64,000 nt of DNA, taken from the NCBI RefSeq assembly GCF_001955715.1, contig NZ_CP019239.1, forward strand, positions 744,001 to 808,000, given 5' to 3'. Both the position numbers and the translations under genes were made by a program. Positions 1 through 64,000 of the stretch are shown piece after piece. This stretch comes from Rhodoferax saidenbachensis. Lineage in GTDB: Bacteria; Pseudomonadota; Gammaproteobacteria; Burkholderiales; Burkholderiaceae_C. Below the pieces are notes generated by a model that saw only the letters and a program-made list of their open reading frames with translations, did not search any database and had not been told where the DNA came from. Every line of letters begins with the position of its first letter. Within the stretch, counting starts at the first letter, position 1.

Positions 1-365
1 CCAACCGCCTGTTGCGCCGTGTGCGCGACTATGCGGACGTCAAAGGTTCGGGCGAGATCACGCTGGATATTGCCAACCGCGCGCTGGCCATGCTGGACGT
101 GGACCCGCAGGGCTTCGACCTGATGGATCGCAAGCTGCTAGAAGCCGTGATCCACCGCTTCGACGGCGGCCCCGTGGGGCTGGACAACATTGCGGCCAGC
201 ATTGGCGAGGAGCGCGAGACCATCGAGGACGTGATCGAGCCTTACCTGATCCAGCAGGGCTACCTGCAGCGCACGCCGCGCGGTCGTATCGCCACGCTCG
301 CGGCATATCGCCATTTGGGAGTGGCGCCCCCAGCCAATCCAACGCCCGATCTATTGGGAAATTAA
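1..365 (+). CDS. ruvB: Holliday junction helicase RuvB, C-terminal part (5-prime end outside window)
   Basis: The reading frame is open from the first bases of the window (frame starting at base 3), so the gene begins upstream. The roughly 120 visible residues match the end of the RuvB family: part of the small AAA lid and the C-terminal winged-helix DNA-binding domain, with the family block [20 protein letters not shown] and the ending [10 protein letters not shown]. RuvB is the ATP-driven motor of the RuvAB branch-migration complex in recombination repair. The stop overlaps by 4 bp the stop of the convergent membrane enzyme gene. Confidence is high; only the ATPase core is missing from view. 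Confidence 0.93.
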
Positions 366-2119
366 TCCGTGGTTTTTGGTCGTGCGAAGTGCACGATCAG
401 CATTTGCGCCGCGTAGTAAGTCAGCAAAATCCACAGCGCCGACAGCGGCACCGGCGTCAGAAACTTGTTGATGGCAATCGTGGTGTCGCTGGCCATGAAC
501 ACGCAGGCACCTACCGCCACCCAGCGCGATGCGGCGTCTCCCAGCACGCTGGCCCGCCCAATCGCCTGCGCCGCCATCAGCGAGATTACCGTCACATACG
601 CGGCCACAGCGCCCTTGAGAACGGGGTCCCCCAGGCTGCTCCACAACACGGCATACATCACCGCACCAAAGCCCAGCACAACCACCAGCGCTGTGCGGTT
701 GGGAAACCAGGTTTGGCCCTGGCGGAACAGCACGATGTAGAACAGGTGCGCCACCAGGAAGGAGCCCAGCCCCAGGATGAAGGGCGGCAGCCCCCAAAGC
801 GGCACATCCCCCGGTAACATCAGGAACACATCGCCGCCCAGCGAGAACAGCAGTGCCAGCAAAAGTAATGTGTCAAATCGGCGTATGCCCCCCGTGGGTA
901 TTGCGCGAGCAGCTACGAAAACCATAGCAATTGCCATGGTCATGGGCTTGAATACCGTAAACAGGTCCAGCATGCCCAGTGCTCCCAGCGTGGCGATAGC
1001 CGCGCTTTCCAGCACCAGCAGCTCCAGCCAGTGCAGGCGGCCCTGCATGAACAGGCCCAGGCCCCACATGCCGGCCGTGAGTGCCGCGCACCAGATGGCG
1101 GCCGTGCCGGTGGACATGGCATCGGCATGCCACAGGAAGACCGATACCGCCGCGATGGCGGCTACAAACTGTAGTACGGCAAACGCCTGCTGGCCGCCAC
1201 TGAGCGGCGGGTTGTAGGTGGTGACATCTTCCAGCCGGAACTGGGGATAAGGGTGGTTGCGCGCCAGGTCCGCTGATTGCCAGCCCGGCGGCTTGAACCA
1301 GACGCGCACTTTGTCACTCCATTTTTCGGTGCGCCAGGAGTTTTTGACCAGGGTCCAGTAGACGTCCACATTGGCCCACAGCGGGTCCCAGCTGTCGAGC
1401 TGGCCGCGCGTGCCGTAGACGCAGAGGTCTTTGTCGTCCTCTTCCTGGAAGCTGCCGAACATGCGGTCCCACACCAGCAGGATGCCGCCGTAGTTGCGGT
1501 CGATGTATTGGTCATTGACCGCGTGGTGCACGCGGTGGTTGCTCGGGGAGACAAACCAGCGGTCGAACCAGCCGAGCTTGCCGATCTGCTCGGTATGCAC
1601 CCAGAACTGGTACAGCAGGTCGATCAGGCCGACGATGGCAAAGATGACGGGAGGCACACCCGCCAGGGCCATGGGGATGTAGAAGATCCAGCCGAAGAGG
1701 GTGCCGCTGGAGGTCTGGCGCAGTGCGGTGGACAGGTTGTAGTTCTGGCTCTGGTGGTGCACCACGTGCGCAGCCCAGAACAGCGCCACCACATGGCCCG
1801 CCCGGTGCAGCCAGTAGTAGCAGAAATCATAAAAAAGCAGCGCCAGCAACACGCCGTACCAGGTGCTCCAGAACTCCAGGTTGGGGTAAATGGCCACTGC
1901 GCCAAACACCACGGTGTAGATGCCGATGCTCAGCAGCTTGGTCAACACGCCGCTGAGCTGGCCGATGATGCCCAGGCTGACGCTGTTGATCAGGTCGTTG
2001 AGGCGAAAGGCGCGGGTAGTCGGTACGCGGGCGGCCGCCCGGCGGCTCCAGGCGAATTCCGCTGCAATCATCAGCAGGAAAACGGGGGTGGCGAGAACGA
2101 TGACTTGGAATGGGCTCAT
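362..2119 (-). CDS. Fused sterol-desaturase/alkylglycerol-monooxygenase-like and TMEM86/YhhN membrane protein
   Basis: 585 residues in two membrane modules. Residues about 1-300 are a fatty-acid-hydroxylase (sterol desaturase) domain with the three di-iron histidine boxes HRAGH (105-109), HVVHH (118-122) and HRVHH (195-199), plus the [14 protein letters not shown] tail typical of the alkylglycerol monooxygenase branch (here [10 protein letters not shown]). From about 310 to the end there are roughly eight hydrophobic segments with YhhN/TMEM86 features (GDVFLMLP, [23 protein letters not shown]). Known TMEM86 proteins hydrolyse the vinyl-ether bond of lysoplasmalogens, and AGMO cleaves alkyl ether lipids, so the fusion suggests one inner-membrane enzyme acting on ether lipids. 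The substrate is inferred. The gene is convergent with ruvB. Confidence 0.85.
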
Positions 2120-2164
2120 GGCTTATTTTCGCCGAGCAAGCGCTTTGTGAATCGGGGGAGAACC

Positions 2165-3325
2165 CTAGGATATTTCTGGGGCCACCAGGTCCAGCGTATC
2201 GCTTTGCTGCGGGGTGCTGAAGCAGTAGGTGTTGCGCCCGGACTTCTTGGCCTGGTACATGGCCTGGTCGGCCAGTTGCATCAGCGCATCGAAGTTGTCG
2301 CCGTCGTCCGGAAAGATGGCAATGCCGATGGAGCACGAAGCAAACACGCCTTGCCCGTCAAATGAAACCGGTTCGCGCAGCAGGCTCAGAACCTTCAGGG
2401 CCACGGCCGGTATCACCTTACTGTCCACCACGTCGGTGATGCCAATGACAAATTCGTCGCCACCCTGGCGGCTCACGATGTCGGCCTCGCGCACGGCGGC
2501 CAGCAGGCGTTCGGCCACGCTTTTGAGAAACTTGTCGCCAAAGTCGTGGCCGTAAACGTCGTTGATGCTTTTGAAGTTGTCCAGGTCTACAAATAGCACC
2601 GCCACGTGGGAGCCGCGCCGCCGGGCGTGTTGCATGGCTTGTGAAATGCGGTCGCGCCCCATGCGGCGGTTGGGCAGGCCGGTCAGGGCATCGTGCTGCG
2701 CCATGTAGGTCAGGTTGGCTTGTGACTGCTCCAGCTCCTGGCGGGACTGCTGGGATTTATGCAGTGCCTTGTGCAGGTCGCTGATCATCATCTGCACACA
2801 CAGGCCGCTCAGGGCCAGTATCAGCAGCAGGTCCAGCGTGCGCTGGTTCTGGGTGTAACTGGGGTCGACTACCGGCACATGTATGCCTGCCATGGTGCGC
2901 CAGCCCAGTATGAAAATGAATCCAAGCATCAGTGCCAGCAGACCGTAGAAGTAGCGCAGTGGCAGCAACAGACCGCAGAAAATCAGCAGGCCGGGAAAAG
3001 CCAGTAATGCGGTGTCATACATGCCCTCGTTGCTCCACACCAGCGCGCCTGCCATGGCGCTCAGAGAGGCCAGCAATAGCAGCCCGGCGTTGTCCAGTGC
3101 GTTGCGCCGTGCCAACCACAGCGACAGCAACACCAGACCCAGGCCCGCGGTCAGTTCGATTTGTGTTGCATTGAAGGGGCTGCCGATCGCCATGTTGACG
3201 ACCAGGCGCGCGGCCAGCGCCAGTGCTGTAAAGCTGGCGATCTGCTTGAGCCGCCGTGCGCGAAAACTGTCGGCTTCCGAAAGTCCTCCGGAATCGCTGC
3301 CATCGCCCGGGATGGTGGTGCGCAT
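2165..3325 (-). CDS. Membrane-bound diguanylate cyclase (GGDEF)
   Basis: 386 residues. The N-terminal half (about 27-180) has five to six hydrophobic segments, probably a membrane sensor; a short coiled stretch (about 180-205) leads into a GGDEF domain (about 208-375). The active-site motif GGDEF is intact at 288-292 and an RxxD inhibitory c-di-GMP site (READ, 279-282) sits five residues upstream, so the enzyme should be active and product-inhibited. It makes c-di-GMP from two GTP. The ligand of the membrane part is not recognisable. It stands alone in the same direction as the next upstream genes. Confidence 0.92.
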   Translation of the reverse strand: MRTTIPGDGSDSGGLSEADSFRARRLKQIASFTALALAARLVVNMAIGSPFNATQIELTAGLGLVLLSLWLARRNALDNAGLLLLASLSAMAGALVWSNEGMYDTALLAFPGLLIFCGLLLPLRYFYGLLALMLGFIFILGWRTMAGIHVPVVDPSYTQNQRTLDLLLILALSGLCVQMMISDLHKALHKSQQSRQELEQSQANLTYMAQHDALTGLPNRRMGRDRISQAMQHARRRGSHVAVLFVDLDNFKSINDVYGHDFGDKFLKSVAERLLAAVREADIVSRQGGDEFVIGITDVVDSKVIPAVALKVLSLLREPVSFDGQGVFASCSIGIAIFPDDGDNFDALMQLADQAMYQAKKSGRNTYCFSTPQQSDTLDLVAPEIS

Positions 3326-3401
3326 ACAGTGCCCCCAACAAGTGGTCTTGCGGGCTATCTTATAGACAAGGGGCGCTGCTGTGGAGGCCCTGCGCCGGGA
3401 T

Positions 3402-4067
3402 TCAGGCGCTTTTTTCGGCCAGCGCCGCTTCGTCCAGATGGCGTGTGTCGGCCCAGCCCACCAAGGTCAGCCCGTCGGGTGTCCAGAGCAGGCGGTTGAT
3501 GGCGGTGTTGCCCAGCTCCCAGGTGCGCGGGGCGCGCACGTCCTGCTGCGTGGCCAGGCGGTACAACATGTCCATCACGCCGCCGTGCGCGACCAGCACG
3601 ATTTGTTCGTCCGGGTGCTCTGCGGCGAGTGCATTGACGGTGCGCTCCACACGCTCACGCATCTGCACCGGGGTTTCGCCGCCGGGCGGGGCAAAGTCAG
3701 GTTCACGCTGGCGCCAGCGGCGGGATTCTTCGGGCCACTGCTTTTCGATGTCGGCGTAGGTCTGGCCTTCAAAGATGCCAAATGCCCGCTCGCGCAGGCC
3801 GCTGTGGGGGTGTACCGCCTGCGCAGTGGGGTGGATGTTGTGGCGCGCAATGGCCAGGGCCGTGGCGTGCGCGCGTGACAGGTCGCTTGCGTAAATGCGG
3901 GCAATCGGTTCATCAGCCAAGGCGCGGCCCAACTGCTCTGCTTGCCACTGGCCGCGTGTGTTCAGGCCAATGTCCAGTTGGCCCTGGATGCGGGTGTCTA
4001 CATTCCAGGCGGTTTCGCCATGGCGTACCGCAATGATGCGGGTGGCAGATGCCATCGGTGCTGTCAT
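3402..4067 (-). CDS. Histidine phosphatase family protein (phosphoglycerate-mutase-like)
   Basis: 221 residues with the RHG phosphatase signature RHGETAWN near the N-terminus (R15-H16-G17), the second catalytic region LRERAFGIFEGQTYADIE and the late LVAHGGVMDML histidine. Members range from cofactor-dependent phosphoglycerate mutase-like enzymes to CobC/alpha-ribazole phosphatase and broad phosphatases; the short length and GIFEG block favour a phosphatase over a glycolytic mutase. The start overlaps the stop of the DUF4136 gene by 4 bp (ATGA type), indicating an operon ttcA - DUF4136 - phosphatase. Confidence 0.88.
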   Translation of the reverse strand: MTAPMASATRIIAVRHGETAWNVDTRIQGQLDIGLNTRGQWQAEQLGRALADEPIARIYASDLSRAHATALAIARHNIHPTAQAVHPHSGLRERAFGIFEGQTYADIEKQWPEESRRWRQREPDFAPPGGETPVQMRERVERTVNALAAEHPDEQIVLVAHGGVMDMLYRLATQQDVRAPRTWELGNTAINRLLWTPDGLTLVGWADTRHLDEAALAEKSA

Positions 4068-4675
4068 CGCGCCAGTGTGCCGTCGGGTGCCAGTTCGACC
4101 ACCACTTTGCGCGGGCCGGTGGGCGGGTTGGGGTAGTCGCGCAGCGCGGCTTCAAAGATGGCGGGCAGCAGGGTGGTGCTGTCGGACCAGGGGCCTTCAA
4201 ACACGGCCCGGGTTTCGTATGCGACCTGACCGCTGCTGCGTTCACGCAGCAGCAGTTGCACGCTGTAGCGGTACCACGGCGGCTCCATGGTGATAAAGAA
4301 CGACGGTGAGCCCATGCCCACACCGAGGCCACCAAACACACCATACCCGCGTGGCGGGCGCTGCGTCTGGCGCGCGAAGGTGTCTATTTGCAGGCTGGTC
4401 TGCACCAGGTAGCGGGCCTGGGCATCGTCGCGTGTCAGCCCTGCCTGCGTGAGGGCCTGCTCTGCGATGGCTTCGACGCGGTCACGCGAAGCGGCGTCGC
4501 TTTGCTGCGAGGGCAGGCGTTCAAACCGGTAGGTCGCATCCCGCACCGCGGTGGCCGTGCCGGGGAAGCTCTGCACTTCGCTGTCAATCATGCGCGGCAG
4601 CGCGCAGCCGCCCAGCGTGAGCAACACGGCCAGACTGGCCAGCCAGCGTGCAAAGAGCCGGTGGCGTGTCTGCAT
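4064..4675 (-). CDS. DUF4136-type outer-membrane lipoprotein
   Basis: 203 residues. The N-terminus has a basic start, a hydrophobic stretch and a lipobox ending LGGC (Cys at about 24), so it should be exported and lipidated. The rest resembles the DUF4136 family: a YRFERLP strand early, an internal Gly-rich GYGVFGGLGVGMG stretch, and a closing segment about alkylation-free surface strands (VVELAPDGTLAR). Function is unknown for the family. Its stop overlaps the phosphatase start, and its start touches the ttcA stop (1 bp), so the three are co-transcribed. Confidence 0.75.
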   Translation of the reverse strand: MQTRHRLFARWLASLAVLLTLGGCALPRMIDSEVQSFPGTATAVRDATYRFERLPSQQSDAASRDRVEAIAEQALTQAGLTRDDAQARYLVQTSLQIDTFARQTQRPPRGYGVFGGLGVGMGSPSFFITMEPPWYRYSVQLLLRERSSGQVAYETRAVFEGPWSDSTTLLPAIFEAALRDYPNPPTGPRKVVVELAPDGTLAR

Positions 4676-5610
4676 CAGAGTGTGACCACCTGCAAACCTG
4701 GCAGGCCGGTGAGTGCGGGCGGTGTGAAGTCTTCGGCATCAAAAGCCTTGTCGCCATCCGCATCTTCCACGCCGGTGGCGCGGACGTTCTTGAAGTCGTG
4801 CTGCTGGTGGTCCATCAGGTGCGATGGCACCACATTTTGGAGGGCCGTGAACATGGTCTCGGCACGGCCCGGGTACTGCTTTTCCCACTCGCGCAGCATG
4901 TTGCCGATCTGCACGCGCTGCAGGTTCTGCTGGCTGCCACACAGCGTGCACGGAATGATGGGGTACTGGCGGTGTGTGGCCCAGCGGATCAGGTCTTTCT
5001 CGGCCACGTAGGCGAGCGGGCGGATCACCACGAACTCGCCGTTGTCACTGGTCAGTTTGGGAGGCATGCCCTTGAGCTTGCCACCGAAAAACATGTTCAG
5101 GAAGAAAGTTTGTAACATGTCGTCACGGTGGTGGCCCAGCGCGAGTTTGTTGCATTTGAGCTTGCGCGCCACGCTGTACAAAATGCCCCGGCGCAGACGG
5201 CTGCACAGGCTGCACATGGTCTTGCCTTCGGGGATGTTGCGCTTGACGATGGAGTAGGTGTCTTGCGTCTCGATGTGGTACTCCACACCCAGGTTTTTCA
5301 GGTACTCGGGCAGGATGTGATCAGGGAAGCCGGGCTGCTTCTGGTCCAGATTGACCGCGACGATCTCGAAATTGATGGGCGCGCGCTGCTGCATCTTGAG
5401 CAGGATGTCCAGCATGCCGTAGCTGTCCTTGCCACCGGACATGCAGACCATGATGCGGTCGCCTTCCTCAATCATGTTGAAGTCCATGATGGCCTGACCA
5501 ACCTGGCGGCACAGGCGTTTTTCGAGCTTGTGTGTTTCACGCTCGATCTTGGCTTCTTTGCTGTCCTTGACCACGGGGGTCACTTCTTCGTCTATCCAGA
5601 CTGCGCTCAT
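4675..5610 (-). CDS. ttcA: tRNA 2-thiocytidine synthetase TtcA
   Basis: 311 residues. The PP-loop ATP pyrophosphatase motif SGGKDS is at 58-63, and the two CxxC pairs of the TtcA group are present at C133/C136 (MCSLC) and C221/C224 (CTLC), which hold the Fe-S cluster. TtcA thiolates cytidine 32 in the anticodon loop of a subset of tRNAs. Length and motifs are normal. It leads the ttcA - DUF4136 - histidine phosphatase operon. Confidence 0.96.
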
Positions 5611-5884
5611 GGGAATCCTTGGGGGCGGGCACGGGGCCCGGTTTCAATAACCCGCTATTTTCGTGCCTTCTGCCAGGATTGTGTTGGGCGTGGCCCCAAA
5701 AACCTGCGCGGAGCGATGAAGACACCTAACTTCCCACATTCACAAAAGTTCACGGTGATATGTGCGGAAACGCACATAAAAAGCGGGTTGGCAGGGCTAA
5801 TCTAGTCGAATGGATTGGCTAGACATTGCGCCAACAGCACGTCGCTCCCGTCCATAGAGAAGTTGACTATTCATGGAGAAAATA

Positions 5885-6277
5885 ATGAAAACCGAGTTGG
5901 AGCCCCATGCTGTGGAAGGCCGTTTAGCCGAGGTACCAGAAGGCGCGGACGATAGCCTGAATTCAGCGTTTCAGAAAAATGCTGGCGATGCGGTGAATGC
6001 CATTGCCGCTGCGGAGGAAGTCATTGCCCTGGCCACTGCTATTGCCAAAAAAGCCTTGGATATCTCGTTGATGCATCAGACATCATCCATTGAGTTGATT
6101 CTTCAGGCTGCCCAGGCAACTTTGGCGACTACGGAGGTTGCTGTCCAGAAAACACTGATGGAAGCGAAAGCGTCAGCGTTGAAGACGCTTGAATTGGCCA
6201 GAACCATAAAAGGCGAACGGCCGGTAAGTGCCAAAAAGAAGCCAGTTCGGTCCCGACAGAGTCGATTGCCGAGCTAG
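5885..6277 (+). CDS. Small helical protein of unknown function
   Basis: About 130 residues with no recognised family. The middle (about 40-110) is Ala-rich and predicted helical, with heptad-like spacing (AIAAAEEVIALATAIAKKAL, TLATTEVAVQKTLMEAKASA), and the end is strongly basic (SAKKKPVRSRQSR). This composition is reminiscent of phasin-like or nucleoid-associated small proteins, but that is only a resemblance. ATG at 5885 is chosen because GGAG lies six bases before it; an in-frame ATG at 5873 is also possible. It has its own 5-prime region of about 270 bases and faces away from ttcA. Confidence 0.6.
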   Translation: MKTELEPHAVEGRLAEVPEGADDSLNSAFQKNAGDAVNAIAAAEEVIALATAIAKKALDISLMHQTSSIELILQAAQATLATTEVAVQKTLMEAKASALKTLELARTIKGERPVSAKKKPVRSRQSRLPS

Positions 6278-6319
6278 AGAAAATGGGGCATATGGGTGCC
6301 CCCGCTCGCAACCGGCTTC

Positions 6320-6697
6320 TTACCAGTGTCCGGCTTCGACCCGAATGGCGACTTCGCAGTCTTCGAAGATTTCCAGTTTGGCAATCTTCACGCGGACGCC
6401 CAACACGCCGGGCAGTTGCAGCAGGCGGTGGGCCAGTTTGCCGATCAGGCTTTCCAGCAAGTTCACATGTTCGGCCCGGCATTCGTTGATGATGATCTGG
6501 CGCACCTTGCGGTAGTCCAGCACATGGTGGATGTCGTCGTCCGTGGGCAGCAGGGGCTGGGTGCCCAGGCGCAGTTCGGCGTCCACCTGGATGGGCTGGG
6601 GCGCGACTTTTTCGGAGTCGAGAATGCCCAGGTTCGCATCAAAGCGCAGGCCGGTGAGGGTGAGAATTTGCGTTCCCGTGGTGTGGGGTTGGGTCAT
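6320..6697 (-). CDS. folB: Dihydroneopterin aldolase FolB
   Basis: 125 residues matching FolB: start LTLTGLRFDANLGILDSEK (the usual G-hx-G-hh-xxE block), the substrate region HHVLDYRKVRQIII and the catalytic/binding part HVNLLESLIGKLAHRLLQ, with a closing VKIAKLEIFEDCEVAIRVE. It converts 7,8-dihydroneopterin to 6-hydroxymethyl-7,8-dihydropterin and glycolaldehyde in folate synthesis. It lies 7 bp downstream of a pteridine-reductase-like SDR in the same direction, consistent with a pterin operon. Confidence 0.93.
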   Translation of the reverse strand: MTQPHTTGTQILTLTGLRFDANLGILDSEKVAPQPIQVDAELRLGTQPLLPTDDDIHHVLDYRKVRQIIINECRAEHVNLLESLIGKLAHRLLQLPGVLGVRVKIAKLEIFEDCEVAIRVEAGHW

Positions 6698-6704
6698 AGT
6701 CGGC

Positions 6705-7499
6705 TCACATCAGGGAAAAATCGCGGTCAAACCGCATCAGGTGCTGGCCACCGTCCACCAGCAGCGTGGTGCCGGTGATGGACTGGTTTTGCAGCGCAAA
6801 CAGCACCGTGGCGGCCACGTCCTGCGGCGTGCTGGAGCGGCCCAGCGGCGATAGCTTGTGCAGGGCGGCAAACTTGTCTTCGCTCAGCAGATGGCTGGTC
6901 AGCGTGAGGCCGGGCGCCACACCCACCACGCGCACACTGGGGGACAGCGCCAGCGCCAGCATGGTGGTGGCGGCCTCCAACGCGGCCTTGGAGAGCGTGT
7001 AGCTCATGAAATCGGGGTTCTGGTTCCAGAGCTTCTGGTCCAGCAAATTGACTACGGCGCCGCCCAGCGGCGCGGCCTTGGGGCCCAGGGCCTGCTGACG
7101 CTGGGCCAGATGCTGGTGCAGTGCCTGGCTCAGCAGGATGGCGGCACCGGCGTTGCTGCGCATGTGTTTGTCCATGGCGGCGAAGCTGAAGCTGGCGGCG
7201 GTGTCGTGTTCAAACGTGGAGGCGCTGTTGACCACGGCGTCCACATGGCCCAGCTCTTCGATCACGGTGGGCAAGAGGCGGCGCACTGCCGTTTCGTTTG
7301 CCAAATTGGAGCGAAAAGCGGCTGAACCCTTTGTCAGTCGTGCGCAATCAGCTACTGTTTTTGTAGCATCTTCGAGCGAATCGCGGTAGTGCACTGCTAC
7401 CCGCCAGCCGCTGGCGGCCAGCTTGAGCGCGATCTCACGGCCCAGGCGCTTGGCAGCGCCGGTGACCAGAACGGTGGGTGGGGAAGACGGGGCAGACAT
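6705..7499 (-). CDS. SDR oxidoreductase, probable pteridine/dihydromonapterin reductase
   Basis: 264 residues, short-chain dehydrogenase fold. The cofactor site reads TGAAKRLG (14-21), the TGxxxRxG form seen in NADPH-dependent pteridine reductases, followed by VVNSAS (NNAG equivalent) and the catalytic YTLSK. The C-terminal GTTLLVDGGQHL is typical of the family. Because it is followed after 7 bp by folB, a pterin substrate (FolM or PTR1-like activity) is the best inference; a general SDR cannot be excluded. Its start faces the MidA gene with only 21 bp between, so the two promoters overlap. Confidence 0.8.
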   Translation of the reverse strand: MSAPSSPPTVLVTGAAKRLGREIALKLAASGWRVAVHYRDSLEDATKTVADCARLTKGSAAFRSNLANETAVRRLLPTVIEELGHVDAVVNSASTFEHDTAASFSFAAMDKHMRSNAGAAILLSQALHQHLAQRQQALGPKAAPLGGAVVNLLDQKLWNQNPDFMSYTLSKAALEAATTMLALALSPSVRVVGVAPGLTLTSHLLSEDKFAALHKLSPLGRSSTPQDVAATVLFALQNQSITGTTLLVDGGQHLMRFDRDFSLM

Positions 7500-7520
7500 T
7501 GGGGGACAATCCGGTGCGCT

Positions 7521-8684
7521 ATGACGAGACCTCCGAGTTTAACGACCCCCTCCAGTGATACCGATGCCGAGGCCACCAGCGCGGCGTTGGCGCAGCACAT
7601 TCGTGCGCAAATTGCAGCGCAGGGCGGCTGGATCGGATTTGACGCGTTTATGGCACTGGCCCTGTACGCGCCGGGCCTGGGCTACTACGCGCATGGCTCC
7701 ACCAAATTCGGCGTGCTGCCGCAGGGCCTGCGTGGTGCCGACGGCCAGGTGACCGGCGCCGGCAGTGACTTTGTGACCGCGCCCGAGATGACTCCCTTGT
7801 TTGGCCAAGCCGTGGCGCGCCAGGTGGCGCAGGCGCTGCAGGCCACACAAACCGACGCAGTCTGGGAGTTTGGCGCCGGTAGTGGTGCGTTAGCCTTGCA
7901 GGTGTTGCAGGCGCTGGGTGACCAGGTGGCCAGCTACACCATCGTGGACCTGTCGGATTCCTTGAAGGCGCGCCAGCAAGAGACGCTGCAGGCGTTTGTT
8001 GACAAAGTGCGCTGGGTGACGGAGCTGCCCGCGCAGATGCGCGGCGTGGTGCTGGGCAATGAGGTGCTGGATGCGATGCCGGTGCAATTACTGGCCCGTG
8101 TGGGTGGCGTGTGGCATGAGCGTGGCGTGGCATGTAGCGAAACAGAAGGCTTTGAGTGGAAAGACCGGCCGACGGCGCTGCGTCCACCACTGGATATCCC
8201 CGGCGACCATGACTACCTGACCGAAATCCACCCGCAGGGCGAGGCCTTTGTGCGCACTCTGGCCGACCACCTGGAGACAGGCGCCATTTTCTTGCTGGAC
8301 TATGGATTCCCCGAGAGCGAGTACTACCACCCGCAGCGCCACATGGGCACGGTGATGTGCCACCGCGCGCACCAGAGCGACGCGGAGCCGCTGGATGCGG
8401 TGGGGCTGAAGGACATCACCGCCCACGTCAACTTCACCGGCATTGCCGTCGCCGCGCAGGACGCGGGGCTGGAGCTGCTGGGCTATACCAACCAGGCGCA
8501 TTTTCTGATGAACTGCGGGCTGGTCGACGCCATGCAGACGCAGGCTTTGCCCGAGCGCGTCGCGGCCCAGAAGCTGCTCATGGAGCATGAGATGGGCGAG
8601 TTGTTCAAGGTGATTGGCCTGACCAAGGGCGTGCCTTGGGACGCATTGGGCTTTGTGCACGGTGACAAGACCCACCGGCTATAG
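7521..8684 (+). CDS. MidA/NDUFAF7-family SAM-dependent methyltransferase
   Basis: 387 residues from ATG 7521 (the frame is open further upstream but lacks family-like sequence). The N-terminal block GGWIGFDAFMALALYAPGLG and the DFVTAPEMTPLFG segment are hallmarks of the MidA group, and the SAM site is WEFGAGSGALA. The eukaryotic relative NDUFAF7 methylates an arginine in a complex I subunit; the bacterial target is less well defined. Transcribed divergently from the pteridine reductase. Confidence 0.9.
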   Translation: MTRPPSLTTPSSDTDAEATSAALAQHIRAQIAAQGGWIGFDAFMALALYAPGLGYYAHGSTKFGVLPQGLRGADGQVTGAGSDFVTAPEMTPLFGQAVARQVAQALQATQTDAVWEFGAGSGALALQVLQALGDQVASYTIVDLSDSLKARQQETLQAFVDKVRWVTELPAQMRGVVLGNEVLDAMPVQLLARVGGVWHERGVACSETEGFEWKDRPTALRPPLDIPGDHDYLTEIHPQGEAFVRTLADHLETGAIFLLDYGFPESEYYHPQRHMGTVMCHRAHQSDAEPLDAVGLKDITAHVNFTGIAVAAQDAGLELLGYTNQAHFLMNCGLVDAMQTQALPERVAAQKLLMEHEMGELFKVIGLTKGVPWDALGFVHGDKTHRL

Positions 8685-8746
8685 AGTGTCTGTATTGGTA
8701 ACGGCCCGGTAACACAGTGCAGCCCTTGCGGGTTAGTATCCCCGCC

Positions 8747-9115
8747 ATGAAAACCACCACCCGAACCGAAACGATTGAACGCACCGAACGGCCCTGGGGC
8801 TGGTACGAAACGGTGTCTGAAGTTGCCGGCAACAAGATCAAGCGCATCCAGGTCACGCCGGGCCAGCAACTGAGCCTGCAAAAACACCACCAGCGGTCCG
8901 AACACTGGGTCGTGGTGCAGGGCACGGCCCGCATCACCATCGATGACAAAGTGTTTGACCTGGCACCCGGCGGCCATTGCGATATTGCCGTGGGGCAGGT
9001 GCACCGGCTGGCCAATCTGACCACCGAGCCGGTGCAGATTGTCGAAGTGCAGTTTGGCGCCTACCTGGGCGAAGACGACATCGTGCGCCTGCAAGACGAT
9101 TACGGCCGCCAATAA
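8747..9115 (+). CDS. Cupin, mannose-6-phosphate isomerase type II-like
   Basis: 122 residues from ATG 8747. The sequence is a single cupin barrel matching the C-terminal isomerase part of type II phosphomannose isomerases: ERPWGWYE, GQQLSLQKHHQRSEHWVVV (metal ligands in QKHHQRSEHW) and the ending FGAYLGEDDIVRLQDDYGR. No GDP-mannose pyrophosphorylase domain is attached, so it is a stand-alone isomerase-type unit. It precedes a ROK sugar kinase by 9 bp, suggesting joint use in hexose or mannose metabolism. Confidence 0.85.
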   Translation: MKTTTRTETIERTERPWGWYETVSEVAGNKIKRIQVTPGQQLSLQKHHQRSEHWVVVQGTARITIDDKVFDLAPGGHCDIAVGQVHRLANLTTEPVQIVEVQFGAYLGEDDIVRLQDDYGRQ

Positions 9116-9124
9116 AAACATTCC

Positions 9125-10102
9125 ATGACTACGATTTCTCCTGACATTCGCCTGCCTGCGGGCAGCGCGCCCGTAGCCTGTGTGGACATTGGCGGCACCA
9201 AGGTGGCTGTCAGCGTGGCCGACGCGCGTGGCATCCACGGCAAAGTGACCGAGCCCACCGCCAAGGAGGGCAACAACGACGCGCTGGCGCTGCAAATCAT
9301 TCGCCTTGTTGGGCAAAGTTGTGCGCTGGCCGGTATTGCCGTGGCAGATATCAGCGCTGTTGGCGTGTCGTCGTGCGGCCCGTTTGTGATGCGCGACGGG
9401 CTGGTCGAGCTGGCCGCGCCCAACATTTGCGGCGGCATGGCCGGCAAGGCTCGCGGCCTGCCTAATGACTGGCTCACCGCCCTGCTGGAAGCGCCGTTGC
9501 GCGCGGCTTTTCCGAATGTCCGCGTGGAAAACGACGGTGTGGGCGCCCTGGAAGCGGAACGCCGCTGGGGCGCGCTGCAAGGTCTGGACGACTGTGCTTA
9601 CGTGACCTGGAGCACCGGCATCGGCATGGGCCTGTGCGTGGATGGGCACATCCTGCGTGGCAAGAACGGCAACGCGGGACATTTTGGCCATACCTTTGTC
9701 AGCGACAACGATGACGCCCTGTGTGGCTGCGGCATGGTGGGCGACGTCGAAGGGTTGGTGGCGGGCAATGCCATTCCACGCCGCTTTGGTTCTTTGGGTT
9801 ATACCGATTCTGCTATGCTTTTTGCAGCATCTCACGCAGGTGACGCAAGGGCTGTAGCCATTATTGATGACCTGTGTCGTGTCATGGGGCGCACCGTCTT
9901 CAACATGATTGCAGCACTGGATCTGCAGCGGGTCAGTATTGGCGGCAGTGTGTTCTGGCATCACCGGGACTATCTGTTGCCGCGGGTTGTTTCGCATATC
10001 ACTGGAAAATTGCCGGCATTGACGCGTGGGGTTGAGGTGGTGCCGGCGGGGCTGGGTGAGCGGGTGGGGGATTTCGCCGCTCTGGCGTTGGTTACGGGCT
10101 AA
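9125..10102 (+). CDS. ROK-family sugar kinase
   Basis: 325 residues with the ROK hallmarks: ATP/phosphate site CVDIGGTKVAVSVADA near the start, the sugar region VENDGVGALEAE, the signature WSTGIGMGLCVDGHILRGKN and the zinc motif H-GH-x-xCGCG (GHFGHTFV then CGCGMVGDVEG). ROK proteins without an N-terminal helix-turn-helix, as here, are usually kinases (glucokinase, fructokinase, N-acetylmannosamine kinase); the exact sugar is not decidable. Its place between a PMI-like cupin and a CUT1 sugar transporter points to hexose phosphorylation after uptake. Confidence 0.87.
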   Translation: MTTISPDIRLPAGSAPVACVDIGGTKVAVSVADARGIHGKVTEPTAKEGNNDALALQIIRLVGQSCALAGIAVADISAVGVSSCGPFVMRDGLVELAAPNICGGMAGKARGLPNDWLTALLEAPLRAAFPNVRVENDGVGALEAERRWGALQGLDDCAYVTWSTGIGMGLCVDGHILRGKNGNAGHFGHTFVSDNDDALCGCGMVGDVEGLVAGNAIPRRFGSLGYTDSAMLFAASHAGDARAVAIIDDLCRVMGRTVFNMIAALDLQRVSIGGSVFWHHRDYLLPRVVSHITGKLPALTRGVEVVPAGLGERVGDFAALALVTG

Positions 10103-10119
10103 AAGCATCTTCGCTGGCG

Positions 10120-10345
10120 CTGGCTCAGAGTGGGCGAGCGTTTTGCTCCGTGTCCTCCGCCCTGCGGGCTCCCCCTTTACCTGCGCAAAACGCCCACCCA
10201 CCCTGATCCGGTTTTGTTTGAGGGCTGCTGCTTTCAAAACCACTGAAGCAGAGGGAGTGGGGTGAGCGTCGCAGCGAGGTAAAGGAGGAGCACAGGGCGC
10301 AGCCCTTTGCGGGGGACACGAGCGGAGGCGTTCACTCCAGCCCTG
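10120..10345. repeat. Intergenic imperfect inverted repeat (large hairpin-forming element)
   Basis: The 297-base gap between the ROK kinase and the oxidoreductase contains two long arms, about 10148-10182 and 10277-10320, that are imperfect reverse complements (shared blocks CGTGTCC, GGGCT and CTCCTTTACCT-like). Outer blocks around 10131 and 10325 also partly match. No ORF with a family fit is present. It resembles dispersed hairpin repeats of Comamonadaceae genomes and may act as a transcription terminator or RNA-stability element. Confidence 0.6.
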
Positions 10346-10399
10346 CGGCGGGAGCATGAAGGGTTCCCGGTTTCCTATATACAAAACAAGGAGAGACTC

Positions 10400-11398
10400 A
10401 TGGAAAAAGTCAAATGGGGCGTGCTGAGCACCGCCAAGATCGGACTGGAGAAAGTCATCCCCGCGATGCAGCGCGGCCAGTACTGCGACATGCATGCCAT
10501 TGCTTCGCGCTCGCTGCCTTCCGCGCAGGCAGCGGCTGACAAGCTGGGTATTCCCAAAGCCTACGGCTCGTACGAGGAGTTGATTGCCGACCCGACGATC
10601 GAGGCCATCTACAACCCGCTGCCCAACGACATGCATGTGCCATGGACCCTAGCCGCCGCGCGCGCCGGTAAACATGTGTTGTGTGAAAAGCCGGTGGCCA
10701 TGACGGCGCGGCAAGCGGCAGAACTCAAGGAAGTGGCCGACAAGGTCTGCATCATGGAAGCCTTCATGGTGCGCTTTCACCCGCAGTGGCTGCGTGCGCG
10801 CGAGCTGGTGCGCAGCGGCGCTTTAGGCGATGTGCGCGCACTGCAGGTGTTTTTCTCGTACTTCAATGTGGACGGCGCCAATATCCGCAACCGCATGGAG
10901 ACAGGCGGCGGTGCGCTGTACGACATTGGTTGTTACGCCATCGTGGCCGGGCGTTTCTTTTTTGAGGCGGAACCGGTGCGGGTGATGGCGCTGATGGAGC
11001 GCGACCCCGAGTTCCAGACCGACCGCACCACCAGCGCTTTGGTTGATTTTGGCCAGGGGCGGCGGCTGGACTTCACGGTGTCCACCCAGACCGCGCCGTA
11101 CCAGCGTGTGCAGATCATCGGCACGAAGCAGCGTGTCGAGATTGAAATCCCGTTCAACGCACCGCCCAACGAGCCTACCCGCATCTGGGTGGATGCGGGC
11201 AAGGTGCTGGGTGGCGCTGCGGCGGTCCAAGAAACCCTGCCGCCTTGCGACCAGTACACCTTGCAGGGGGATGCATTCTCGCAGGCGGTACGCAAGAATA
11301 TTGCGCTGCCTTATGGCGTAGACGATGCCGTTGCCAATATGCGGACGATTGACGCGATTTTTCGCTCTGGCGCCAGCGGGCTCTGGGAATCCCTGTAG
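10400..11398 (+). CDS. Gfo/Idh/MocA-family NAD(P)-dependent oxidoreductase
   Basis: 332 residues from ATG 10400, preceded by AAGGAGAG. The N-terminus WGVLSTAKIGLEKVIPA is the nucleotide-binding loop, and the family motif CEKPVAM is intact. The C-terminal half has GGGALYDIGCYAI, the substrate/dimer block of the family. Related enzymes oxidise sugars such as xylose, glucose or inositol; the substrate here is not fixed by sequence. It is directly upstream of the sugar ABC importer, consistent with sugar catabolism. Confidence 0.88.
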   Translation: MEKVKWGVLSTAKIGLEKVIPAMQRGQYCDMHAIASRSLPSAQAAADKLGIPKAYGSYEELIADPTIEAIYNPLPNDMHVPWTLAAARAGKHVLCEKPVAMTARQAAELKEVADKVCIMEAFMVRFHPQWLRARELVRSGALGDVRALQVFFSYFNVDGANIRNRMETGGGALYDIGCYAIVAGRFFFEAEPVRVMALMERDPEFQTDRTTSALVDFGQGRRLDFTVSTQTAPYQRVQIIGTKQRVEIEIPFNAPPNEPTRIWVDAGKVLGGAAAVQETLPPCDQYTLQGDAFSQAVRKNIALPYGVDDAVANMRTIDAIFRSGASGLWESL

Positions 11399-11550
11399 GT
11401 CGGGGTTTTGCCGTGGCTAGGGAAAGTCCCAGTATTCATGCGGCTAGAATTAATGAAAAATTAATTAATTCTGCCAAACGTGGTGTTTTGCAGAATTCAA
11501 CAACGCTTCCGTACGGCAGGGCCCTCGGGGCAAAAAAACTTTTTGGAGAC

Positions 11551-12804
11551 ATGATGTTGAAACTTTCTCAACTCGCCACAGCCGTGGCATTGGTAGTGGC
11601 AGGCAATGCGGCATTCGCTGGCGAAGTGGAAGTGCTGCACTGGTGGACTGCTGGTGGTGAGGCCAAGTCGGTTGGCGAACTCAAGACCATCATGCAAGGC
11701 AAGGGCCACACCTGGAAAGACTTCGCAGTCGCTGGTGGCGGTGGTGACAACGCCATGACCGTGCTGAAGAGCCGCGTCGTGTCCGGCAATCCTCCTGCGG
11801 CTGCCCAGATCAAGGGCCCGGCTCTGCAAGAATGGGCTGCCGAAGGCGTGCTGGCCAATCTGGACGCCACTGCCAAGGCTGAAAAGTGGGATGAACTGCT
11901 GCCCAAGGGCGTCGCAGACATCATGAAATACAAGGGCAACTACATTGCTGCACCCGTGAACGTGCACCGCGTGAACTGGATGTGGGCCAACAAGGCTGTG
12001 CTGGACAAGGCTGGCGTCAAGGGCACCCCCAAGACCTGGGACGAGTTCTTCTCAGCAGCGGACAAGGTCAAGAAGGCTGGCCTGATCGCCGTGGCCCACG
12101 GTGGCCAAAACTGGCAAGACTTCACCACCTTTGAATCGGTGGTGTTGGGCGTGGGCGGTGCCAAGTTCTACAGCGACGCGCTGATCAAGCTGGACCAAAA
12201 AGCGCTGACCAGCGCCACCATGACCAAGTCGCTGGAAACCTTCCGCAAGATCAAGGGCTACACCGACGCAGCCGCTCCTGGTCGCGACTGGAACCTGGCA
12301 ACTGCCATGGTCATCCAGGAAAAGGCAGCTTTCCAGTTCATGGGTGACTGGGCCAAGGGCGAGTTCGCCGCGGCTGGCAAGGTACCCGGCAAGGACTACA
12401 TCTGCGCTGCTGCTCCTGGCACCGACAAGGCTTACACCTTCAACGTGGATTCCTTCGCGATGTTCAAGCTGAAAGACGCTGCCGCCCAAAAGGCCCAGGC
12501 TGATCTGGCTGCTTCCATCATGGGCACCCAGTTCCAGGAAGTCTTCAACCTGAACAAGGGTTCCATCCCTGTGCGCCTGAACATGGACATGTCCAAGTTT
12601 GACGATTGCGCCAAGCTGTCCGCCAAGGACTTCGTGGCCACTTCCAAGACCGGCGCTCTGCTGCCCTCCATCGCCCACGGCATGGCTGTCAAGCCAGCCG
12701 CCGAAGGCGCCATCAAGGACGCTGTGAGCCAGTTCTGGAACGACGACAAGATCTCGATCGCCGACGGTGTGAAGAACATCGCCAAGGCTGCCGCGACCAA
12801 GTAA
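11551..12804 (+). CDS. CUT1 sugar ABC transporter, periplasmic substrate-binding protein
   Basis: About 417 residues. A signal peptide (MLKLSQLATAVALVVAG, cleavage after AFA) is followed by EVEVLHWWTAGGEAKSV, the usual start of glucose/mannose-type binding proteins of the CUT1 group (GtsA-like). Two ATGs lie at 11551 and 11554; GGAG at 11545-11548 fits either, slightly better the second. It heads the four-gene importer and is followed by a strong hairpin before the first permease, a usual device to keep binding protein levels above membrane subunits. Sugar specificity is inferred as glucose or mannose from the neighbouring kinase and PMI-like cupin. Confidence 0.9.
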   Translation: MMLKLSQLATAVALVVAGNAAFAGEVEVLHWWTAGGEAKSVGELKTIMQGKGHTWKDFAVAGGGGDNAMTVLKSRVVSGNPPAAAQIKGPALQEWAAEGVLANLDATAKAEKWDELLPKGVADIMKYKGNYIAAPVNVHRVNWMWANKAVLDKAGVKGTPKTWDEFFSAADKVKKAGLIAVAHGGQNWQDFTTFESVVLGVGGAKFYSDALIKLDQKALTSATMTKSLETFRKIKGYTDAAAPGRDWNLATAMVIQEKAAFQFMGDWAKGEFAAAGKVPGKDYICAAAPGTDKAYTFNVDSFAMFKLKDAAAQKAQADLAASIMGTQFQEVFNLNKGSIPVRLNMDMSKFDDCAKLSAKDFVATSKTGALLPSIAHGMAVKPAAEGAIKDAVSQFWNDDKISIADGVKNIAKAAATK

Positions 12805-12833
12805 TCACTTTCCTGTAAGCGAAAAAGCCTGAT

Positions 12834-12859
12834 AACCCCATCCCGTTCGGGATGGGGTT
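12834..12859 (+). terminator. Intercistronic hairpin between binding protein and permease genes
   Basis: A perfect 11-bp stem (12834-12844 with 12849-12859) closed by the loop GTTC, followed by a short ACTTTT run. It lies between the binding-protein stop and the first permease start. Such stems in binding-protein/permease junctions act as partial terminators or 3-prime mRNA stabilisers, giving excess binding protein; here that role is inferred. Confidence 0.65.
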
Positions 12860-12875
12860 ACTTTTAGGTGACCCC

Positions 12876-13754
12876 ATGAAAACTTTTGAAAACCTGTTAC
12901 CCAAGCTGGTGATCGCCCCTGGCTTTGTGCTCGGGTTTGCCTTTATTTACGGCTTCATGATCTGGAACGGCGTACTGTCCGTGACCGGTTCACGCATGTT
13001 GCCGAACTACGATGAATTTGTCGGCCTGGAGCAGTACGTGCGCCTGTGGGACATGGACCGCTGGTACGTCGCCCTGAAGAATCTGGGTATTTTCAGCACC
13101 CTGTATGTGGGCGGCTCCCTGGTGCTGGGCATGGTCCTGGCGATTTTTCTGGACCAGAAGGTGCGCGCCGAAGGCTTTCTGCGCACCGTGTATTTGTATC
13201 CCATGGCCCTGTCCTTCATTGTGACCGGTACGGCATGGAAATGGATTTTGAATCCCAGCCTGGGGCTGGAAAAACTCATGCACGACATGGGCTGGGCCAG
13301 TTTCAGTTTTGACTGGCTGGTACAAAGCGAGACGGCGATTTACTGTGTGGTGATCGCCGGTATCTGGCAATCGGCCGGTTTCGCCATGGCCTTGTTCCTC
13401 GCAGGCCTGCGAGGCATTGACGACAGCATCATCAAGGCCGCGCAGATTGACGGTGCCAGCCTGCCGCGTATTTACTGGCGCATCATCCTGCCTATCCTGC
13501 GCCCCGTGATGTTCTCCACCATCCTGGTGCTCTCGCACCTGTCCATCAAGAGTTTCGATCTGGTGATGGCCCTGACCAATGGCGGCCCGGGTTATGCCAC
13601 CGATGTGCCCGCGACCTTCATGTTTGTGATGAGCTTCAACCGGGGCCAAATCGGCCTGGGCGCCGCCAGCGCCACCATGATGCTGGCCACTGTCGCCGCA
13701 CTGGTCGTTCCCTACCTCTACAGCGAGTTGCGCGCCAAGCCGCACGACCGCTGA
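12876..13754 (+). CDS. CUT1 sugar ABC transporter permease (first)
   Basis: 292 residues from ATG 12876 (TTAGGTGA upstream). Six hydrophobic segments and the inner-membrane coupling loop near GIDDSIIKAAQIDGASLPRI, the EAA motif that contacts the ATPase, are seen. It matches the MalF/UgpA-like first permease of CUT1 importers without the large periplasmic insert of MalF. It works with the second permease and ATPase downstream. Confidence 0.92.
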   Translation: MKTFENLLPKLVIAPGFVLGFAFIYGFMIWNGVLSVTGSRMLPNYDEFVGLEQYVRLWDMDRWYVALKNLGIFSTLYVGGSLVLGMVLAIFLDQKVRAEGFLRTVYLYPMALSFIVTGTAWKWILNPSLGLEKLMHDMGWASFSFDWLVQSETAIYCVVIAGIWQSAGFAMALFLAGLRGIDDSIIKAAQIDGASLPRIYWRIILPILRPVMFSTILVLSHLSIKSFDLVMALTNGGPGYATDVPATFMFVMSFNRGQIGLGAASATMMLATVAALVVPYLYSELRAKPHDR

Positions 13755-13769
13755 TCTGGACGTACCCCC

Positions 13770-14624
13770 ATGACTGCCAAAACCCTGTCCCGCATCGCGG
13801 TCTATGCCATCCTGCTGGTGGCCGCCTTCTTCTTTCTGGCACCGCTGTACGTCATGCTGGCCACGTCCTTCAAGGATGCCGACCAGATCCGCGCCGGCAA
13901 TCTGCTGAGCCTGCCGACCAGCCTGAATTTCGAGTCCTGGCAACTGGCCTGGTCTACCGCCTGCACGGGCGTGGACTGCCGGGGCCTGAAACCTTATTTC
14001 TGGAACTCGGTGACCATGGCCGTGCCCGCCGTGCTGATCTCCACCGCCTGGGGCGCCATCAACGGGTATGTGCTCTCCATGTGGAAGTTCAAGGGCAGCG
14101 AAGTCTTGTTCGGCTTCATGCTGTTTGGCGTGTTCATGCCGTTCCAGGTGGTGCTGTTGCCCATGAGCCAAGTGCTGGGTTTCCTGGGCCTGTCCAGCTC
14201 GGTCGGCGGCCTGATTCTGGTGCACTGCCTGGCGGGCCTCGCGGGGACCACGCTGTTCTTCCGCAATTACTACACCGCCATCCCCCGTGAGCTGGTCAAT
14301 GCCGCGCGCATGGATGGTGCCGGTTTCTGGCGCATTTTCTGGCGCATCGTGATACCGATGTCCACGCCCATCCTGATGGTCACCCTGATCTGGCAGTTCA
14401 CCAACATCTGGAACGATTTCCTGTTTGGTGTGGCCTTCAGCGGCGCCGACAGCAAGCCCATCACCGTGGGCCTGAACAACATGGCCAACACCTCCAGCAG
14501 TGTCAAGAGCTACAACGTGGACATGGCTGCGGCCGTGATCGCCGGTTTGCCCACCATGCTGGTGTACGTATTGGCCGGTCAGTATTTCGTCAAAGGACTC
14601 ACGGCAGGCGCTGTGAAAGGATAA
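13770..14624 (+). CDS. CUT1 sugar ABC transporter permease (second)
   Basis: 284 residues, six transmembrane segments, MalG/UgpE-like. The EAA coupling loop is PRELVNAARMDGAGFWRIF. It is 15 bp behind the first permease and 7 bp before the ATPase gene, so the four genes form one operon. It pairs with the first permease to form the channel. Confidence 0.92.
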   Translation: MTAKTLSRIAVYAILLVAAFFFLAPLYVMLATSFKDADQIRAGNLLSLPTSLNFESWQLAWSTACTGVDCRGLKPYFWNSVTMAVPAVLISTAWGAINGYVLSMWKFKGSEVLFGFMLFGVFMPFQVVLLPMSQVLGFLGLSSSVGGLILVHCLAGLAGTTLFFRNYYTAIPRELVNAARMDGAGFWRIFWRIVIPMSTPILMVTLIWQFTNIWNDFLFGVAFSGADSKPITVGLNNMANTSSSVKSYNVDMAAAVIAGLPTMLVYVLAGQYFVKGLTAGAVKG

Positions 14625-14631
14625 AAAGAAA

Positions 14632-15702
14632 ATGGCTTCTTCTCTTCAAATCAAAGGTATCCGCAAGGTCTACGGCAAGGGCGCCACCGGCGTCGAAGTG
14701 CTCAAGAAAATCGACATCGACGTTGCCCCCGGCGAGTTCCTGATCCTGGTCGGTCCCTCGGGCTGCGGCAAGTCCACCTTGCTCAACATCATTGCCGGTC
14801 TGGAAGAGCCCACCGAAGGGCATTTGTTCATCGGCGGGCGTGATGTGGTGCAGGTGGCCCCGGCCCAGCGCGACATTGCCATGGTGTTCCAGAGCTACGC
14901 GCTGTACCCCACCATGAGCGTGGCCGACAACATCGGCTTCGCGCTGGAAATGCGCAAGGTACCCAAGGAAGCCCGCGCCAAACGCATCCAGGAAGTGGCC
15001 GCCATGCTGCAGATCGAACATCTGCTGGACCGCCGCCCCTCGCAGCTCTCCGGTGGCCAACGCCAGCGCGTCGCCATGGGCCGCGCTTTGGCACGCGACC
15101 CGCAACTGTTCCTGTTTGACGAACCGCTCTCCAATCTGGACGCCAAGCTGCGCGTGGAAATGCGCGCCGAGATCAAGCGCCTGCACCATGTCTCCGGCAT
15201 CACCAGCGTGTACGTCACACACGACCAGATCGAAGCCATGACCCTGGGCAGCCGTATTGCGGTCATGAAAGACGGCGTGCTGCAGCAAATCGGCACGCCC
15301 GATGAAATCTACAGTCGCCCTACCAACATGTATGTGGCCAGCTTCATTGGCTCGCCCACTATGAATTTCATAGCTGGTCACGCAGACCAGCCAGGGGCTG
15401 GAGGCCAATTTGCCTTTGAAGGCGGGGCACTGGCCCTGACCAGCCCGCAAGCCGGTCCGCTGACACTGGGCTTGCGCCCGGAGCACATCCAGCTGCGCAG
15501 CGATGCGGCCTGGCGTGGCGAGGTCATGCTGGTCGAGCCCACCGGGGCGGACACCTATGTGGTGCTCAAGACCGGAGCCGGTTCGGTGACGGTGCGTGCA
15601 CCGGCCCAGACCCATCTCGCTGTAGGCGAAAACGTGGGGCTGGCCGTTGAGGCGACACACTGCAACTGGTTTGACACGTCGACGAGTTTGCGTATCGACT
15701 GA
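14632..15702 (+). CDS. CUT1 sugar ABC transporter ATPase (UgpC/MsmK-like)
   Basis: 356 residues. Walker A GPSGCGKST, signature LSGGQRQRVAMGRAL, Walker B LFLFDEPLSNLDA and the switch histidine in VTHDQIEAM are intact. The C-terminal regulatory part (about 240-356) is the TOBE/MOI domain typical of CUT1 ATPases (LGLRPEHIQL). It energises the two preceding permeases and is the last gene of the importer. Confidence 0.95.
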   Translation: MASSLQIKGIRKVYGKGATGVEVLKKIDIDVAPGEFLILVGPSGCGKSTLLNIIAGLEEPTEGHLFIGGRDVVQVAPAQRDIAMVFQSYALYPTMSVADNIGFALEMRKVPKEARAKRIQEVAAMLQIEHLLDRRPSQLSGGQRQRVAMGRALARDPQLFLFDEPLSNLDAKLRVEMRAEIKRLHHVSGITSVYVTHDQIEAMTLGSRIAVMKDGVLQQIGTPDEIYSRPTNMYVASFIGSPTMNFIAGHADQPGAGGQFAFEGGALALTSPQAGPLTLGLRPEHIQLRSDAAWRGEVMLVEPTGADTYVVLKTGAGSVTVRAPAQTHLAVGENVGLAVEATHCNWFDTSTSLRID

Positions 15703-15824
15703 GTCCCACGGGCCTTGGCCATGCGACTGCAGCGAAACCCGGCAAAGGCACACAAGAAGTAACACTTCCGTAACGAAACAGCAGTCACCGGGAAAACAGG
15801 CGCCCGGCTTGGTATCCTCCACCC

Positions 15825-16526
15825 ATGGCCCATTTGCTGATTGTGGAAGACGATGAACTGCTGCGCGACGGCCTGTGCGCGCAGCTGGTGCACGCCGGTC
15901 ACAGCATCAGTGCTGCCGAAGACGGCGCGCAGGCGCAAACCCTGCTGGAAAGCGCCCGCTTTGATGGCGTCATCCTCGACCTGGGCCTGCCCGTGGTCGA
16001 CGGTGTCAGCCTGCTGCGCTGGATACGCCAGCGCCTGACCGCCTTGCCGGTGCTCGTGCTCACCGCCCGCGATGGCGTGGAAGACCGCGTGCAGGGCCTC
16101 AATGCAGGGGCGGACGACTACCTCACCAAACCCTTCAACATGGCCGAGCTGCTGGCACGCCTGCAGGCCATGCTGCGCCGAAGCCGCTTGCCTGCCTTTG
16201 GCGGCTCGCTCGAAGTGGAGAGCCCATCCGCGCAACGCCTGCGCGTAGACCCGGTGCTGCCCTTGGCGTGGATGGACGAGGAGCCGATGGACCTGACCCA
16301 CCGCGAATGGTCGCTCTTGTCTTTGCTGGTGGGCAATATTGGGCAGGTCGTCAGCCGGGAAGATGTGCTGGCGGTCTGGCAAACCCAGCCGACGGATGGC
16401 AGCAGCGCGGGCTCCAATGCGCTGGAGGTCTATGTACACCGCCTGCGGCGCAAACTCGCCGATTCAGGCCTGAATATCCGCAATGTGCGCGGACTGGGTT
16501 ACATGCTGGAGATGGACGCGGGATGA
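15825..16526 (+). CDS. OmpR/PhoB-type response regulator (TctD/QseB-like)
   Basis: 233 residues: receiver domain (1-120) with acidic pocket VEDDE, phosphoacceptor D52 (LDLGLP) and K102 (LTKPF), then a winged-helix DNA-binding domain (about 135-228) ending NIRNVRGLGYMLE. Followed 28 bp later by a TctE-like sensor kinase, so the two are a two-component pair. Placement right after a sugar importer suggests, but does not prove, control of solute uptake. Confidence 0.93.
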   Translation: MAHLLIVEDDELLRDGLCAQLVHAGHSISAAEDGAQAQTLLESARFDGVILDLGLPVVDGVSLLRWIRQRLTALPVLVLTARDGVEDRVQGLNAGADDYLTKPFNMAELLARLQAMLRRSRLPAFGGSLEVESPSAQRLRVDPVLPLAWMDEEPMDLTHREWSLLSLLVGNIGQVVSREDVLAVWQTQPTDGSSAGSNALEVYVHRLRRKLADSGLNIRNVRGLGYMLEMDAG

Positions 16527-16554
16527 GTGCCACGCGCCGCGAGAAGGTACTCCC

Positions 16555-17934
16555 TTGAGTACCGCAGCCCGGTTTTCGCTGAAGCGGCAGTTGCTGCTAT
16601 GGCTGCTGCTGCCCCAGTTGGTGCTGTGGCTGATGGGCGGTGTGCTGGCCTTCCGGGTGGCCCTCACCTATGCGGAAAAAGCCATTGACCAGTCCCTGAC
16701 CCAGTCGGTGCGCTCGCTGGCGCGCCAGGTCAAACCCTTCGGCTCCGGGCTGCTGGTGGACTTTCCCCGGGCGGCGCAGGACATCATCGAACAGGACCCC
16801 AAGGACCGCGTCACTTATATGGTGTCTTCCCCGCCTGGCAGTTTTTTGCTGGGTAATGGAAAACTGCTGCCCGGCCCGCCCGCGGGCATGGTGGTCCCCC
16901 AAAATGAACCCGTGCTGTACAACCTGGTGCTCGAGGGCAAGTCCATGCGTGTGGCCTCCATCGACCTCAGTTTTGGTGACGGCATGACCGCGCAACGCAT
17001 GCGGGTACAGGTGGCCAAAAGTCTCGTGGTGCAGCAAGGCATTGCGCGGGAGCTGGTGCGCGATGTGCTTTTTCCGCTGCTGCTGCTGGGTGCTGTCCTG
17101 AGCGTGCTGGTGTATGCCGGTATCCGCCGTGGTCTGTTGCCGCTGCAGCGCCTGGAGGCACAGCTGGCCAACCGCACCGCTGCCTCGTTGTCGCCCATCG
17201 AGATGACCCAGGCCCCGGAAGAGGTGCAGTCGCTGGCCATGGTACTGAACCAGCTGCTCACCACCTTGCGGCGCAGCCTGAGCCAGGAAAAGCGTTTTTT
17301 GAACGATGCCGCCCACCAGTTGCGTACACCGCTGGCCGGGCTGATCAGCCAGACAGAACTGGCCATGCAGGAGACCGAACCTGCGGCCCTGCAGCAGCGC
17401 CTGACCAAAGTGCATACCGGTGCCCAGCGCAGCGCCCACCTGGTGCACCAGTTGTTGTCCCTGGCACGCACCGAGGCAGAAATTACCCTGCAACCCGTGG
17501 ACCTGGCCGCGCTGGCCCGCGAGGTGGCGCGGGAATGGACGCCACGTGCCGTGGCCGCCGGGGTGGACCTGGGGTATGAAGGTGAAGACGCCCTGAGCGC
17601 ACCTGGCGACAAGTTGCTGCTGCGCGAAGTGCTCAACAACCTGATTGACAACGCGCTGCGTTACGCCGGGCGGGGCACTACCGTGACCCTGCGGGCACGC
17701 GCTGAAGGCGCCCATGGTGTGCTGGAGGTGGAAGACAACGGCCCCGGCCTGAGCGCGGAAGACATGGAGCGGGTGTTCGAACGCTTCTGGCGCGCCAGCG
17801 AACTCCCCGGAGGCTGTGGCCTCGGCCTGGCCATCGTGGCGGAGATCGCCCAGCGGCATGGGGGTAACACCTACGCATTCGCGGTAGAACCCCAAGGCTT
17901 ACGCATTAAGCTCGAACTCCCGCTGAGCCCTTGA
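16555..17934 (+). CDS. TctE-like sensor histidine kinase
   Basis: About 460 residues from a TTG at 16555 preceded by GAGAAGG; upstream residues in the open frame do not look like protein. Architecture: TM helix (about 12-33), periplasmic sensor of the 2CSK_N/TctE type (about 35-170), second TM (172-190), HisKA with H254 (AAHQLRTPL), and a HATPase domain with NNLIDNALRYAG, DNGPGLS and GCGLGLAIV. The ligand is unknown (carboxylates for TctE). Partner of the preceding regulator. Confidence 0.9.
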   Translation: MSTAARFSLKRQLLLWLLLPQLVLWLMGGVLAFRVALTYAEKAIDQSLTQSVRSLARQVKPFGSGLLVDFPRAAQDIIEQDPKDRVTYMVSSPPGSFLLGNGKLLPGPPAGMVVPQNEPVLYNLVLEGKSMRVASIDLSFGDGMTAQRMRVQVAKSLVVQQGIARELVRDVLFPLLLLGAVLSVLVYAGIRRGLLPLQRLEAQLANRTAASLSPIEMTQAPEEVQSLAMVLNQLLTTLRRSLSQEKRFLNDAAHQLRTPLAGLISQTELAMQETEPAALQQRLTKVHTGAQRSAHLVHQLLSLARTEAEITLQPVDLAALAREVAREWTPRAVAAGVDLGYEGEDALSAPGDKLLLREVLNNLIDNALRYAGRGTTVTLRARAEGAHGVLEVEDNGPGLSAEDMERVFERFWRASELPGGCGLGLAIVAEIAQRHGGNTYAFAVEPQGLRIKLELPLSP

Positions 17935-17936
17935 CC

Positions 17937-20909
17937 ATGTCCGACCCACGATCTGATGTCCCCCCAGACCGGAGCCTATCGACGCCCGACGCCGATATGC
18001 CCGACTGGTTGCGCACGGACGAGGACAACCCCTGGCGTCTGGCCCTGGAGGGCTCGGGGGCGGGCATCTGGGATTGGGACCTGGTGACGGGCCAACAGAC
18101 GCACTCCGAGCGCTGGGAAAAAATGTTGGGCTACAGCGGTAATGAGCTGGCTGGTGGTTACGAAGCGTTTGCGGCGCTGGTGCATCCGGACGATCTGGAG
18201 CGTGTGGATACAGCAGTCAGCGCCTACCTGGACGGCAGTGCAGACCGCTACGCCATCGACCTGCGTATGCGGTGCAAAGATGGCGCATGGTCGTGGGTCG
18301 TGTCGCGCGGCATGGTCGTGCGCCGCGATGCCCAGGGCAAGCCCTTGCGCATGCTCGGCACGCATACTGACATCAATGCACGCAAAAAGGCCGAGGCCGA
18401 GCTGCTCGATCTGAATGCCCAACTGCTGGAAAACGCCCAGTTACTGCAAACCACACTGACCAGTATCAGCCAGGGCATTCTGGTGCTCGACGCCGAGATG
18501 CGCATCCGGCGCTTCAATCCCCGCGTCTGCGAATTGCTCGATGTTCCCATCAGCTTTCTGGCCACCCGCCCCACGTTGCAGGAACTGGGCGGATTTCAGC
18601 GCGAACGGGGTGACTTTGGGGCTGATGGCGCGCTGGTGGAAGCCCACGCACGCGGCTATGTGCAAACCGATGGCCGTGCGGGCGCAGTCCCTGCCAGCTA
18701 TCTGCGGCACACCCGGGCCGGAGCGGTGCTGGAAGTGAAGACCCAAATTCTGCCCGACGGCGGCATGGTGCGCACGTTTGCGGACGTCACCAACTATGTC
18801 CGCGCCGAAGAGGCACGCAAGCGTCTGGACCTGCTGCTGGACGCGACCCAGTCGCTGGCCGAGGTGGGTGGGTGGGAAGTGGATATGGAAACCGACCGGG
18901 TGTTCTGGACCGAGGGCGTGTACCGTATCTTCGAGACCTCGCCGCAGGAGTACACCCCTACCACGGCGATGGGCACGGCCGAACGCTTCTTCACGCCGGC
19001 GTCCATGGCGCGGATCCGCGACTCCTATTTCAATGCCACCAACCCGAGCACCGCGCACGACCTGGAGCTGCAGGCCGTGACTGCCCTGGGCAACCATATC
19101 TGGGTGCATTCCAAGGGCACCTCGGTATGGCGTGATGGGCGCCCCATCTCGCGTACGTCGGTGTTGCAGAACATCACCGAACGCAAGCAGGCCCAGGCCG
19201 CGCTGCGAGAGACTGAAAACCTGTGGAAACTGGCGCTGGAGAGCACCGGCGATGGCGTCTGGGACTGGAATATCCCGAGCGGCGTGGAAAACTATTCCAA
19301 GCGCCTGCTGGAGATGTATGGCTTTGAGGAAGGTGAATTGCGCGGCCGCGTGGCCACGCTGGATGGCCGCACCCACCCGGATGATCTGGCGCAGATGGAG
19401 CAGGACCGGCGCGCCCACTTTGACGGCCTGACCCCTACGTACCACAACGAACACCGCATTCTGTGCAAAGACGGTAGCTGGAAATGGGTGCTGACCCGCG
19501 GCATGCTGATCAGCCGTGATGCCCAGGGAAAACCGCTGCGCATGATTGGCACGCACACGGACATCACCGAGCGCAAGAACTCCGAGGCGCTGATCCTGCA
19601 GCAGGCCTTTTTTGACACCCTCACCGGTCTGCCCAACCGGCGCATGCTGCGTGACCGGCTGGAGCAGGAAATCAAGAAGTCGCGGCGCGACGACCATGTA
19701 CTGGCCATCCTCTTCATTGACCTGGACCATTTCAAGGAAGTCAACGACACCTTGGGCCACGACAGCGGTGACCGACTGCTGGTAGAGGCCGCACGCCGCA
19801 TCCGCGACTGCGTGCGCGAGTCCGACACGGTGGCCCGCATGGGCGGCGACGAATTCACCGTACTGGTCACCGAGCTGGAAGATGCCAAGTCGCTGGAACC
19901 CATCCTGCAAAAGATACTGGCCTCTCTGGAGCGGGTGTTCCAGCTCGGTACCGAGCAGGTTTTTGTCTCGGCCAGTATCGGTGTCACGCTGTACCCGCTG
20001 GATGCCCGCGAGATCGAGGACCTGCTCAAGAACGCCGACCAGGCCCTTTACGTGGCCAAAGGCGCGGGGCGCAACCGCTACAGTTTTTTCACACCGGCCC
20101 TGCAGGAAGCCGCGCAAACCCGGGCGCGGCTGGCCAATGACCTGCGCACCGGGCTGACCGACCAGCAGTTCCGCGTGGTGTATCAGCCGATTGTTGAACT
20201 GGCCACCGACTCCGTGCACAAGGCCGAGGCGCTGATCCGCTGGCAGCACCCGACCCGCGGGCTGGTCAGTCCCGCCTCTTTCATCCCCATTGCGGAGGCC
20301 AGCGGCCTGGTTGTGGACATTGGTGAATGGGTGTTCCAGCAGGCGGCCCAGCAAGTGCAGACCTGGCGCCGCACGCTGCACCCGGACTTCCAGATCAGTG
20401 TCAACAAATCACCCGTGCAGTTCCACCATGACGGCGTTGGCCGGGCGCCGTGGGCGCTGCAACTGCAGGTGCTGGGTCTGCCAGGCAGCAGCATCGTGGT
20501 GGAGATCACCGAAGGTCTGCTGCTGGACACCAGCCCCAGCGTGGCCGAGCGCCTGTTGGAGCTGGGTGATGCCGGCATCCAGGTCTCGCTGGACGACTTT
20601 GGAACCGGTTATTCATCGCTGTCTTATCTGCAGAAATTTGACATCGACTACCTCAAGATTGACCAGTCTTTCGTGCGCCACCTGATCCCCAACTCCACCG
20701 ATCTGGCGCTGTGCAAGGCCATCATCGTGATGGCCCATGAGCTGGGTATGAAGGTGATTGCCGAAGGGGTAGAGACCGAACAGCAGCGCGACCTGCTGGC
20801 CGCTGCGGGCTGCGACTATGGGCAGGGCTACTGGTTTGCCAAGCCCATGTCGGCCGAGGACTTTGGCACGTTCATGGCTGCACGTACCGAGAAAAGTCAC
20901 CTGGGCTGA
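17937..20909 (+). CDS. Multi-PAS GGDEF-EAL c-di-GMP signalling protein
   Basis: 990 residues from ATG 17937; the kinase stop lies just before it, so it is in the same transcript. Four PAS/PAC-like segments cover about 25-545 (repeated GKPLRMLGTHTDI and GKPLRMIGTHTDI endings), then GGDEF (about 550-715, motif GGDEF at 636-640 with an RESD inhibitory site upstream) and EAL (about 725-985, EAL at 764-766, DDFGTGYSSLSYL present). Both catalytic motifs appear intact, so the net activity cannot be read from sequence. No transmembrane segment, thus cytoplasmic. Two PAS units are near duplicates. Confidence 0.93.
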   Translation: MSDPRSDVPPDRSLSTPDADMPDWLRTDEDNPWRLALEGSGAGIWDWDLVTGQQTHSERWEKMLGYSGNELAGGYEAFAALVHPDDLERVDTAVSAYLDGSADRYAIDLRMRCKDGAWSWVVSRGMVVRRDAQGKPLRMLGTHTDINARKKAEAELLDLNAQLLENAQLLQTTLTSISQGILVLDAEMRIRRFNPRVCELLDVPISFLATRPTLQELGGFQRERGDFGADGALVEAHARGYVQTDGRAGAVPASYLRHTRAGAVLEVKTQILPDGGMVRTFADVTNYVRAEEARKRLDLLLDATQSLAEVGGWEVDMETDRVFWTEGVYRIFETSPQEYTPTTAMGTAERFFTPASMARIRDSYFNATNPSTAHDLELQAVTALGNHIWVHSKGTSVWRDGRPISRTSVLQNITERKQAQAALRETENLWKLALESTGDGVWDWNIPSGVENYSKRLLEMYGFEEGELRGRVATLDGRTHPDDLAQMEQDRRAHFDGLTPTYHNEHRILCKDGSWKWVLTRGMLISRDAQGKPLRMIGTHTDITERKNSEALILQQAFFDTLTGLPNRRMLRDRLEQEIKKSRRDDHVLAILFIDLDHFKEVNDTLGHDSGDRLLVEAARRIRDCVRESDTVARMGGDEFTVLVTELEDAKSLEPILQKILASLERVFQLGTEQVFVSASIGVTLYPLDAREIEDLLKNADQALYVAKGAGRNRYSFFTPALQEAAQTRARLANDLRTGLTDQQFRVVYQPIVELATDSVHKAEALIRWQHPTRGLVSPASFIPIAEASGLVVDIGEWVFQQAAQQVQTWRRTLHPDFQISVNKSPVQFHHDGVGRAPWALQLQVLGLPGSSIVVEITEGLLLDTSPSVAERLLELGDAGIQVSLDDFGTGYSSLSYLQKFDIDYLKIDQSFVRHLIPNSTDLALCKAIIVMAHELGMKVIAEGVETEQQRDLLAAAGCDYGQGYWFAKPMSAEDFGTFMAARTEKSHLG

Positions 20910-21034
20910 GCGCTGGTTTAAGGCTTAACGGGTTTTGAGGCTGCGCAGGCTCCTGTTGACGGTCTTGGGAATTGGCGTTGTTGGTGGATTGTTTCTTTTT
21001 TGGCGTGTCGGGTTATGCGCCCGACAGCGCAGTA

Positions 21035-21243
21035 ACTTTTCTTTGCTTCGCCAAAGAAAAGTCACCAAAAGAAAGGCGACCCTGCTGTCTGCGTCCCTCC
21101 GCTGCGCTGCGGGCAACCTGCGGTGCTCGAAGCCGGTGGGGTGCGCGCAAACCGAGCAACGCAGCGTGCCCGTAGCGAAGCGTAGGGCCGACGAATCCGG
21201 CTCGCCTTTCTTGGCTTACTTTCTTTGGCGAAGCAAAGAAAGT
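21035..21243. repeat. Dispersed intergenic repeat with two flanking hairpins
   Basis: The 409-base gap after the GGDEF-EAL gene carries a hairpin with an 11-bp stem at 21035-21062 (ACTTTTCTTTG / CAAAGAAAAGT) and a second with a 10-bp stem at 21218-21243 (ACTTTCTTTG / CAAAGAAAGT). They bracket about 155 GC-rich bases without a credible gene. The same pattern is a known dispersed repeat type in Comamonadaceae and Xanthomonadaceae; the family assignment is from memory. Confidence 0.65.
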
Positions 21244-21318
21244 GAGGCGGCCGCCGGGCCGAAACCCGGCTTGCTAAGCAAGAAGAAATACTCCTCCAAC
21301 GCCAAAGACAGAGGAAGG

Positions 21319-22569
21319 CTAGAACCCCTCAGCAATCGCCCGCGCCCGAGCCTTAGCAATCATTTCCCCAATCTTCGGCCCCTTAGCCCCCGCCGCCTGT
21401 GCGTGAGCAGCTATTAAATCCGTAGCAACCGACTGCGCAGAGGCCAGCGCCGCAGCCAGCCGCAAGCGCTGCGGGTACGGCGTGTCCTGCAGGCCCAGCC
21501 GCCCCCGCGCATCACACTCGCAAGCCAGCAGCACATCCGCAAAACGCTCGGGTTTGCGAAACGCGTCGCAGCGCTCCAGCAGGCGCAGGGTGGCCGCTGC
21601 GTCCAGCGTGGCCGAGCGGTGGATGTTGCCGTGTTCACGCGCCACCACTTGCGCCAGCTCCGCACATTCAGTGGGCACACGCAGGCGTTGGCAGACGCCT
21701 TTGAGCAGGCGTACGCTGCGCTCTTCGTGGGCGATGTGGCGGGGCAGCACATCGGCGGGTGTGGTGCCTTTGCCCAGGTCGTGGGTCAGCGCGGCAAAAC
21801 GCACGGGTAAAGACGCGCCCAGTTGCGCTGCCATGTCCAGCACCATCATCACGTGGATTCCCGTGTCCACCTCGGGGTGGTGTTCCACGCTTTGTGGCAC
21901 GCCCCACAGGCGGTCGAGTTCGGGCAGCAGGCGCTGCAGGGCCCCGCAGGCGCGCAGCACTTCGAACATGCGCGAAGGTTGTCGCTCCATCAGGCCGCGG
22001 GCCAGTTCCTGCCAGACGCGTTCGGCCACCAGGTGGTCCACCTCGCCCTGCTGCACCATGGACTGCATCAGACCTTGCGTTTCGGGGGCGACTGTGAAAT
22101 CGGTGAAGCGCGCGGCAAAACGCGCCAGCCGCAGGATGCGCACCGGGTCTTCGGCAAAGGCGGGCGTGGTGTGGCGCAGCACGCGGTTGGTGATGTCCTG
22201 CTGTCCGCCATAGGGGTCACGCAGGTCTTTAAGGTCAAAAGTGCCTCCAGTCCTTATGTGGTCTGCGCAAACAGCTATGGAATTGATAGTAAGGTCGCGC
22301 CGCGCCAGGTCTTCTTCCAGCGTCACTTCAGGTGCGGCATGGACGGCAAAGCCGCGGTAGCCGGGCGCGGTCTTGCGTTCGGTGCGGGCCAGTGCGTATT
22401 CCTCTTTGGTCTCTGGGTGCAGGAACACCGGGAAGTCCAGCCCGACGGCCAGGTAGCCCTGGTCCAGCAGCTCCTGCGGGCTGGCGCCCACGACCACCCA
22501 GTCACGGTCGCGCACGGGTAGCCCCATCAGGCTGTCCCGTACGGCGCCACCCACCAGGTAGGTTTGCAT
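21319..22569 (-). CDS. cca: Multifunctional CCA tRNA nucleotidyltransferase
   Basis: 416 residues from ATG 22569 (MQTYLVGGAVRDSLMG, the standard start; longer upstream reading lacks homology). The class II nucleotidyltransferase core has DRDWVVVGA, the RRDLTINSIA motif and the ERVWQELARGL helix region; a C-terminal HD phosphohydrolase domain begins near HHPEVDTGIHVM and holds LTHDLGKG. The HD domain is the mark of the multifunctional gamma/betaproteobacterial enzyme, which also has phosphatase and phosphodiesterase activity. It builds or repairs tRNA 3-prime CCA ends. Confidence 0.94.
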   Translation of the reverse strand: MQTYLVGGAVRDSLMGLPVRDRDWVVVGASPQELLDQGYLAVGLDFPVFLHPETKEEYALARTERKTAPGYRGFAVHAAPEVTLEEDLARRDLTINSIAVCADHIRTGGTFDLKDLRDPYGGQQDITNRVLRHTTPAFAEDPVRILRLARFAARFTDFTVAPETQGLMQSMVQQGEVDHLVAERVWQELARGLMERQPSRMFEVLRACGALQRLLPELDRLWGVPQSVEHHPEVDTGIHVMMVLDMAAQLGASLPVRFAALTHDLGKGTTPADVLPRHIAHEERSVRLLKGVCQRLRVPTECAELAQVVAREHGNIHRSATLDAAATLRLLERCDAFRKPERFADVLLACECDARGRLGLQDTPYPQRLRLAAALASAQSVATDLIAAHAQAAGAKGPKIGEMIAKARARAIAEGF

Positions 22570-22591
22570 GGTCACTTGGTTCCGCCGTGGA

Positions 22592-23275
22592 TCAGGGCTT
22601 GAGCCGGTACGGCTCTTCAAAGTCCAGGAAGTCTTTCTCCGCCAGCGCCTGGTCGATCCAGGCTTTGACGCCGGGCAGGGTGCTGACACGGGTGATGTAG
22701 TCGGCAATCATCGGTGGCACGGGCAGAGCGTAGGTTTGGAGGCGCATGCACACCGGCGCAAAGTAGGCGTCGGCAATGCTGAACTGGCCGAACAACATCG
22801 GGCCACCGTGTTCCTGCAGCAGGCTGGTCCACATCTCCACCAGGCGTTGTACATCGGACCGTACGGCGGGTTTGTCGCGCCAGATCAGTGCGCCGGTATC
22901 TGCCAGCCGGGCCTCGATGTTCATGGGGCAGTTGCCACGCAGTGCGGTGAAGCCGCTGTGCATTTCGGCGCAAATGCTGCGCGCCCGTGCGCGGGCCGCG
23001 CGGTCGGCCGGCCAGAGTTGTTTGTCGGGGTATTGCTCGGCCACATATTCGGCTATGGCCAATGTGTCCCAGACCACCAGCGGGCCGTCCTGCAGCACCG
23101 GCACCTTGGCCGTGGGCGTGACGCCTGCCAGCGCCTTCTTGAATTCAGAGTTGGCGTTGAAGGAATCGAAGCGGACAAATACCTCTTCGAAAGGAATACC
23201 GGCCTGTTTCAGCAGCACCCAGGGGCGCATCGACCAGGACGAGTAATTTTTGTTGCCAATGAATAGCTTGAGCAT
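22592..23275 (-). CDS. Glutathione S-transferase family protein
   Basis: 227 residues, with an N-terminal thioredoxin-like domain (NKNYSSWSMRPW, KVPVLQDGPLVVWDTLAIAEYV) and an all-helical C-terminal domain with FSIADAYFAPV. It resembles the stringent-starvation/maleylacetoacetate-like GST groups; substrate unknown. GGAGG lies seven bases before its ATG. A G-rich hexamer tract sits in its presumed 5-prime untranslated region. Confidence 0.87.
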   Translation of the reverse strand: MLKLFIGNKNYSSWSMRPWVLLKQAGIPFEEVFVRFDSFNANSEFKKALAGVTPTAKVPVLQDGPLVVWDTLAIAEYVAEQYPDKQLWPADRAARARARSICAEMHSGFTALRGNCPMNIEARLADTGALIWRDKPAVRSDVQRLVEMWTSLLQEHGGPMLFGQFSIADAYFAPVCMRLQTYALPVPPMIADYITRVSTLPGVKAWIDQALAEKDFLDFEEPYRLKP

Positions 23276-23302
23276 GAAAACCTCCGTAAGGCACCATGCT
23301 AA

Positions 23303-23330
23303 CCCGCCCCCGCCCCCGCCCCCGCCCCCG
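23303..23330. repeat. CCCCCG hexamer tract (G-rich on the transcribed sense strand of the downstream gene)
   Basis: About five tandem copies of CCCCCG. On the minus strand this reads as five G-runs of three to five separated by single C, a strong G-quadruplex pattern, positioned between the slt stop (23380) and the GST start (23275) in the direction of transcription. Confidence 0.85.
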
Positions 23331-23379
23331 CATGCCGGAGGCCATTGCCGTGCCCGGAATGGCTCCCGGGTACCCGCGC

Positions 23380-25380
23380 TTAGGGCAGGTCCAGGCCCGG
23401 TTCAGGAGTGGTGCTGTCGCGCGGCCCCACGCTGCCCAGCCGCGCCTTCAGGGACTGTGGTTGCCCGGTGATGAGCGCAGCGTAGTTGGTGGTGTTGGAC
23501 AACACCTTTTTGACGTAATCACGGGTTTCCGTGAAGGGCACGTTTTCGGCCCAGATGGCTGCTTCCAGCACCGGGCTGCCTGCTTGGCCACGCCAGATGC
23601 GGGGGCGACCCGGGCCCGCGTTGTAGGCGGCGGCGGCCATGGGCATGGAGCCGCCAAAGTTGTCCAGCACCAGCTTGAGGTAACCCGTGCCAATGGCGAT
23701 GTTGGTGTCGCGGTCGGTGATCTGCTGGGGCTGGAAATCCACCAGCCCGATTTTCTTGGCCGTCCAGCGCGCCGTGGCCGGCATCACCTGCATCAGGCCG
23801 GAGGCCCCCACGTTGGACTTGGCGTCCATGATGAAGCGGCTTTCCTGGCGGATCAGGCCGTACACATAGGCCGGGTCCAGACCAATCTGTTTGGTGCGTG
23901 CCAGTACCGCCGCCCGGAAGGGCATGGGGTAACGCTGCTCCAGATCCACCACGGCGCGGGTGCGTTCGCTGGTGTTGATGCAGCGGTCCCACACTTCCAT
24001 GCGGCAGGCCAGGTCGGCCGCTGCCAGCAAGGCACGGTCGTCCATACCGCCACGTACGTGCAGGTTGGTGTTGTAGTTCCACTCACGCACGCCTTCCGTG
24101 CGCAGGCCGAGCTGGATCGCATACAGGGCGCGTGTCAGGCCCGGGTTGTAACGCGCGGCGTCTTTTTCTTCCTGAGTCAGCGGGTCCGGGCGTGCCGGGG
24201 CGGTGATGCGCTGGCCCAGCTCTTCCAGTGCCAGTTGTTCATAAAAGCCGCGTACGCCCGCAATGCCTTCGAGCAGTTTGAGCGCCTCGGCCCGTGTGTT
24301 TTCCGTCTGGGGCAGATTCATCAGTGCGCGTGCGCGCCAGTAGACCCAGGTGCTGTCATTGCGCTGCGCATCACTCATGGACGCAATGGCGTCCTGCACG
24401 GCCTTCCAGCGCCCGGCACGCAGGGCAGCCCGCGCCATCCAGGCCAGGTGCTCGTCGTGCATGTGTTGGGGCTTGCCTTTGGTGAAGTAGCCCAATGCGC
24501 CATCCGACAGCTTTTGCGCCGCACGTTTGCCGATCACGCCCCAGATCCAGCTGCGTTCTTCCTGTGTCAGTTGGGCCACCCAGCGCAGCTTGTCCACTTC
24601 GGTGGCGGCTTCTGCGGGCTCCAGGTAGGCCTGGCGGATCAGGGCCAGTGACACCAGTTCCCGGGTCTGCGGACGCAGGGCGGTGAGTTTGTCGTTGAGG
24701 TATTTGCCGGGGTTCAGGTAGATGGCGTTGACGGTAGGAACCCATTTGGGGTTCAGCGCGCCCACGGCCTGGGTGGCCACGCGCAGTTTGTCGTTCTCCA
24801 TGCCCAGGCGCGCGCGCAGCCAGGCGGCGTGCGGGTCCAGGGCCTGGTCCTTGATGAGCTGCTCGGCGGTGGCCGCGCAGGCTTCGTCGGCGTCCTTGAG
24901 CGACAACCACACGTCCTGCACCTGGGTGCCGACCTTGCTGGCACCGGCCTGGTGTTCGGCCAGCAGGGCGTAACAGCGCACCGACCGGTCATCGTTCATG
25001 CGGTACTTGGGGTACTCACGGTTGAAGGTCGACCAGTCGCGGTTGCGGCCCAACTGCAGCAGCCATTCGGCGCGCAGGCGGTCTTCCTGGTAGCTGCCGG
25101 CGTAGCGGCTGAAAAAATCCTGGATATCGGTGGCGCTGGCCTCATCCAGTCGGGCTGACAGGTCCCAGTAGGCAGCCCAAGGCTCCAGCACGTAGCCGCG
25201 CATCTGGGGCAGAAGCGCAGCCAGGCGTTTGCGGTCGCGTACCTTGTAGGCCTGTGCCATGTCCTGGATTTGCTCGTCAAAACGCGTGTTGTCGCGTCCT
25301 TGGGCGTGTGCGGGAGACAGGGAAGGCAATAACAGCGCGCCCAGCAGGGCTAACGATGTCAGAATGGTTGAAAACTGCAT
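23380..25380 (-). CDS. Soluble lytic murein transglycosylase (Slt family 1A)
   Basis: 666 residues from ATG 25380. A signal peptide (about 1-26, ending AHAQG) precedes a long alpha-superhelical region and a C-terminal lysozyme-like domain with the catalytic glutamate in RQESRF and the motifs GASGLMQVMPATA and AAYNAGPGR. It cleaves peptidoglycan glycan strands to 1,6-anhydromuropeptides in the periplasm. Its ATG is only 9 bp from the divergent cyclo-ligase ATG. Confidence 0.93.
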   Translation of the reverse strand: MQFSTILTSLALLGALLLPSLSPAHAQGRDNTRFDEQIQDMAQAYKVRDRKRLAALLPQMRGYVLEPWAAYWDLSARLDEASATDIQDFFSRYAGSYQEDRLRAEWLLQLGRNRDWSTFNREYPKYRMNDDRSVRCYALLAEHQAGASKVGTQVQDVWLSLKDADEACAATAEQLIKDQALDPHAAWLRARLGMENDKLRVATQAVGALNPKWVPTVNAIYLNPGKYLNDKLTALRPQTRELVSLALIRQAYLEPAEAATEVDKLRWVAQLTQEERSWIWGVIGKRAAQKLSDGALGYFTKGKPQHMHDEHLAWMARAALRAGRWKAVQDAIASMSDAQRNDSTWVYWRARALMNLPQTENTRAEALKLLEGIAGVRGFYEQLALEELGQRITAPARPDPLTQEEKDAARYNPGLTRALYAIQLGLRTEGVREWNYNTNLHVRGGMDDRALLAAADLACRMEVWDRCINTSERTRAVVDLEQRYPMPFRAAVLARTKQIGLDPAYVYGLIRQESRFIMDAKSNVGASGLMQVMPATARWTAKKIGLVDFQPQQITDRDTNIAIGTGYLKLVLDNFGGSMPMAAAAYNAGPGRPRIWRGQAGSPVLEAAIWAENVPFTETRDYVKKVLSNTTNYAALITGQPQSLKARLGSVGPRDSTTPEPGLDLP

Positions 25381-25389
25381 GTGGGGATT

Positions 25390-25989
25390 ATGGACAACTC
25401 GGATGAACGCAAAGCCGCGGAGAAGAAAGCCCTTCGCAAGAGCCTGCTTGAACAACGCCTGAACCTGCCCGACCGCCTACAGCGCGCCGACGCCTTGCAA
25501 CAAGTCATGCGCATCTGGCTGGTGGGACGGCCCGACGTCGTGATTGGTGCCTACTGGCCCATCAAGGGGGAATTCGACCCGCTGCCGGCGCTGCACCGCT
25601 GGAAGGAAGACGGCGAGCTGGTAGACCAGCCGCAACTGCGCCGCATCGGCCTGCCCGTGGTGGACAAGGTGCACAAAACCATGACTTTCCACGCCTGGTA
25701 CCCGGGCTGCCCCATGGAAGAGGATGCCTATGGCATCCCCAAACCCAAAGACACCGAAGTGATCGTGCCTACCCTGTTGTTTGCGCCCTGCGTAGGCTAC
25801 GGGCCGGGCGGCTACCGGCTGGGTTATGGCGGTGGTTTTTACGACCGCATGCTGGCCACGCTGGAGCCCAAACCGTTTACCGTGGGGCTGGGGTTCGGCA
25901 CTGGGTTTGTGGAAGATTTCGAGCCCGAAGCCCACGACCTGCCTCTGGACGCGATCCTTAACGACTACGGGGTGGTTTGGCCGGTTTGA
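25390..25989 (+). CDS. 5-formyltetrahydrofolate cyclo-ligase
   Basis: 199 residues from ATG 25390. The family signatures are present: RKSLLEQR, the IGAYWPIKGEFD block, PTLLFAPCVGYGPGGYRLGYGGGFYDR region and the GLGFG end. It converts 5-formyl-THF to 5,10-methenyl-THF using ATP, salvaging an otherwise inhibitory folate. It diverges from slt with a 9-bp gap, so the promoter must lie inside slt or the true start is slightly different. Confidence 0.93.
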   Translation: MDNSDERKAAEKKALRKSLLEQRLNLPDRLQRADALQQVMRIWLVGRPDVVIGAYWPIKGEFDPLPALHRWKEDGELVDQPQLRRIGLPVVDKVHKTMTFHAWYPGCPMEEDAYGIPKPKDTEVIVPTLLFAPCVGYGPGGYRLGYGGGFYDRMLATLEPKPFTVGLGFGTGFVEDFEPEAHDLPLDAILNDYGVVWPV

Positions 25990-25992
25990 ATG

Positions 25993-26075
25993 TGGCCCCC
26001 ACGCTCCGCCGCTACGCGGGTCGCTGCCCCCCGAGGGGGCTGTTTTCCCTTGGGGCGGCCCGGCGGGAAAACGGG
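25993..26075 (+). terminator. REP-like element containing an intrinsic terminator
   Basis: Directly after the cyclo-ligase stop. A GCCCCC-CGA-GGGGGC hairpin (26026-26040) is followed by TGTTTT, an intrinsic terminator shape on the plus strand. The wider stretch, including CCTTGGGGCGGCCCGGCGG, looks like a repeat common downstream of genes in Comamonadaceae. Confidence 0.65.
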
Positions 26076-26077
26076 CT

Positions 26078-26473
26078 TCACCGCGATGGTGTTCGTGGTC
26101 GGGTGGTACGTTTCTTTACAGGCTTGGCGTTTTTGGCAATCAACGCGGCTTCCATTGCCAGCCGGGCCCAAGGTGCCATCAGCGCAGGGGACTCCATCGC
26201 GTCGGCCGGGGCGCTGTAGTAGTTCATGCTTTTGGGCTGGCCTTTCACCGGGTAGGTGAAGCGGGCACAACCTTCGGCTTCAAAGCGGGGCCGGGTTTCT
26301 TCATTGGCCTTGAGCCACAGGATCTCACCGTCGCCCAGATTCGCCAGGATGGCCACGGTCAAGCCGTCGGTGCTGATGCCCCAGCCGCCAAACATGCGTT
26401 TGGCCACACAAGGCCCCAGGTCGGCCATGAGTTCACAGCAGTAGTGGGCGAATTCTGCGTTGGGGCTGGCCAT
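26078..26473 (-). CDS. TfoX N-terminal domain protein
   Basis: 131 residues matching the TfoX/Sxy N-terminal domain: VAKRMFGGWGISTDGLTVAI, DGEILWLKANEETRPRFEAEG and the KSMNYYSAPADAMES region. The C-terminal end is basic (KPVKKRTTRPR). TfoX regulates competence in gammaproteobacteria, but the small single-domain versions have no fixed role. It is convergent with the cyclo-ligase and lies 26 bp downstream of the DUF6279 lipoprotein gene. Confidence 0.82.
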   Translation of the reverse strand: MASPNAEFAHYCCELMADLGPCVAKRMFGGWGISTDGLTVAILANLGDGEILWLKANEETRPRFEAEGCARFTYPVKGQPKSMNYYSAPADAMESPALMAPWARLAMEAALIAKNAKPVKKRTTRPRTPSR

Positions 26474-26499
26474 GCTGCCTTTCTCTCGGCGTGCGGGGT

Positions 26500-27372
26500 T
26501 CAGGAGGCGCTGGCCAAGGCCTGCGCATCGCCCTTGTAGCCTTGCAAGGTTTTGGCCAGGCGGACGCGCTGGCGCGGTGTGCTGCTGTTATGCAGGGCGG
26601 CCACGGTGCTGCAGTTCTCCTGTACCAGCTTCTCTAGGTGCTGGCGGTAGTCGGGGTCGGCGGAGACCACGGTGCGGGTGAGCAGCGCATGCAGTGCCGC
26701 TTGTGCCTGGGCCGGTGCCTGGCCGCGCACGGCGCGCAGCGTGGCCATCAGGTCCTGGTGGCGGCGTAGTTTCTCGCGGTGCTGTACCTGCGGGTCGAAG
26801 AGGGATGCGCTGAAACGTGCGGCCAGCATGTCACGCTGTTCGTCGCTGAGCGCGCCGTAGAAGGACTCCGACCATTCCACGGCCTTTTTGAGGCGGCGTT
26901 CGGCGCGGTCCTGGGGCGTGCCTTCCAGCCAGTCTTCGCGCCATTCGCTGTCCTTCTTTTCAAACTCGCGTTGCAGGCGCTGGATCTGGGGCTCCTGCAA
27001 ACTGCTGGCGGTGGCGGCGAGCGTCTGGGCGGCGTTGTCCAGTGCAGCTACCGCACGGGCCTGCAGTTCTCCATAAACGCCGCACACCTGTTCTGGGGTG
27101 ATGGTTTGCGGCGCCAATGTCAGCAGGCGGTCCAGTTGCTGCTCCAGCAAGGGCAACTCCTGCTTGCGGTGCCAGTCCTGCAGGCTTTGCAGTTCGGTGC
27201 GCACGCGCGGGGTCTGGGCGCTGTCAAAGTCGAAATAACTGTCCAGCCACCAGTAACTGAGCTGCGGCGCGTTGTTGTAGGCCAGGCGCACCGTGCTGCA
27301 GCCCTGCAGTGCCAGCAGGGCGCAAAGCGCGCCGATAATAGAAAGCCATCGCAGTATTGAATGTGAACGCAA
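26500..27372 (-). CDS. DUF6279-type lipoprotein
   Basis: 290 residues with a lipoprotein signal (basic start, hydrophobic stretch, ALQGC at about 21-25), followed by STVRLAYNNAPQLSYWWLDSYFDF, characteristic of a proteobacterial lipoprotein family of unknown function now called DUF6279. The rest is highly charged and alpha-helical. It diverges from glmU; their starts are about 28 bp apart. Confidence 0.78.
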   Translation of the reverse strand: MRSHSILRWLSIIGALCALLALQGCSTVRLAYNNAPQLSYWWLDSYFDFDSAQTPRVRTELQSLQDWHRKQELPLLEQQLDRLLTLAPQTITPEQVCGVYGELQARAVAALDNAAQTLAATASSLQEPQIQRLQREFEKKDSEWREDWLEGTPQDRAERRLKKAVEWSESFYGALSDEQRDMLAARFSASLFDPQVQHREKLRRHQDLMATLRAVRGQAPAQAQAALHALLTRTVVSADPDYRQHLEKLVQENCSTVAALHNSSTPRQRVRLAKTLQGYKGDAQALASAS

Positions 27373-27400
27373 AGCCCATCGCCTTAAAAAGGACCCAACC

Positions 27401-28849
27401 GTGACCGCAGCATTTCAGGCCTCTACTTCAGCCCCCAACGCAGGCCCGGCCATTGACGTGGTCATTATGGCGGCCGGCAAGGGCACACGCATGAAGAGTC
27501 GTCTGCCCAAGGTCTTGCACCCGCTGGCCGGGCGGCCCTTGTTGCAGCATGTGCTGGACACGGCGGGCGCGTTGCTGGCCCGCAAGGTGGTGGTGATCAC
27601 CGGCCACGGTGCTATCGAAGTAGAAGCGGCTTGCGCAGGTGGGACGGGGGCTACAGCCGGTTTTGATCTGAATTTTGTACGTCAGGAGCCGCAGCTCGGC
27701 ACCGGCCACGCGGTGCAGCAGGCGGTGCCGGCGCTGGCCGACGATGGTGTGGTGGTGGTGCTCTCGGGCGATGTACCGTTGACCCAGGCCGACACGCTGC
27801 TGGATGTGATCCGCGCGAGCGCGGGCAACCAACTGGCGCTGCTGACACTGGAACAGGCCAACCCTACGGGTTACGGCCGCATCGTGCGCGGCGCCGACGG
27901 TGCGGTGCAAGCCATCGTGGAACACAAGGACGCCTCCGAGTCCCAGCGCCAGATCACCGAGATCTACAGCGGCATCATGGCCGTGCCCGCCGCTGCGCTC
28001 AAGCGCTGGCTGGCGCGGCTGGACAACAAAAACGCGCAGAACGAGTATTACCTGACCGATATCGTGAAGTTCGCCGTGACCGATGGCGTGGCCGTGGTGG
28101 GCCACAAGATCACCGATGCGGTGCAGGTGGCTGGCGTCAACAGCCCGGTGCAACTGGCTGAGCTGGAGCGGGCTTTTCAGTTGCGCAACGCGCACCGCCT
28201 CATGGAAGAGGGCGTGCGCCTGGCCGACCCGGCACGTATCGATGTGCGCGGCGACTTGCTGTGCGCCCACGATGTGTCCATTGATGTGAACTGCGTCTTC
28301 ATGGGCCAGGTCAATCTGGGCGAGGGCGTTTCCATCGGCGCGAACTGCGTGATTGCCAATGCCGTGATTGAGGCCGGTGCCGTGATCCACCCGTTCACCC
28401 ATATCGACGGCGAGAAGCTTGGTGTGACGGTGGGGGAGGGCGCATTGATCGGTCCGTTTGCCCGGTTGCGCCCTGGTGCACGTCTGGGCGCTGAAGTGCA
28501 CATCGGCAACTTTGTGGAAGTGAAAAACTCCACGCTGGCCAAAGGCGCCAAGGCCAACCACCTGGCCTATCTGGGCGACGCGACGGTGGGCGAGCGTGTG
28601 AACTACGGTGCGGGCAGCATCACCGCCAACTACGATGGCGCCAACAAACACCGCACGGTGATTGAGGCCGACGTGCATGTGGGTAGCAACTGCGTGCTGG
28701 TTGCGCCGGTCACCATCGGCGCGGGCGGCACCATTGGCGGCGGCTCCACCATCACCAAAAGCACCGAGCCGGGCGCTTTGAGCGTGGCGCGCGGCAAGCA
28801 GGTGAACATTGCCAACTGGGCGCGGCCTGCCAAGAAACCCAAGGCCTGA
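27401..28849 (+). CDS. glmU: Bifunctional UDP-GlcNAc pyrophosphorylase / GlcN-1-P acetyltransferase
   Basis: 482 residues from GTG 27401 (AAAAAGGA upstream). The N-terminal nucleotidyltransferase has IMAAGKGTRMKSRLPKVLHP, and the C-terminal left-handed beta-helix acetyltransferase shows hexapeptide repeats with the catalytic region KAKANHLAYLGDA and NYGAGSITANYDG. It makes UDP-GlcNAc for peptidoglycan and lipopolysaccharide. Its partner enzyme gene glmS is 2.9 kb downstream. Confidence 0.95.
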   Translation: MTAAFQASTSAPNAGPAIDVVIMAAGKGTRMKSRLPKVLHPLAGRPLLQHVLDTAGALLARKVVVITGHGAIEVEAACAGGTGATAGFDLNFVRQEPQLGTGHAVQQAVPALADDGVVVVLSGDVPLTQADTLLDVIRASAGNQLALLTLEQANPTGYGRIVRGADGAVQAIVEHKDASESQRQITEIYSGIMAVPAAALKRWLARLDNKNAQNEYYLTDIVKFAVTDGVAVVGHKITDAVQVAGVNSPVQLAELERAFQLRNAHRLMEEGVRLADPARIDVRGDLLCAHDVSIDVNCVFMGQVNLGEGVSIGANCVIANAVIEAGAVIHPFTHIDGEKLGVTVGEGALIGPFARLRPGARLGAEVHIGNFVEVKNSTLAKGAKANHLAYLGDATVGERVNYGAGSITANYDGANKHRTVIEADVHVGSNCVLVAPVTIGAGGTIGGGSTITKSTEPGALSVARGKQVNIANWARPAKKPKA

Positions 28850-28880
28850 GCCTCGCAGTCCCCGCCAATACTGCACCGCC

Positions 28881-29627
28881 ATGACAGATCCTCAGACACG
28901 CATCGCCCAACTGGAGGCCGAACTGGCCGCCGCCCGGCAGGAGATGCAGGACTTCACCCAGACCGTGTCCCACGACCTGCGTGCGCCCTTGCGCCATATC
29001 GTGTCGTATGCGCGGCTGGTGCAGGAGGATGCAGGCCCGCAGTTGAACGAAGAGGTGCGTGGTTTTCTGTCCACTATTACCGATGCCTCAGGCCAGTTGG
29101 GCGCCATGCTGGATGCACTGCTGGAGTTGTCTCGCCTGGGGACGGCACCTGTGCAAATTACCTCCGTTGCGCTGCAACCGCTGGTGCAGGAAGTGTGTGA
29201 CGAGGTCGCTGCGCGGCATGCAGCGCACGTCGTGGATGTCAGCGTTGACGTTGCGGTGCCGGAGGTACTGGCAGACGCCGCGTTGCTGCGCCATGCTCTG
29301 CTCGGCCTGTTGGTTAATGCCTGGAAGTTCACCGCAACGACCCCTGAAGCCCGTGTGGTGGTGTCCGCCACCCTCAATGCGCAGGGCATGGTGGTCTTAA
29401 CTGTGCAAGACAACGGTGTGGGTTACAACCCCGCCTTGCAGGGCCAGTTGTTCAAGATGTTCAGCCGCTTGCACAGCGCCAGCCAGTTTCCCGGTCTGGG
29501 CAGCGGTCTGGCCCTGGCGCGCAAGGCCGTGCGGCGCATGGGTGGTGAAGTGCAGTTGAGCGGCGCGGTGAATGCCGGTTGCTGCGCGACGCTGCTCCTG
29601 CCCGGCGTACCGGTAGCCGCTGCTTAA
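28881..29627 (+). CDS. Sensor histidine kinase without recognisable sensor domain
   Basis: 248 residues from ATG 28881. A short coiled coil (1-28) leads straight into HisKA ([13 protein letters not shown], phospho-histidine at about 35) and a HATPase domain ([24 protein letters not shown]). No transmembrane or input domain and no neighbouring response regulator; it is related to the phytochrome/bacteriophytochrome-type kinase cores (DHp [13 protein letters not shown]). The start lies 31 bp after glmU. It overlaps the convergent NUDIX gene by 4 bp. Confidence 0.85.
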
Positions 29628-30238
29628 AGTTTGTCCAGACCCTGCAGCGCTGCGTGTTGCAGCAGCATGATGGTTTTGCCATCCTGGATGTCGCTCGATT
29701 GGCACATGCGCAAGGCCTCCGACAGCGGTAACTCCAGCACCTCGATGTCTTCCCCTTCCTGAACCATGCCGCCGCCGTGGCCGACACGGTCTGCGGCCTC
29801 GTATTCGGCGACGAAAAAGTACAGCTTCTCGGTGACGGAGCCCGGGCTCATGTAGGCCTCGAACACCTTGCGTGGCGCGCGGATGCGAAAGCCGGTCTCT
29901 TCCTCCACCTCGCGGCGTATGCAGGATTCGGGATCGTCACCATCCAGCAGGCCGGCGCACGCTTCGACCAGCATGCCATCGGCACTGCCATTAACAAACG
30001 CCGGAAAACGAAACTGCCGGGTCAGCACCACCGTGCCCTGCAAGCGGTTGAACAACAGCAACACGGCGCCGTTGCCGCGGTCATAGGTCTCGCGCGTCTG
30101 CTGCTGCCAGGTGCCATTGCGGCGCAAGTATTCAAACGTGGTTTTTCTGAGTGTGTACCAGTGGTCGGAAAGCACTTGGGAGTCCAGCAGGCGCACGTGG
30201 GGTGCGTCGTGGGGTGTGGGCATGGCTTGTGGTTTCAT
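29624..30238 (-). CDS. NUDIX hydrolase, ADP-ribose/GDP-mannose pyrophosphatase-like (NudK/NudF)
   Basis: 204 residues if ATG 30238 is used (a GTG at 30283 and an ATG at 30223 are alternatives). The Nudix box [20 protein letters not shown] is intact, with EACAGLLDG before it and [20 protein letters not shown] after it, as in NudK/NudF nucleoside-diphosphate-sugar hydrolases. It hydrolyses a nucleoside diphosphate sugar; the base is not decidable. It diverges from the DeoR gene across a repeat-rich operator region. Confidence 0.87.
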
Positions 30239-30248
30239 GGTGCTGTAG

Positions 30249-30299
30249 ATCGTGCAATTGCGTGTAATATCGTGCAAATTCACGCAATGTTATCACGCG
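30249..30299. promoter_or_regulatory. Operator-like repeats between NUDIX and DeoR genes
   Basis: ATCGTGCAA occurs twice exactly 20 bp apart (30249-30257, 30269-30277), and TTGCGTG (30258-30264) is mirrored by CACGCAA (30281-30287); a further CACGCG follows at 30294. Two-turn spacing and inverted halves suggest binding by a dimeric regulator, most simply the adjacent DeoR-type repressor. Confidence 0.5.
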
Positions 30300-30324
30300 T
30301 ATTTATTCCATTACCCTGCACCCT

Positions 30325-31089
30325 ATGCTGACCGTTCAACGCCATCAACTCATCCTGTCGCGCCTGGCGCGTGACGGCCAATTGCTGGCCAAACCTTTCG
30401 CTGAGGAGTTGGAAACTTCCGAAGACACCATCCGCCGCGACCTGCGCACCTTGGCGCAGGCAGGAAAACTGCAGCGAGTACATGGCGGTGCATTGCCAGC
30501 GTCCGAAGCAAACGCGACACTCGCCGTGCGTCAGGCGGTGGCGCCAGACGACAAGACCGCGCTGGGCCGCGCCGGCGCCCGCATGGTGAAACCCGGGCAA
30601 CTGGTGATGCTGGACGGTGGAACCACCGCACTGCAGGTGGCGCGGCATTTGCCTGAGGACCTGCGCGCCACCGTGGTGACCCACAGCCCTACGGTGGCCA
30701 TCGAACTGGCCCGCAAACCGCATCTGGAGGTGGTCATGCTCGGCGGCCGGCTGTTTCGCCATTCGATGGTGAATGTGGGGACTGCGGTGGTTGAAGCTGC
30801 AGCCCGCTACCGGGCGGACCTGTACTTCATGGGCGTCACCGGGGTGCATCCCACGCAGGGCTTGAGCACGGGTGACGATGAAGAAGCGGCCGTGAAACGC
30901 GCCCTGAGCGCGCGTGCTGCCGAAACGGTGGTGCTGGCCTCGCACGAGAAGTTGATGGCGGCATCGTCCTTTGTTGTGGCCCCTCTGGGCGCGGTGGACC
31001 TGCTGGTCGTGCCGCAGCACACCGCCGCCAAGGTGGTCCGGCAGTTTCGCAGTGCAGGTGTGACCGTACTGGTTGCGCCAAATTCCTAG
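30325..31089 (+). CDS. DeoR/GlpR-type transcriptional regulator
   Basis: 254 residues. The N-terminal winged helix has the DeoR pattern RHQLILSRLARDG ... EDTIRRDLRTLAQAGKLQRVHGGAL, and the C-terminal DeoRC sugar-phosphate sensor domain contains LDGGTTALQVARHLP and the FMGVTGVHPTQGLSTGDDEEA block. Effector likely a phosphorylated sugar or sugar derivative; the nearby glm and NUDIX genes make amino-sugar or nucleotide-sugar metabolism plausible. Confidence 0.92.
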   Translation: MLTVQRHQLILSRLARDGQLLAKPFAEELETSEDTIRRDLRTLAQAGKLQRVHGGALPASEANATLAVRQAVAPDDKTALGRAGARMVKPGQLVMLDGGTTALQVARHLPEDLRATVVTHSPTVAIELARKPHLEVVMLGGRLFRHSMVNVGTAVVEAAARYRADLYFMGVTGVHPTQGLSTGDDEEAAVKRALSARAAETVVLASHEKLMAASSFVVAPLGAVDLLVVPQHTAAKVVRQFRSAGVTVLVAPNS

Positions 31090-31096
31090 GCGCCGC

Positions 31097-31579
31097 TCAG
31101 GCCAGCGGCAGCTCCGCGCCAAATTTGCTGCGCTTCACGCTGAAGAAGGCCTTCACATTGCGCACATTGGCGTCGCTGGTAAACAGGCGCTGCGCCAGCG
31201 CCTGGTAGCCCGGCATGTGGGCGGCGTGCACCACCAGCACAAAGTCTGGCCCGGGGGACACGCGGTAACACTGCTGTACGGCGGGGTCACCGGCCACGCG
31301 GGCCTCAAAGGCGTCCAGCGCGGCGGCGTCCTGCCGGTCCAGCGCAATTTCCACAATCGCGGTGAGTCCGTGGCCCAGGGTGGCTGCAAGTTTTTCTGGG
31401 TTCAGCAGGGCGATCTGGCGCTCAATCAGCCCTGCGTCACGCAGCCGTTTGACGCGGCGCAGGCAAGTGGGCGGTGAGGTGTGGACCAACTCCGCCAACG
31501 CCTGGTTGCTCAGGCTGGCGTCGCGCTGGAGCTGGCTCAGCAGCTGTAGGTCGGTCACATCAAGTGTTATTTGTTCCAT
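31097..31579 (-). CDS. Lrp/AsnC-type transcriptional regulator
   Basis: 160 residues from ATG 31579. Helix-turn-helix LLSQLQRDASLSNQALAELVHTSPPTCLRRVKRLRDAGLI region, then the RAM ligand domain (VSPGPDFVLVVHAAHMPGY). It diverges from glmS across a 134-base AT-rich region, and may regulate its own or glmS transcription. It ends 8 bp from the convergent DeoR stop. Confidence 0.92.
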   Translation of the reverse strand: MEQITLDVTDLQLLSQLQRDASLSNQALAELVHTSPPTCLRRVKRLRDAGLIERQIALLNPEKLAATLGHGLTAIVEIALDRQDAAALDAFEARVAGDPAVQQCYRVSPGPDFVLVVHAAHMPGYQALAQRLFTSDANVRNVKAFFSVKRSKFGAELPLA

Positions 31580-31641
31580 ATTTATCAATAATTTGGAATA
31601 AAAAATCTTAATTTCTATTTAATGAAATATTAATTCATAAA

Positions 31642-31669
31642 TTGACAAAATTCGACTACTAATTATTTA
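31642..31669 (+). promoter_or_regulatory. Candidate sigma70 promoter of glmS
   Basis: TTGACA (31642-31647) with a weak TATTTA (31664-31669) 16 bp on, in a strikingly AT-rich stretch 45 bp before the glmS ATG. No other good -35 box in the gap. GGGAG precedes the ATG. Confidence 0.45.
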
Positions 31670-31713
31670 TTGGCACTTCTACCATTCGTCCATCCATTTT
31701 TTGGGAGATCAGT

Positions 31714-33615
31714 ATGTGTGGCATCGTCGGCGCGGTTTCTACCCGCAATATCGTTCCTGTGTTGGTGCAGGGCCTGGAGCGTTTGGAGTACCGGGGTTAT
31801 GACTCCTGCGGTGTGGCGGTGTATGCACAAGACGGCGCCCATGGCGGCGGTTTGCGCCGCGCGCGCAGCACCTCCCGGGTGTCGGAACTGATCGAGCAAG
31901 TGGCCTCTGGCCAGGTGCAGGGCACGCTGGGCATCGCCCACACGCGCTGGGCCACACACGGCGCGCCGGCCGTGCACAACGCCCACCCGCATTTCAGCCA
32001 CGGCCCTGGCGCCGATGCCCACCAACGTGCGGGCCGTATCGCCCTGGTGCACAACGGCATTATTGAAAACCACGACGAGCTGCGTGCTGTGCTCAAAGCC
32101 AAGGGCTATGTGTTTCTGAGCCAGACCGACACCGAAGTCATCGCCCATCTGGTGGACAGCCTGTACGACGGAGATCTGCTGGAGGCCGTGAAAGCCACGG
32201 TGCGCCAGTTGCATGGTGCCTATGCCATCGCCGTGTTCTGCAAGGACGAACCACATCGCCTGATTGGTGCGCGCGCCGGTTCACCGTTGATCCTGGGCGT
32301 AGGCAAGGACGGACAGGAGCATTTTCTGGCGAGCGACGCCATGGCCCTGGCCGGTGTGACCGACCAGATTGTCTACCTGGACGAAGGCGACGTGGTGGAC
32401 GTGCAACTGGGCAAATACTGGTTGCTGGACAAAGCACATAAGGCCGTTGCTCCGGCGCAGCGCCCGGTGAAGACCGTGCTGGCGCACAGCGGTGCGGCCG
32501 AGCTGGGCCCGTACCGCCACTACATGCAAAAGGAAATCTTCGAGCAACCACGCGCCATTGCCGATACGCTGGAAGGGGTGGAGGGCATCGTGCCCGAACT
32601 GTTCGACGCACAGGCCAACCACGCGCCCGGCAGCAACGCGGCACGTGTGTTTGCGCAGATCGACTCGGTGCTGATTCTGGCCTGCGGCACCAGCTACTAC
32701 AGCGGTTGCGCGGCCAAGTACTGGATTGAGAGCATCGCCAAGGTGCCTTGTAATGTGGAGGTGGCCAGCGAATACCGCTATCGCGACTCCGTGCCCAACC
32801 CCAACACACTGGTCGTCACCATCACCCAAAGCGGTGAGACGGCTGACACACTGGCCGCACTGCGCCACGCGCAAAGCCTGGGTATGAAACACACGCTGAC
32901 CATCTGCAACGTGGCCACCAGCGCCATGGTGCGTGAGTGCAGCCTGGCCTATGTGACCCGTGCAGGCGTGGAAATCGGCGTGGCTTCCACCAAGGCCTTC
33001 ACCACCCAACTGGCCGGTCTGTTCCTGTTGACGTTGTGCCTGGCGCAAGCCAAGGGCCGATTGACCGATGCGGAAGAAGCACGCCACCTCAAGGCCATGC
33101 GCCATTTGCCTGCTGCATTGCAGGCGGTGCTGGCGCTGGAGCCGCAAATCATGGCCTGGGCCGACGACTTTGCGAAGAAGGAGAACGCGCTTTTCCTGGG
33201 CCGCGGGCTGCACTTCCCGATTGCCATGGAAGGCGCCTTGAAGCTCAAGGAGATCACCTACATCCACGCCGAGGCCTATGCCGCAGGGGAGCTCAAACAC
33301 GGCCCGTTGGCGCTAGTGACGAGCGAGATGCCGGTGGTCACCGTGGCGCCGAACGATGCGCTCCTGGAAAAACTCAAAAGCAACCTGCACGAGGTGCGCG
33401 CGCGCGGCGGTGTGCTGTATGTGCTGGCGGATGCGGATACCCGCATCGACAGCGGCGAAGGCCTGCACGTGATTCGTATGCCAGAGCACTATGGTGAGTT
33501 GTCACCGCTGCTGCACGTGGTGCCACTGCAATTGCTGGCGTACCACACGGCTTGCGCACGTGGGACCGATGTAGACAAACCGCGCAACCTGGCAAAAAGC
33601 GTCACTGTCGAATGA
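31714..33615 (+). CDS. glmS: Glutamine-fructose-6-phosphate aminotransferase (isomerizing)
   Basis: 633 residues. Begins [12 protein letters not shown] with the nucleophilic Cys2, followed by the glutaminase motifs ([20 protein letters not shown]) and two SIS isomerase domains ([34 protein letters not shown]) and the end NLAKSVTVE. It makes glucosamine-6-phosphate, the first step to UDP-GlcNAc, with GlmU acting later. Its 3-prime end is the classical attTn7 target, and an accessory island starts directly after it here. Confidence 0.97.
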
Positions 33616-33650
33616 CAGGCCGCCTCGGTGTTTAGCTATTCCGCGCAATT

Positions 33651-33751
33651 AAAGTCGAAAACAGTTTAATAAAGTCGAAAACACGCCTCTAGCATTCATG
33701 CGGGTTTGCGAGGCGTTGGATTTTTGAGGTGGTTTTTTAAAGTCGAAAACA
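33651..33751 (+). repeat. Three direct copies of AAAGTCGAAAACA downstream of glmS
   Basis: AAAGTCGAAAACA at 33651-33663, 33671-33683 and 33739-33751; the first two are 20 bp apart. The region 33616-33950 has no credible gene. Repeated 13-mers ending ACA next to the attTn7 region are compatible with transposase-binding sites of a Tn7-like or IS21-like element end; no transposase gene is nearby, so only a relic would remain. Confidence 0.6.
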
Positions 33752-33950
33752 ATGTCTTTCAATTGATCGGCAGGATCTGGGGAGCGACGTAAATGACCGA
33801 GATGGGCCAACTGCAGCCCTTAACGAATGACCGCTTCCAGTAGGTCTATTTCGTGCGGTCATTAAAAACGGCAAATGAACGACAACAACGCCCCTCGCGA
33901 AGCATTCGTTGCGTTGGCGAAGTAACGTCAACGCCTGTCGAATACGGTAA

Positions 33951-34637
33951 TCAGCGGAAAGAAGAACTAGCGATTTGCAGTAAGTTGATCCGCGCCTTTT
34001 CTGCGTCCGCAAACGAGTCGATCTCGCTGCAGTCCCGCGACAAGAGGTTAAGGACAATCCGTCCTCTGGTGGGCGAGTTGGTCCAGTAGTAGCCTTCTAA
34101 GCGCTTGTCACCCGATGTAAGCCGAAGGTCGCCGTAGCCGGTAGTGATCTTATCTTCAGCGTCCTGCATTCGCCGCATCTCGAAGACATACTGAAGTTGG
34201 GCTATTGAGCTACGTGGCTCAACCACCATGGTCTCCAGCGTGGAACGGGCTGGCAGACTGGGCGTATAGGATTGAATAGTGAGGAAAAAGTAGCTCTGCT
34301 TGATCACAAATGCAATAGGGATCGGCGGCAAGGGTTCAGCGCGTTCGGTTGGTTTGAACTCAGTCTTCAGCTCACCCCACCAGAGTCCGTGGACCATACG
34401 CTTTCCCATGAGCCACGCGAGCCATTGGTACTTCCACTTCAACTTCGACAAACCCAAGATCAACAAAGGCGGCACGGCTAGGGCGGTTGAGACGCTCTGC
34501 CAGATGACGCGTAGCGGCTCGGACTGCAATTCAGTTCGTCGAAAAAACACAAGGCTACCAGCCGCTACCAGGACGATGTACCCGCAGTACTTGATAAGCC
34601 GAATAAGGTCGGTGTAGGTCAGACTGACAGGTAGCAT
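33951..34637 (-). CDS. cap15: Cap15-type effector: two TM helices plus beta-barrel (2TM-beta)
   Basis: 228 residues from ATG 34637. Two transmembrane helices (about 15-32 and 45-63) are followed by a beta-rich domain that begins LWWGELKTEF and continues with IKQSYFFLTIQSYTPSLPAR, GYGDLRLT and LEGYYWTNSPTRGRIVL, the pattern of the SMODS-associated 2TM-beta family (CBASS Cap15; also the OptE effector of Panoptes). Family members oligomerise in the inner membrane on a cyclic-nucleotide cue and depolarise the cell. The start shares one base with the stop of the DAC-like gene (TGATG), so the two are translationally coupled. Gene order alone cannot say whether it also serves the divergent CBASS operon. 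Confidence 0.78.
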   Translation of the reverse strand: MLPVSLTYTDLIRLIKYCGYIVLVAAGSLVFFRRTELQSEPLRVIWQSVSTALAVPPLLILGLSKLKWKYQWLAWLMGKRMVHGLWWGELKTEFKPTERAEPLPPIPIAFVIKQSYFFLTIQSYTPSLPARSTLETMVVEPRSSIAQLQYVFEMRRMQDAEDKITTGYGDLRLTSGDKRLEGYYWTNSPTRGRIVLNLLSRDCSEIDSFADAEKARINLLQIASSSFR

Positions 34638-35098
34638 CAGAGGATACCCCTCACGGTGCACAGACCGCCTTCATAAACCGACACCTCACGCTCGTGGGTC
34701 AATAATCCGATGGCCGCGACTCCTGCCACCCTCGAGGCCAGCAACGCAGTCATGTGTCGAGCGCCACTGGCTCGTGCGGGAGTCGCTGGCAAGTCGGGCA
34801 GCGGTGGCGCGATGAACTGGCACAGGTGGGTAAGGGACGCCGAATCCGCATGAATGAAGTGGAAGCCGTCGTGCCACTGGGACGACAGGCGCGCTGTACA
34901 CACAATCACCTCGCAAATGGCCTCGAACCCCGTGACTGGCAGTTCGAAACGTTCGTCGCCCCCGACTTCGAGTGGCAGATGGGGCAGCGCCGTCAACGAA
35001 TCGTAGAAGATGATGCCCAACCCAGCGAAGTCATTGGCGAGTCTCGGAGCAACTTGCCGAAGCAATTGCAGGGCGCTGAATGCTTGAGGCGTATGCAA
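34637..35098 (-). CDS. Small DAC-like (diadenylate-cyclase-fold) protein
   Basis: 153 residues. The second half aligns by eye to the DisA/CdaA nucleotide cyclase core: QWHDGFHFIHADS (DGF at 77-79, where cyclases have DGA), QFIAPPLP, SGARHMTALLAS (RHM at 114-116, where cyclases have RHR) and a closing EVSVYEGG strand. The two catalytic motifs are thus recognisable but each differs by one residue, so it may be a divergent cyclase or a nucleotide sensor. No other domain or membrane segment. It is translationally coupled to a Cap15-type effector and diverges from a CD-NTase gene. A GGDE string at 47-50 is not in a palm-domain context. Family assignment is inferred and moderate. Confidence 0.6.
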   Translation of the reverse strand: MHTPQAFSALQLLRQVAPRLANDFAGLGIIFYDSLTALPHLPLEVGGDERFELPVTGFEAICEVIVCTARLSSQWHDGFHFIHADSASLTHLCQFIAPPLPDLPATPARASGARHMTALLASRVAGVAAIGLLTHEREVSVYEGGLCTVRGIL

Positions 35099-35392
35099 TG
35101 GAAGGACCTCTATGCAGGCTCAAGCCTGACTATGTACAAGTTATCAGCGTAGTCTATATCTTGCCAATGGCCGATTCCGACATGGACAGCTTCTGACTTT
35201 ACTCATTTGTCCCTTTTGTAAATATGGCCCTTGAAATTGCCAAAGTTGCCACGATTTGTAACAACGCCGAGATTCTCAGTACGCTTTGGAACGGTGGCCA
35301 TATGCCGATTTATGGGCTGAATGGGGGGCTTGGTACCCGTAGGCGACGGGTCTAGTCACGCGTCGCGCCGACCATCACATGCCCTTCTGCCC
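35099..35392. other. Divergent intergenic region between the DAC/Cap15 pair and the CBASS operon
   Basis: 294 bases with no credible ORF. It must hold promoters for both directions. No clear operator palindrome or regulator gene (such as CapW or CapH) was seen here. Confidence 0.5.
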
Positions 35393-36559
35393 ATGCTAAA
35401 TCTGAGCGCCCTTTTCTACACAGAAGTCGAATTCGAGACCTGTCTCTTCGACAACCTGAACCTTCCGGAAGATGCCAAATCGGACATCGCAGACGCGAAG
35501 AACGATGTTCGAATGGCGCTGCGAGACGGAATTCCCCGTGTGTACGCTGACGAAGGGCACCCCGGCAAGGTCCCGCAGCCTCGTTTCTTCACCCAGGGGT
35601 CCTGGGCTTACAAAACGCTGAATGCACCCGCGCAGAGCCCTCAACAGGCAGACGTTGACGATGGCTGCTACCTGCCACTCAGCTTCCTGACCTTGACTGA
35701 CCGCCCCAGTGTTGCGGCCGAGGTCTTCTTCGACGTTGCGCAAAAAGCACTGGCAGAGCTCGTGGAGCAGAGGGGCTGGAAGCTGTCGAGCAAGCCTACT
35801 TGCATCCGCATCGAAATCAACGATCTCGCACATATCGACGTTCCTCTGTATGCAATTCCTGACAAGGAGTTCGAAACCCTGGTCAAGGCCGAGAACGTCA
35901 GGCGTGCCACCCTTGACGGAAAGAGCTATTCCTTCGAGGCCGCGGCTGATAGCTGGGATGAGCTATCCACCACGAAGGTGCTGCTGGCCCATCGCGATGA
36001 AGGCTGGATGCACTCGGACCCCCGTCCGGTGAAAACGTGGTTCGTTGACCAGGTGGCCACCAAGGGCGAGCAGCTCCGCAGGGTGGTGCGCTACCTCAAG
36101 GCATATCGCGACTGGACTTGGGACAAAGGTGGCCCGAGCTCCATCCTGCTGATGGCGGCGGCGGCGCCACTGTTTGTGAGGCAGGATCGTCGCGACGATC
36201 AGGCGCTGCTTGACGTTGTAAAGCTGCTGCCAGCGGTGCTGCGTAAAGGTGTCAATAATCCAATTAACCCGGAGGAGTCATTGACCGACCGCCTGCGTGC
36301 ATCCAGCGATGATGCGGACATGGTCGAGCAGGCTGCTCTGCAGTTTGAAGATCTTGGCAGCAGACTGCAGGCTGCGTTGGACGCCGGAAACGCCGAGCAG
36401 GCATGCAGCTGGTTGCGCGATCTGTTTGGGCCACGTTTCCCGAATCGCCCCGAGCGCGTGAAAGTCGGGGCCGCTGTTTCCTCTGTTGCCGCTGCCATTG
36501 CATCTTCACCGGCGATTGCGGGGCCATCGGAGTTAGTCGGACGGACCCGCGCCGGATGA
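35393..36559 (+). CDS. CBASS CD-NTase, DncV-like cyclic dinucleotide synthase
   Basis: 388 residues from ATG 35393. The nucleotidyltransferase signature is [11 protein letters not shown] (G69-S70) followed by [11 protein letters not shown] (D87, D89) and a third acid in LAHIDVPLY (D149). The DDGCYLP form and the flanking sequence are closest to Vibrio DncV (clade A, cGAMP-type product). The protein ends in glycine (GRTRAG), as required if Cap2 conjugates the CD-NTase C-terminus to a target. Its stop overlaps the Cap2 start by 4 bp. In phage infection it would make the cyclic dinucleotide that activates an effector. Confidence 0.88.
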
Positions 36560-38172
36560 AGTTCGAGAAGGTCGCGATCCCGGACCTGACCGCCGCGCTG
36601 CACCAGCGTGGCTTTTCCTACGTTGGTCGAGGCTGGCACGGCTGGATGAAGTTCACCGGAGAGCTCAGGTTGAAGTCGCAGAGCTACCCCTGTGAAATCG
36701 CCGTTTCGCCGACGCTGGATGAGTTCCCTCGCGTTTGGCTGACGCCTTTGCCAGCAGGACGGGTTGAGCTGTTGCCGCACCTCAGCACCGACGGTTACTT
36801 GTGCTACTTGTCGGCAGACTCGGTCATCTTCGACTACTTCGACCCGATTCGGCAGACGATGACCTGCCTGGACCGGGCGGAGCAGGTGCTGGAGGATATC
36901 CTTGCTGGCAAAATGATCGATGACTTGGCAGAGGAATTTCACGCCACCTGGGGCGACAATATTTGCTTTCTGGACGTGGATGAGAGTCGGCCAGGTACCC
37001 TCGAGGCCTACTCCTTTACTCCGGAGTTGGCCGTGGTCACCGATGACAAGGCACGCACTCACGCTAAACTGGAATCCGTCGGCGCTGGACTGCCGAAGAT
37101 CGAGCTATCGGCGTTTCTCGTGCATACCAAGTCAAGGCCGATGCCAATCCGTGTCAGTTGGCCACCGAAAACAATTCAGACCTTCCTGCAATGGCAGAGC
37201 TCGCTCGACCGAGCCTGTCGTAAAAAGATCGAAGAGCGGCTCATGCAGCTGTTTAAGCGCAAGGCACCCCGTGTTCTGATCCTTATAGATTCGCCAGCGG
37301 TGCAGTACGGCATTGAGGTTGACCTGAAACGGGAGCCGGACGGCAAGGGCAAAAAGTCGTCGCTACGAGAAAACCTGTATCGACTGCCGATCCGACAAAC
37401 CTCGGTCTTCCGCATTGACGACAAGTACATTGCTGGGCGAAATCTCCCTGGGTCCAGGACGCTAGCAGGGCTCAGGGTTGGGTTGATCGGTTGCGGCACC
37501 ATCGGTGGCTATCTGGCAGAGTTGCTAGCTAAGGCTGGGGCGGGTACGGTCGGCGGAAAGCTGACGCTGGTTGACAAGGGTGCGCTTGAACCCTGCAATC
37601 TCGGACGACACCGACTGGGTTTCAACGCCCTGATGCAAGGCAAAGCAGAAGCCATGTGCAAGGAACTCCGGCGCATCGCGCCGGGCATCGATGTAGTGCA
37701 CATCAGTAGCGATGCAAAAGAGGCGAACCTGGGACCACTAGACCTGCTCATTGACGCGACGGGCGAGCAGGGGCTGACTGAGTGGCTAACTTGGAAGTAC
37801 GCGGAGAAAGTCCCGTACCTGTCCACGTGGGTTGAGGGGGCCGGTGTGGCAGTCCGCGCTTTGTTGAAAGCCAAGCCTGAACACGCATGCGCACGCTGCG
37901 TGTCCCGCCCGCCCTTGGCAGATCAGTATCGCGTCTTCGATTCGCCTCCGGAGGTCATCATGAGGGGGCATGGCTGCGAAGGTCTCTACGTCCCCTTTCC
38001 TGCTGCAGCCTCGGTACAGGCGGCAGCCCTAGCGATGGAGATGGTGCAGGCCTGGTTGGATGGCGCGGAGGCGCACAGCTTCAGGACGCGCGTGCTCGAT
38101 CAGTCGCGCCAGGTTCATTTCAAGGATTGCTCACCCCCGCGCTATGAAGGATGCCCTGCATGCGCCATGTGA
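36556..38172 (+). CDS. cap2: Cap2, fused E2-E1 ubiquitin-transfer-like enzyme of type II CBASS
   Basis: 538 residues. The N-terminal E2-like domain has the candidate active cysteine C83 in [12 protein letters not shown]; the C-terminal E1/ThiF domain starts near 305 with [20 protein letters not shown], followed by [18 protein letters not shown], a CxxC pair (C445/C448) and a cysteine in [11 protein letters not shown] (C474) suited to be the E1 thioester site. Cap2 primes CBASS by conjugating the CD-NTase C-terminus to cellular targets. Operon order CD-NTase - cap2 - cap3 is the type II core. Confidence 0.9.
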
Positions 38173-38630
38173 GTGACTGGACGCTTGATGACGGCAGCGT
38201 CATGCTGAACTTCTCGGACGAAGTCCGGAGGGTTTTCGAGAATAATGTCCAGCTCGGCGACAGCCCCGAAAGCGGCGGCATCCTCCTGGGCACCGTGCAT
38301 GAGCCCGGTTTACTGGTCACCGTGGCAACCACACCTTCGCGTCTGGACCGACAGTTTCGCTATCTCTTTGAGCGGTTGCCGTTCGGACACCGTGCGGTAG
38401 CGAAACGTCTGTGGCGCGCCTCCAACGGCACGACCCGCTATATCGGCGAGTGGCACACCCACCCACAGGACATTCCCACTCCATCGGGCATAGACCTGGA
38501 TGAATGGCGAAAGCTTGCCAGAATGCGAGCCGACAAGCTCCCGCTGTTGGCAGTGATTGTCGGGCGCGAAGCGCTTCACGTCGAATTGGCGCACGGCAAC
38601 GGCCACCGAGATTTGCTCCGGCCTTACTGA
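38160..38630 (+). CDS. cap3: Cap3, JAB/JAMM isopeptidase of type II CBASS
   Basis: 156 residues from ATG 38160 (GAAGGA nine bases upstream; an in-frame ATG at 38151 is also possible). The JAMM metalloprotease motif is complete: ESGGILLG glutamate, WHTHPQDIPTPSGIDLDEW with HxHP and S-x2-D. It removes CD-NTase from conjugates and so antagonises Cap2. It overlaps the end of cap2 by 13 bp. The next gene is convergent and 11 bp away. Confidence 0.9.
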   Translation: MRHVSDWTLDDGSVMLNFSDEVRRVFENNVQLGDSPESGGILLGTVHEPGLLVTVATTPSRLDRQFRYLFERLPFGHRAVAKRLWRASNGTTRYIGEWHTHPQDIPTPSGIDLDEWRKLARMRADKLPLLAVIVGREALHVELAHGNGHRDLLRPY

Positions 38631-38641
38631 GTTCTGTGTGT

Positions 38642-40054
38642 TCAGCGCCTACGCTTGATCCTCAACTTGGTGTACGCGGGCGCGGCCGGATTGTGCACAT
38701 GATGATGCACATCGCGTATGGTGACGGGGACACGCCGAGCTGCATAGACCTGCCCGTTGACCCGCACGATGCAGTCCATGTGATGCGTACCAAGGTAAAG
38801 TGTCCGCTCTTCGTTCTGCAGCATCCGCATTCCTACCCTTCGATGGCCGAGGTCACTGCTCTCGTCTGCGTCTAATCCCTTGTTACGCACCGTCCATTCG
38901 ACGGTAGCGAACATCGGCACAACCTGAGGGTTCACAATTGTAAAAACCAACGCGCAGTCCTTGGCAACCCCCGCCACCTGGTTGCGGTGCTTGGACACAA
39001 AACGGCGCTGCCGCCCACTGCCTGTGTAGACAGCGATGTCGATCTCGGGCACCTGCATGAGAGCCCGCGAGGTCTGCTCATCGACCAATTCGACCTCGTC
39101 CACTTCCGGCAGCGGCATCAAGAAAGAAAACGCCTCGGACCAGATCAGTGCCGCCGCAACTTCATCTGCCGCCTCAGCCGCACGCTCAACGATGTCCAGC
39201 AGCGCATCGAGCCTCGGCAGAAACGCTGCCCATGCCTCATCACTCATGCGATTGAGGTCTTCTTCGACCCTAGTGGCTGGGTTCTGGACGCGTTGGCTCC
39301 CGTTCAGTCGGCCATGTATTGTCCGGACTATGGAGATCAATGCGTCATCGTCAGAGACACCGAGCAGAAGGGCGAGGCCGATGTCGGGGTATGCCTCAGT
39401 AGCCAGAACCGTAAGGAAGATCGAGGACGGACGCGAATCGGGGATGTCGTCAAACGACAGGGCAGCCCAAGCCTTGAGGTAGCGTATCACTCTGCGCACC
39501 TGCTCACGCTCACCACCGGTGAGGGCATCCCTGAACCACTTGTAGAAGGTCTTAGGGTCGCTGGCCTCCCAACCCTTCGTAAGGCATGCCAGCCGTCGCT
39601 TATCGGTGTCACTATTGAGGTGATAGACCGGGGTGTCGATGTGGAATTGATGCTCGTAAGATGCCCGTGAGCAACGCTCCTTGGGTGGCTCCGCCACGGA
39701 ACGCATGTCCGCGCATTGATCGTGGTATTCAATGAGCTCTTGTTGCACCCAACGACGTAGCTGCTCGGCCGTGGGTTCAATGCTTTCGCCGTTGCCCCAA
39801 TCGAAGTAGACGCCGAGATCGACGTCGTATTCTTCGTCCGCCAGTACAGGCTTGATCAACGTACCGTACTTGTAGGAGCCCTGAAGCCACGTCGAGATCG
39901 CATAGCCATGCTTGGCCTTGAGCGACACCTTCAGGTACTCGGCCAAATCATTCCAGCTTGTTTGCAGGAATTCGCGCTGCCGCGTCGTGGGGCTGACACG
40001 GTTGATCAGCGTTTGTTCCCCGGCTCCATTGAACAGTGAGCTGGCGCGGCCCAT
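38642..40054 (-). CDS. Second CD-NTase with C-terminal AGS-C-like sensor domain
   Basis: 470 residues. The nucleotidyltransferase motif is WLQGSYKYGT (G59-S60) with EYDVDLGVYF (D77, D79) and FHIDTPVYH (D140). Residues about 345-465 form a beta-rich tail with VFTIVNPQVVPMFATVEWTV, YLGTHHMDCIVRV and a basic end, matching the adenylyl/guanylyl and SMODS C-terminal sensor (AGS-C) pattern. All catalytic acids are kept. It follows a CapV remnant in the same direction with the start 1 bp from that stop, so it was probably the cyclase of a separate CBASS with a patatin effector. It is convergent to the type II operon. Confidence 0.85.
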   Translation of the reverse strand: MGRASSLFNGAGEQTLINRVSPTTRQREFLQTSWNDLAEYLKVSLKAKHGYAISTWLQGSYKYGTLIKPVLADEEYDVDLGVYFDWGNGESIEPTAEQLRRWVQQELIEYHDQCADMRSVAEPPKERCSRASYEHQFHIDTPVYHLNSDTDKRRLACLTKGWEASDPKTFYKWFRDALTGGEREQVRRVIRYLKAWAALSFDDIPDSRPSSIFLTVLATEAYPDIGLALLLGVSDDDALISIVRTIHGRLNGSQRVQNPATRVEEDLNRMSDEAWAAFLPRLDALLDIVERAAEAADEVAAALIWSEAFSFLMPLPEVDEVELVDEQTSRALMQVPEIDIAVYTGSGRQRRFVSKHRNQVAGVAKDCALVFTIVNPQVVPMFATVEWTVRNKGLDADESSDLGHRRVGMRMLQNEERTLYLGTHHMDCIVRVNGQVYAARRVPVTIRDVHHHVHNPAAPAYTKLRIKRRR

Positions 40055-40055
40055 G

Positions 40056-40406
40056 TCAGCCCTCCCGGCTCAATGTCATCTGAGGTCGATGACTCAGGAA
40101 TGGCGCCAAATCGGTTGTTAGGATGTCGCTGGCCGCCTTCTTGCCGAGGGCCGTTAGCGTACGCCGTGCTGCCTCGGTCGCGATATCCAAACCGACGTCT
40201 TTGGCTTGTTCATGCGACGGGAGCGCGTCGAGTCGGAAGTACCGATCCTTGAGTTTGTGCTGCATAAGCTGGTCAACCAGTTGCTGCTGCGACGAGATCG
40301 TGACTGAAAAGAGTCGGTTGTCGTCCATCCAGCCACCGACACCAAGTTCGCGCCCCGATTCAAAGGACAAGGAGTACTTATTGGTTGTGGTACCAATGCT
40401 GAGGAG
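40056..40406 (-). pseudogene. CapV-like patatin phospholipase, C-terminal remnant
   Basis: About 115 codons match only the end of a CBASS patatin effector: LLSIGTTTNKYSLSFESGRE in the open frame upstream of the first ATG at 40370, then GWMDDNRLFSVTISSQQQLV and LKDRYFRLD. The catalytic patatin parts (GxGxxR oxyanion loop, GxSxG serine, DGG) that should lie to the right are absent, replaced at 40407 by the 3-prime part of a tRNA. The effector is therefore dead unless a full copy exists elsewhere. The in-frame sequence just before it reads as translated tRNA T-arm. Confidence 0.72.
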
Positions 40407-40440
40407 GCCGTCGGGGGTTCGAATCCCCCACGGGTCGCCA
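40407..40440 (+). other. 3-prime tRNA fragment (candidate attachment site)
   Basis: A perfect T-arm GGGGG-TTCGAAT-CCCCC (40413-40429), an acceptor 3-prime strand ACGGGTC, discriminator G and CCA. No matching 5-prime acceptor strand GACCCGT is present upstream; the sequence there encodes the CapV remnant. Such 3-prime tRNA pieces mark attachment sites of tRNA-targeting integrases. Confidence 0.65.
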
Positions 40441-40450
40441 ATCGCTCAAT

Positions 40451-40525
40451 GCCTCAGTAGTTCAACGGACAGAACGAGGCCCTCCTAAGGCCTAGACGCA
40501 GGTTCATTGCCCGCCTGCGGCGCCA
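40451..40525 (+). tRNA. tRNA-Arg (anticodon CCT)
   Basis: 75-nt cloverleaf with encoded CCA. Anticodon stem AGGCC/GGCCT is perfect around loop CTCCTAA (anticodon CCT, 40484-40486). D-arm GTTC/GAAC is intact. There is one mismatch in the acceptor (T-C) and one in the T-stem (A-C), and the T-loop is TTCATTG, so it is somewhat degenerate. Confidence 0.72.
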
Positions 40526-40533
40526 ACTAACAC

Positions 40534-40608
40534 CCCCGGTTAGCTAAGCGGTAGAGCAGCGCCCCTACAAGGCGACGGTCTGCGGTTCGATCCCGTGACT
40601 GGGGACCA
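40534..40608 (+). tRNA. tRNA-Val (anticodon TAC)
   Basis: 75-nt cloverleaf. Acceptor CCCCGGT pairs fully with ACTGGGG (one G-U); anticodon loop CCTACAA gives TAC (40566-40568); T-loop TTCGATC; discriminator A and encoded CCA. The outermost anticodon-stem pair is a G-A mismatch. A 5-prime C-rich acceptor is unusual for tRNA-Val, so identity rests on the anticodon only. Confidence 0.75.
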
Positions 40609-40613
40609 CTTTT

Positions 40614-40688
40614 GCCCGCGTAGTTCAATGGAGAGAACAGGCGCCTTCTAAGCTTCAAACACAGGTTCAATTCCTGTCGCGGGCTCCA
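40614..40688 (+). tRNA. tRNA-Arg (anticodon TCT)
   Basis: 75-nt cloverleaf. Acceptor GCCCGCG/CGCGGGC and T-stem ACAGG/CCTGT are perfect, D-arm GTTC/GAAC is intact, and the loop CTTCTAA gives anticodon TCT (40647-40649). One C-T mismatch lies in the anticodon stem. Discriminator T is unusual for tRNA-Arg. CCA is encoded. Confidence 0.82.
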
Positions 40689-40758
40689 CGCACATGACAC
40701 CACTTGGGATCACACGAATTCAGTAAGGAGATGGCCACGAACGGCCACAGGTGCAACC

Positions 40759-41322
40759 GTGAATCAAAGCAGAATCCTCCAACTCGACGTGCAAGGTGTT
40801 CCCCAGTCCTGGGTGAGCCCAGAACGCGCTGCAGGCTACTACGCCACCGGCGATGTAGTCTGGGCCGTGGGCGAGACCTTCATGACCATGCGTGGCGGGA
40901 TCAACGCCGCCAGTGGCGTGCAATCCCACATCGATCTCGCACCCATCATCGCCGTCAACGGCTGCGCTAGCGTCAATCTGTTCGACGTTACGCCCACGCT
41001 GACCAATCGCAAGCTGTTTGCGCGCGACAGGTCCATGTGCGCGTACTGCGGTGGGGTTTTCAAGCACGAGGATCTGACACGGGAACACATCCACCCTCGG
41101 TCGCGTGGTGGCCTGGACAACTGGCAGTCGGTGGTGAGCGCATGCCGGGGTTGTAACAACCTCAAGGCAGACCGCTTTCCGTACGAAGCCGGGATGACCT
41201 TGCTCTACACGCCGTATGTGCCCAGCCTGTACGAAGACTTCATTCTGTCGTCACGGCATATCCGGGCCGATGTGATGCAATGGCTATTGGCCCGGGTGCC
41301 AAAAGGTTCGCGACTCATATAG
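40759..41322 (+). CDS. HNH endonuclease family protein
   Basis: 187 residues from GTG 40759. The C-terminal half has the HNH zinc-finger nuclease pattern CAYCGG...REHIHPRSRGGLDNWQ...ACRGCNNLKADR (both CxxC pairs and the HIHP catalytic histidine). The N-terminal 70 residues are not recognised. Such stand-alone HNH proteins occur in phage, restriction (McrA-like) and mobile-element contexts; no partner methylase is adjacent. It sits between the tRNA cluster and rtcR, convergent to rtcR with a 13-bp gap. Confidence 0.82.
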   Translation: MNQSRILQLDVQGVPQSWVSPERAAGYYATGDVVWAVGETFMTMRGGINAASGVQSHIDLAPIIAVNGCASVNLFDVTPTLTNRKLFARDRSMCAYCGGVFKHEDLTREHIHPRSRGGLDNWQSVVSACRGCNNLKADRFPYEAGMTLLYTPYVPSLYEDFILSSRHIRADVMQWLLARVPKGSRLI

Positions 41323-41335
41323 CTGTACCTGCCAA

Positions 41336-42958
41336 TTAGCGACCTTCGTCGGCAGGCATCATCGAACGGACTGAATTCCACGTCAGTTGGAACTTGAGCA
41401 GGTATTTGCGCAGCCGATCCGCGTCATTGACGATGGAACGCTGCGTGCGCGAACGGTCAAACAGTCGGCGGCCGGCATCTGAAAGCGTCAGTGATTCTCG
41501 GCAAACCCGGATGACAGCCTCAAGCTGCATGCGGTCGAACAGATCCAGACTGTCAATGGCGTCGGCCGGGAGCATGGCCTCCAGGTCGAGCCCGGTTGAG
41601 TTCACCTCTCCGACTGGTTGCCACAGCCATTGAAGCCGCTGGATTTCCGCATTGACGAGGCTAGCTGAAATCCGCCCCCCGTCTGCCAGCGTCGCCATCC
41701 GCGTGACGCTGGCAGAGAGATCGCGGAAGTTGCCACTCCACAGCGCGTCTGCCGACTTGGCAAACTGCAAATATCGGGCCTTGGCTTCGGCATTGAACCG
41801 GACGACTCGCCCGGTTTCGGCCGCAGCTCGGCTCAGTTGGTGTTCGATGTTGGGCTCAATGTCTTCCGGGCGTTGGGCCAAGCCGGGCAAGGTGTACGAC
41901 CAGAGGTTGATCCGGGCAAACAAATCTTCCCGGAAGCGTCCCTGTGCGACGTCGACGCGCAAGTCGCGGTTGGTGCCAGCAATAAGCTGAAAATCGCTAC
42001 TCACCTCACGGTCGCTCCCCATGGGCAGGAACCGCTTCTCCTCCACGGCCTTGAGCAGCATCGCTTGCTCATCCGGACCGAGCTCGCCAATCTCGTCCAG
42101 AAATAGCACACCCTGGTGCGCTGTACGGAGCAGACCAGGCCTGTCAGCCGCAGCCCCTGTGAACGCGCCCTTCTTGTGGCCGAACAGAGTCGATGCCGCA
42201 CCATCCCCGCGCAGCGTGGCGCAGTTGACTTCGACGAAGTCGCCCTGGACTTGGTGGCGCGACTTCTTCAGCTCGAACATGCGTCGCGCCAAGTGAGACT
42301 TACCGGCGCCGGTGGGGCCAGTCAGCAAAATGGGGGCCTGCGAGCGCACTGCCACGCGCTCAATCTCCTCAATCAAGGCATTGAAGCGCTTGTTCCGCGT
42401 CGGGATGCCGCTCTTGAGGAACTCCAATGCTTCCGCATGAGCCTGGCTAAAACGCTGAGCCAAGACGTCGTAGCGCGAGAGGTCCAGGTCGATCAGCGTA
42501 TAGCTGCCAGGATTGCCTCGCTCCTGCTTCTTCGGCGGCGCCGTCTGCAGCAGCACGCCAGGAATGAAGCGCGACTCGACCATCAGGAACATGCAGATTT
42601 GCGCCACATGCGTGCCGGTCGTGATATGCGCCCAATACTGCTCATGGACTGGATCGAAGCGATAGCCGCGCGCCCAGTCATAGAGCGCCGCGTACATGAC
42701 TCCGAAATCCCAGGGATCCACGACATCCATCGGCACCAGGTTCACGACGGTGTCGGGCGACACATTCGCAACGTCGCGCAGCAGGGTCTGCGCCAGGGCT
42801 TCGTAGCGCGTCGGATAGAGCAACTCCAGCCGGTCAATCAGCGTGTCTTCGTGCTGGACCAAGGAAATCGTCGGCCGCCACTTCTCCCAGCGTCCAGCGC
42901 CTTGGCCTGAGTCCAGTTGGGTTCCCATGAATCCGATGACAACGTTCTTCTTGGTCAT
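41336..42958 (-). CDS. rtcR: RNA-repair transcriptional activator RtcR
   Basis: 540 residues. The N-terminal CARF-like sensor begins KNVVIGFMGTQLDSGQGAGR, then a sigma54 AAA+ domain with Walker A GPTGAGKS (214-221), the sigma54-contact loop GAFTGA (264-269) and Walker B LFLDEIGELG, and a C-terminal helix-turn-helix region. RtcR activates the rtc operon with sigma54 when its CARF domain senses an RNA end signal (reported to be damaged tRNA products carrying 2-prime,3-prime cyclic phosphate). It diverges from rsr, whose promoter has a perfect -24/-12 element. Confidence 0.95.
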   Translation of the reverse strand: MTKKNVVIGFMGTQLDSGQGAGRWEKWRPTISLVQHEDTLIDRLELLYPTRYEALAQTLLRDVANVSPDTVVNLVPMDVVDPWDFGVMYAALYDWARGYRFDPVHEQYWAHITTGTHVAQICMFLMVESRFIPGVLLQTAPPKKQERGNPGSYTLIDLDLSRYDVLAQRFSQAHAEALEFLKSGIPTRNKRFNALIEEIERVAVRSQAPILLTGPTGAGKSHLARRMFELKKSRHQVQGDFVEVNCATLRGDGAASTLFGHKKGAFTGAAADRPGLLRTAHQGVLFLDEIGELGPDEQAMLLKAVEEKRFLPMGSDREVSSDFQLIAGTNRDLRVDVAQGRFREDLFARINLWSYTLPGLAQRPEDIEPNIEHQLSRAAAETGRVVRFNAEAKARYLQFAKSADALWSGNFRDLSASVTRMATLADGGRISASLVNAEIQRLQWLWQPVGEVNSTGLDLEAMLPADAIDSLDLFDRMQLEAVIRVCRESLTLSDAGRRLFDRSRTQRSIVNDADRLRKYLLKFQLTWNSVRSMMPADEGR

Positions 42959-43101
42959 AGCTATATTGATATCTTATTAGCGTCAATTCTAGTATTTATA
43001 CGATTCTACGGGCACGCATTTTGGAAGCCGAAACGGAGTAATCGAAATATTCCTTTGCAAATCAATGAGTTATTTGCTCGGTTATCAACGACTGTCGAAA
43101 C

Positions 43102-43117
43102 TGGCACACCCTTTGCA
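43102..43117 (+). promoter_or_regulatory. Sigma54 promoter of the rsr-rtcBA operon
   Basis: TGGCAC (43102-43107), five bases, then TTGCA (43113-43117), so GG and GC are exactly 12 apart, the -24/-12 consensus. It lies 48 bp before the rsr ATG and within the AT-rich rtcR-rsr gap, as expected for RtcR control. Predicted start near 43127. Confidence 0.88.
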
Positions 43118-43164
43118 AAGAAGAAGGTACTAACAACAAGTTGAATACAAAGAGGAGAACACTC

Positions 43165-44739
43165 ATGGTCAACACGCAACTCTTTCAAACCCTCAAGGGC
43201 GCTCTGCTGCCTGCAGCCAAGGTGCTCAATGCCGAGCAGGCGCCGGCCTATGCTTTCAGCCCGCGCCATCAGCTGGCGCAACTCGCAGCCACAGGCTGTC
43301 TGAGCCAGACCTTCTACGCCAACGCGGAAGACCAACTCGACATGGTGACGGCGCTGGCGCAAGAAGTCGATGCCGCCTTTGTCGCCAAGACCGCGATCTA
43401 TGCCCGTCAGTCCGGCCACATGAAAGATATGCCGGCGCTGCTGGCGGCTGGCCTGGCTGTGCGTGACGTGGCCCTGCTGAACCAGGTGTTCTCGCGTGTG
43501 GTCGACAACGGCAAGATGCTGCGCAACTTCGTGCAAATCCTCCGAAGCGGCGCTGTGGGCCGCAAGTCGCTGGGTACTCGTCCGAAGAAGTTGGTGCAAC
43601 ACTGGCTGCTGACGGCAACCGAGAAGCAGCTTCTGAATGCGGCCGTGGGCAATACGCCGTCACTGGCCGACGTGGTCAAGATGGTTCACCCCAAGCCTTC
43701 CGAGGCCTGGCGTGCCGCCTGGTTCGCGTGGCTGATCGGCAAACCGGTCGATGAAGCGGCCCTGCCGCCCATCACTCAGTCGTTCGAGCGCTTCAAGCGC
43801 GAAAGCGCCCAAGGCGTTGCGACCGATGTGCCGGAGGTTCCGTTCCAGATGCTGACTGCGCTGGAGCTGAGCTCGGCCCAGTGGGCGCAGATCGCTCGCA
43901 CCGGTTCATGGCAGATGGTGCGTCAGAACCTGAACACCTTTGCTCGTCACGGTGTGTTCGACATCGAAGGCATGGCCGAGGTTGTCGCTGCCAAGTTGAG
44001 CGACCCGCAGGCTGTGGCCAAGGCTCGAGTGATGCCCTACCAGCTGATGGCTGCGTTCAAGGCGACTGGCGAAGCCGTGCCGCAGGTGGTTCGCGATGCG
44101 CTGCAGGATGCGATGGAAGTCGCGCTGAACAACGTGCCCAGCTTTGAGGGGCGCGTGGTGGTGTGCCCTGACGTGTCGGGTTCGATGAGCTCGGCCGTGA
44201 CTGGTCATCGCGGTTCGGCGACGTCCAGCGTGCGTTGCATCGACGTGGCTGCCCTGGTGGCTGCGGCGGTGTTGCGCAAGAACCCGCAGGCCCGTGTCTT
44301 GCCGTTCGAACAGGATGTGGTGAAGCTGTCGTTGAACGCCCGTGACTCGGTCATGACCAATGCGCAAGCGCTGGCCAAGATCGGTGGTGGCGGTACAAAC
44401 TGCAGTGCGCCGCTGGCCATGTTGAACCGTGAGCGCGCATCGGTGGACCTGCTGGTCCTGGTCTCGGACAACGAGTCCTGGGTCGATGCCAACCGGCGCG
44501 GTGCGACGCAGACTTTGCGCGAGTGGGAAGTGCTGAAGAAGCGAAATCCGAATGCGCGCCTGGTGTGCATCGACATCCAGCCGACGGTAACCACACAGGC
44601 GGCGGAGCGCCATGACATCCTGAATGTCGGCGGCTTCTCCGATGCGGTGTTCACGATGGTGGCGAACTTTGCGGACGGCAAGATAGAGGCCGAGCACTGG
44701 GTTGGCGAAATCGAGAAGGTGTCGCTGGCCGCACAGTAG
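43165..44739 (+). CDS. rsr: Ro60-like TROVE domain RNA-binding protein (Rsr)
   Basis: 524 residues from ATG 43165 (AGAGGAGA upstream). The N-terminal TROVE HEAT-repeat ring (QDQ-type helices, AIYARQSGHMKDMPALLAAGL, LGTRPKKLVQHWL) is followed by a von Willebrand A-like domain with the MIDAS motif DVSGSMSS and a later TNCSAPL. Ro proteins bind Y RNAs and misfolded or damaged RNA and, with PNPase, aid RNA decay. It is the first gene of the rtc operon and is followed by five Y-RNA-like RNAs. Confidence 0.94.
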   Translation: MVNTQLFQTLKGALLPAAKVLNAEQAPAYAFSPRHQLAQLAATGCLSQTFYANAEDQLDMVTALAQEVDAAFVAKTAIYARQSGHMKDMPALLAAGLAVRDVALLNQVFSRVVDNGKMLRNFVQILRSGAVGRKSLGTRPKKLVQHWLLTATEKQLLNAAVGNTPSLADVVKMVHPKPSEAWRAAWFAWLIGKPVDEAALPPITQSFERFKRESAQGVATDVPEVPFQMLTALELSSAQWAQIARTGSWQMVRQNLNTFARHGVFDIEGMAEVVAAKLSDPQAVAKARVMPYQLMAAFKATGEAVPQVVRDALQDAMEVALNNVPSFEGRVVVCPDVSGSMSSAVTGHRGSATSSVRCIDVAALVAAAVLRKNPQARVLPFEQDVVKLSLNARDSVMTNAQALAKIGGGGTNCSAPLAMLNRERASVDLLVLVSDNESWVDANRRGATQTLREWEVLKKRNPNARLVCIDIQPTVTTQAAERHDILNVGGFSDAVFTMVANFADGKIEAEHWVGEIEKVSLAAQ

Positions 44740-44763
44740 GGGCTTCAAGTACTTGATTTGGAA

Positions 44764-44875
44764 GGTGTCTCAGGCGAATGCCTGCAGGAGTACAGCACCA
44801 TTGGCCGCGCGGGCCGGCAAGCCCGCAACGGAGAATCCGTAGGCCGCTCTTGCAACTTTCGTCGCCTGGGGCACC
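44764..44875 (+). ncRNA. Y-RNA-like RNA, unit 1
   Basis: Closed by a 14-bp stem, 44764-44777 with 44862-44875 (two G-U pairs). After the 5-prime strand comes the shared 17-nt motif ATGCCTGCAGGAGTACA (44778-44794). Inside are hairpins GCGGGC/GCCCGC and ACGGA/TCCGT; no TTCGA-type T-loop. 3-prime side begins with CTTTCG before TCGCC. First of five tandem units between rsr and rtcB; lies 24 bases after the rsr stop. Confidence 0.75.
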
Positions 44876-44896
44876 AACCAGCACCAACAATCGTCG

Positions 44897-44964
44897 TCGC
44901 GTGGTGAATGCCGGTGGGACTACATCTGTAAAACGTGTCTCACCAACTGTTTGTCGCCACGCGG
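44897..44964 (+). ncRNA. Y-RNA-like RNA, unit 2 (minimal)
   Basis: 68 nt. Outer stem of 11 bp, core GCGTGGTGA (44899-44907) with TCGCCACGC (44954-44962). Shared motif ATGCCGGTGGGACTACA at 44908-44924. Inner 8-bp stem GGTGGGAC/GTCTCACC, no tRNA-like T-arm. The 3-prime strand is preceded by GTTTG. It is thus a bare Ro-binding-type stem without the tRNA mimic. Confidence 0.72.
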
Positions 44965-44979
44965 GGGCTGTTAAGTTTT

Positions 44980-45074
44980 GCGCGAATGCTGGCAGGAATA
45001 CATTGGAACGCCGGGGGTTCGAATCCTCAACCGGGAAACCGGCATGGCATCTTCTTGCCCCCCCCTTGTCGCGC
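44980..45074 (+). ncRNA. Y-RNA-like RNA, unit 3, with T-arm
   Basis: 95 nt closed by GCGCGA (44980-44985) with TCGCGC (45069-45074). Motif ATGCTGGCAGGAATACA at 44986-45002. A T-arm with loop TTCGAAT (45018-45024) is followed by CCGG-GAAA-CCGG, a tetraloop-capped stem in place of an acceptor. The 3-prime strand is preceded by CCTTG and followed by seven T (45075-45081), a terminator-like or processing end. Confidence 0.75.
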
Positions 45075-45088
45075 TTTTTTTGCGATGT

Positions 45089-45221
45089 CCTGTTGCGAAT
45101 GCAGGTGGAACTACAGACTATTAATCTCGGTGTCGCGGGTTCGAGTCCCGTCGGCCTCCGTCAGGAAGCCGTAGCTCAGTGGTAGAGCACGATGTTTCAC
45201 CAAAAACTTGTCGCAGCAAGG
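45089..45221 (+). ncRNA. YrlA-like Y RNA, unit 4, circularly permuted tRNA-like module
   Basis: 133 nt. Closing stem CCTGTTGCGA (45089-45098) with TCGCAGCAAGG (45211-45221), one A bulge. Motif ATGCAGGTGGAACTACA at 45099-45115. Then, in order: T-arm GCGGG-TTCGAGT-CCCGT (45135-45151), an 8-bp acceptor-like helix (45152-45159 with 45164-45171, one mismatch) capped by GTCA, TA, and a perfect canonical D-arm GCTC-AGTGGTA-GAGC (45174-45188). The tRNA parts are thus in permuted order. The 3-prime strand follows CTTG; five T at 45228-45232. Confidence 0.82.
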
Positions 45222-45233
45222 CATCACTTTTTA

Positions 45234-45374
45234 GCGGTGAATGCAGATGGAATTACAGGTAGACGCACGCGGCGCAAGCTGCGTGTCCCGTGAGCGATCA
45301 CGGGGCGCCCGGGTTCAAATCCCGGTCCAGCAATGGATGGCGGAGTAGAAGATTTCATCGCCTCTTGTCACCGC
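45234..45374 (+). ncRNA. Y-RNA-like RNA, unit 5, with T-arm
   Basis: 141 nt closed by GCGGTGA (45234-45240) with TCACCGC (45368-45374), perfect. Motif ATGCAGATGGAATTACA at 45241-45257. Internal hairpin CCCGTGA-GCGA-TCACGGG, then T-arm CCGGG-TTCAAAT-CCCGG (45309-45325) and TCCA-GCAA-TGGA, a GNRA-capped stem where the acceptor would be. The 3-prime strand follows CTCTTG; five T at 45377-45381, directly before the rtcB start region. Confidence 0.77.
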
Positions 45375-45397
45375 ACTTTTTGATAGAGAACAACAAC

Positions 45398-46624
45398 ATG
45401 TCAGAACTGAACTACAACATTGAGGACGTCCCCGGCGGTGTGCCGGTGAAGATGTGGACCAAAGGCGTGCCCGTCGAGGCTGAGGCCATGGACCAGCTCG
45501 CCAATGCGGCTCGCCTGCCCATCGTGTTCAAGCACGTCGCAGCGATGCCGGACGTGCACTTGGGCATCGGCGCCACCGTCGGCTCCGTGATTCCGACCAT
45601 CAAGGCCATCATCCCTGCGGCGGTCGGCGTGGACATTGGTTGCGGCATGATGGCCGCGAAGACTACGCTGCGCGCGGAAGACTTGCCAGACAACCTGGGC
45701 CCGCTGCGCTCAGCCATCGAAGCGGCCGTGCCGCATGGCTTCACGCCGCGCCGTGGTGGCCGCGATCCCGGTAGCTGGGAGAACCCGCCCGTATCGGTGG
45801 ACCAGGTCTGGGCGACGTTGGCCGACGATTTCGACGCGTTGTGCGAGTTGCACCCACGCCTGAAGAACACGAACAACCGCAAGCACCTGGGGACCCTGGG
45901 TACGGGGAACCACTTCATTGAGGTCTGCCTCGATGAGACAGGTTTCGTTTGGTTCATGCTGCACTCAGGTTCGCGCGGAGTAGGGAACGCTATCGGCACG
46001 CACTTCATCGAACTGGCCAAGAAGGATGCCGAGCGCAACCAACGCAATCTGCCCGACAAGGACCTGGCCTACTTCGAGGAAGGTGCCGAGCACTTTGACG
46101 ACTACGTGCGCGGCGTGGGCTGGGCGCAGCGCTTCGCGATGAAGAACCGCGAGGTGATGATGGCCAACCTGATCGCCACGGTCCGCAAGGTCATCACGAA
46201 GCCCTTCGAGTCACACGTCGAGGCAGTGAATTGCCACCACAACTATGTGCAAAAGGAGCGTCACTTTGGCGAGGATGTGTTCGTGACTCGCAAGGGCGCG
46301 GTGAGCGCCAAGCGCGGTGAGTTGGGCATCATTCCGGGCAGCATGGGCGCGCGCAGCTATATCGTGCGCGGTTTGGGCAACCCGGAGAGTTTTGAGAGCT
46401 GCAGCCACGGCGCGGGTCGTGTGATGAGCCGTACCAAAGCGAAGAGGATGTTTACCGTGGAAGACCAAATCAAGGCGACTGAGGGCGTTGAATGCCGCAA
46501 GGACGCCAACGTCATCGACGAAATTCCGATGGCTTACAAGGACATCGACGCCGTCATGGCGGCGCAGAAGGACTTGGTCGAAGTGGTGCACACTTTGAAG
46601 CAGGTGGTGTGCGTGAAGGGATAG
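45398..46624 (+). CDS. rtcB: RNA-splicing ligase RtcB
   Basis: 408 residues from ATG 45398. The manganese and active-site motifs are present: PDVHLG, GVDIGCGM, LGTGNHFIEV, LHSGSRGVGN, NCHHNYVQKE and SHGAGR (H337, the guanylylated histidine). RtcB joins 2-prime,3-prime-cyclic-phosphate or 3-prime-phosphate RNA ends to 5-prime-OH ends using GTP, repairing cleaved tRNAs. It follows the Y RNA units and precedes rlaP and rtcA. Confidence 0.96.
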   Translation: MSELNYNIEDVPGGVPVKMWTKGVPVEAEAMDQLANAARLPIVFKHVAAMPDVHLGIGATVGSVIPTIKAIIPAAVGVDIGCGMMAAKTTLRAEDLPDNLGPLRSAIEAAVPHGFTPRRGGRDPGSWENPPVSVDQVWATLADDFDALCELHPRLKNTNNRKHLGTLGTGNHFIEVCLDETGFVWFMLHSGSRGVGNAIGTHFIELAKKDAERNQRNLPDKDLAYFEEGAEHFDDYVRGVGWAQRFAMKNREVMMANLIATVRKVITKPFESHVEAVNCHHNYVQKERHFGEDVFVTRKGAVSAKRGELGIIPGSMGARSYIVRGLGNPESFESCSHGAGRVMSRTKAKRMFTVEDQIKATEGVECRKDANVIDEIPMAYKDIDAVMAAQKDLVEVVHTLKQVVCVKG

Positions 46625-46680
46625 GAAGAGTGAGGGCCGCATGTTCTCACCCACATGAGAATGGAAGTAGGAGTGAGGGC

Positions 46681-47496
46681 ATGAAAGAGGAAACCTTGTT
46701 AAGCGCGCATCCCGTCTCTGACGAAATGCGCGCCACCGTTCTGGAGAACTTGGCTGAGCTGGAGCAACGGCATCAGGTGACGGTTTTGTTTGCCTGCGAG
46801 TCGGGTAGCCGCGGCTGGGGCTTTGCCTCGCCCGACAGCGACTACGACGTGCGCTTCGTCTACGTGAACAGGCTGCCGTGGTATCTGACGGTCGACCCCG
46901 GACGGGATGTCATCGAACAGCCGATCAGTGGCGAGCTGGACATCAACGGCTGGGACCTGCGCAAAGCGCTTCAATTGCTGCGCGAATCCAACCCGACGCT
47001 TCTCGAATGGCTGCGTTCGCCCATCGTGTACAGCCAAGCAACACCGTGGGCGGGTCGTTTGCGGGTTCTGGCCGAAGAGGGCTTCTCCCCGGTTCGCGGC
47101 TATCACCACTACGTGTCGATGGCCAAGAAGAACTTGCGAGAGCACCTCTATGGTGAGGTGGTCCGGTACAAGAAGTACCTCTACGTTCTACGTCCGCTAC
47201 TGGCGGCGCGCTGGATACGCGAAGGGCGTGGCGTGCCACCGATGCGCTTTGCCGAGCTGGCAGCGCAAACGCTGACAGACACGGCCTTGATCGACGAGGT
47301 GAACGCGCTGCTGGAGGTCAAGATGCGCGCGGGAGAAGCCGCGACCAGCCCACGCTGGGTGGGAATCCACGACTTCATCGAGCGGGAATTAGCGATTGCG
47401 ATGGCCCATACGCTCGACAAGGGGCCGAAGGCCGACGGGCGTCAACTCGACCAGTATCTGCATGATGCGGTGCTGTACTTCGACGCGCAGTCTTAG
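46681..47496 (+). CDS. RlaP-type nucleotidyltransferase (RNA-repair-associated polymerase beta fold)
   Basis: 271 residues from ATG 46681 (GTAGGAG upstream). Minimal nucleotidyltransferase signature ESGSRGWGFASPDSDYDVRF: G42-S43 and the acids D54 and D56. The rest (WLRSPIVY, YHHYVSMAKKNL, KKYLYVLRPLLAARW, a helical C-terminus) fits the RlaP/YcgL family, noted for association with RNA-repair genes. Its substrate is unproven; addition of nucleotides to damaged RNA ends is a reasonable guess. It lies between rtcB and rtcA, in the same direction. Confidence 0.87.
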   Translation: MKEETLLSAHPVSDEMRATVLENLAELEQRHQVTVLFACESGSRGWGFASPDSDYDVRFVYVNRLPWYLTVDPGRDVIEQPISGELDINGWDLRKALQLLRESNPTLLEWLRSPIVYSQATPWAGRLRVLAEEGFSPVRGYHHYVSMAKKNLREHLYGEVVRYKKYLYVLRPLLAARWIREGRGVPPMRFAELAAQTLTDTALIDEVNALLEVKMRAGEAATSPRWVGIHDFIERELAIAMAHTLDKGPKADGRQLDQYLHDAVLYFDAQS

Positions 47497-47527
47497 AACA
47501 AGAACAGAAGATAAGAAGAAGCAAGAA

Positions 47528-48565
47528 ATGATTGAAATTGATGGTTCCGTCGGCGAAGGCGGCGGACAGATTCTGCGCACCTCGCTGGCCCTGTCTATGT
47601 GCACGGGCCAGCCCTTCACCCTGGCCCGCATCCGGGTCGGCCGTAACAAGCCTGGTCTGATGCGCCAACACCTGACCTGCGTGAATGCAGCCACAGAAGT
47701 CTGCGGCGCGGAGGTTCACGGCGCAGAGATGAACTCTCAGTCGCTGGCTTTCACGCCCGGCAAGCTACGCGCGGGCGACTACAACTTCAACGTCGGCACA
47801 GCGGGCAGTTGCACGCTGGTGCTTCAGACCGTATGGCCTGCACTGCTGCTGGCCGACGCGCCGAGCCGTCTGAAGCTGGGTGGAGGCACCCACAACCCGA
47901 TGGCTCCGCCTTTCCATTTCCTGGAGCGCAGCTATGCGCCGCTGATGCGAAAGTTGGGTGCGAACGTCGAGCTGACCCTGCGTCGGCTGGGCTTCTACCC
48001 GGCCGGCGGCGGTGAAATCGAAGTGACGATTTGGCCCGCCGAGGACAAGCTGCAACCGTTCGATCTGACTGAGCGCGGACCGAAGCAGGAAGGCTTTGCC
48101 GAATGCTTCGCGCCGGCTCTGCCTCGCAAGGTGGCCCAGCGTGAGTTGGAACAACTGGGAACGGCTCTGGGTTGGAACGAGGAGCAACTGCGCATCGGCC
48201 CTGTGCGCCAAAACGAAGGTCCAGGCAACGCGTTACTGGCCACTCTGGTCTACGAGAACCTCAGTGAGGTGTTCACGCAGTTTGGCGAGAAGGGCGTCAG
48301 CGCCGAAAAGGTCGCGCGTGACCTGGTGCGTGAAGTGCGCGCCTATCAGCTGAGTGAGGCCGCGCTAGGTCCGCACCTGGCCGATCAATGGGCGTTGCCA
48401 CTGGCCTTGGCGGTGTGGAAGCGTGGACGAGAGGCTACCTATACCTGCACGGAACTCACCGCTCACGCTAAGACCAACTTCGAGGTGATCGAGCGGTTTC
48501 TGCCGGTGACATTCTTGACCTCAGTTGCGAAGGCGGGCTGGCGCATCGCCGTTAAGCCGACATAG
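47528..48565 (+). CDS. rtcA: RNA 3-prime-terminal phosphate cyclase RtcA
   Basis: 345 residues from ATG 47528. IEIDGSVGEGGGQILRTSLA is the standard start; GTAGSCTLVLQT and GGGTHNPMAPP are central motifs, and the catalytic histidine lies in TAHAKTNFEVIERFLP (H313). RtcA converts RNA 3-prime-phosphate to 2-prime,3-prime-cyclic phosphate with ATP, making substrates for RtcB. Last gene of the operon. Confidence 0.95.
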   Translation: MIEIDGSVGEGGGQILRTSLALSMCTGQPFTLARIRVGRNKPGLMRQHLTCVNAATEVCGAEVHGAEMNSQSLAFTPGKLRAGDYNFNVGTAGSCTLVLQTVWPALLLADAPSRLKLGGGTHNPMAPPFHFLERSYAPLMRKLGANVELTLRRLGFYPAGGGEIEVTIWPAEDKLQPFDLTERGPKQEGFAECFAPALPRKVAQRELEQLGTALGWNEEQLRIGPVRQNEGPGNALLATLVYENLSEVFTQFGEKGVSAEKVARDLVREVRAYQLSEAALGPHLADQWALPLALAVWKRGREATYTCTELTAHAKTNFEVIERFLPVTFLTSVAKAGWRIAVKPT

Positions 48566-48726
48566 GGTGACAATGGTCTTCCCTTCTCAGAACAAGTTGA
48601 TGATAAGTTTGACCTCTCCATCATGGCGCTGAGTTGCCGCAAACCGCTATCCTATGAGCGCGCAGCTTGCTCGGGACGGGGAAATCCCATTCATTCGGGT
48701 GAATTTTGGAATGTCGCCTTTCGCTG

Positions 48727-48826
48727 CATTTCGGCTGTCCATCGTACCCGCCTAGCGGGTCAATCTTAAATGTCCGCTATCCGGCCATGAGTCTGGGGCT
48801 ACGGAAGCCCGCTTTGGGTCGACTGC
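48727..48826. repeat. Dispersed intergenic repeat, copy A
   Basis: Within the 484-base gap between rtcA and the AraC gene, which has no credible ORF. Contains TTTCGGCTGTCCATCGTACC, a middle block TGTCCGCTATCCGGCCATGA and the core CGCTTTGGGTCGAC (48810-48823). The same order recurs in copy C. Confidence 0.7.
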
Positions 48827-49049
48827 TGCGGCAAGTTCGGGCCAGGGGCTGACTACGGCCAACGTCCGGTTTTGAGAGCGGCCACGGAACCACGAGATTG
48901 GGAGATAGTCCTTATCTGCTCTGCTATTTGAGTTGCAGCATGGTTGATCGCTACATACCTGCGGACTGGCTAGACGTTATTGAGAAATTTGATCATAATA
49001 TTTTCCATTTAGGTCAAGTTTCCGCTACTTCCAACTAAGGACTGCACTC

Positions 49050-49889
49050 ATGTCGAGCATTGCCATCACCGATCCAATTGCGCCGCTGGACATCGACGGC
49101 GTCTCGCGAGTCGTTGTGGCTTTGAGTGCCACATCGGTTACAAAGGGCTGGGAAAATGCGATGCATCAGCACCGCAAGGCGCAACTGATCTACTCCGTAC
49201 GCGGCATCCTCAACTGCGAAATCGAAGACGGCGTCTGGATCGTGCCGCCGCAATGCGCCATATGGATACCGGGAGACTTGCCTCACTCGGCACGGGGAGC
49301 GGGTGAAACGGAATGCTATTGCCTGTTTGTCGAGCCTGACGCCGCAGAGGATCTTCCGAAAAACTGTTGCACGATTTCGGTATCGCCATTGCTACGTGAG
49401 TTGCTACTGAAGGTGGCTAGTTTTCCTGAGTTGTACGCGCCAGGGGGGCGGGAAGATCGGCTGATTGCCGCATTGCTCGATGAGTTGGTGACTGCACCGG
49501 TGGAAGACTTGCACCTGCCCATGCCACGCGATCCCCGATTGCGCCGCCTCGCGGAAATGATGCTGGCCGACCCGACGGACAAGACCTCAAAGGCCGATTG
49601 GGCTACTCACATTGGAATGAGCGAACGAAGCATGAGCCGTCTTCTGCTGCACGAGATTGGAATCAGCTTCGGGCGCTGGCGTCGGCAGTTGCATGTGATA
49701 TTGGCCCTCCAACGTTTGACCAAGGGTGAAAGTGTGCAAACTGTGGCGTTGGAGCTTGGCTATGAAAACGCCAGTGGGTTCGTAACCATGTTTCGCAAGG
49801 CGGTGGGCAAACCTCCGGCACGTTACCTCTCGGATCGCATGAGCGGCGCTGAGCTTGCTTCTGTGCCCGGCATTATGCTCTTCGATTGA
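49050..49889 (+). CDS. AraC-family transcriptional regulator
   Basis: 279 residues. N-terminal cupin-type sensor domain (HQHRKAQLIYSVRGILN, WIVPPQCAIWIPGDLPHSA) and a C-terminal double helix-turn-helix (WATHIGMSERSMSRLLLHEI, VQTVALELGYENASGFVTMFRKAVGKPPARYL). It precedes a TonB-dependent siderophore receptor in the same direction with a 436-base gap, a placement typical of siderophore-responsive regulators, though the sensor is of the general cupin kind. Confidence 0.92.
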   Translation: MSSIAITDPIAPLDIDGVSRVVVALSATSVTKGWENAMHQHRKAQLIYSVRGILNCEIEDGVWIVPPQCAIWIPGDLPHSARGAGETECYCLFVEPDAAEDLPKNCCTISVSPLLRELLLKVASFPELYAPGGREDRLIAALLDELVTAPVEDLHLPMPRDPRLRRLAEMMLADPTDKTSKADWATHIGMSERSMSRLLLHEIGISFGRWRRQLHVILALQRLTKGESVQTVALELGYENASGFVTMFRKAVGKPPARYLSDRMSGAELASVPGIMLFD

Positions 49890-50325
49890 ATCAACCCCGA
49901 TTGGTTCTGTCTGTTGGCTGGGGACCACCGACTGCTCTCCGCGTCCGCTATCTTCCCATGCGGAGTTGCCGTGATTCTCTGAAAACTGACGTCTCGTCGA
50001 GAACGAAGCCCCGCTCAGACGCCTGCGATTGCAGATGTTTACGCACAGCCAAGTTTTCAATGAAAACATGTCGCATGCCATATTGACGCTTGTTCGGCCG
50101 GTCAAGCGCGCTGAGCTGAGGTGCGGCAAACCACAATTAGGCGCAGCATACCCACGCTGACAGTTTGCGATTTTTCGCAATAAGTCCAATATATATCTCA
50201 ATGCAGCCAGCACACCGAGGAGGTCACTATTGGCCTAATTGAATAACAATCTGGCTTAGTTTCACTATCGGATTCCCTACTCCCAATTGTTAAATACGGC
50301 ACTCAAATACGAATGATTATTGTTA
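49890..50325. other. Non-coding gap before the siderophore receptor
   Basis: 436 bases with no ORF that looks like a protein; the longest reverse reading overlaps the end of the AraC gene and has no family fit. The last 100 bases are AT-rich and should carry the receptor promoter. Confidence 0.5.
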
Positions 50326-50329
50326 ATGA
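50311..50329 (+). promoter_or_regulatory. Possible Fur box overlapping the receptor start
   Basis: GAATGATTATTGTTAATGA; on the reverse strand ATAATCATT matches the core of the Fur consensus. The match is partial, and it sits over the ATG at 50326, so weight is low. Iron control is expected for this receptor class. Confidence 0.3.
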
Positions 50330-52635
50330 ATGCCTTCATGACTGCTGGGAAAACCCGTTGCTCAATCCAAAAGCGCGGAGTAGTTGACGTCTATCCTCGT
50401 CTGGATGGGCCATACACGGACACCATTAGGAACTCGCTCCTCACCGTGTTGGGCACGGCAGTTGCGGCGGCAATTCTCGTCAACACGCAAGGCGCATTCG
50501 CCGCTGAATCAGCGCAGGTCCAAGACAAGACAGGAGGTGCCTTTCAAGAAGAGAGGGTCTTGCCGGCGATTACCGTAACGGGGCGCATGGATAATGCGAC
50601 CACTGAAGGTACCGGCTTCTACACCACAAACGAGACCACAGCGACGCACCTGCCGCTGTCGTTGCAGGAAACACCGCAGTCCGTGACAGTGATCACGCGC
50701 CAGCGCATGGACGACCTGCAATTGAATTCGGTGCAGGGCGTGCTGGAGAACACCACGGGCGTCACGCCATACCAATCCGACAGCGAACGAACGAGTTTCT
50801 ATTCGCGTGGATTCTTGATCAACAACGTTCAGTACGATGGCGTACCCACAGTCGTCGGCAACATCGTCAATGGGAGTGGCATCGGCTCTCTCGATACAGC
50901 GTTCTATGACCGTGTCGAGGTAGTGCGCGGAGGCTCCGGATTGCTGACCGGCACCGGCAATCCCTCCGCCGCGATCAACCTGGTGCGCAAAAGAACTACC
51001 CCTGACTTTTCGGCATCCGCCTCACTCGGGGCGGGGAGCTGGGGTACCCGCCGGGGAATGGCCGACATATCGACACCGTTGACCGAGGATGGGCGTATCC
51101 GCACACGCATTATTGGGACGTATCAGGACGGAGACTCGTACATCGATGGCTACAAGCCGCAGAGGAAAGCGTTCTACGGCCTCATCGAGGCAGATCTGAC
51201 CCAAGACACGACAGTGAGTTTGGGGTATGACTACCAGAGCATCACGCCGAAGGGCTCCACCTGGGGAGGCTTGCCGCTATGGTTCAGCGACGGAACGCAG
51301 GCGGAATATTCACGCTCCAAGACCTACGCGCAGGACTGGAGCCATTGGGACAATAGCCTTAAAACGGTGTTTGCTGAGATCGAGCAGCGATTCGAAAACG
51401 GCTGGAGCCTTCGGGCCATTGCTAACCAGTACCGCACGGAATACGATGCCGAACTGCTCGGCTTGGTCGGCCGCCCCGATCGCGCCACGGGACTCGGCGT
51501 CTCTCCCAATGGGGCCTATCCGGTCGCGCTGGCGTCCGAAGGTCGCAGCCGTCAAAACACATTCGACATGATGGCAAGAGGCCCCTTCGAACTGCTGGGT
51601 CGCCAACATGACCTAGTTGTGGGTGCGACGATTTCTGACCGCACGGCCAGCCAGGATGACATCGCGCCCTTCTATCCGGGCTTTGCACCGGTCAATGTCT
51701 ACAACCTCAGTCCAGCCTATCCCCGCCCTAACTTCGGTGCCATGACTTCGATACCGACCAGCACCCGAATCAAGCAGAGCGGTGTCTATAGCGCAGCCCG
51801 GCTTTCGCTGGCTGAAGCTCTGAAACTCATCGTCGGAGGTCGCTTAAGCAACTACGAAATTGACGACATCGCCAGCGGAACGTCGTTGCACTACAAAAAG
51901 AGCGGTGAGTTCACTCCGTATGCTGGCTTGATCTACGACATCAACGAAGGCTATTCGGCATATGTCAGCTACACGGGTATCTTCAATCCGCAAACAGGCT
52001 ATCAGGACAACAAGGGAAATGTGCTCACGCCGTCAGAGGGGAAAACTAAGGAACTGGGCCTCAAAGGTACTTACATGAAAGGGCGTCTAAATGCGTCGGT
52101 GGCCTTGTTTGAGACCGAGCTGGACAACACGGCGCAAATGATCGCCGGAACCTACACGCCAGGTGGCGCCCAGGCCTACAAAGGCGCGGATGGGACGAAG
52201 TCACGCGGGATCGAGCTGGATTTGCAGGGCGAGCTGGCGCGTGGCTGGAAGGTCTACGCAGGTATCTCCCACTTCACTGCGCAAGATGGCGACGGCGTCC
52301 GCTTGAATTCGCAAATACCGCGCACGACAGCTCAGCTTTCCACCACCCACCAGCTGCCCGGAGAGTTGAGCAAGTTGACGCTCGGCGGTGGTGTCCAGTG
52401 GCAAAGCGGCTTCTACCAGACGCCCAACACTGGCACGAGTTCGTTGGGCGGGGAACAAGGTTCCTATGCCCTGGTATCACTCATGGGGCGTTACGCCATC
52501 ACGACGAAGACCAACGTGACCATCAACATCAACAACGTGTTCGACAAGACGTACGCGCTACAGAAGGGCGATTTCGATACCGTCAGCTATGGCGCACCAC
52601 GCAATGTGATGGTGACGCTGGACTATAGATATTGA
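50326..52635 (+). CDS. TonB-dependent siderophore receptor (FhuE/FpvA-like)
   Basis: 769 residues from ATG 50326. A long signal region ends near AAAILVNTQGAFAAES; then ITVTGRMD (TonB box area), the plug domain (PLSLQETPQSVTVITRQRMD, ENTTGVTPYQSDSERTSFYSRGF, VEVVRGGSGLLTGTGNPSAAINLVRKR) and a 22-strand barrel ending NNVFDKTYALQ...VTLDYRY with the usual terminal aromatic. It imports a ferric siderophore, probably hydroxamate by similarity to FhuE. No signalling N-terminal (STN) domain was seen. Confidence 0.93.
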   Translation: MNAFMTAGKTRCSIQKRGVVDVYPRLDGPYTDTIRNSLLTVLGTAVAAAILVNTQGAFAAESAQVQDKTGGAFQEERVLPAITVTGRMDNATTEGTGFYTTNETTATHLPLSLQETPQSVTVITRQRMDDLQLNSVQGVLENTTGVTPYQSDSERTSFYSRGFLINNVQYDGVPTVVGNIVNGSGIGSLDTAFYDRVEVVRGGSGLLTGTGNPSAAINLVRKRTTPDFSASASLGAGSWGTRRGMADISTPLTEDGRIRTRIIGTYQDGDSYIDGYKPQRKAFYGLIEADLTQDTTVSLGYDYQSITPKGSTWGGLPLWFSDGTQAEYSRSKTYAQDWSHWDNSLKTVFAEIEQRFENGWSLRAIANQYRTEYDAELLGLVGRPDRATGLGVSPNGAYPVALASEGRSRQNTFDMMARGPFELLGRQHDLVVGATISDRTASQDDIAPFYPGFAPVNVYNLSPAYPRPNFGAMTSIPTSTRIKQSGVYSAARLSLAEALKLIVGGRLSNYEIDDIASGTSLHYKKSGEFTPYAGLIYDINEGYSAYVSYTGIFNPQTGYQDNKGNVLTPSEGKTKELGLKGTYMKGRLNASVALFETELDNTAQMIAGTYTPGGAQAYKGADGTKSRGIELDLQGELARGWKVYAGISHFTAQDGDGVRLNSQIPRTTAQLSTTHQLPGELSKLTLGGGVQWQSGFYQTPNTGTSSLGGEQGSYALVSLMGRYAITTKTNVTININNVFDKTYALQKGDFDTVSYGAPRNVMVTLDYRY

Positions 52636-52707
52636 TTCCCCACAGACGATCGATTCACCCATCTGACATCCGCAGAAATACAACCCATTAACTATAGGAA
52701 AGCTTCC

Positions 52708-53151
52708 ATGTCCCTTCAGCCCTCCCTACGATCCGCCCAAGACCTAGCCGTGAGCAATCCAAACAAGGTCGCCTTGTTCTGGTTGACGACAGCAGCTGGT
52801 GCCGTTCTATTTGTAACCTTCCAGTTGTTCTTCTACGTAAACGACTTTTTGAGAGTGCAAGGAGCGACACCGGCGATTACGTTTGAGCCCAGCGTACTGT
52901 GGATGTTTTCCGCATTCTACGGTTCTTGGATTGTCACGGTGCTTTTCGCACTTATCGGAACCCGTAGGACTCAGTGGGTTGCACTGGTCCTCGGCAGCAT
53001 GCTTGTCGTTCTGAATACCCTTGGGGGGATATCCGACGGGTTGCGCGACGGTTGGCACGTTGCCTTTTCAGCAGTATTCTTTATTGCGTTGCCCGGCGTG
53101 TTCGCCATTGCGGCCACATGGCGTGGCATCAAACCACAAGATAAATGGTGA
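52708..53151 (+). CDS. Four-TM small membrane protein
   Basis: 147 residues, AGGAAAG before the ATG. Four hydrophobic segments (about 22-45, 65-85, 92-110, 118-138). No recognised family. Located 72 bp after the siderophore receptor and overlapping the next small gene, so probably part of the iron-uptake transcript. Confidence 0.72.
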   Translation: MSLQPSLRSAQDLAVSNPNKVALFWLTTAAGAVLFVTFQLFFYVNDFLRVQGATPAITFEPSVLWMFSAFYGSWIVTVLFALIGTRRTQWVALVLGSMLVVLNTLGGISDGLRDGWHVAFSAVFFIALPGVFAIAATWRGIKPQDKW

Positions 53152-53552
53152 TGTCGATGAATAGCTCTGACTTCCCTTTGGTCTGGATGAATCTTACGCA
53201 AGAACCCGGACATGATCACCAGAAGGACTTCGAGGAATTCGAGGCCAATTTGCAGCGAGGTGAGCCCTTCGTACTCTTGACCGATACAGTACCCGCCGAA
53301 GACCATGAGCACTCGCCGGAAGACAAGAAACGTACCGCGCTCTGGATGAAAAAGAACAAGGTTGAATTGCGAAGGCTGGTTCTGGCAATGATCCTGGTCG
53401 AGCCCAACTCGGCAAAACGTCTTGGGTTCAAGGCATTTGCTGTGATATTCGCCAAGTTCTGGGGCTACCCTATGCTTCTTGCTGCTTCACGTGATCAGGC
53501 AATCGAGATGGCAAGAGAACTGCTCCAAACGGATCGAAAGTCATCCCCCTGA
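53151..53552 (+). CDS. Small hypothetical protein of the receptor operon
   Basis: 133 residues from ATG 53151 (53145 also possible). No family recognised. Features: acidic, charged N-terminal half (EPGHDHQKDFEEFEANLQRG, DHEHSPEDKKR) and a hydrophobic helix in the C-terminal half (FGFKAFAVIFAKFWGYP-like). It overlaps the four-TM gene stop by 1 bp, so the two are translationally linked. Confidence 0.65.
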   Translation: MSMNSSDFPLVWMNLTQEPGHDHQKDFEEFEANLQRGEPFVLLTDTVPAEDHEHSPEDKKRTALWMKKNKVELRRLVLAMILVEPNSAKRLGFKAFAVIFAKFWGYPMLLAASRDQAIEMARELLQTDRKSSP

Positions 53553-53689
53553 TGGCCCGCGCAGACGTCCGATCTCCGATGGGACCCCGTCGCTGCAAAG
53601 TGTCGCGGCGGGCTGCTGCCCTATCTTTCAGAAGAGCTAGGTGAGACCTGGCCGGGCACGCTGGATCTTCGCGCGGATACCCGCCTGGC

Positions 53690-53760
53690 GGGCTTGTGCC
53701 AAATGACCGCTTACAGGTCATGAATGTGAGTTGCGCGAATTCCGCTTCGGGTCGACGGCT
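53690..53760. repeat. Dispersed intergenic repeat, copy B
   Basis: In the 329-base gap between the small hypothetical gene and the NmrA-like gene, which holds no other feature. Contains AAATGACCGCTTACAGGTCA and the core CGCTTCGGGTCGAC (53743-53756; one mismatch to the other copies). Confidence 0.6.
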
Positions 53761-53881
53761 AGGGGTCGACAGCCGTTCAAGGGCCGAAACGGACGTCTAC
53801 CAATGGATACTTTCGGGCGGGCGGTACGGGGACTTAGAGTCGCGAGGTAAGTGCGGCCCTTTCAGCTATCTAAGTTTGCGT

Positions 53882-54823
53882 TCATTTGCCCTCGAGGTTT
53901 TTCGTTGCCCACTGTTCGGCGGTGGTAACTTGAATCGACTGCTGATCGTTGAAAGTGCCTGCTTTGGGCCAGGCCACGCCTCTGCCTTGCGCGAACACCG
54001 CGCGGTACTTTTTGATGTGATGAGTTGGGTCTTTTTCCAATTCCTGCATCAGGTACGGAACAGTCCAAACGTTGCGCTTGAATGGACGGCTCAGCACACG
54101 TTCAAGCATGCTTGCGACCTGCCCATACGTCACTGTGTCGCCAGAAAGGTAGACGATTTCATTGCGGAAGCGGGGTTCGAAGAAGACGATTTCCGCGGTC
54201 AGAGTACCGATGTCGTCTGGTGTAGTGAGAGTCACGCTGGTCTCAAGACTGCCCAGGGCGTTCACTGTGTCATTTTCGAGGTCGACCACTTCGAATAGGG
54301 GCTCGAAAAGGAAGCTGGTGAACATACCGGTCGAGATGATGACCCATTCAGTTTTGTCTTGGGCACGAAGCAACTCGCGCACATCGAGCTGAGCATCGAA
54401 TAAATCCTGAGGGCTGCCCCGCCCAATCACCTCAAAGTCGACGCCAAACTGCCATGGAAAGTAGCGCTTCACACCGGACTTGAGTGCAGCTGTAGCCAAC
54501 TTCATCGGGGTTTCTCGACCCGCGACCATGCCTGCGCAGCCGATTACGGTATCGAAGCGTGCGAAGACTTCAGCAAGCTGATCGATCGAATCGGTCACCA
54601 GGTCTGCGGCGACCATTTGGATGCCAAGACTGCGGAGTTCCTCGATCGCTACCTTTTTCTCAGGCACTTGGGTGTTGATGGACGACGCCCTCAGCAAGAC
54701 GCTGATCTTTGACCCGGGCGCGCGCTTGGCCACACGTGCGAGATTGCGTAAAACCGGAAGGCCGAGTTCGCCGGCGCCTAAAACGAGAATCGATTGGGGG
54801 GGGAGGTGGTTCACCTGGGTCAT
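53882..54823 (-). CDS. NmrA-like/isoflavone-reductase-like NAD(P)-binding protein
   Basis: 313 residues from ATG 54823. Rossmann start SILVLGAGELGLPVLRNLA, then AADLVTDSIDQLAEVF and GVKRYFPWQFGVDFEVIGRG, typical of NmrA/PCBER-type atypical short-chain reductases. Substrate unknown; some sense NAD(P) redox state, others reduce aromatic alcohols. It diverges from an HxlR regulator, a common pairing for quinone- or electrophile-responsive reductases. Confidence 0.85.
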   Translation of the reverse strand: MTQVNHLPPQSILVLGAGELGLPVLRNLARVAKRAPGSKISVLLRASSINTQVPEKKVAIEELRSLGIQMVAADLVTDSIDQLAEVFARFDTVIGCAGMVAGRETPMKLATAALKSGVKRYFPWQFGVDFEVIGRGSPQDLFDAQLDVRELLRAQDKTEWVIISTGMFTSFLFEPLFEVVDLENDTVNALGSLETSVTLTTPDDIGTLTAEIVFFEPRFRNEIVYLSGDTVTYGQVASMLERVLSRPFKRNVWTVPYLMQELEKDPTHHIKKYRAVFAQGRGVAWPKAGTFNDQQSIQVTTAEQWATKNLEGK

Positions 54824-54901
54824 GAGTTGTCCTGAGACTTGTTGCTTGTAAGATGAACAGATGGTTGCACGATTGCGCAACGCTCACAAGAAGGCACACG
54901 T

Positions 54902-55342
54902 GTGATACCAAGGGAAGTCATCATCGATGGTGAAGCGCTAAGGCAGGCTGAAGCCATCTGTCAAACGCTTAGAGAAGATGACGATGGGGTCAGGAGGGAA
55001 GTGCTCGCTCACGCAGGCAGCCGCTGGTCATTGGGCATCCTGCACGCCTTGGGTGTGTACGGAACGTTGCGTCATGCCGAGATAAAGAGACAGATGACCG
55101 GTGTGACCCAGCGAATGTTGACGAAGACGCTACGCTCCCTGGAGCGTGACGGTCTGCTGATGCGGTGGGAGTTCGATGAGAAAGTGCCCCGCGTTGAGTA
55201 CGAGCTGACTTCGCTGGGCATGGATCTATTGATCCGTATGTCCCCTATTTGGACTTGGGTCGTTGAAAACGCCGAAGACTTTCGCAAGGCGCGTCGTACT
55301 TTCGACAGTCAAGACCGAAAAAATGCACTAGAAATTCGGTAG
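54902..55342 (+). CDS. HxlR-type transcriptional regulator
   Basis: 146 residues from GTG 54902. Winged-helix HxlR domain: RWSLGILHALGVYGTLRHAE, QRMLTKTLRSLERDGLLMR, PRVEYELTSLGMDL. Cysteine 21 near the N-terminus could be redox-active as in HypR/QorR relatives. It is divergent from the NmrA-like gene across 78 bp and probably represses it. Confidence 0.9.
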   Translation: MIPREVIIDGEALRQAEAICQTLREDDDGVRREVLAHAGSRWSLGILHALGVYGTLRHAEIKRQMTGVTQRMLTKTLRSLERDGLLMRWEFDEKVPRVEYELTSLGMDLLIRMSPIWTWVVENAEDFRKARRTFDSQDRKNALEIR

Positions 55343-55586
55343 CCCCGTTTTGACGACAGTGGGCTCGCCAAGTGAGGACGACTGCGGACTATCACCAGTG
55401 GCACTAGGCGATGCGGATCGCGGCATCGGGAAGAACGTTCAGGTCGCGGGCGGCCAGTTCGTTATTGCCAATGAGGACTCCATTTGGCAAATAGCTGATG
55501 CAAACTTTGACGGCTAATCATTCAATTGCCATGCCTCCCATCCAAATAGCCCCGCTGCGTAAATTCTTGAACGTCTGCTTCCACCT

Positions 55587-55690
55587 CATTTCGGCCGCCG
55601 ATCGTACCAACCTGCTGGGTAGTTCCGAACGTCTGCTATCGGGCGATGAGTCTATTTCGGTCGAAGACCGCTTTGGGTCGACAGCGACTA
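55587..55690. repeat. Dispersed intergenic repeat, copy C
   Basis: In the 428-base gap between the HxlR and XRE genes, which holds no other gene. Contains TTTCGGCCGCCGATCGTACC, then GTCTGCTATCGGGCGATGAG and the core CGCTTTGGGTCGAC (55669-55682). Block order matches copy A. Confidence 0.7.
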
Positions 55691-55770
55691 TTGACCAAAG
55701 TCATAAGGCGGGCGTTGCCTTACCCGAAGGAGTAGGAATTGGCGATTACGAAAAGACGGCGCCTTTTCAA

Positions 55771-56202
55771 CTACTCTTGCAACCTCTTCAAAACCTCACG
55801 TTTCCCCAACTTCATCACTGCGGCAATCCTGTGCAGTTGTGCATTTCGCGGTTGTGCTTTGTCTGACTCCCATTTGAAGACAGACAGTGCAGAAGCTTCC
55901 AACAGCTGTGCAGTCTGAGCCTGCGTGATCCCCATCTTGGCCCGCCAAGCCGCAAAGCGTTCAGCACTGAAACGAATGCGTGGAGCTGTGTCAGGTGTAC
56001 TTGCTTGCGCTTTGTCACTCCCCTTGGATGCTCGGATACTGGCCTTGAGCGCAGAGGTCAGCGATTTGACCTGGCGCTTCAATGCGGCAATTTCAGAGCG
56101 GTGCGATGTCATCCCCTTACGTAAGGCGAGCAATTCGTCTTTGAGTTCCTTGCGTGCAACCCGGGCAATTTCAGACTTGAGGGAATCGATCAGTGAACTC
56201 AT
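55771..56202 (-). CDS. XRE-type helix-turn-helix protein with N-terminal coiled coil
   Basis: 143 residues, AGGAG before the ATG. N-terminal coiled coil (about 1-60, ARKELKDELLALRKGMTSHR), a flexible middle, then a helix-turn-helix (RFAAWRAKMGITQAQTAQLL, SALSVFKWESDKAQPRNAQL). Likely a DNA-binding regulator; target unknown. Downstream of HU in the same direction but separated from it by a strong terminator. Confidence 0.8.
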   Translation of the reverse strand: MSSLIDSLKSEIARVARKELKDELLALRKGMTSHRSEIAALKRQVKSLTSALKASIRASKGSDKAQASTPDTAPRIRFSAERFAAWRAKMGITQAQTAQLLEASALSVFKWESDKAQPRNAQLHRIAAVMKLGKREVLKRLQE

Positions 56203-56241
56203 GCGATTGGCACTCCTACTAAAGCAATAAAAATCATCAAC

Positions 56242-56279
56242 AAAAGAAAAGGCGGCAGTGGTAACGCACCACTGCCGCC
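56242..56279 (-). terminator. Intrinsic terminator of the HU gene
   Basis: On the minus strand a perfect 12-bp stem (56251-56262 with 56268-56279) with a 5-base loop is followed by TTTTCTTTTG. It lies 22 bases after the HU stop and before the XRE gene. Confidence 0.92.
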
Positions 56280-56301
56280 TCTCTGTTTGAACCGTACCGG
56301 T

Positions 56302-56583
56302 TTACTTCTTCTTGTTTACTGCGGCCTTGAAGGCTGCACCGGCTGTGAATTTTGGCACAGTAGCGGCGGCGATCTTCAGGGCTTCACCAGTACGTGGGTT
56401 TTTGCCCTTACGTGCGGCGCGTTTGGTGGCCTTGAAGGTACCAAAACCAATCAGTTGCACATCTTCCTTCTTGGCCACGGTCTTGGTGATGATTTCCACT
56501 AGGGCGTCAATGGTTCGTCCAGCTGCGGCCTTGGACATGTCGGTCTCTTTGACCAGCGCTTCAATCAATCCAGCTTTGTTCAA
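56302..56583 (-). CDS. HU-family DNA-binding protein
   Basis: 93 residues from TTG 56583 (CGGAGC at the right distance upstream; an in-frame ATG at 56676 would add an unlikely tail). Standard HU: LNKAGLIEALVKETDMSKAA, FGTFKATKRAARKGKNPRTG with the DNA-intercalating RNPRTG-type arm (KNPRTGE), and an alanine-rich C-terminus ending NKKK. Architectural chromosome protein. The TTG start is the only oddity. Confidence 0.92.
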   Translation of the reverse strand: MNKAGLIEALVKETDMSKAAAGRTIDALVEIITKTVAKKEDVQLIGFGTFKATKRAARKGKNPRTGEALKIAAATVPKFTAGAAFKAAVNKKK

Positions 56584-56775
56584 TCTGTTGCTCCGAGAAA
56601 ATAAGTGGGCGGATTCTGGCACACAAGAATGCGCTGCATCGCCGATCCCATTTGTGGTGGCGCTTCCATTAACCATTCGTCACAAAATAGTGTATTCGGA
56701 CCAAGACATAAAGGGACGCAGCCGGAGCTATCGAGGTGGTAGGTTGCCGCCTTTCGCCCCACGCCCCCGTCAGGA

Positions 56776-56835
56776 GTCGACCCAAAGCGGTCCTCCGCAC
56801 TCCTGGATTAGCTGCCCAAAAGCGGACATCCGATC
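56776..56835. repeat. Dispersed intergenic repeat, copy D (inverted)
   Basis: Between HU and the HEPN gene (443-base gap with no other feature). The core reads GTCGACCCAAAGCG (56776-56789), the reverse complement of copies A and C; the ATGTCCGCTTTTGGGC block follows on the minus strand at about 56815-56832. Confidence 0.7.
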
Positions 56836-57026
56836 TGATACAAATGAGGCGGCCTTGCCGAGGTCGCCTATGCAGGGCGATTGCAGTCCTTGCTTTGCGC
56901 TGGCCGATGGACAGCTGCATAGTGGATTGCCGTCATTCGACTCGGTTCAAAAGTACATGATCAAGGTTGCAGTGATCGCCGCCTTTGCAGCGCCGGGAGG
57001 GCGTGAGAAGGCTGCCTAGAAAGCGG

Positions 57027-58094
57027 CTAAAGCCGAGCGATCAGACTCTTGACCCAGGACATGCAGAACTCGATCGTGTGATCGGTTTGCTGCGCCGTTA
57101 GCTTGGGCATCTCCTTCGAGCCCGGACCGTGTGCCAAGTCGTTCCGCACATCCGAAAAGAAGCGCTGCATCAACTCGTGCTCCCATGGAGCGATGAACGA
57201 ACCATTCGTCTTGCTGGTCAGGTTGTTCAGGTACCCACCGACGCCTTTCTCAGTGCCGGTGTTCCAGTTCTTCTCCTCGCTGATGATCTTGATCGTGCTT
57301 TCGAGAGCCCGGCCTGCGTAGAACGATGGGTCCGGGCCAGCGGTGTCGCGAAGGTCAATGGCCGTTGCCATGTCGGTGCTGACGTTCTTCCATTTAGGTT
57401 CCTTCACAAGGTCCCAGAATGGCTGCTCAATCTGCGCCTGCACCAGCGCGTCCTGCGTGATCTGGATGAAGCCGTTGTGGTAGTTCAGCGGCATGCCGGC
57501 TTGCTTGAAGCGCTCGTTCAACTCGTGCACCTGCGAAGTGAACATACTGTTCGTTAACTCGTTCTGTGCCTTCACACCATCAGAACGGGAACCAGGAACA
57601 CGCATGCCGGTGTGCTTCGCTCTTGCAATCGCGTCCTGCAGGGCGGCTTGCTTGAGTTCCGTTGGCAGCTTCTCGTTCAGCTCGTCAATCTGGCTCTCAC
57701 GCTCGCGGAATGCCAGCTCGATGAAGCTCAGACGACGCTTTACGAATGCATCAGGGTCCATGGTGTCCGTGCACTTGGCATTCATCCATGCCTGTACGAC
57801 CAAATTGATGTCGTACGAACCCGAGTTCGTGATGGGCTTGCCCATCCACTCGGTCTGGTAGGAGTAGTGGCGCGCAGACAGCTCAGTGATGCCAATCTCA
57901 CGGGCCAGGCGATCATGAAGGCTAGTCCAGATCGCCTTGACGCGCTCGTCGACCTTTTTTTCCCAGCTGTAGTACTTCCAGATGTCCTCGTTGACGATGC
58001 GGTAAGCCTGAACGAACAGAGCGGACTCTTTCGGACCGACTGCGTTGAACATCGGTCGCTTCTCGTACCGGCGGAAAAAGACGTCGGTCAGCAT
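57027..58094 (-). CDS. HEPN-domain protein, candidate abortive-infection ribonuclease
   Basis: 355 residues, GGGAGTG before the ATG. The first 240 residues are charged and mostly helical with no recognised family. The C-terminal part (about 250-350) has SFYAGRALESTIKIISEE and ends FFSDVRNDLAHGPG, where R317 and H322 form the HEPN RNase pattern RxxxxH; this arrangement is usual in abortive-infection C-terminal (Abi_C/AbiJ-like) proteins. If active it would cut RNA during phage stress. It follows a 91-residue small gene in the same direction. Function is inferred from the HEPN motif only. Confidence 0.72.
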   Translation of the reverse strand: MLTDVFFRRYEKRPMFNAVGPKESALFVQAYRIVNEDIWKYYSWEKKVDERVKAIWTSLHDRLAREIGITELSARHYSYQTEWMGKPITNSGSYDINLVVQAWMNAKCTDTMDPDAFVKRRLSFIELAFRERESQIDELNEKLPTELKQAALQDAIARAKHTGMRVPGSRSDGVKAQNELTNSMFTSQVHELNERFKQAGMPLNYHNGFIQITQDALVQAQIEQPFWDLVKEPKWKNVSTDMATAIDLRDTAGPDPSFYAGRALESTIKIISEEKNWNTGTEKGVGGYLNNLTSKTNGSFIAPWEHELMQRFFSDVRNDLAHGPGSKEMPKLTAQQTDHTIEFCMSWVKSLIARL

Positions 58095-58251
58095 TTATCA
58101 CTCCCTTGTTGTCGGAAGTGTATCAATCGTCTCCATCAGCCCAGTCGACGCACCGATGCGGTGTCCAAAGCACCAAAGGTCTGTTGCTGGTGGAGCTGAT
58201 GCTCGAGGGCCCTGTATCGAACGACTGCACCCAGCCTTTTGGAGACCCGCG

Positions 58252-58527
58252 CTATCTGAGCAGTTCGACTGCGGCGGCAATGAGCCAGACCTCCGGTCTG
58301 GTCTCGCGATGCAGACCTCGGAAGGCGTGGGCGTAGCCGCGCGTCAACTCATTCAATGCGGCGCTTACGTTTGGCGGCTCCGCGTTAAGGAACGTAAATG
58401 CATCTTCCAGGCAGCCCCGCTCGGTGTTTATGTCTGGCGGCAGACTCTCAACTAGGGAGCACAGACCCCTGGCGATTGATACTTTGTTTGGCGGCTCGAT
58501 AGGCTGCTTGAGTTCATGAATACGCAT
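58252..58527 (-). CDS. Small hypothetical protein upstream of the HEPN gene
   Basis: 91 residues, AAAAGGTG before the ATG at 58527. No family recognised. Leu/Ala-rich, mildly acidic, with a pattern SLVESLPPDINTERGCLEDA and two helices. It is in the same direction as the HEPN gene and 157 bp upstream of it, so a partner or antitoxin role is possible but unsupported. The 165 bases to its right hold no feature. Confidence 0.5.
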   Translation of the reverse strand: MRIHELKQPIEPPNKVSIARGLCSLVESLPPDINTERGCLEDAFTFLNAEPPNVSAALNELTRGYAHAFRGLHRETRPEVWLIAAAVELLR

Positions 58528-58692
58528 TGTTCGTCACCTTTTCAACGAGACATCTGTTGAGGATTACACACCTCAATGGCCCAGTCATTGATCTGGTCAG
58601 CGTCCCAGAGCGGTCGGTCGCGACTGACTTGTTATGGCCCAAACCGGGTCCCCCTTAAAGTTGAGCGCGACTTGCGCCGTCATCAGCTACCG

Positions 58693-59580
58693 TCAAACGT
58701 CAGTCGCCCGTACCGCCTGGGCCACCATACTTCGTACCGTTTGCCGATCCTTGGGTGTAGCCAGCCCGATACCCACGGCCAGCTCATCCCCCTCAGCCAG
58801 AGCTCGGTATACGACCCCCGCGCGCCGCAAGCCGATGAAGGACTTGGGCAACAGGGCCATGCCACGCCCGCCGGCCACTTCTGCCAGTAGTACGTGATGG
58901 TCGGCCGGCTCCCGAAGTTTTGGGGGCGCGAAGCCGTACCGGTTGAAGATGTGCTGGCAGTGGTCGTAAAACGCAGGCTGGCGTGCACGTTCAAACCAAA
59001 AAACAGACTCAAGAGCCAGGTCGGTCAATCGAACCACCTTGCGCTTTGCCAGTGGATGAGAAGACCGCATGGCCACCACCATCGGCAGGCGGTCGAGTTC
59101 CATGACATCCAGTTCACGCGTGTCTGTAGGCAGAGCGATGAAGGCGGCATCCAATTTGCCGGCACGAAGTTGCCGCACGAGCCTGGGCGATGTGTCAGAA
59201 ACCGCGGACACGGCGGTCCCTGGGTGCAGGGCTTCCAGCCTTTCCACCAGACCGCGGAACCACGTTGGCTCTGCGGAGCTGGTCAATCCCAGTCGCAAGG
59301 TCGCGGGGACCGCCTGCGACGCCAGCTCGGCTTCAGCCTGACGCAACAACTTCGCGATGCTGCGCGCATAGGGCAACAGCCTGCGCCCGGCGTCGGTGAC
59401 GGTCACGCCCTGTGTGTTGCGGTCGAACAGACGCATGCCCAAACGCTCTTCCAGTTCCCGGATCGCTCGGCTCAGCGGCGGTTGCGACAGGTGCAACGCT
59501 TCAGCCGCCTGGCGAAAGCTCAGCGCATCCGCGACGGCAAGAAAAAGCGTGAGCGAGCGTGAATCCAGGCGACCAGTCAT
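58693..59580 (-). CDS. LysR-family transcriptional regulator
   Basis: 295 residues. N-terminal winged helix SLTLFLAVADALSFRQAAEALHLSQPPLSRAIRELEERLG and a type 2 periplasmic-binding-like effector domain. It diverges from a carboxymuconolactone-decarboxylase-like gene with a 115-bp gap, the usual LysR layout, so it probably controls that gene. Confidence 0.94.
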   Translation of the reverse strand: MTGRLDSRSLTLFLAVADALSFRQAAEALHLSQPPLSRAIRELEERLGMRLFDRNTQGVTVTDAGRRLLPYARSIAKLLRQAEAELASQAVPATLRLGLTSSAEPTWFRGLVERLEALHPGTAVSAVSDTSPRLVRQLRAGKLDAAFIALPTDTRELDVMELDRLPMVVAMRSSHPLAKRKVVRLTDLALESVFWFERARQPAFYDHCQHIFNRYGFAPPKLREPADHHVLLAEVAGGRGMALLPKSFIGLRRAGVVYRALAEGDELAVGIGLATPKDRQTVRSMVAQAVRATDV

Positions 59581-59695
59581 ATCACAAAGGTATCACGAAT
59601 TTGGTCATTCCACGCGCTGGAAGACTCTTCTAAAGTGGCTTGTATCAATTTCTAAAGGGGATTCATGAACTTGCTTACTGAACAGGAGACGCGCG

Positions 59696-60106
59696 ATGAA
59701 CAACGAGCGCTATGAACGTGGCGCGGCCACACTGGCTGCCGTAGACGGCCCCGCAGGACTCGCTGTGGTTGAAGCACTTGGGAGGTCGTTTCCCGAATTT
59801 GCACGCTACCTGGTCGAGTTCCCGTTCGGTGACATCTATGCGCGAAAGGAACTGGGCTTGCGTGAGCGGGAACTGGCGACAGTCGCGGCTTTGTGCGCCC
59901 TCGGCCATGCTTTACCTCAACTGCGCGTGCATGTGCATGCCGCTTTGCACGTGGGTTGCACACCTGCAGAAGTGGTCGAGGTGGTGATGCAAATGGCGGT
60001 CTATGCGGGGTTTCCTGCAGCGCTCAATGGACTCACTGTCGTGCGCGAGGTTTTTGCCGAATCGGGGATTCAGCTACCGTTGGCTCGAGATCCAGCTTTC
60101 TCTTGA
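59696..60106 (+). CDS. Carboxymuconolactone decarboxylase (AhpD-like) family protein
   Basis: 136 residues from ATG 59696 (AGGAGAC upstream). All-helical family with LGLRERELATVAALCALGHALPQLRVH and GCTPAEVVEVVMQMAVYAGFPAA. The AhpD-type CxxC is absent, so it is not a peroxidase partner; the closest functional class is the CMD-like enzymes, often of unknown substrate. Probably regulated by the divergent LysR gene. Confidence 0.9.
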   Translation: MNNERYERGAATLAAVDGPAGLAVVEALGRSFPEFARYLVEFPFGDIYARKELGLRERELATVAALCALGHALPQLRVHVHAALHVGCTPAEVVEVVMQMAVYAGFPAALNGLTVVREVFAESGIQLPLARDPAFS

Positions 60107-60203
60107 AGGATCACCACGACAGGAGTGATTCATGCAATGAAAAAAGGCACATGAATCACCCATTCGTGGGCCCGCTAGCAGATAGTCACCAACGACTGCT
60201 TCT

Positions 60204-61882
60204 GGCCGAGGCTGTGTGGAAACGCGCGGTGACACTGTCCGCACATTGCATCACCGACTGGGAAGCGGAATTTCTGGTGATTGCATCAGCTGATGCCGTC
60301 CAAGAGGTCCTATGCAGTTGCATTGCCCCTTTGCAAGGCGTCAATTGAAGGCAAAGGGCTCATGCCCTTGCCAGTCTCATCGCCTTCATCATTCCCTCGA
60401 ACCCCAAGATCTGCAGGACTCTCTTGAAGTTGTAGGCCAACACATTGAAGCTCATCTCAGCACCTACGTGCCGCAACTGACGCGTCAGGAAGTGCGTGTA
60501 ACCCATCCAGCTCTTGAGCGTTCCGAATACGTGCTCAACAGTTCGTCTCCTGATCATCATGGATTCGGGTGATTGATCGAGGCGGCGTTGTACAGCCTCT
60601 AGTACCTCTTCGTGTTCCCAACGCGTTATACGTCTGTATCCGCTTGGCGTGCACTGCGCTTTCAACGGGCACTTAGGACAGGCGCTGCTCCAGTAGCGGC
60701 GCAGCATCATCCCTCTCTCTTCTGTGACCATACGGAAGGTCGCCCTCTGTCCGGCTGGGCATTCGTATTCGTCGTCCTTCTTGATGTATGTGAAGTCAGC
60801 TTTATCGAACCGTCCGTCTGCCTTTGCATTGGATGTCGTTGGCTTGGGCAGCACAACCGCAATGCCGACATCCGCACATGCTTTGATTTGATTTCCACTA
60901 AAGTACCCCCGGTCTGCGAGGGCGCGTAGTCTCTTCTTGCCCATGGCTTCACGCGCGGCTTGTGCCATGGGGCTGAGTTGCGTTCGGTCGCTACCGGCAT
61001 TGGTTACCTCATGCGCAACGATCAAGTGGTGTTTGGCATCCACGGCCACCTGCACGTTGTAAGCCACCATGCCTGAACCTCTGGCGCTGGTTGCCATGGA
61101 CCGTGCATCGGGATCGGTCCTGGATATTTGACCGTCTGGCTGTGTCTTGAGCTGTTCTTTGATTGCGTCGAGCTCACGCATTTGTTGGCGCAACCGTGCA
61201 ATCTTGTCTGTCAGACGCGCTGTCTTGGCCTCAAGCTCAACAGGCTGCGTGCGATCCGCGGTCTCCAGTGCACTCAGATAGCGTTGGATGCTCTCTTCAA
61301 TCTGCTCCTGACGTTTGTCGATCTTTCCATTCGTGAAGTTGCAATCACGCGAGTTAACCGCCTTGAATTTGCTGCCGTCGATTGCCACCACTGCCTGGCT
61401 AAAGAGTTTGAGATCGCGGCACAGCATGACGAAGCGGCGGCATACGTTGCGAATGCCCGCACTGTTGTCACGGCGGAAGTCTGCAATGGTTTTGAAGTCT
61501 GGAGACAGCCTGCCCGTCAGCCACATGAGTTCAACATTACGCTGGCATTCACGCTCCAGACGGCGGCTGGACTGAATGCGATTGAGGTACCCATAGAGGT
61601 ATACCTTCAACATGACAGCGGGGTGATACGCCGGGCGGCCTGTTGTCGCTGGAGTAGCTCCCTCGAACCCTAGTGCCACCATGTCCAGTTCGCCTATGAA
61701 GGCGTCCACTACCCGGACTGGGTTGTCATCGGCTATGAAGTCCTCCAGGCATTCCGGCAGCAAAGTGACCTGGCTTCTGTCTTGACCCTCTATGAATCTG
61801 GACATATCCAACCTTCCACGCAGTTCGATAAGTCATAGCAAATATGCGGCAGGATTCAAGGAGTTTCCACACAGCCTCGGCC
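60204..61882 (-). mobile_element. IS1182-family insertion sequence
   Basis: 1,679 bp bounded by perfect 20-bp inverted repeats: GGCCGAGGCTGTGTGGAAAC at 60204-60223 and its reverse complement at 61863-61882. One transposase gene fills most of it; 60224-60359 is non-coding. No direct target duplication is visible at the edges (flanks TTCT and CAAT). It cuts a small ORF on its right. Confidence 0.92.
60360..61811 (-). CDS. IS1182-family transposase
   Basis: 483 residues. N-terminal DUF772-like region (DFIADDNPVRVVDAFIGELD, YHPAVMLKVYLYGYLNRIQS) and a DDE domain with acids in VVAIDGSKFKAVN, RALADRGYFSGNQ and RRTVEHVFGTLKSWMGY. Four Cys in the ACPKCPLKAQC zinc-like segment. Intact, so the element could be active. 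Confidence 0.93.
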   Translation of the reverse strand: MDMSRFIEGQDRSQVTLLPECLEDFIADDNPVRVVDAFIGELDMVALGFEGATPATTGRPAYHPAVMLKVYLYGYLNRIQSSRRLERECQRNVELMWLTGRLSPDFKTIADFRRDNSAGIRNVCRRFVMLCRDLKLFSQAVVAIDGSKFKAVNSRDCNFTNGKIDKRQEQIEESIQRYLSALETADRTQPVELEAKTARLTDKIARLRQQMRELDAIKEQLKTQPDGQISRTDPDARSMATSARGSGMVAYNVQVAVDAKHHLIVAHEVTNAGSDRTQLSPMAQAAREAMGKKRLRALADRGYFSGNQIKACADVGIAVVLPKPTTSNAKADGRFDKADFTYIKKDDEYECPAGQRATFRMVTEERGMMLRRYWSSACPKCPLKAQCTPSGYRRITRWEHEEVLEAVQRRLDQSPESMMIRRRTVEHVFGTLKSWMGYTHFLTRQLRHVGAEMSFNVLAYNFKRVLQILGFEGMMKAMRLARA

Positions 61883-62130
61883 CAATTGAGACCAATGTCG
61901 GATTGCATGCGTTTCTCCGTTGGGCCCCTGTCTAGAAGTTGGCATAACGGACATTCAGGACAGGCCCGACAGCTCGACACACACATGTGTCCTAAGTAAA
62001 TAAACGATGCAACTATGTGTTCCTTCAGGATTGCCAGCGCTTCTAGGGCAAAGGCGTTGCCACGAACATCATTAAATTCTTCGATAGGTTTGCTGCCTTC
62101 CAGAGCTTCTGGAAATAAGAGAAAGTTCAT
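61883..62130 (-). pseudogene. Small ORF interrupted by the IS1182 element
   Basis: A reading frame starting at ATG 62130 runs to the IS end at 61883 (82 codons, cysteine-rich CVSSCRACPECPLCQL) and then reads through the IS terminal repeat to a stop at 61726. Its natural 3-prime end is unknown; joined to the other IS flank it would meet a stop almost at once. No family recognised, and it overlaps the previous gene by 59 bp, so its reality is uncertain. Confidence 0.35.
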
Positions 62131-62854
62131 TGGCGCTCACACTTTTGATGTCGTCTGTATCAACGAGTCCAATCGGTACGGCAGGATGCGAAGACCGCTC
62201 GTACCGCCATTCAAGCGTTTGTCCGGATAGCTTCCAACTGCCTGAGGCCTCCATCAAGAGAGTTTCATTGACTGTTGTTGAACTCGTGAATTGCAGGTTG
62301 TGGGTGAATTGAACAAGCGATGTCATCGGCGTTCCACTCGGATGCTGGATCGTTGCTTTCCATTTGCCAAGAAGTGCCAATGGCAGGACCTCTTGTTGGA
62401 AAAATGCATCGCGTTGACTCCGAACATAAGAGATGCGTGCCTGATCTATTTCCCATTCGATCGCGTCGAGGTGGCCGTCCAGCTCTACGAACGATGGTTC
62501 GAGCGCCTCCAACTGTTCAGGGTCCGAAGGAATGAGGCCATCGGCTTTACGAAGGAGCGCGGAAAACTGTTCCCTACCAAGGACTTCATATGCTGTAGCC
62601 GCACGAGATAACCACTCAGGTACGTTGTAGGCAGCCTGAGAGAAGCCGCCGTTTCCGACCTCCCACTGGAGCAGTCTCGATGCGTAGTACACCCCGATGG
62701 CACTTGGTAATCCATCAAGGTCGTCGGGGCTACGAATCCGGTCGCAAAGCAAGAGCCACAGTTGATCATCGAGTTCCGAGTCCACAAGTGGAGTTTTTGC
62801 GTCTGCCGCGAGGAGTTCTTGCGCGCTCGGATACTTGGGTTGTGAAAGATACAT
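62072..62854 (-). CDS. DUF4375-containing protein
   Basis: 260 residues. Residues about 25-150 resemble DUF4375/DMP19-like domains: LWLLLCDRIRSPDDLDGLPS, YYASRLLQWEVGNGGFSQAA, then helices to about 150. The C-terminal part (about 165-260) is beta-rich and unassigned. Such proteins are small cytosolic proteins of unknown role, some in immunity-type contexts. Confidence 0.72.
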   Translation of the reverse strand: MYLSQPKYPSAQELLAADAKTPLVDSELDDQLWLLLCDRIRSPDDLDGLPSAIGVYYASRLLQWEVGNGGFSQAAYNVPEWLSRAATAYEVLGREQFSALLRKADGLIPSDPEQLEALEPSFVELDGHLDAIEWEIDQARISYVRSQRDAFFQQEVLPLALLGKWKATIQHPSGTPMTSLVQFTHNLQFTSSTTVNETLLMEASGSWKLSGQTLEWRYERSSHPAVPIGLVDTDDIKSVSANELSLISRSSGRQQTYRRI

Positions 62855-62931
62855 CTGGACCTCTTGAGTGACATGTGGTGGGCGTTCAGCCGACCAAGGT
62901 TCGACGTGAGGGATGTCCCGTTGACGGAGGA

Positions 62932-62938
62932 GTTAGGC
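62932..62938 (-). other. GCCTAAC at a gene end, candidate attC half-site (R-double-prime)
   Basis: On the minus strand GCCTAAC overlaps the TAA stop of the upstream hypothetical gene, as in integron cassettes, and is followed by CGTCAACGGGAC and GTCGGCTGAAC before the next gene. A matching GTTRRRC half is not found at the far side, so the site would be degenerate. Confidence 0.3.
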
Positions 62939-63367
62939 CCCGGTTTGCCCCAGAACAAATGATGAGATATCTTGGTGCTCAACGGTCAGCCCATACACAA
63001 CCTCGCATGCCCATTCCTTTGCGCCGACCTGTTCAAGAACTTGAGCGCGCGTGAGCATTCGACCTGAAGCAGCGATGAGGGCGCTAAATGGGGCATCGGT
63101 TGGCTCCGTGATGCTGGTCGCCAAATTGCCATCCTGGACGCGCGTGTGCAACGTTACCCACCAAATACTTGAATCTGATTCATGCCAGGGACCACTTCCG
63201 ATTTGAGTCAAAACGTGTGGCTCTCCGGGCTGACACGCCATAAGTGCCGTTCGGAACAGTACATTGCTTCCACTGCCATACTCGAACCCTCCTTGGAGCA
63301 AGCGAAGCGATTTGCCACAGCCACATGGGCAAATATGCAGAGTCCAGCTTGGTTTGACGATGGGCAT
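62933..63367 (-). CDS. Hypothetical protein, 144 residues
   Basis: From ATG 63367. No family recognised. Early cysteines in HICPCGCGKSLRLL look like a small zinc-binding start; the middle holds GPWHESDSSIWWVTLHTRVQDG. The larger reading upstream is an unlikely extension. It lies 19 bp downstream of a membrane protein gene in the same direction. Confidence 0.6.
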   Translation of the reverse strand: MPIVKPSWTLHICPCGCGKSLRLLQGGFEYGSGSNVLFRTALMACQPGEPHVLTQIGSGPWHESDSSIWWVTLHTRVQDGNLATSITEPTDAPFSALIAASGRMLTRAQVLEQVGAKEWACEVVYGLTVEHQDISSFVLGQTGA

Positions 63368-63386
63368 GAGGTGATGTTTCAGGTGC

Positions 63387-63824
63387 CTACCAGAATAGCT
63401 TTGCGGCTGACACAGCCAACAATGGAATGCCAGCCGCAAGCAATGCATAAAGAATGACCGGCGGCGTCTTCTGAGAAATGGAATACGCAATGTATGCCTC
63501 ACTCGGCTTGCGCCTACACAGCATGGCAACTACTGGAAGCACAAGCAATGGCGATGAAAGTGCGAAACCAAATCCGACTCCAAATGGCCGCCAATCACCT
63601 TTGTCGTACCCGCCCAATGGGTACAAGGCTATACCGGCTAGAAAGCCACCCAACAAGAGTAGGTTTGCCAAGCGAATCGCCCATCGAAACTGAAAGACCA
63701 ACGTTTCTGAGGATTTACCGCCATACATCCGCGGAACCCACTTTGACCATGCGTAGCAAATCAGAACTGCAATCAGTCCGCCGAGTGTCCCGGAGAAAAT
63801 AGGGTTAAGGCCATTTACATCCAT
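63387..63824 (-). CDS. Four-TM hypothetical membrane protein
   Basis: 145 residues with four hydrophobic segments (about 12-30, 48-68, 82-103, 120-142) and no recognised family. Together with the next gene it forms a two-gene unit bounded by a GTTAGGC and a GCCTAAC, like an integron cassette. Confidence 0.65.
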   Translation of the reverse strand: MDVNGLNPIFSGTLGGLIAVLICYAWSKWVPRMYGGKSSETLVFQFRWAIRLANLLLLGGFLAGIALYPLGGYDKGDWRPFGVGFGFALSSPLLVLPVVAMLCRRKPSEAYIAYSISQKTPPVILYALLAAGIPLLAVSAAKLFW

Positions 63825-63829
63825 GTGAA

Positions 63830-63890
63830 GCCTAACGCTCCTGTTGCAGGCCGCTATGCGCAGGCACGGTGTTGAACTTGCGAATTGTGA
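63830..63890 (-). other. Candidate integron attC site
   Basis: On the minus strand, GTTAGGC (63830-63836, a consensus R-prime half) lies 5 bases before the membrane gene start and is preceded by CTGCAACAGGAGC and further up ACAATTCG and GTTCAACAC, similar to the L-site layout of attC. The outer R-double-prime half is degenerate. Nothing else was seen from 63891 to 64000. Confidence 0.4.
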
Positions 63891-64000
63891 GATCGCAGTT
63901 GTGGCGTAGATGCATTCTTCAGGTTGGCCCTGGGCCGTTGAAAGTTAGCGCAAACCTATCCTTGGAAAGAAATAGCTGATTCGAGCAGAAATCTTGATCG

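What the first reader, a model, noticed from the sequence alone, without database searches (positions are those of the whole stretch)
44764..45381. Five tandem Y-RNA-like RNAs between rsr and rtcB sharing an ungapped 17-nt motif
Each unit starts with a closing-stem strand ending GA, then ATGCnkRyRGRAnTACA, aligned without gaps in all five (44778, 44908, 44986, 45099, 45241), and ends with YYTTG or TTTCG followed by the complementary strand. Closing stems are compensatory: CAGGCGA/TCGCCTG, GTGGTGA/TCGCCAC, GCGCGA/TCGCGC, TTGCGA/TCGCAG, GCGGTGA/TCACCGC. Different bases but the same pairing is strong evidence for structured RNAs. Salmonella has two such RNAs at this site; five, with and without tRNA-like arms, is an unusual expansion.
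Basis: seen in the sequence. Interest (0 to 1): 0.88.

Follow-up and report, generated by a model that had tools for sequence, protein, structure and literature searches.

The report
Five tRNA-mimicking Y RNAs in tandem
Between two genes of a bacterial RNA-repair operon lie five different small RNAs that share one protein-binding handle, and two of them carry rearranged but nearly complete copies of a transfer RNA, one with a fast-changing anticodon loop and one with its working ends sealed, which suggests bait or docking modules for the machinery that cuts and repairs tRNAs.

Summary
In detail: five closed units with the shared motif lie between rsr and rtcB, each with the Y-RNA handle; stems covary across relatives. 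"Unusual expansion" is wrong: 17 of 80 rsr loci (window included) hold five motif copies, a related genome holds nine, and units are orthologous by position (59 of 60).

The arms are the new part. U4 is YrlA-like, but with a complete anticodon arm: the Y stem enters between positions 28 and 29, and both basal pairs form in 62 of 62 analysable units. U33 is kept (60 of 62) while the anticodon triplet varies 5-10 times more than the rest. U5 is a class II (Leu/Ser-like) tRNA body opened in the D loop, its acceptor and anticodon ends capped by GCAA. U3 is a T-arm plus acceptor-like minihelix, U1 a non-tRNA junction, U2 a bare handle. Reordered, 27 of 38 U5-type modules are called tRNA (0 of 190 shuffles). 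No unit of the window reaches Rfam's cut-off.

Best mechanism (inferred): RtcR/sigma54-induced Rsr adaptors that engage tRNA-handling proteins; U4-type loops may bait anticodon nucleases. No expression or binding data; key Y RNA papers were not readable here. New variant of a known kind.

The parts
41336..42958 (-). rtcR: sigma54 activator with RtcR domain, divergent from the operon
   Evidence: Pfam PF06956 (270.9 bits) and PF00158
43102..43116 (+). sigma54-type promoter-like site TGGCACACCCTTTGC upstream of rsr
   Evidence: a looser regex finds such a site within 250 nt upstream of rsr in 64 of 80 loci (50 of them 50-90 nt upstream), and in 15 of 800 shuffled upstreams
43165..44739 (+). rsr: Ro60 orthologue (TROVE and vWA)
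   Evidence: Pfam vWA_Ro60 75.7 bits, TROVE 30.6 bits
44771..44868 (+). Y RNA unit U1 (type A): handle plus three-way junction with two GC-rich hairpins; no tRNA features seen
   Evidence: fold and covariation on 22 units
44901..44960 (+). Y RNA unit U2 (type B): handle with a short loop only, YrlB-sized
   Evidence: fold; Rfam YrlB 22.5 bits, E 0.37; hit of model R1 at 36.4 bits
44979..45075 (+). Y RNA unit U3 (type C): handle plus T arm (GGTTCGAATCC) and capped acceptor-like hairpin, no D or anticodon arm
   Evidence: 37 units aligned, 98.0% of cells paired
45092..45217 (+). Y RNA unit U4 (type D, YrlA-like): handle entering the anticodon stem of a circularly permuted class I tRNA-like body
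   Evidence: Rfam YrlA 64.8 bits
45115..45127 (+). U4 anticodon-like hairpin AGA-CUAUUAA-UCU (29-31, loop 32-38, 39-41); insertion relative to the Rfam YrlA consensus
   Evidence: basal pairs C27-G43 and G28-C42 formed by 45190-45191 with 45128-45129
45135..45188 (+). U4 T arm (45135-45151), acceptor-like hairpin (45152-45171) and D arm (45174-45188), in that order
   Evidence: and Rfam alignment
45234..45374 (+). Y RNA unit U5 (type E): handle entering the D loop of a permuted class II tRNA-like body
   Evidence: hit of model R2, which holds no window sequence, at 71.1 bits, E 1.1e-16
45258..45266 (+). U5 G18 G19 and 3' half of the D stem (GGTAGACGC)
45268..45304 (+). U5 anticodon arm capped by GCAA (45268-45283) and long variable arm capped by GCGA (45287-45304)
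45309..45325 (+). U5 T arm CCGGG-TTCAAAT-CCCGG
45326..45337 (+). U5 acceptor-like stem sealed by a GCAA tetraloop (TCCA-GCAA-TGGA)
45338..45345 (+). U5 U8, 5' half of the D stem, A14 and G15 (TGGCGGAG)
45398..46624 (+). rtcB RNA ligase
   Evidence: Pfam PF01139 430.7 bits
46681..47496 (+). rlaP: RNA repair pathway nucleotidyltransferase
   Evidence: Pfam PF10127 323.5 bits
47528..48565 (+). rtcA RNA 3'-phosphate cyclase
   Evidence: Pfam PF01137 258.8 bits

Best explanation
The stretch encodes five bacterial Y RNAs, carried on the RtcR/sigma54-controlled rsr-rtcB-rlaP-rtcA transcript. Each has the same basal handle (closing stem ending GA/UC, AAUGC on one side and a UUG- or UCG-ending loop on the other, second stem ending GRA) that by homology binds Rsr. 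Above the handle each shows a different module: U1 a non-tRNA junction, U2 nothing, U3 a T-arm/acceptor-like minihelix, U4 a tRNA body whose anticodon arm is kept but split by the handle between positions 28 and 29, U5 a class II tRNA body entered through the D loop with both working ends capped. Shown here by sequence: the units, pairing, permutations, kept tRNA core nucleotides, and a hypervariable anticodon triplet in U4-type units. Inferred: when anticodon nucleases cut tRNAs and RtcR is activated, Rsr is made with a set of exchangeable adaptors. Capped and minihelix modules hold tRNA-binding or RNA-decay proteins (PNPase, modification and end-processing enzymes) on Rsr without entering translation; the U4 module shows an anticodon loop that competes for, or is cut by, the damaging nuclease and can then be re-sealed by RtcB.
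For: Identity. Covariation. Permutation: ARAGORN finds none of the five in native order in the window; among all rotations, 27 of 38 U5-type modules are called tRNA, in every case with the cut in the capped acceptor hairpin, 0 of 190 shuffles (23 of the 27 without an amino acid assigned); U4-type 55 of 72, U1/U3-type 0 of 68, U2-type 0 of 41. tRNA core: U8, G10, C11, A14, G18, G19, G53, U54 and C56 are invariant in 22 of 22 and 18 of 18 rows (two rows are in both sets; many rows were first picked by motifs that hold G18, G19 or the D stem). Ends: acceptor cap GNRA/UNCG/CUUG in 36 of 42, anticodon-arm cap of that kind in 23 of 42, a 7-nt anticodon loop in 1 of 42. Split anticodon stem: 27:43 and 28:42 pair in 62 of 62 analysed of 72 U4-type units, U33 in 60 of 62. 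Anticodon triplet diversity 0.50 against 0.05 for the rest in 15 Variovorax units, 0.61 against 0.12 in 17 nearer the window. 8 of 29 distinct loops equal a native anticodon loop of the window genome, 10.6% expected in frame. Co-occurrence: 15 of 399 order genomes (own included) have the RNA at E<=1e-5, all among the 16 with Rsr. Context: passages of PMC7790460 say that RtcR binds 5' tRNA fragments with 2',3'-cyclic phosphate from anticodon-loop cleavage, and suggest that YrlA could be a competitive inhibitor of the nuclease.
Against: In Salmonella, YrlA fragments were not detected under DNA damage (PMC7790460 passage), although the Rfam consensus lacks the anticodon hairpin. The window's own U4 loop (CUAUUAA) is not a native loop of its genome, nor are 21 of the 29 distinct loops. 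Other parts of U4-type units vary too: loop positions 32-33 and 37-38 have diversity 0.26 and 0.34, the hairpin stem 0.18 and 0.17, and the acceptor hairpin 0.05 and 0.29, in the two groups. 11 of 38 U5-type and 17 of 72 U4-type modules are not called by ARAGORN in any rotation, and 1 of 38 U5-type units is called unrotated (L026). Shuffled sequence gives a 3-bp/7-nt hairpin in 558 of 1440 trials (66 of 72 real), so that hairpin alone is weak evidence; the basal pairs and U33 carry it. Variable loops could also reflect relaxed selection or exchange with tRNA genes.
Confidence: 0.5

Rival explanations
1. Purely structural adaptors or gates: the modules tether Rsr to PNPase and gate RNA entry, as in the Deinococcus and Salmonella complexes, and the tRNA likeness only gives a stable fold recognised by the decay enzyme. 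The anticodon loop is a passive hairpin.
For: Rsr and YrlA bind PNPase (passages of PMC9879122, and PMC8394870); DrY RNA tethers and gates (PMC4726728 passage). U1 and U2 show no tRNA likeness. Loop positions beside the triplet vary as well.
Against: A passive hairpin need not keep U33 (60 of 62) and a purine at 37 (58 of 62) while the triplet varies 5-10 fold more than the rest. Five different modules are kept in order (59 of 60 units nearest to the same-position unit of another locus).
Confidence: 0.3
2. Substrates for tRNA modification or processing enzymes: the modules titrate or recruit enzymes that recognise the tRNA elbow (TruB, DusA, RNase P, RNase Z and the like), tuning tRNA maturation during stress.
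For: YrlA is modified by DusA and TruB (passage of PMC8394870); elbow nucleotides are invariant; the elbow is a general docking site (passages of PMC4810234).
Against: U55, the position that TruB modifies (recalled), is C in 10 of 18 class I U5-type units and 2 of 22 of the other set. Does not explain the variable anticodon triplet.
Confidence: 0.15
3. Decayed tRNA genes or attachment-site debris left by mobile elements beside a repair operon.
For: T-arm segments resemble native tRNAs (short matches in own genome); the operon is patchy (16 of 399 order genomes), sits near tRNA genes and CBASS-like genes, and some loci sit on plasmids.
Against: Compensatory changes in the types tested, conserved order, co-occurrence with Rsr in the order sample.
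Confidence: 0.03
4. A leader or attenuator region of rtcB: the hairpins act in cis on the operon mRNA.
For: T runs follow the closing stems of U3 and U5, and the units lie directly upstream of rtcB.
Against: In three Cardiobacterium and three Neisseria loci the units lie upstream of rsr, and no rtcB was found in those loci; modules are far more elaborate than attenuation needs.
Confidence: 0.05

Closest known systems
YrlA (Rfam RF02553), Salmonella-type Y RNA
   Same: U4: same handle, same order T arm - acceptor-like hairpin - D arm, next to rsr
   Different: U4 has a 13-nt anticodon hairpin inserted relative to the Rfam consensus, and basal anticodon pairs; U5 enters the tRNA at the D loop and is not matched at E<=1 in the window; in four relatives with a U5-type unit it scores 42.4, 34.0, 24.0 bits or is not listed (L013), against a cut-off of 69
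YrlB (Rfam RF02565)
   Same: U2: small handle-only unit beside YrlA
   Different: 22.5 bits against a cut-off of 97
Deinococcus Y RNA in the Rsr-PNPase complex (RYPER)
   Same: handle for Rsr, module away from it
   Different: no tRNA-like body described in the passages read
Circularly permuted tRNA genes of algae and archaea (recalled, no call)
   Same: tRNA parts in permuted order, including a D-loop break
   Different: those are processed into working tRNAs; here the acceptor end is capped by a tetraloop and no CCA end is encoded
tmRNA tRNA-like domain
   Same: tRNA mimic fused to another RNA
   Different: no CCA end; only weak Rfam tmRNA matches (12.7-19.3 bits, cut-off 47) in relatives, none in the window stretch searched or at gathering score in the window

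Membership tests
Bacterial Y RNA (general) | basal handle: closing stem ending GA/UC, AAUGC and UUG/UCG internal loop, second stem | tested here: met
   all five units; models R1 and R2, which however miss U1
Bacterial Y RNA (general) | encoded beside rsr | tested here: met
   window; 74 of 80 loci have at least one motif copy downstream of rsr and the other six have model hits upstream of it. In one genome (G279) the best R1 match lies on another contig than rsr
Bacterial Y RNA (general) | occurs only in genomes with Rsr | tested here: inconclusive
   order sample: 15 of 15 RNA-positive genomes have Rsr, 16 of 399 have Rsr. Phylum sample: 9 of 10 Rsr genomes are RNA-positive, but 13 genomes without an Rsr match at E<=1e-30 have weaker RNA matches of at most 44.2 bits; four of these 13 were looked at and lack the motif (L180, L182, L183, L184)
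Bacterial Y RNA (general) | bound and stabilised by Rsr | not testable with these tools
   needs pull-down
YrlA (RF02553) | score at or above the Rfam cut-off of 69 | tested here: not met
   U4 64.8, U1 20.7, U3 20.6, U5 not listed at E<=1; no unit at gathering threshold. Some U4-type relatives reach it (L045 76.0, L071 73.0)
YrlA (RF02553) | permuted T arm, acceptor-like hairpin, D arm on the handle | tested here: met
   U4 only; U5 has these arms in another topology; U3 lacks the D arm; U1 and U2 lack all
YrlB (RF02565) | score at or above the Rfam cut-off of 97 | tested here: not met
   U2 22.5 bits
tRNA gene | found by a tRNA finder in native order, with an open acceptor end | tested here: not met
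   none at the array; acceptor capped
Adaptor of Rsr to PNPase | module binds PNPase | not testable with these tools
   known for Salmonella YrlA from passages only

The most novel reading that the evidence does not exclude
U4-type Y RNAs are an evolving panel of anticodon baits: a tRNA body held on Rsr shows a fast-changing anticodon loop to whichever anticodon nuclease attacks the host, sparing or reporting on the real tRNA, while U5-type RNAs are end-capped tRNA bodies that load elbow-reading enzymes onto Rsr, so that one operon makes both lure and workbench for tRNA repair.
Probability: 0.28. Interest if true: 0.9.

Novelty: new variant of a known kind. Interest (0 to 1): 0.76.

Why it matters
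The role of bacterial Y RNAs and of their tRNA likeness is open. Here one locus offers a graded series on the same handle (none, minihelix, split-anticodon tRNA, end-capped class II tRNA), and nature has varied the anticodon triplet while holding most of the rest nearly still. That makes specific tests possible: which module recruits which protein, and whether the displayed anticodon predicts the nuclease it blocks. The capped ends of U5-type units also point to the part of a tRNA that may matter to Rsr complexes: the elbow rather than the acceptor end.

Tried and rejected
Other Y RNAs elsewhere in the genome: model R1 finds only the array (E up to 1, 150 of 1818 candidates scored); the Rfam YrlA match at 2,016,972 (31.2 bits) spans two tandem tRNA genes and is rejected. 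Close likeness of U5 to one native tRNA: the reordered U5 module is no closer to tRNA-Leu than to tRNA-Ser (both score 56.0; best of 200 shuffles 54.5), so only 'class II, Leu/Ser-like' is claimed. Origin of the U1 module: nothing beyond a 20.7-bit YrlA match and a 17-nt match at E 0.66 in its own genome. Phage copies: five records with matches over 9% of the array; plasmid records, 48 with a match, best 18% of the array. Expression data for a Rhizobium relative: a search listing was seen, no paper read for it. The rtcB identities come from a wrong reading frame of mine and are void; one search holds the right ones. My rule-based unit types mislabel some units (class I U5-type as A, some U3-type as E or A); U5-type counts therefore rest on models. 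The U4-type set (label D, 105-136 nt, 72 units) does rest on that rule; four D-labelled units of other length were left out. The first unit caller joined some neighbouring units; one search replaced it, but it still leaves some units unclosed.

Full report
THE OBSERVATION. The five motif copies and closing stems are in the sequence as described. In window coordinates the closed units are U1 44771-44868, U2 44901-44960, U3 44979-45075, U4 45092-45217 and U5 45234-45374. Five exact matches of the motif pattern occur in the 64-kb window, all here; allowing two mismatches gives 10 matches against 1.73 expected.

THE NEIGHBOURHOOD. rtcR (Pfam RtcR plus sigma54 activator domain) is divergent; rsr (TROVE, vWA_Ro60), the array, rtcB, rlaP and rtcA follow in one direction. 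A sigma54-type site, TGGCACACCCTTTGC, lies 63 nt before rsr; a looser pattern is found within 250 nt upstream of rsr in 64 of 80 loci, 50 of them at 50-90 nt, and in 15 of 800 shuffled upstreams. This is the layout of the Salmonella rsr-yrlB-yrlA-rtcB-rtcA operon, which RtcR controls (passages of PMC9879122; PMC7790460), with rlaP added.

RELATIVES. A scan of named genome contigs with the Rsr protein gave 79 loci, mostly Burkholderiales and chosen by short peptide patterns of this query, so close relatives are over-represented. In these plus the window, motif copies downstream of rsr number five in 17 loci, four in 24, three in 17, two in 12, one in 4 and none in 6. The six are Cardiobacterium and Neisseria loci with model hits upstream of rsr instead. 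In 12 loci (window included) whose five units were all closed by my simple caller and follow the same length order, the nearest relative of a unit was the same-position unit of another locus in 59 of 60 cases; same-position identity of the two unit ends was 81.5%, other positions 58.9%. One order-level relative (L131) has nine motif copies, each with a closing partner of 6 or 7 of 7 pairs, by eye with a duplicated three-unit block; L176 has seven, and Rhizobium etli plasmid pA (L185) five. So the array is old and kept, not a local expansion.

CO-OCCURRENCE. In 399 genomes of the order, own genome included, model R1 (built from U5-type units) has a match at E<=1e-5 in 15, and Rsr is found in 16; all 15 are among the 16. 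At most eight candidates per genome were scored, so misses are possible; in one genome (G279) the best match is on another contig than rsr. In 398 genomes of the phylum, model R2 matches 22 at E<=1e-4. Nine of the ten Rsr genomes are among them; the other 13 lack an Rsr match at E<=1e-30 and score at most 44.2 bits. Four of those 13 were looked at and lack the motif; the other nine were not. The six genomes that score 65 bits or more all have Rsr. In its own genome R1 finds only the array.

U5-TYPE UNITS. Read against tRNA, U5 runs G18 G19 - D stem 3' half - anticodon arm - long variable arm - T arm - acceptor stem 3' half - GCAA cap - acceptor 5' half - U8 - D stem 5' half - A14 G15, with the Y handle filling the D loop between 15 and 18. 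Twenty-two units, most picked at first by motifs, align with 98.1% of cells paired, 19 of 31 pairs showing double changes, score 0.257 against 0.129 for shuffles and at most 0.086 for slid partners. A second set of 18 units (two shared with the first) has the same entry point but a class I body without the long variable arm. The model of this second set, which holds no window sequence, finds U5 at 71.1 bits, E 1.1e-16. U8, G10, C11, A14, G18, G19, G53, U54 and C56 never vary in either set, partly by the way the rows were picked; U55 varies. By folding of segments, the acceptor cap is a stable tetraloop (GNRA, UNCG or CUUG) in 36 of 42 units, the anticodon arm has such a cap in 23 of 42 (GCAA in the window), and a 7-nt loop in only 1 of 42. 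By either model at 65 bits or more, a threshold set after seeing a gap in scores, 41 of 79 loci and the window carry such a unit; most of these units were also used to build the models, so this counts occurrence and is not a test.

ROTATION TEST. ARAGORN finds no tRNA at the array in native order. When every rotation of each of 38 U5-type modules was tried, 27 gave a tRNA call, always with the cut inside the capped acceptor hairpin; in 23 of the 27 no amino acid was assigned. 0 of 190 dinucleotide shuffles gave a call, and 1 of 38 whole units (L026) was called without rotation. Nine of the 11 misses have modules of 94-115 nt or belong to the two most divergent rows; one search gives the lengths. 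Of ten candidate modules from loci outside the training sets, taken by a crude pattern that also takes other unit types and misses some U5-like ones, two were called (L175 and the Rhizobium etli unit of L185), 0 of 50 shuffles. Other unit types: U4-type 55 of 72, U1/U3-type 0 of 68, U2-type 0 of 41.

U4-TYPE UNITS. The U4 hits were unexpected and led to the second feature. Directly after the handle's UAC stands a 3-bp hairpin with a 7-nt loop (window AGA-CUAUUAA-UCU, 45115-45127), which is an insertion relative to the Rfam YrlA consensus. Of 72 U4-type units, 10 lacked a Watson-Crick hairpin of this form or a recognisable D arm and were set aside. In all 62 others, window included, the two bases after position 26 pair with the two after the hairpin (58 CG/CG, 3 GG/CC, 1 GG/UC), completing a 5-bp anticodon stem that the handle enters between 28 and 29. 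The loop keeps U33 in 60 of 62 and a purine at 37 in 58 of 62. An alignment of 34 of the 72 units, picked by me from those with the hairpin and with this stem included, has 98.3% of cells paired and score 0.211 against 0.094; three rows (GCA/UGC stems) are out of register by one and count as unpaired there. The triplet 34-36 has pairwise diversity 0.50 against 0.05 for the rest in 15 Variovorax units, and 0.61 against 0.12 in 17 nearer the window; the neighbouring loop positions have 0.26 and 0.34, the acceptor hairpin 0.05 and 0.29. There are 29 distinct loops with 18 triplets; 8 of the 29 equal one of 40 native anticodon loops of the window genome (Lys CUU and UUU, Arg UCU and CCU, Asn GUU, Asp GUC, Glu UUC, Leu CAG), against 10.6% expected with random triplets in the same frame (binomial 0.009) and 0.9% for shuffled loops. 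The window's own loop is not among the eight.

U3, U1, U2. U3-type units keep the T arm and a capped acceptor-like hairpin (37 of 49 units of that length class aligned), a minihelix without D or anticodon arm. U1-type units (22) form a three-way junction with a hairpin loop of CNGCAA type; three pairs of the second hairpin change on both sides, but two of the five covariation measures do not stand clear of the shuffles. U2 is a bare handle.

MECHANISM. Shown: anatomy, pairing, permutation, conservation and co-occurrence. From papers (passages only): RtcR is activated by 5' tRNA fragments with cyclic phosphate made by anticodon-loop cleavage, Rsr and YrlA bind PNPase, YrlA is modified by DusA and TruB, and the idea that YrlA competitively inhibits the nuclease has been raised (PMC7790460; PMC9879122; PMC8394870). 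Inferred: capped and minihelix modules load tRNA-binding or decay enzymes onto Rsr, and the U4 loop is a bait. Identity as Y RNAs is near certain (about 0.97, my estimate); the adaptor set about 0.5; the bait step about 0.3.

WHAT IS KNOWN. No unit of the window reaches Rfam's gathering score. In four relatives that have a U5-type unit (L013, L045, L053, L071), that unit scores 24.0-42.4 bits with YrlA or is not listed, while the U4-type unit of the same locus scores 64.7-76.0, twice above the cut-off of 69. I saw no mention of anticodon-bearing or D-loop-entered Y RNAs in nine searches of the held library (the last two were on other questions), of which I saw listings and the passages cited. 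The main Y RNA papers (Chen 2014, Wang 2018, Sim 2018, Sim 2020) and one RNA-repair paper were not held, so priority is not established; one review passage describes the YrlA domain as D, T and acceptor arms only.

Noticed in passing
window 36403-40054: CBASS-like gene set: ThiF/E2-like protein, JAB protease and a DncV-like nucleotidyltransferase; no effector was looked for.
   Followed up: partly
window 40451-40688: Three tRNA genes (Arg CCU, Val UAC, Arg UCU) in a row between the CBASS-like genes and rtcR.
   Followed up: no
L002:6233-7003, L049:6558-8155: Unnamed reading frames of 245-273 aa lie between the array and rtcB in some loci; L002 6233-7003 and L049 7334-8155 look related by eye.
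   Followed up: no
L131 (minus strand): Nine Y RNA motif copies in about 1.4 kb, by eye with a duplicated three-unit block; the first starts at the edge of the held stretch, so there may be more.
   Followed up: partly
L176 (minus strand) 1026-2004: Seven units in one locus of a phylum-level relative, by eye including both class I and class II D-loop-entered bodies.
   Followed up: partly
L017:5732-5838: A unit with, by eye, the 5' half of a U4-type and the 3' half of a U5-type module, as if recombined in the T arm.
   Followed up: no
L186:2001-2058 (Microbacterium phage A3Wally): Unannotated T arm - capped acceptor-like hairpin - D arm in permuted order, without the GAATGC handle; a similar stretch in phage Myrna is annotated tRNA-Asp.
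   Followed up: partly
window 45075-45081 and 45377-45381: T runs at the closing stems of U3 and U5, possible terminators or processing sites.
   Followed up: no
A2 rows (class I U5-type units): T-loop position 55 is C in 10 of 18 units, so the usual pseudouridine cannot form there.
   Followed up: no
G272:C14:43094-43423: A second, N-terminal-only rsr fragment (residues 1-110) in one genome.
   Followed up: no
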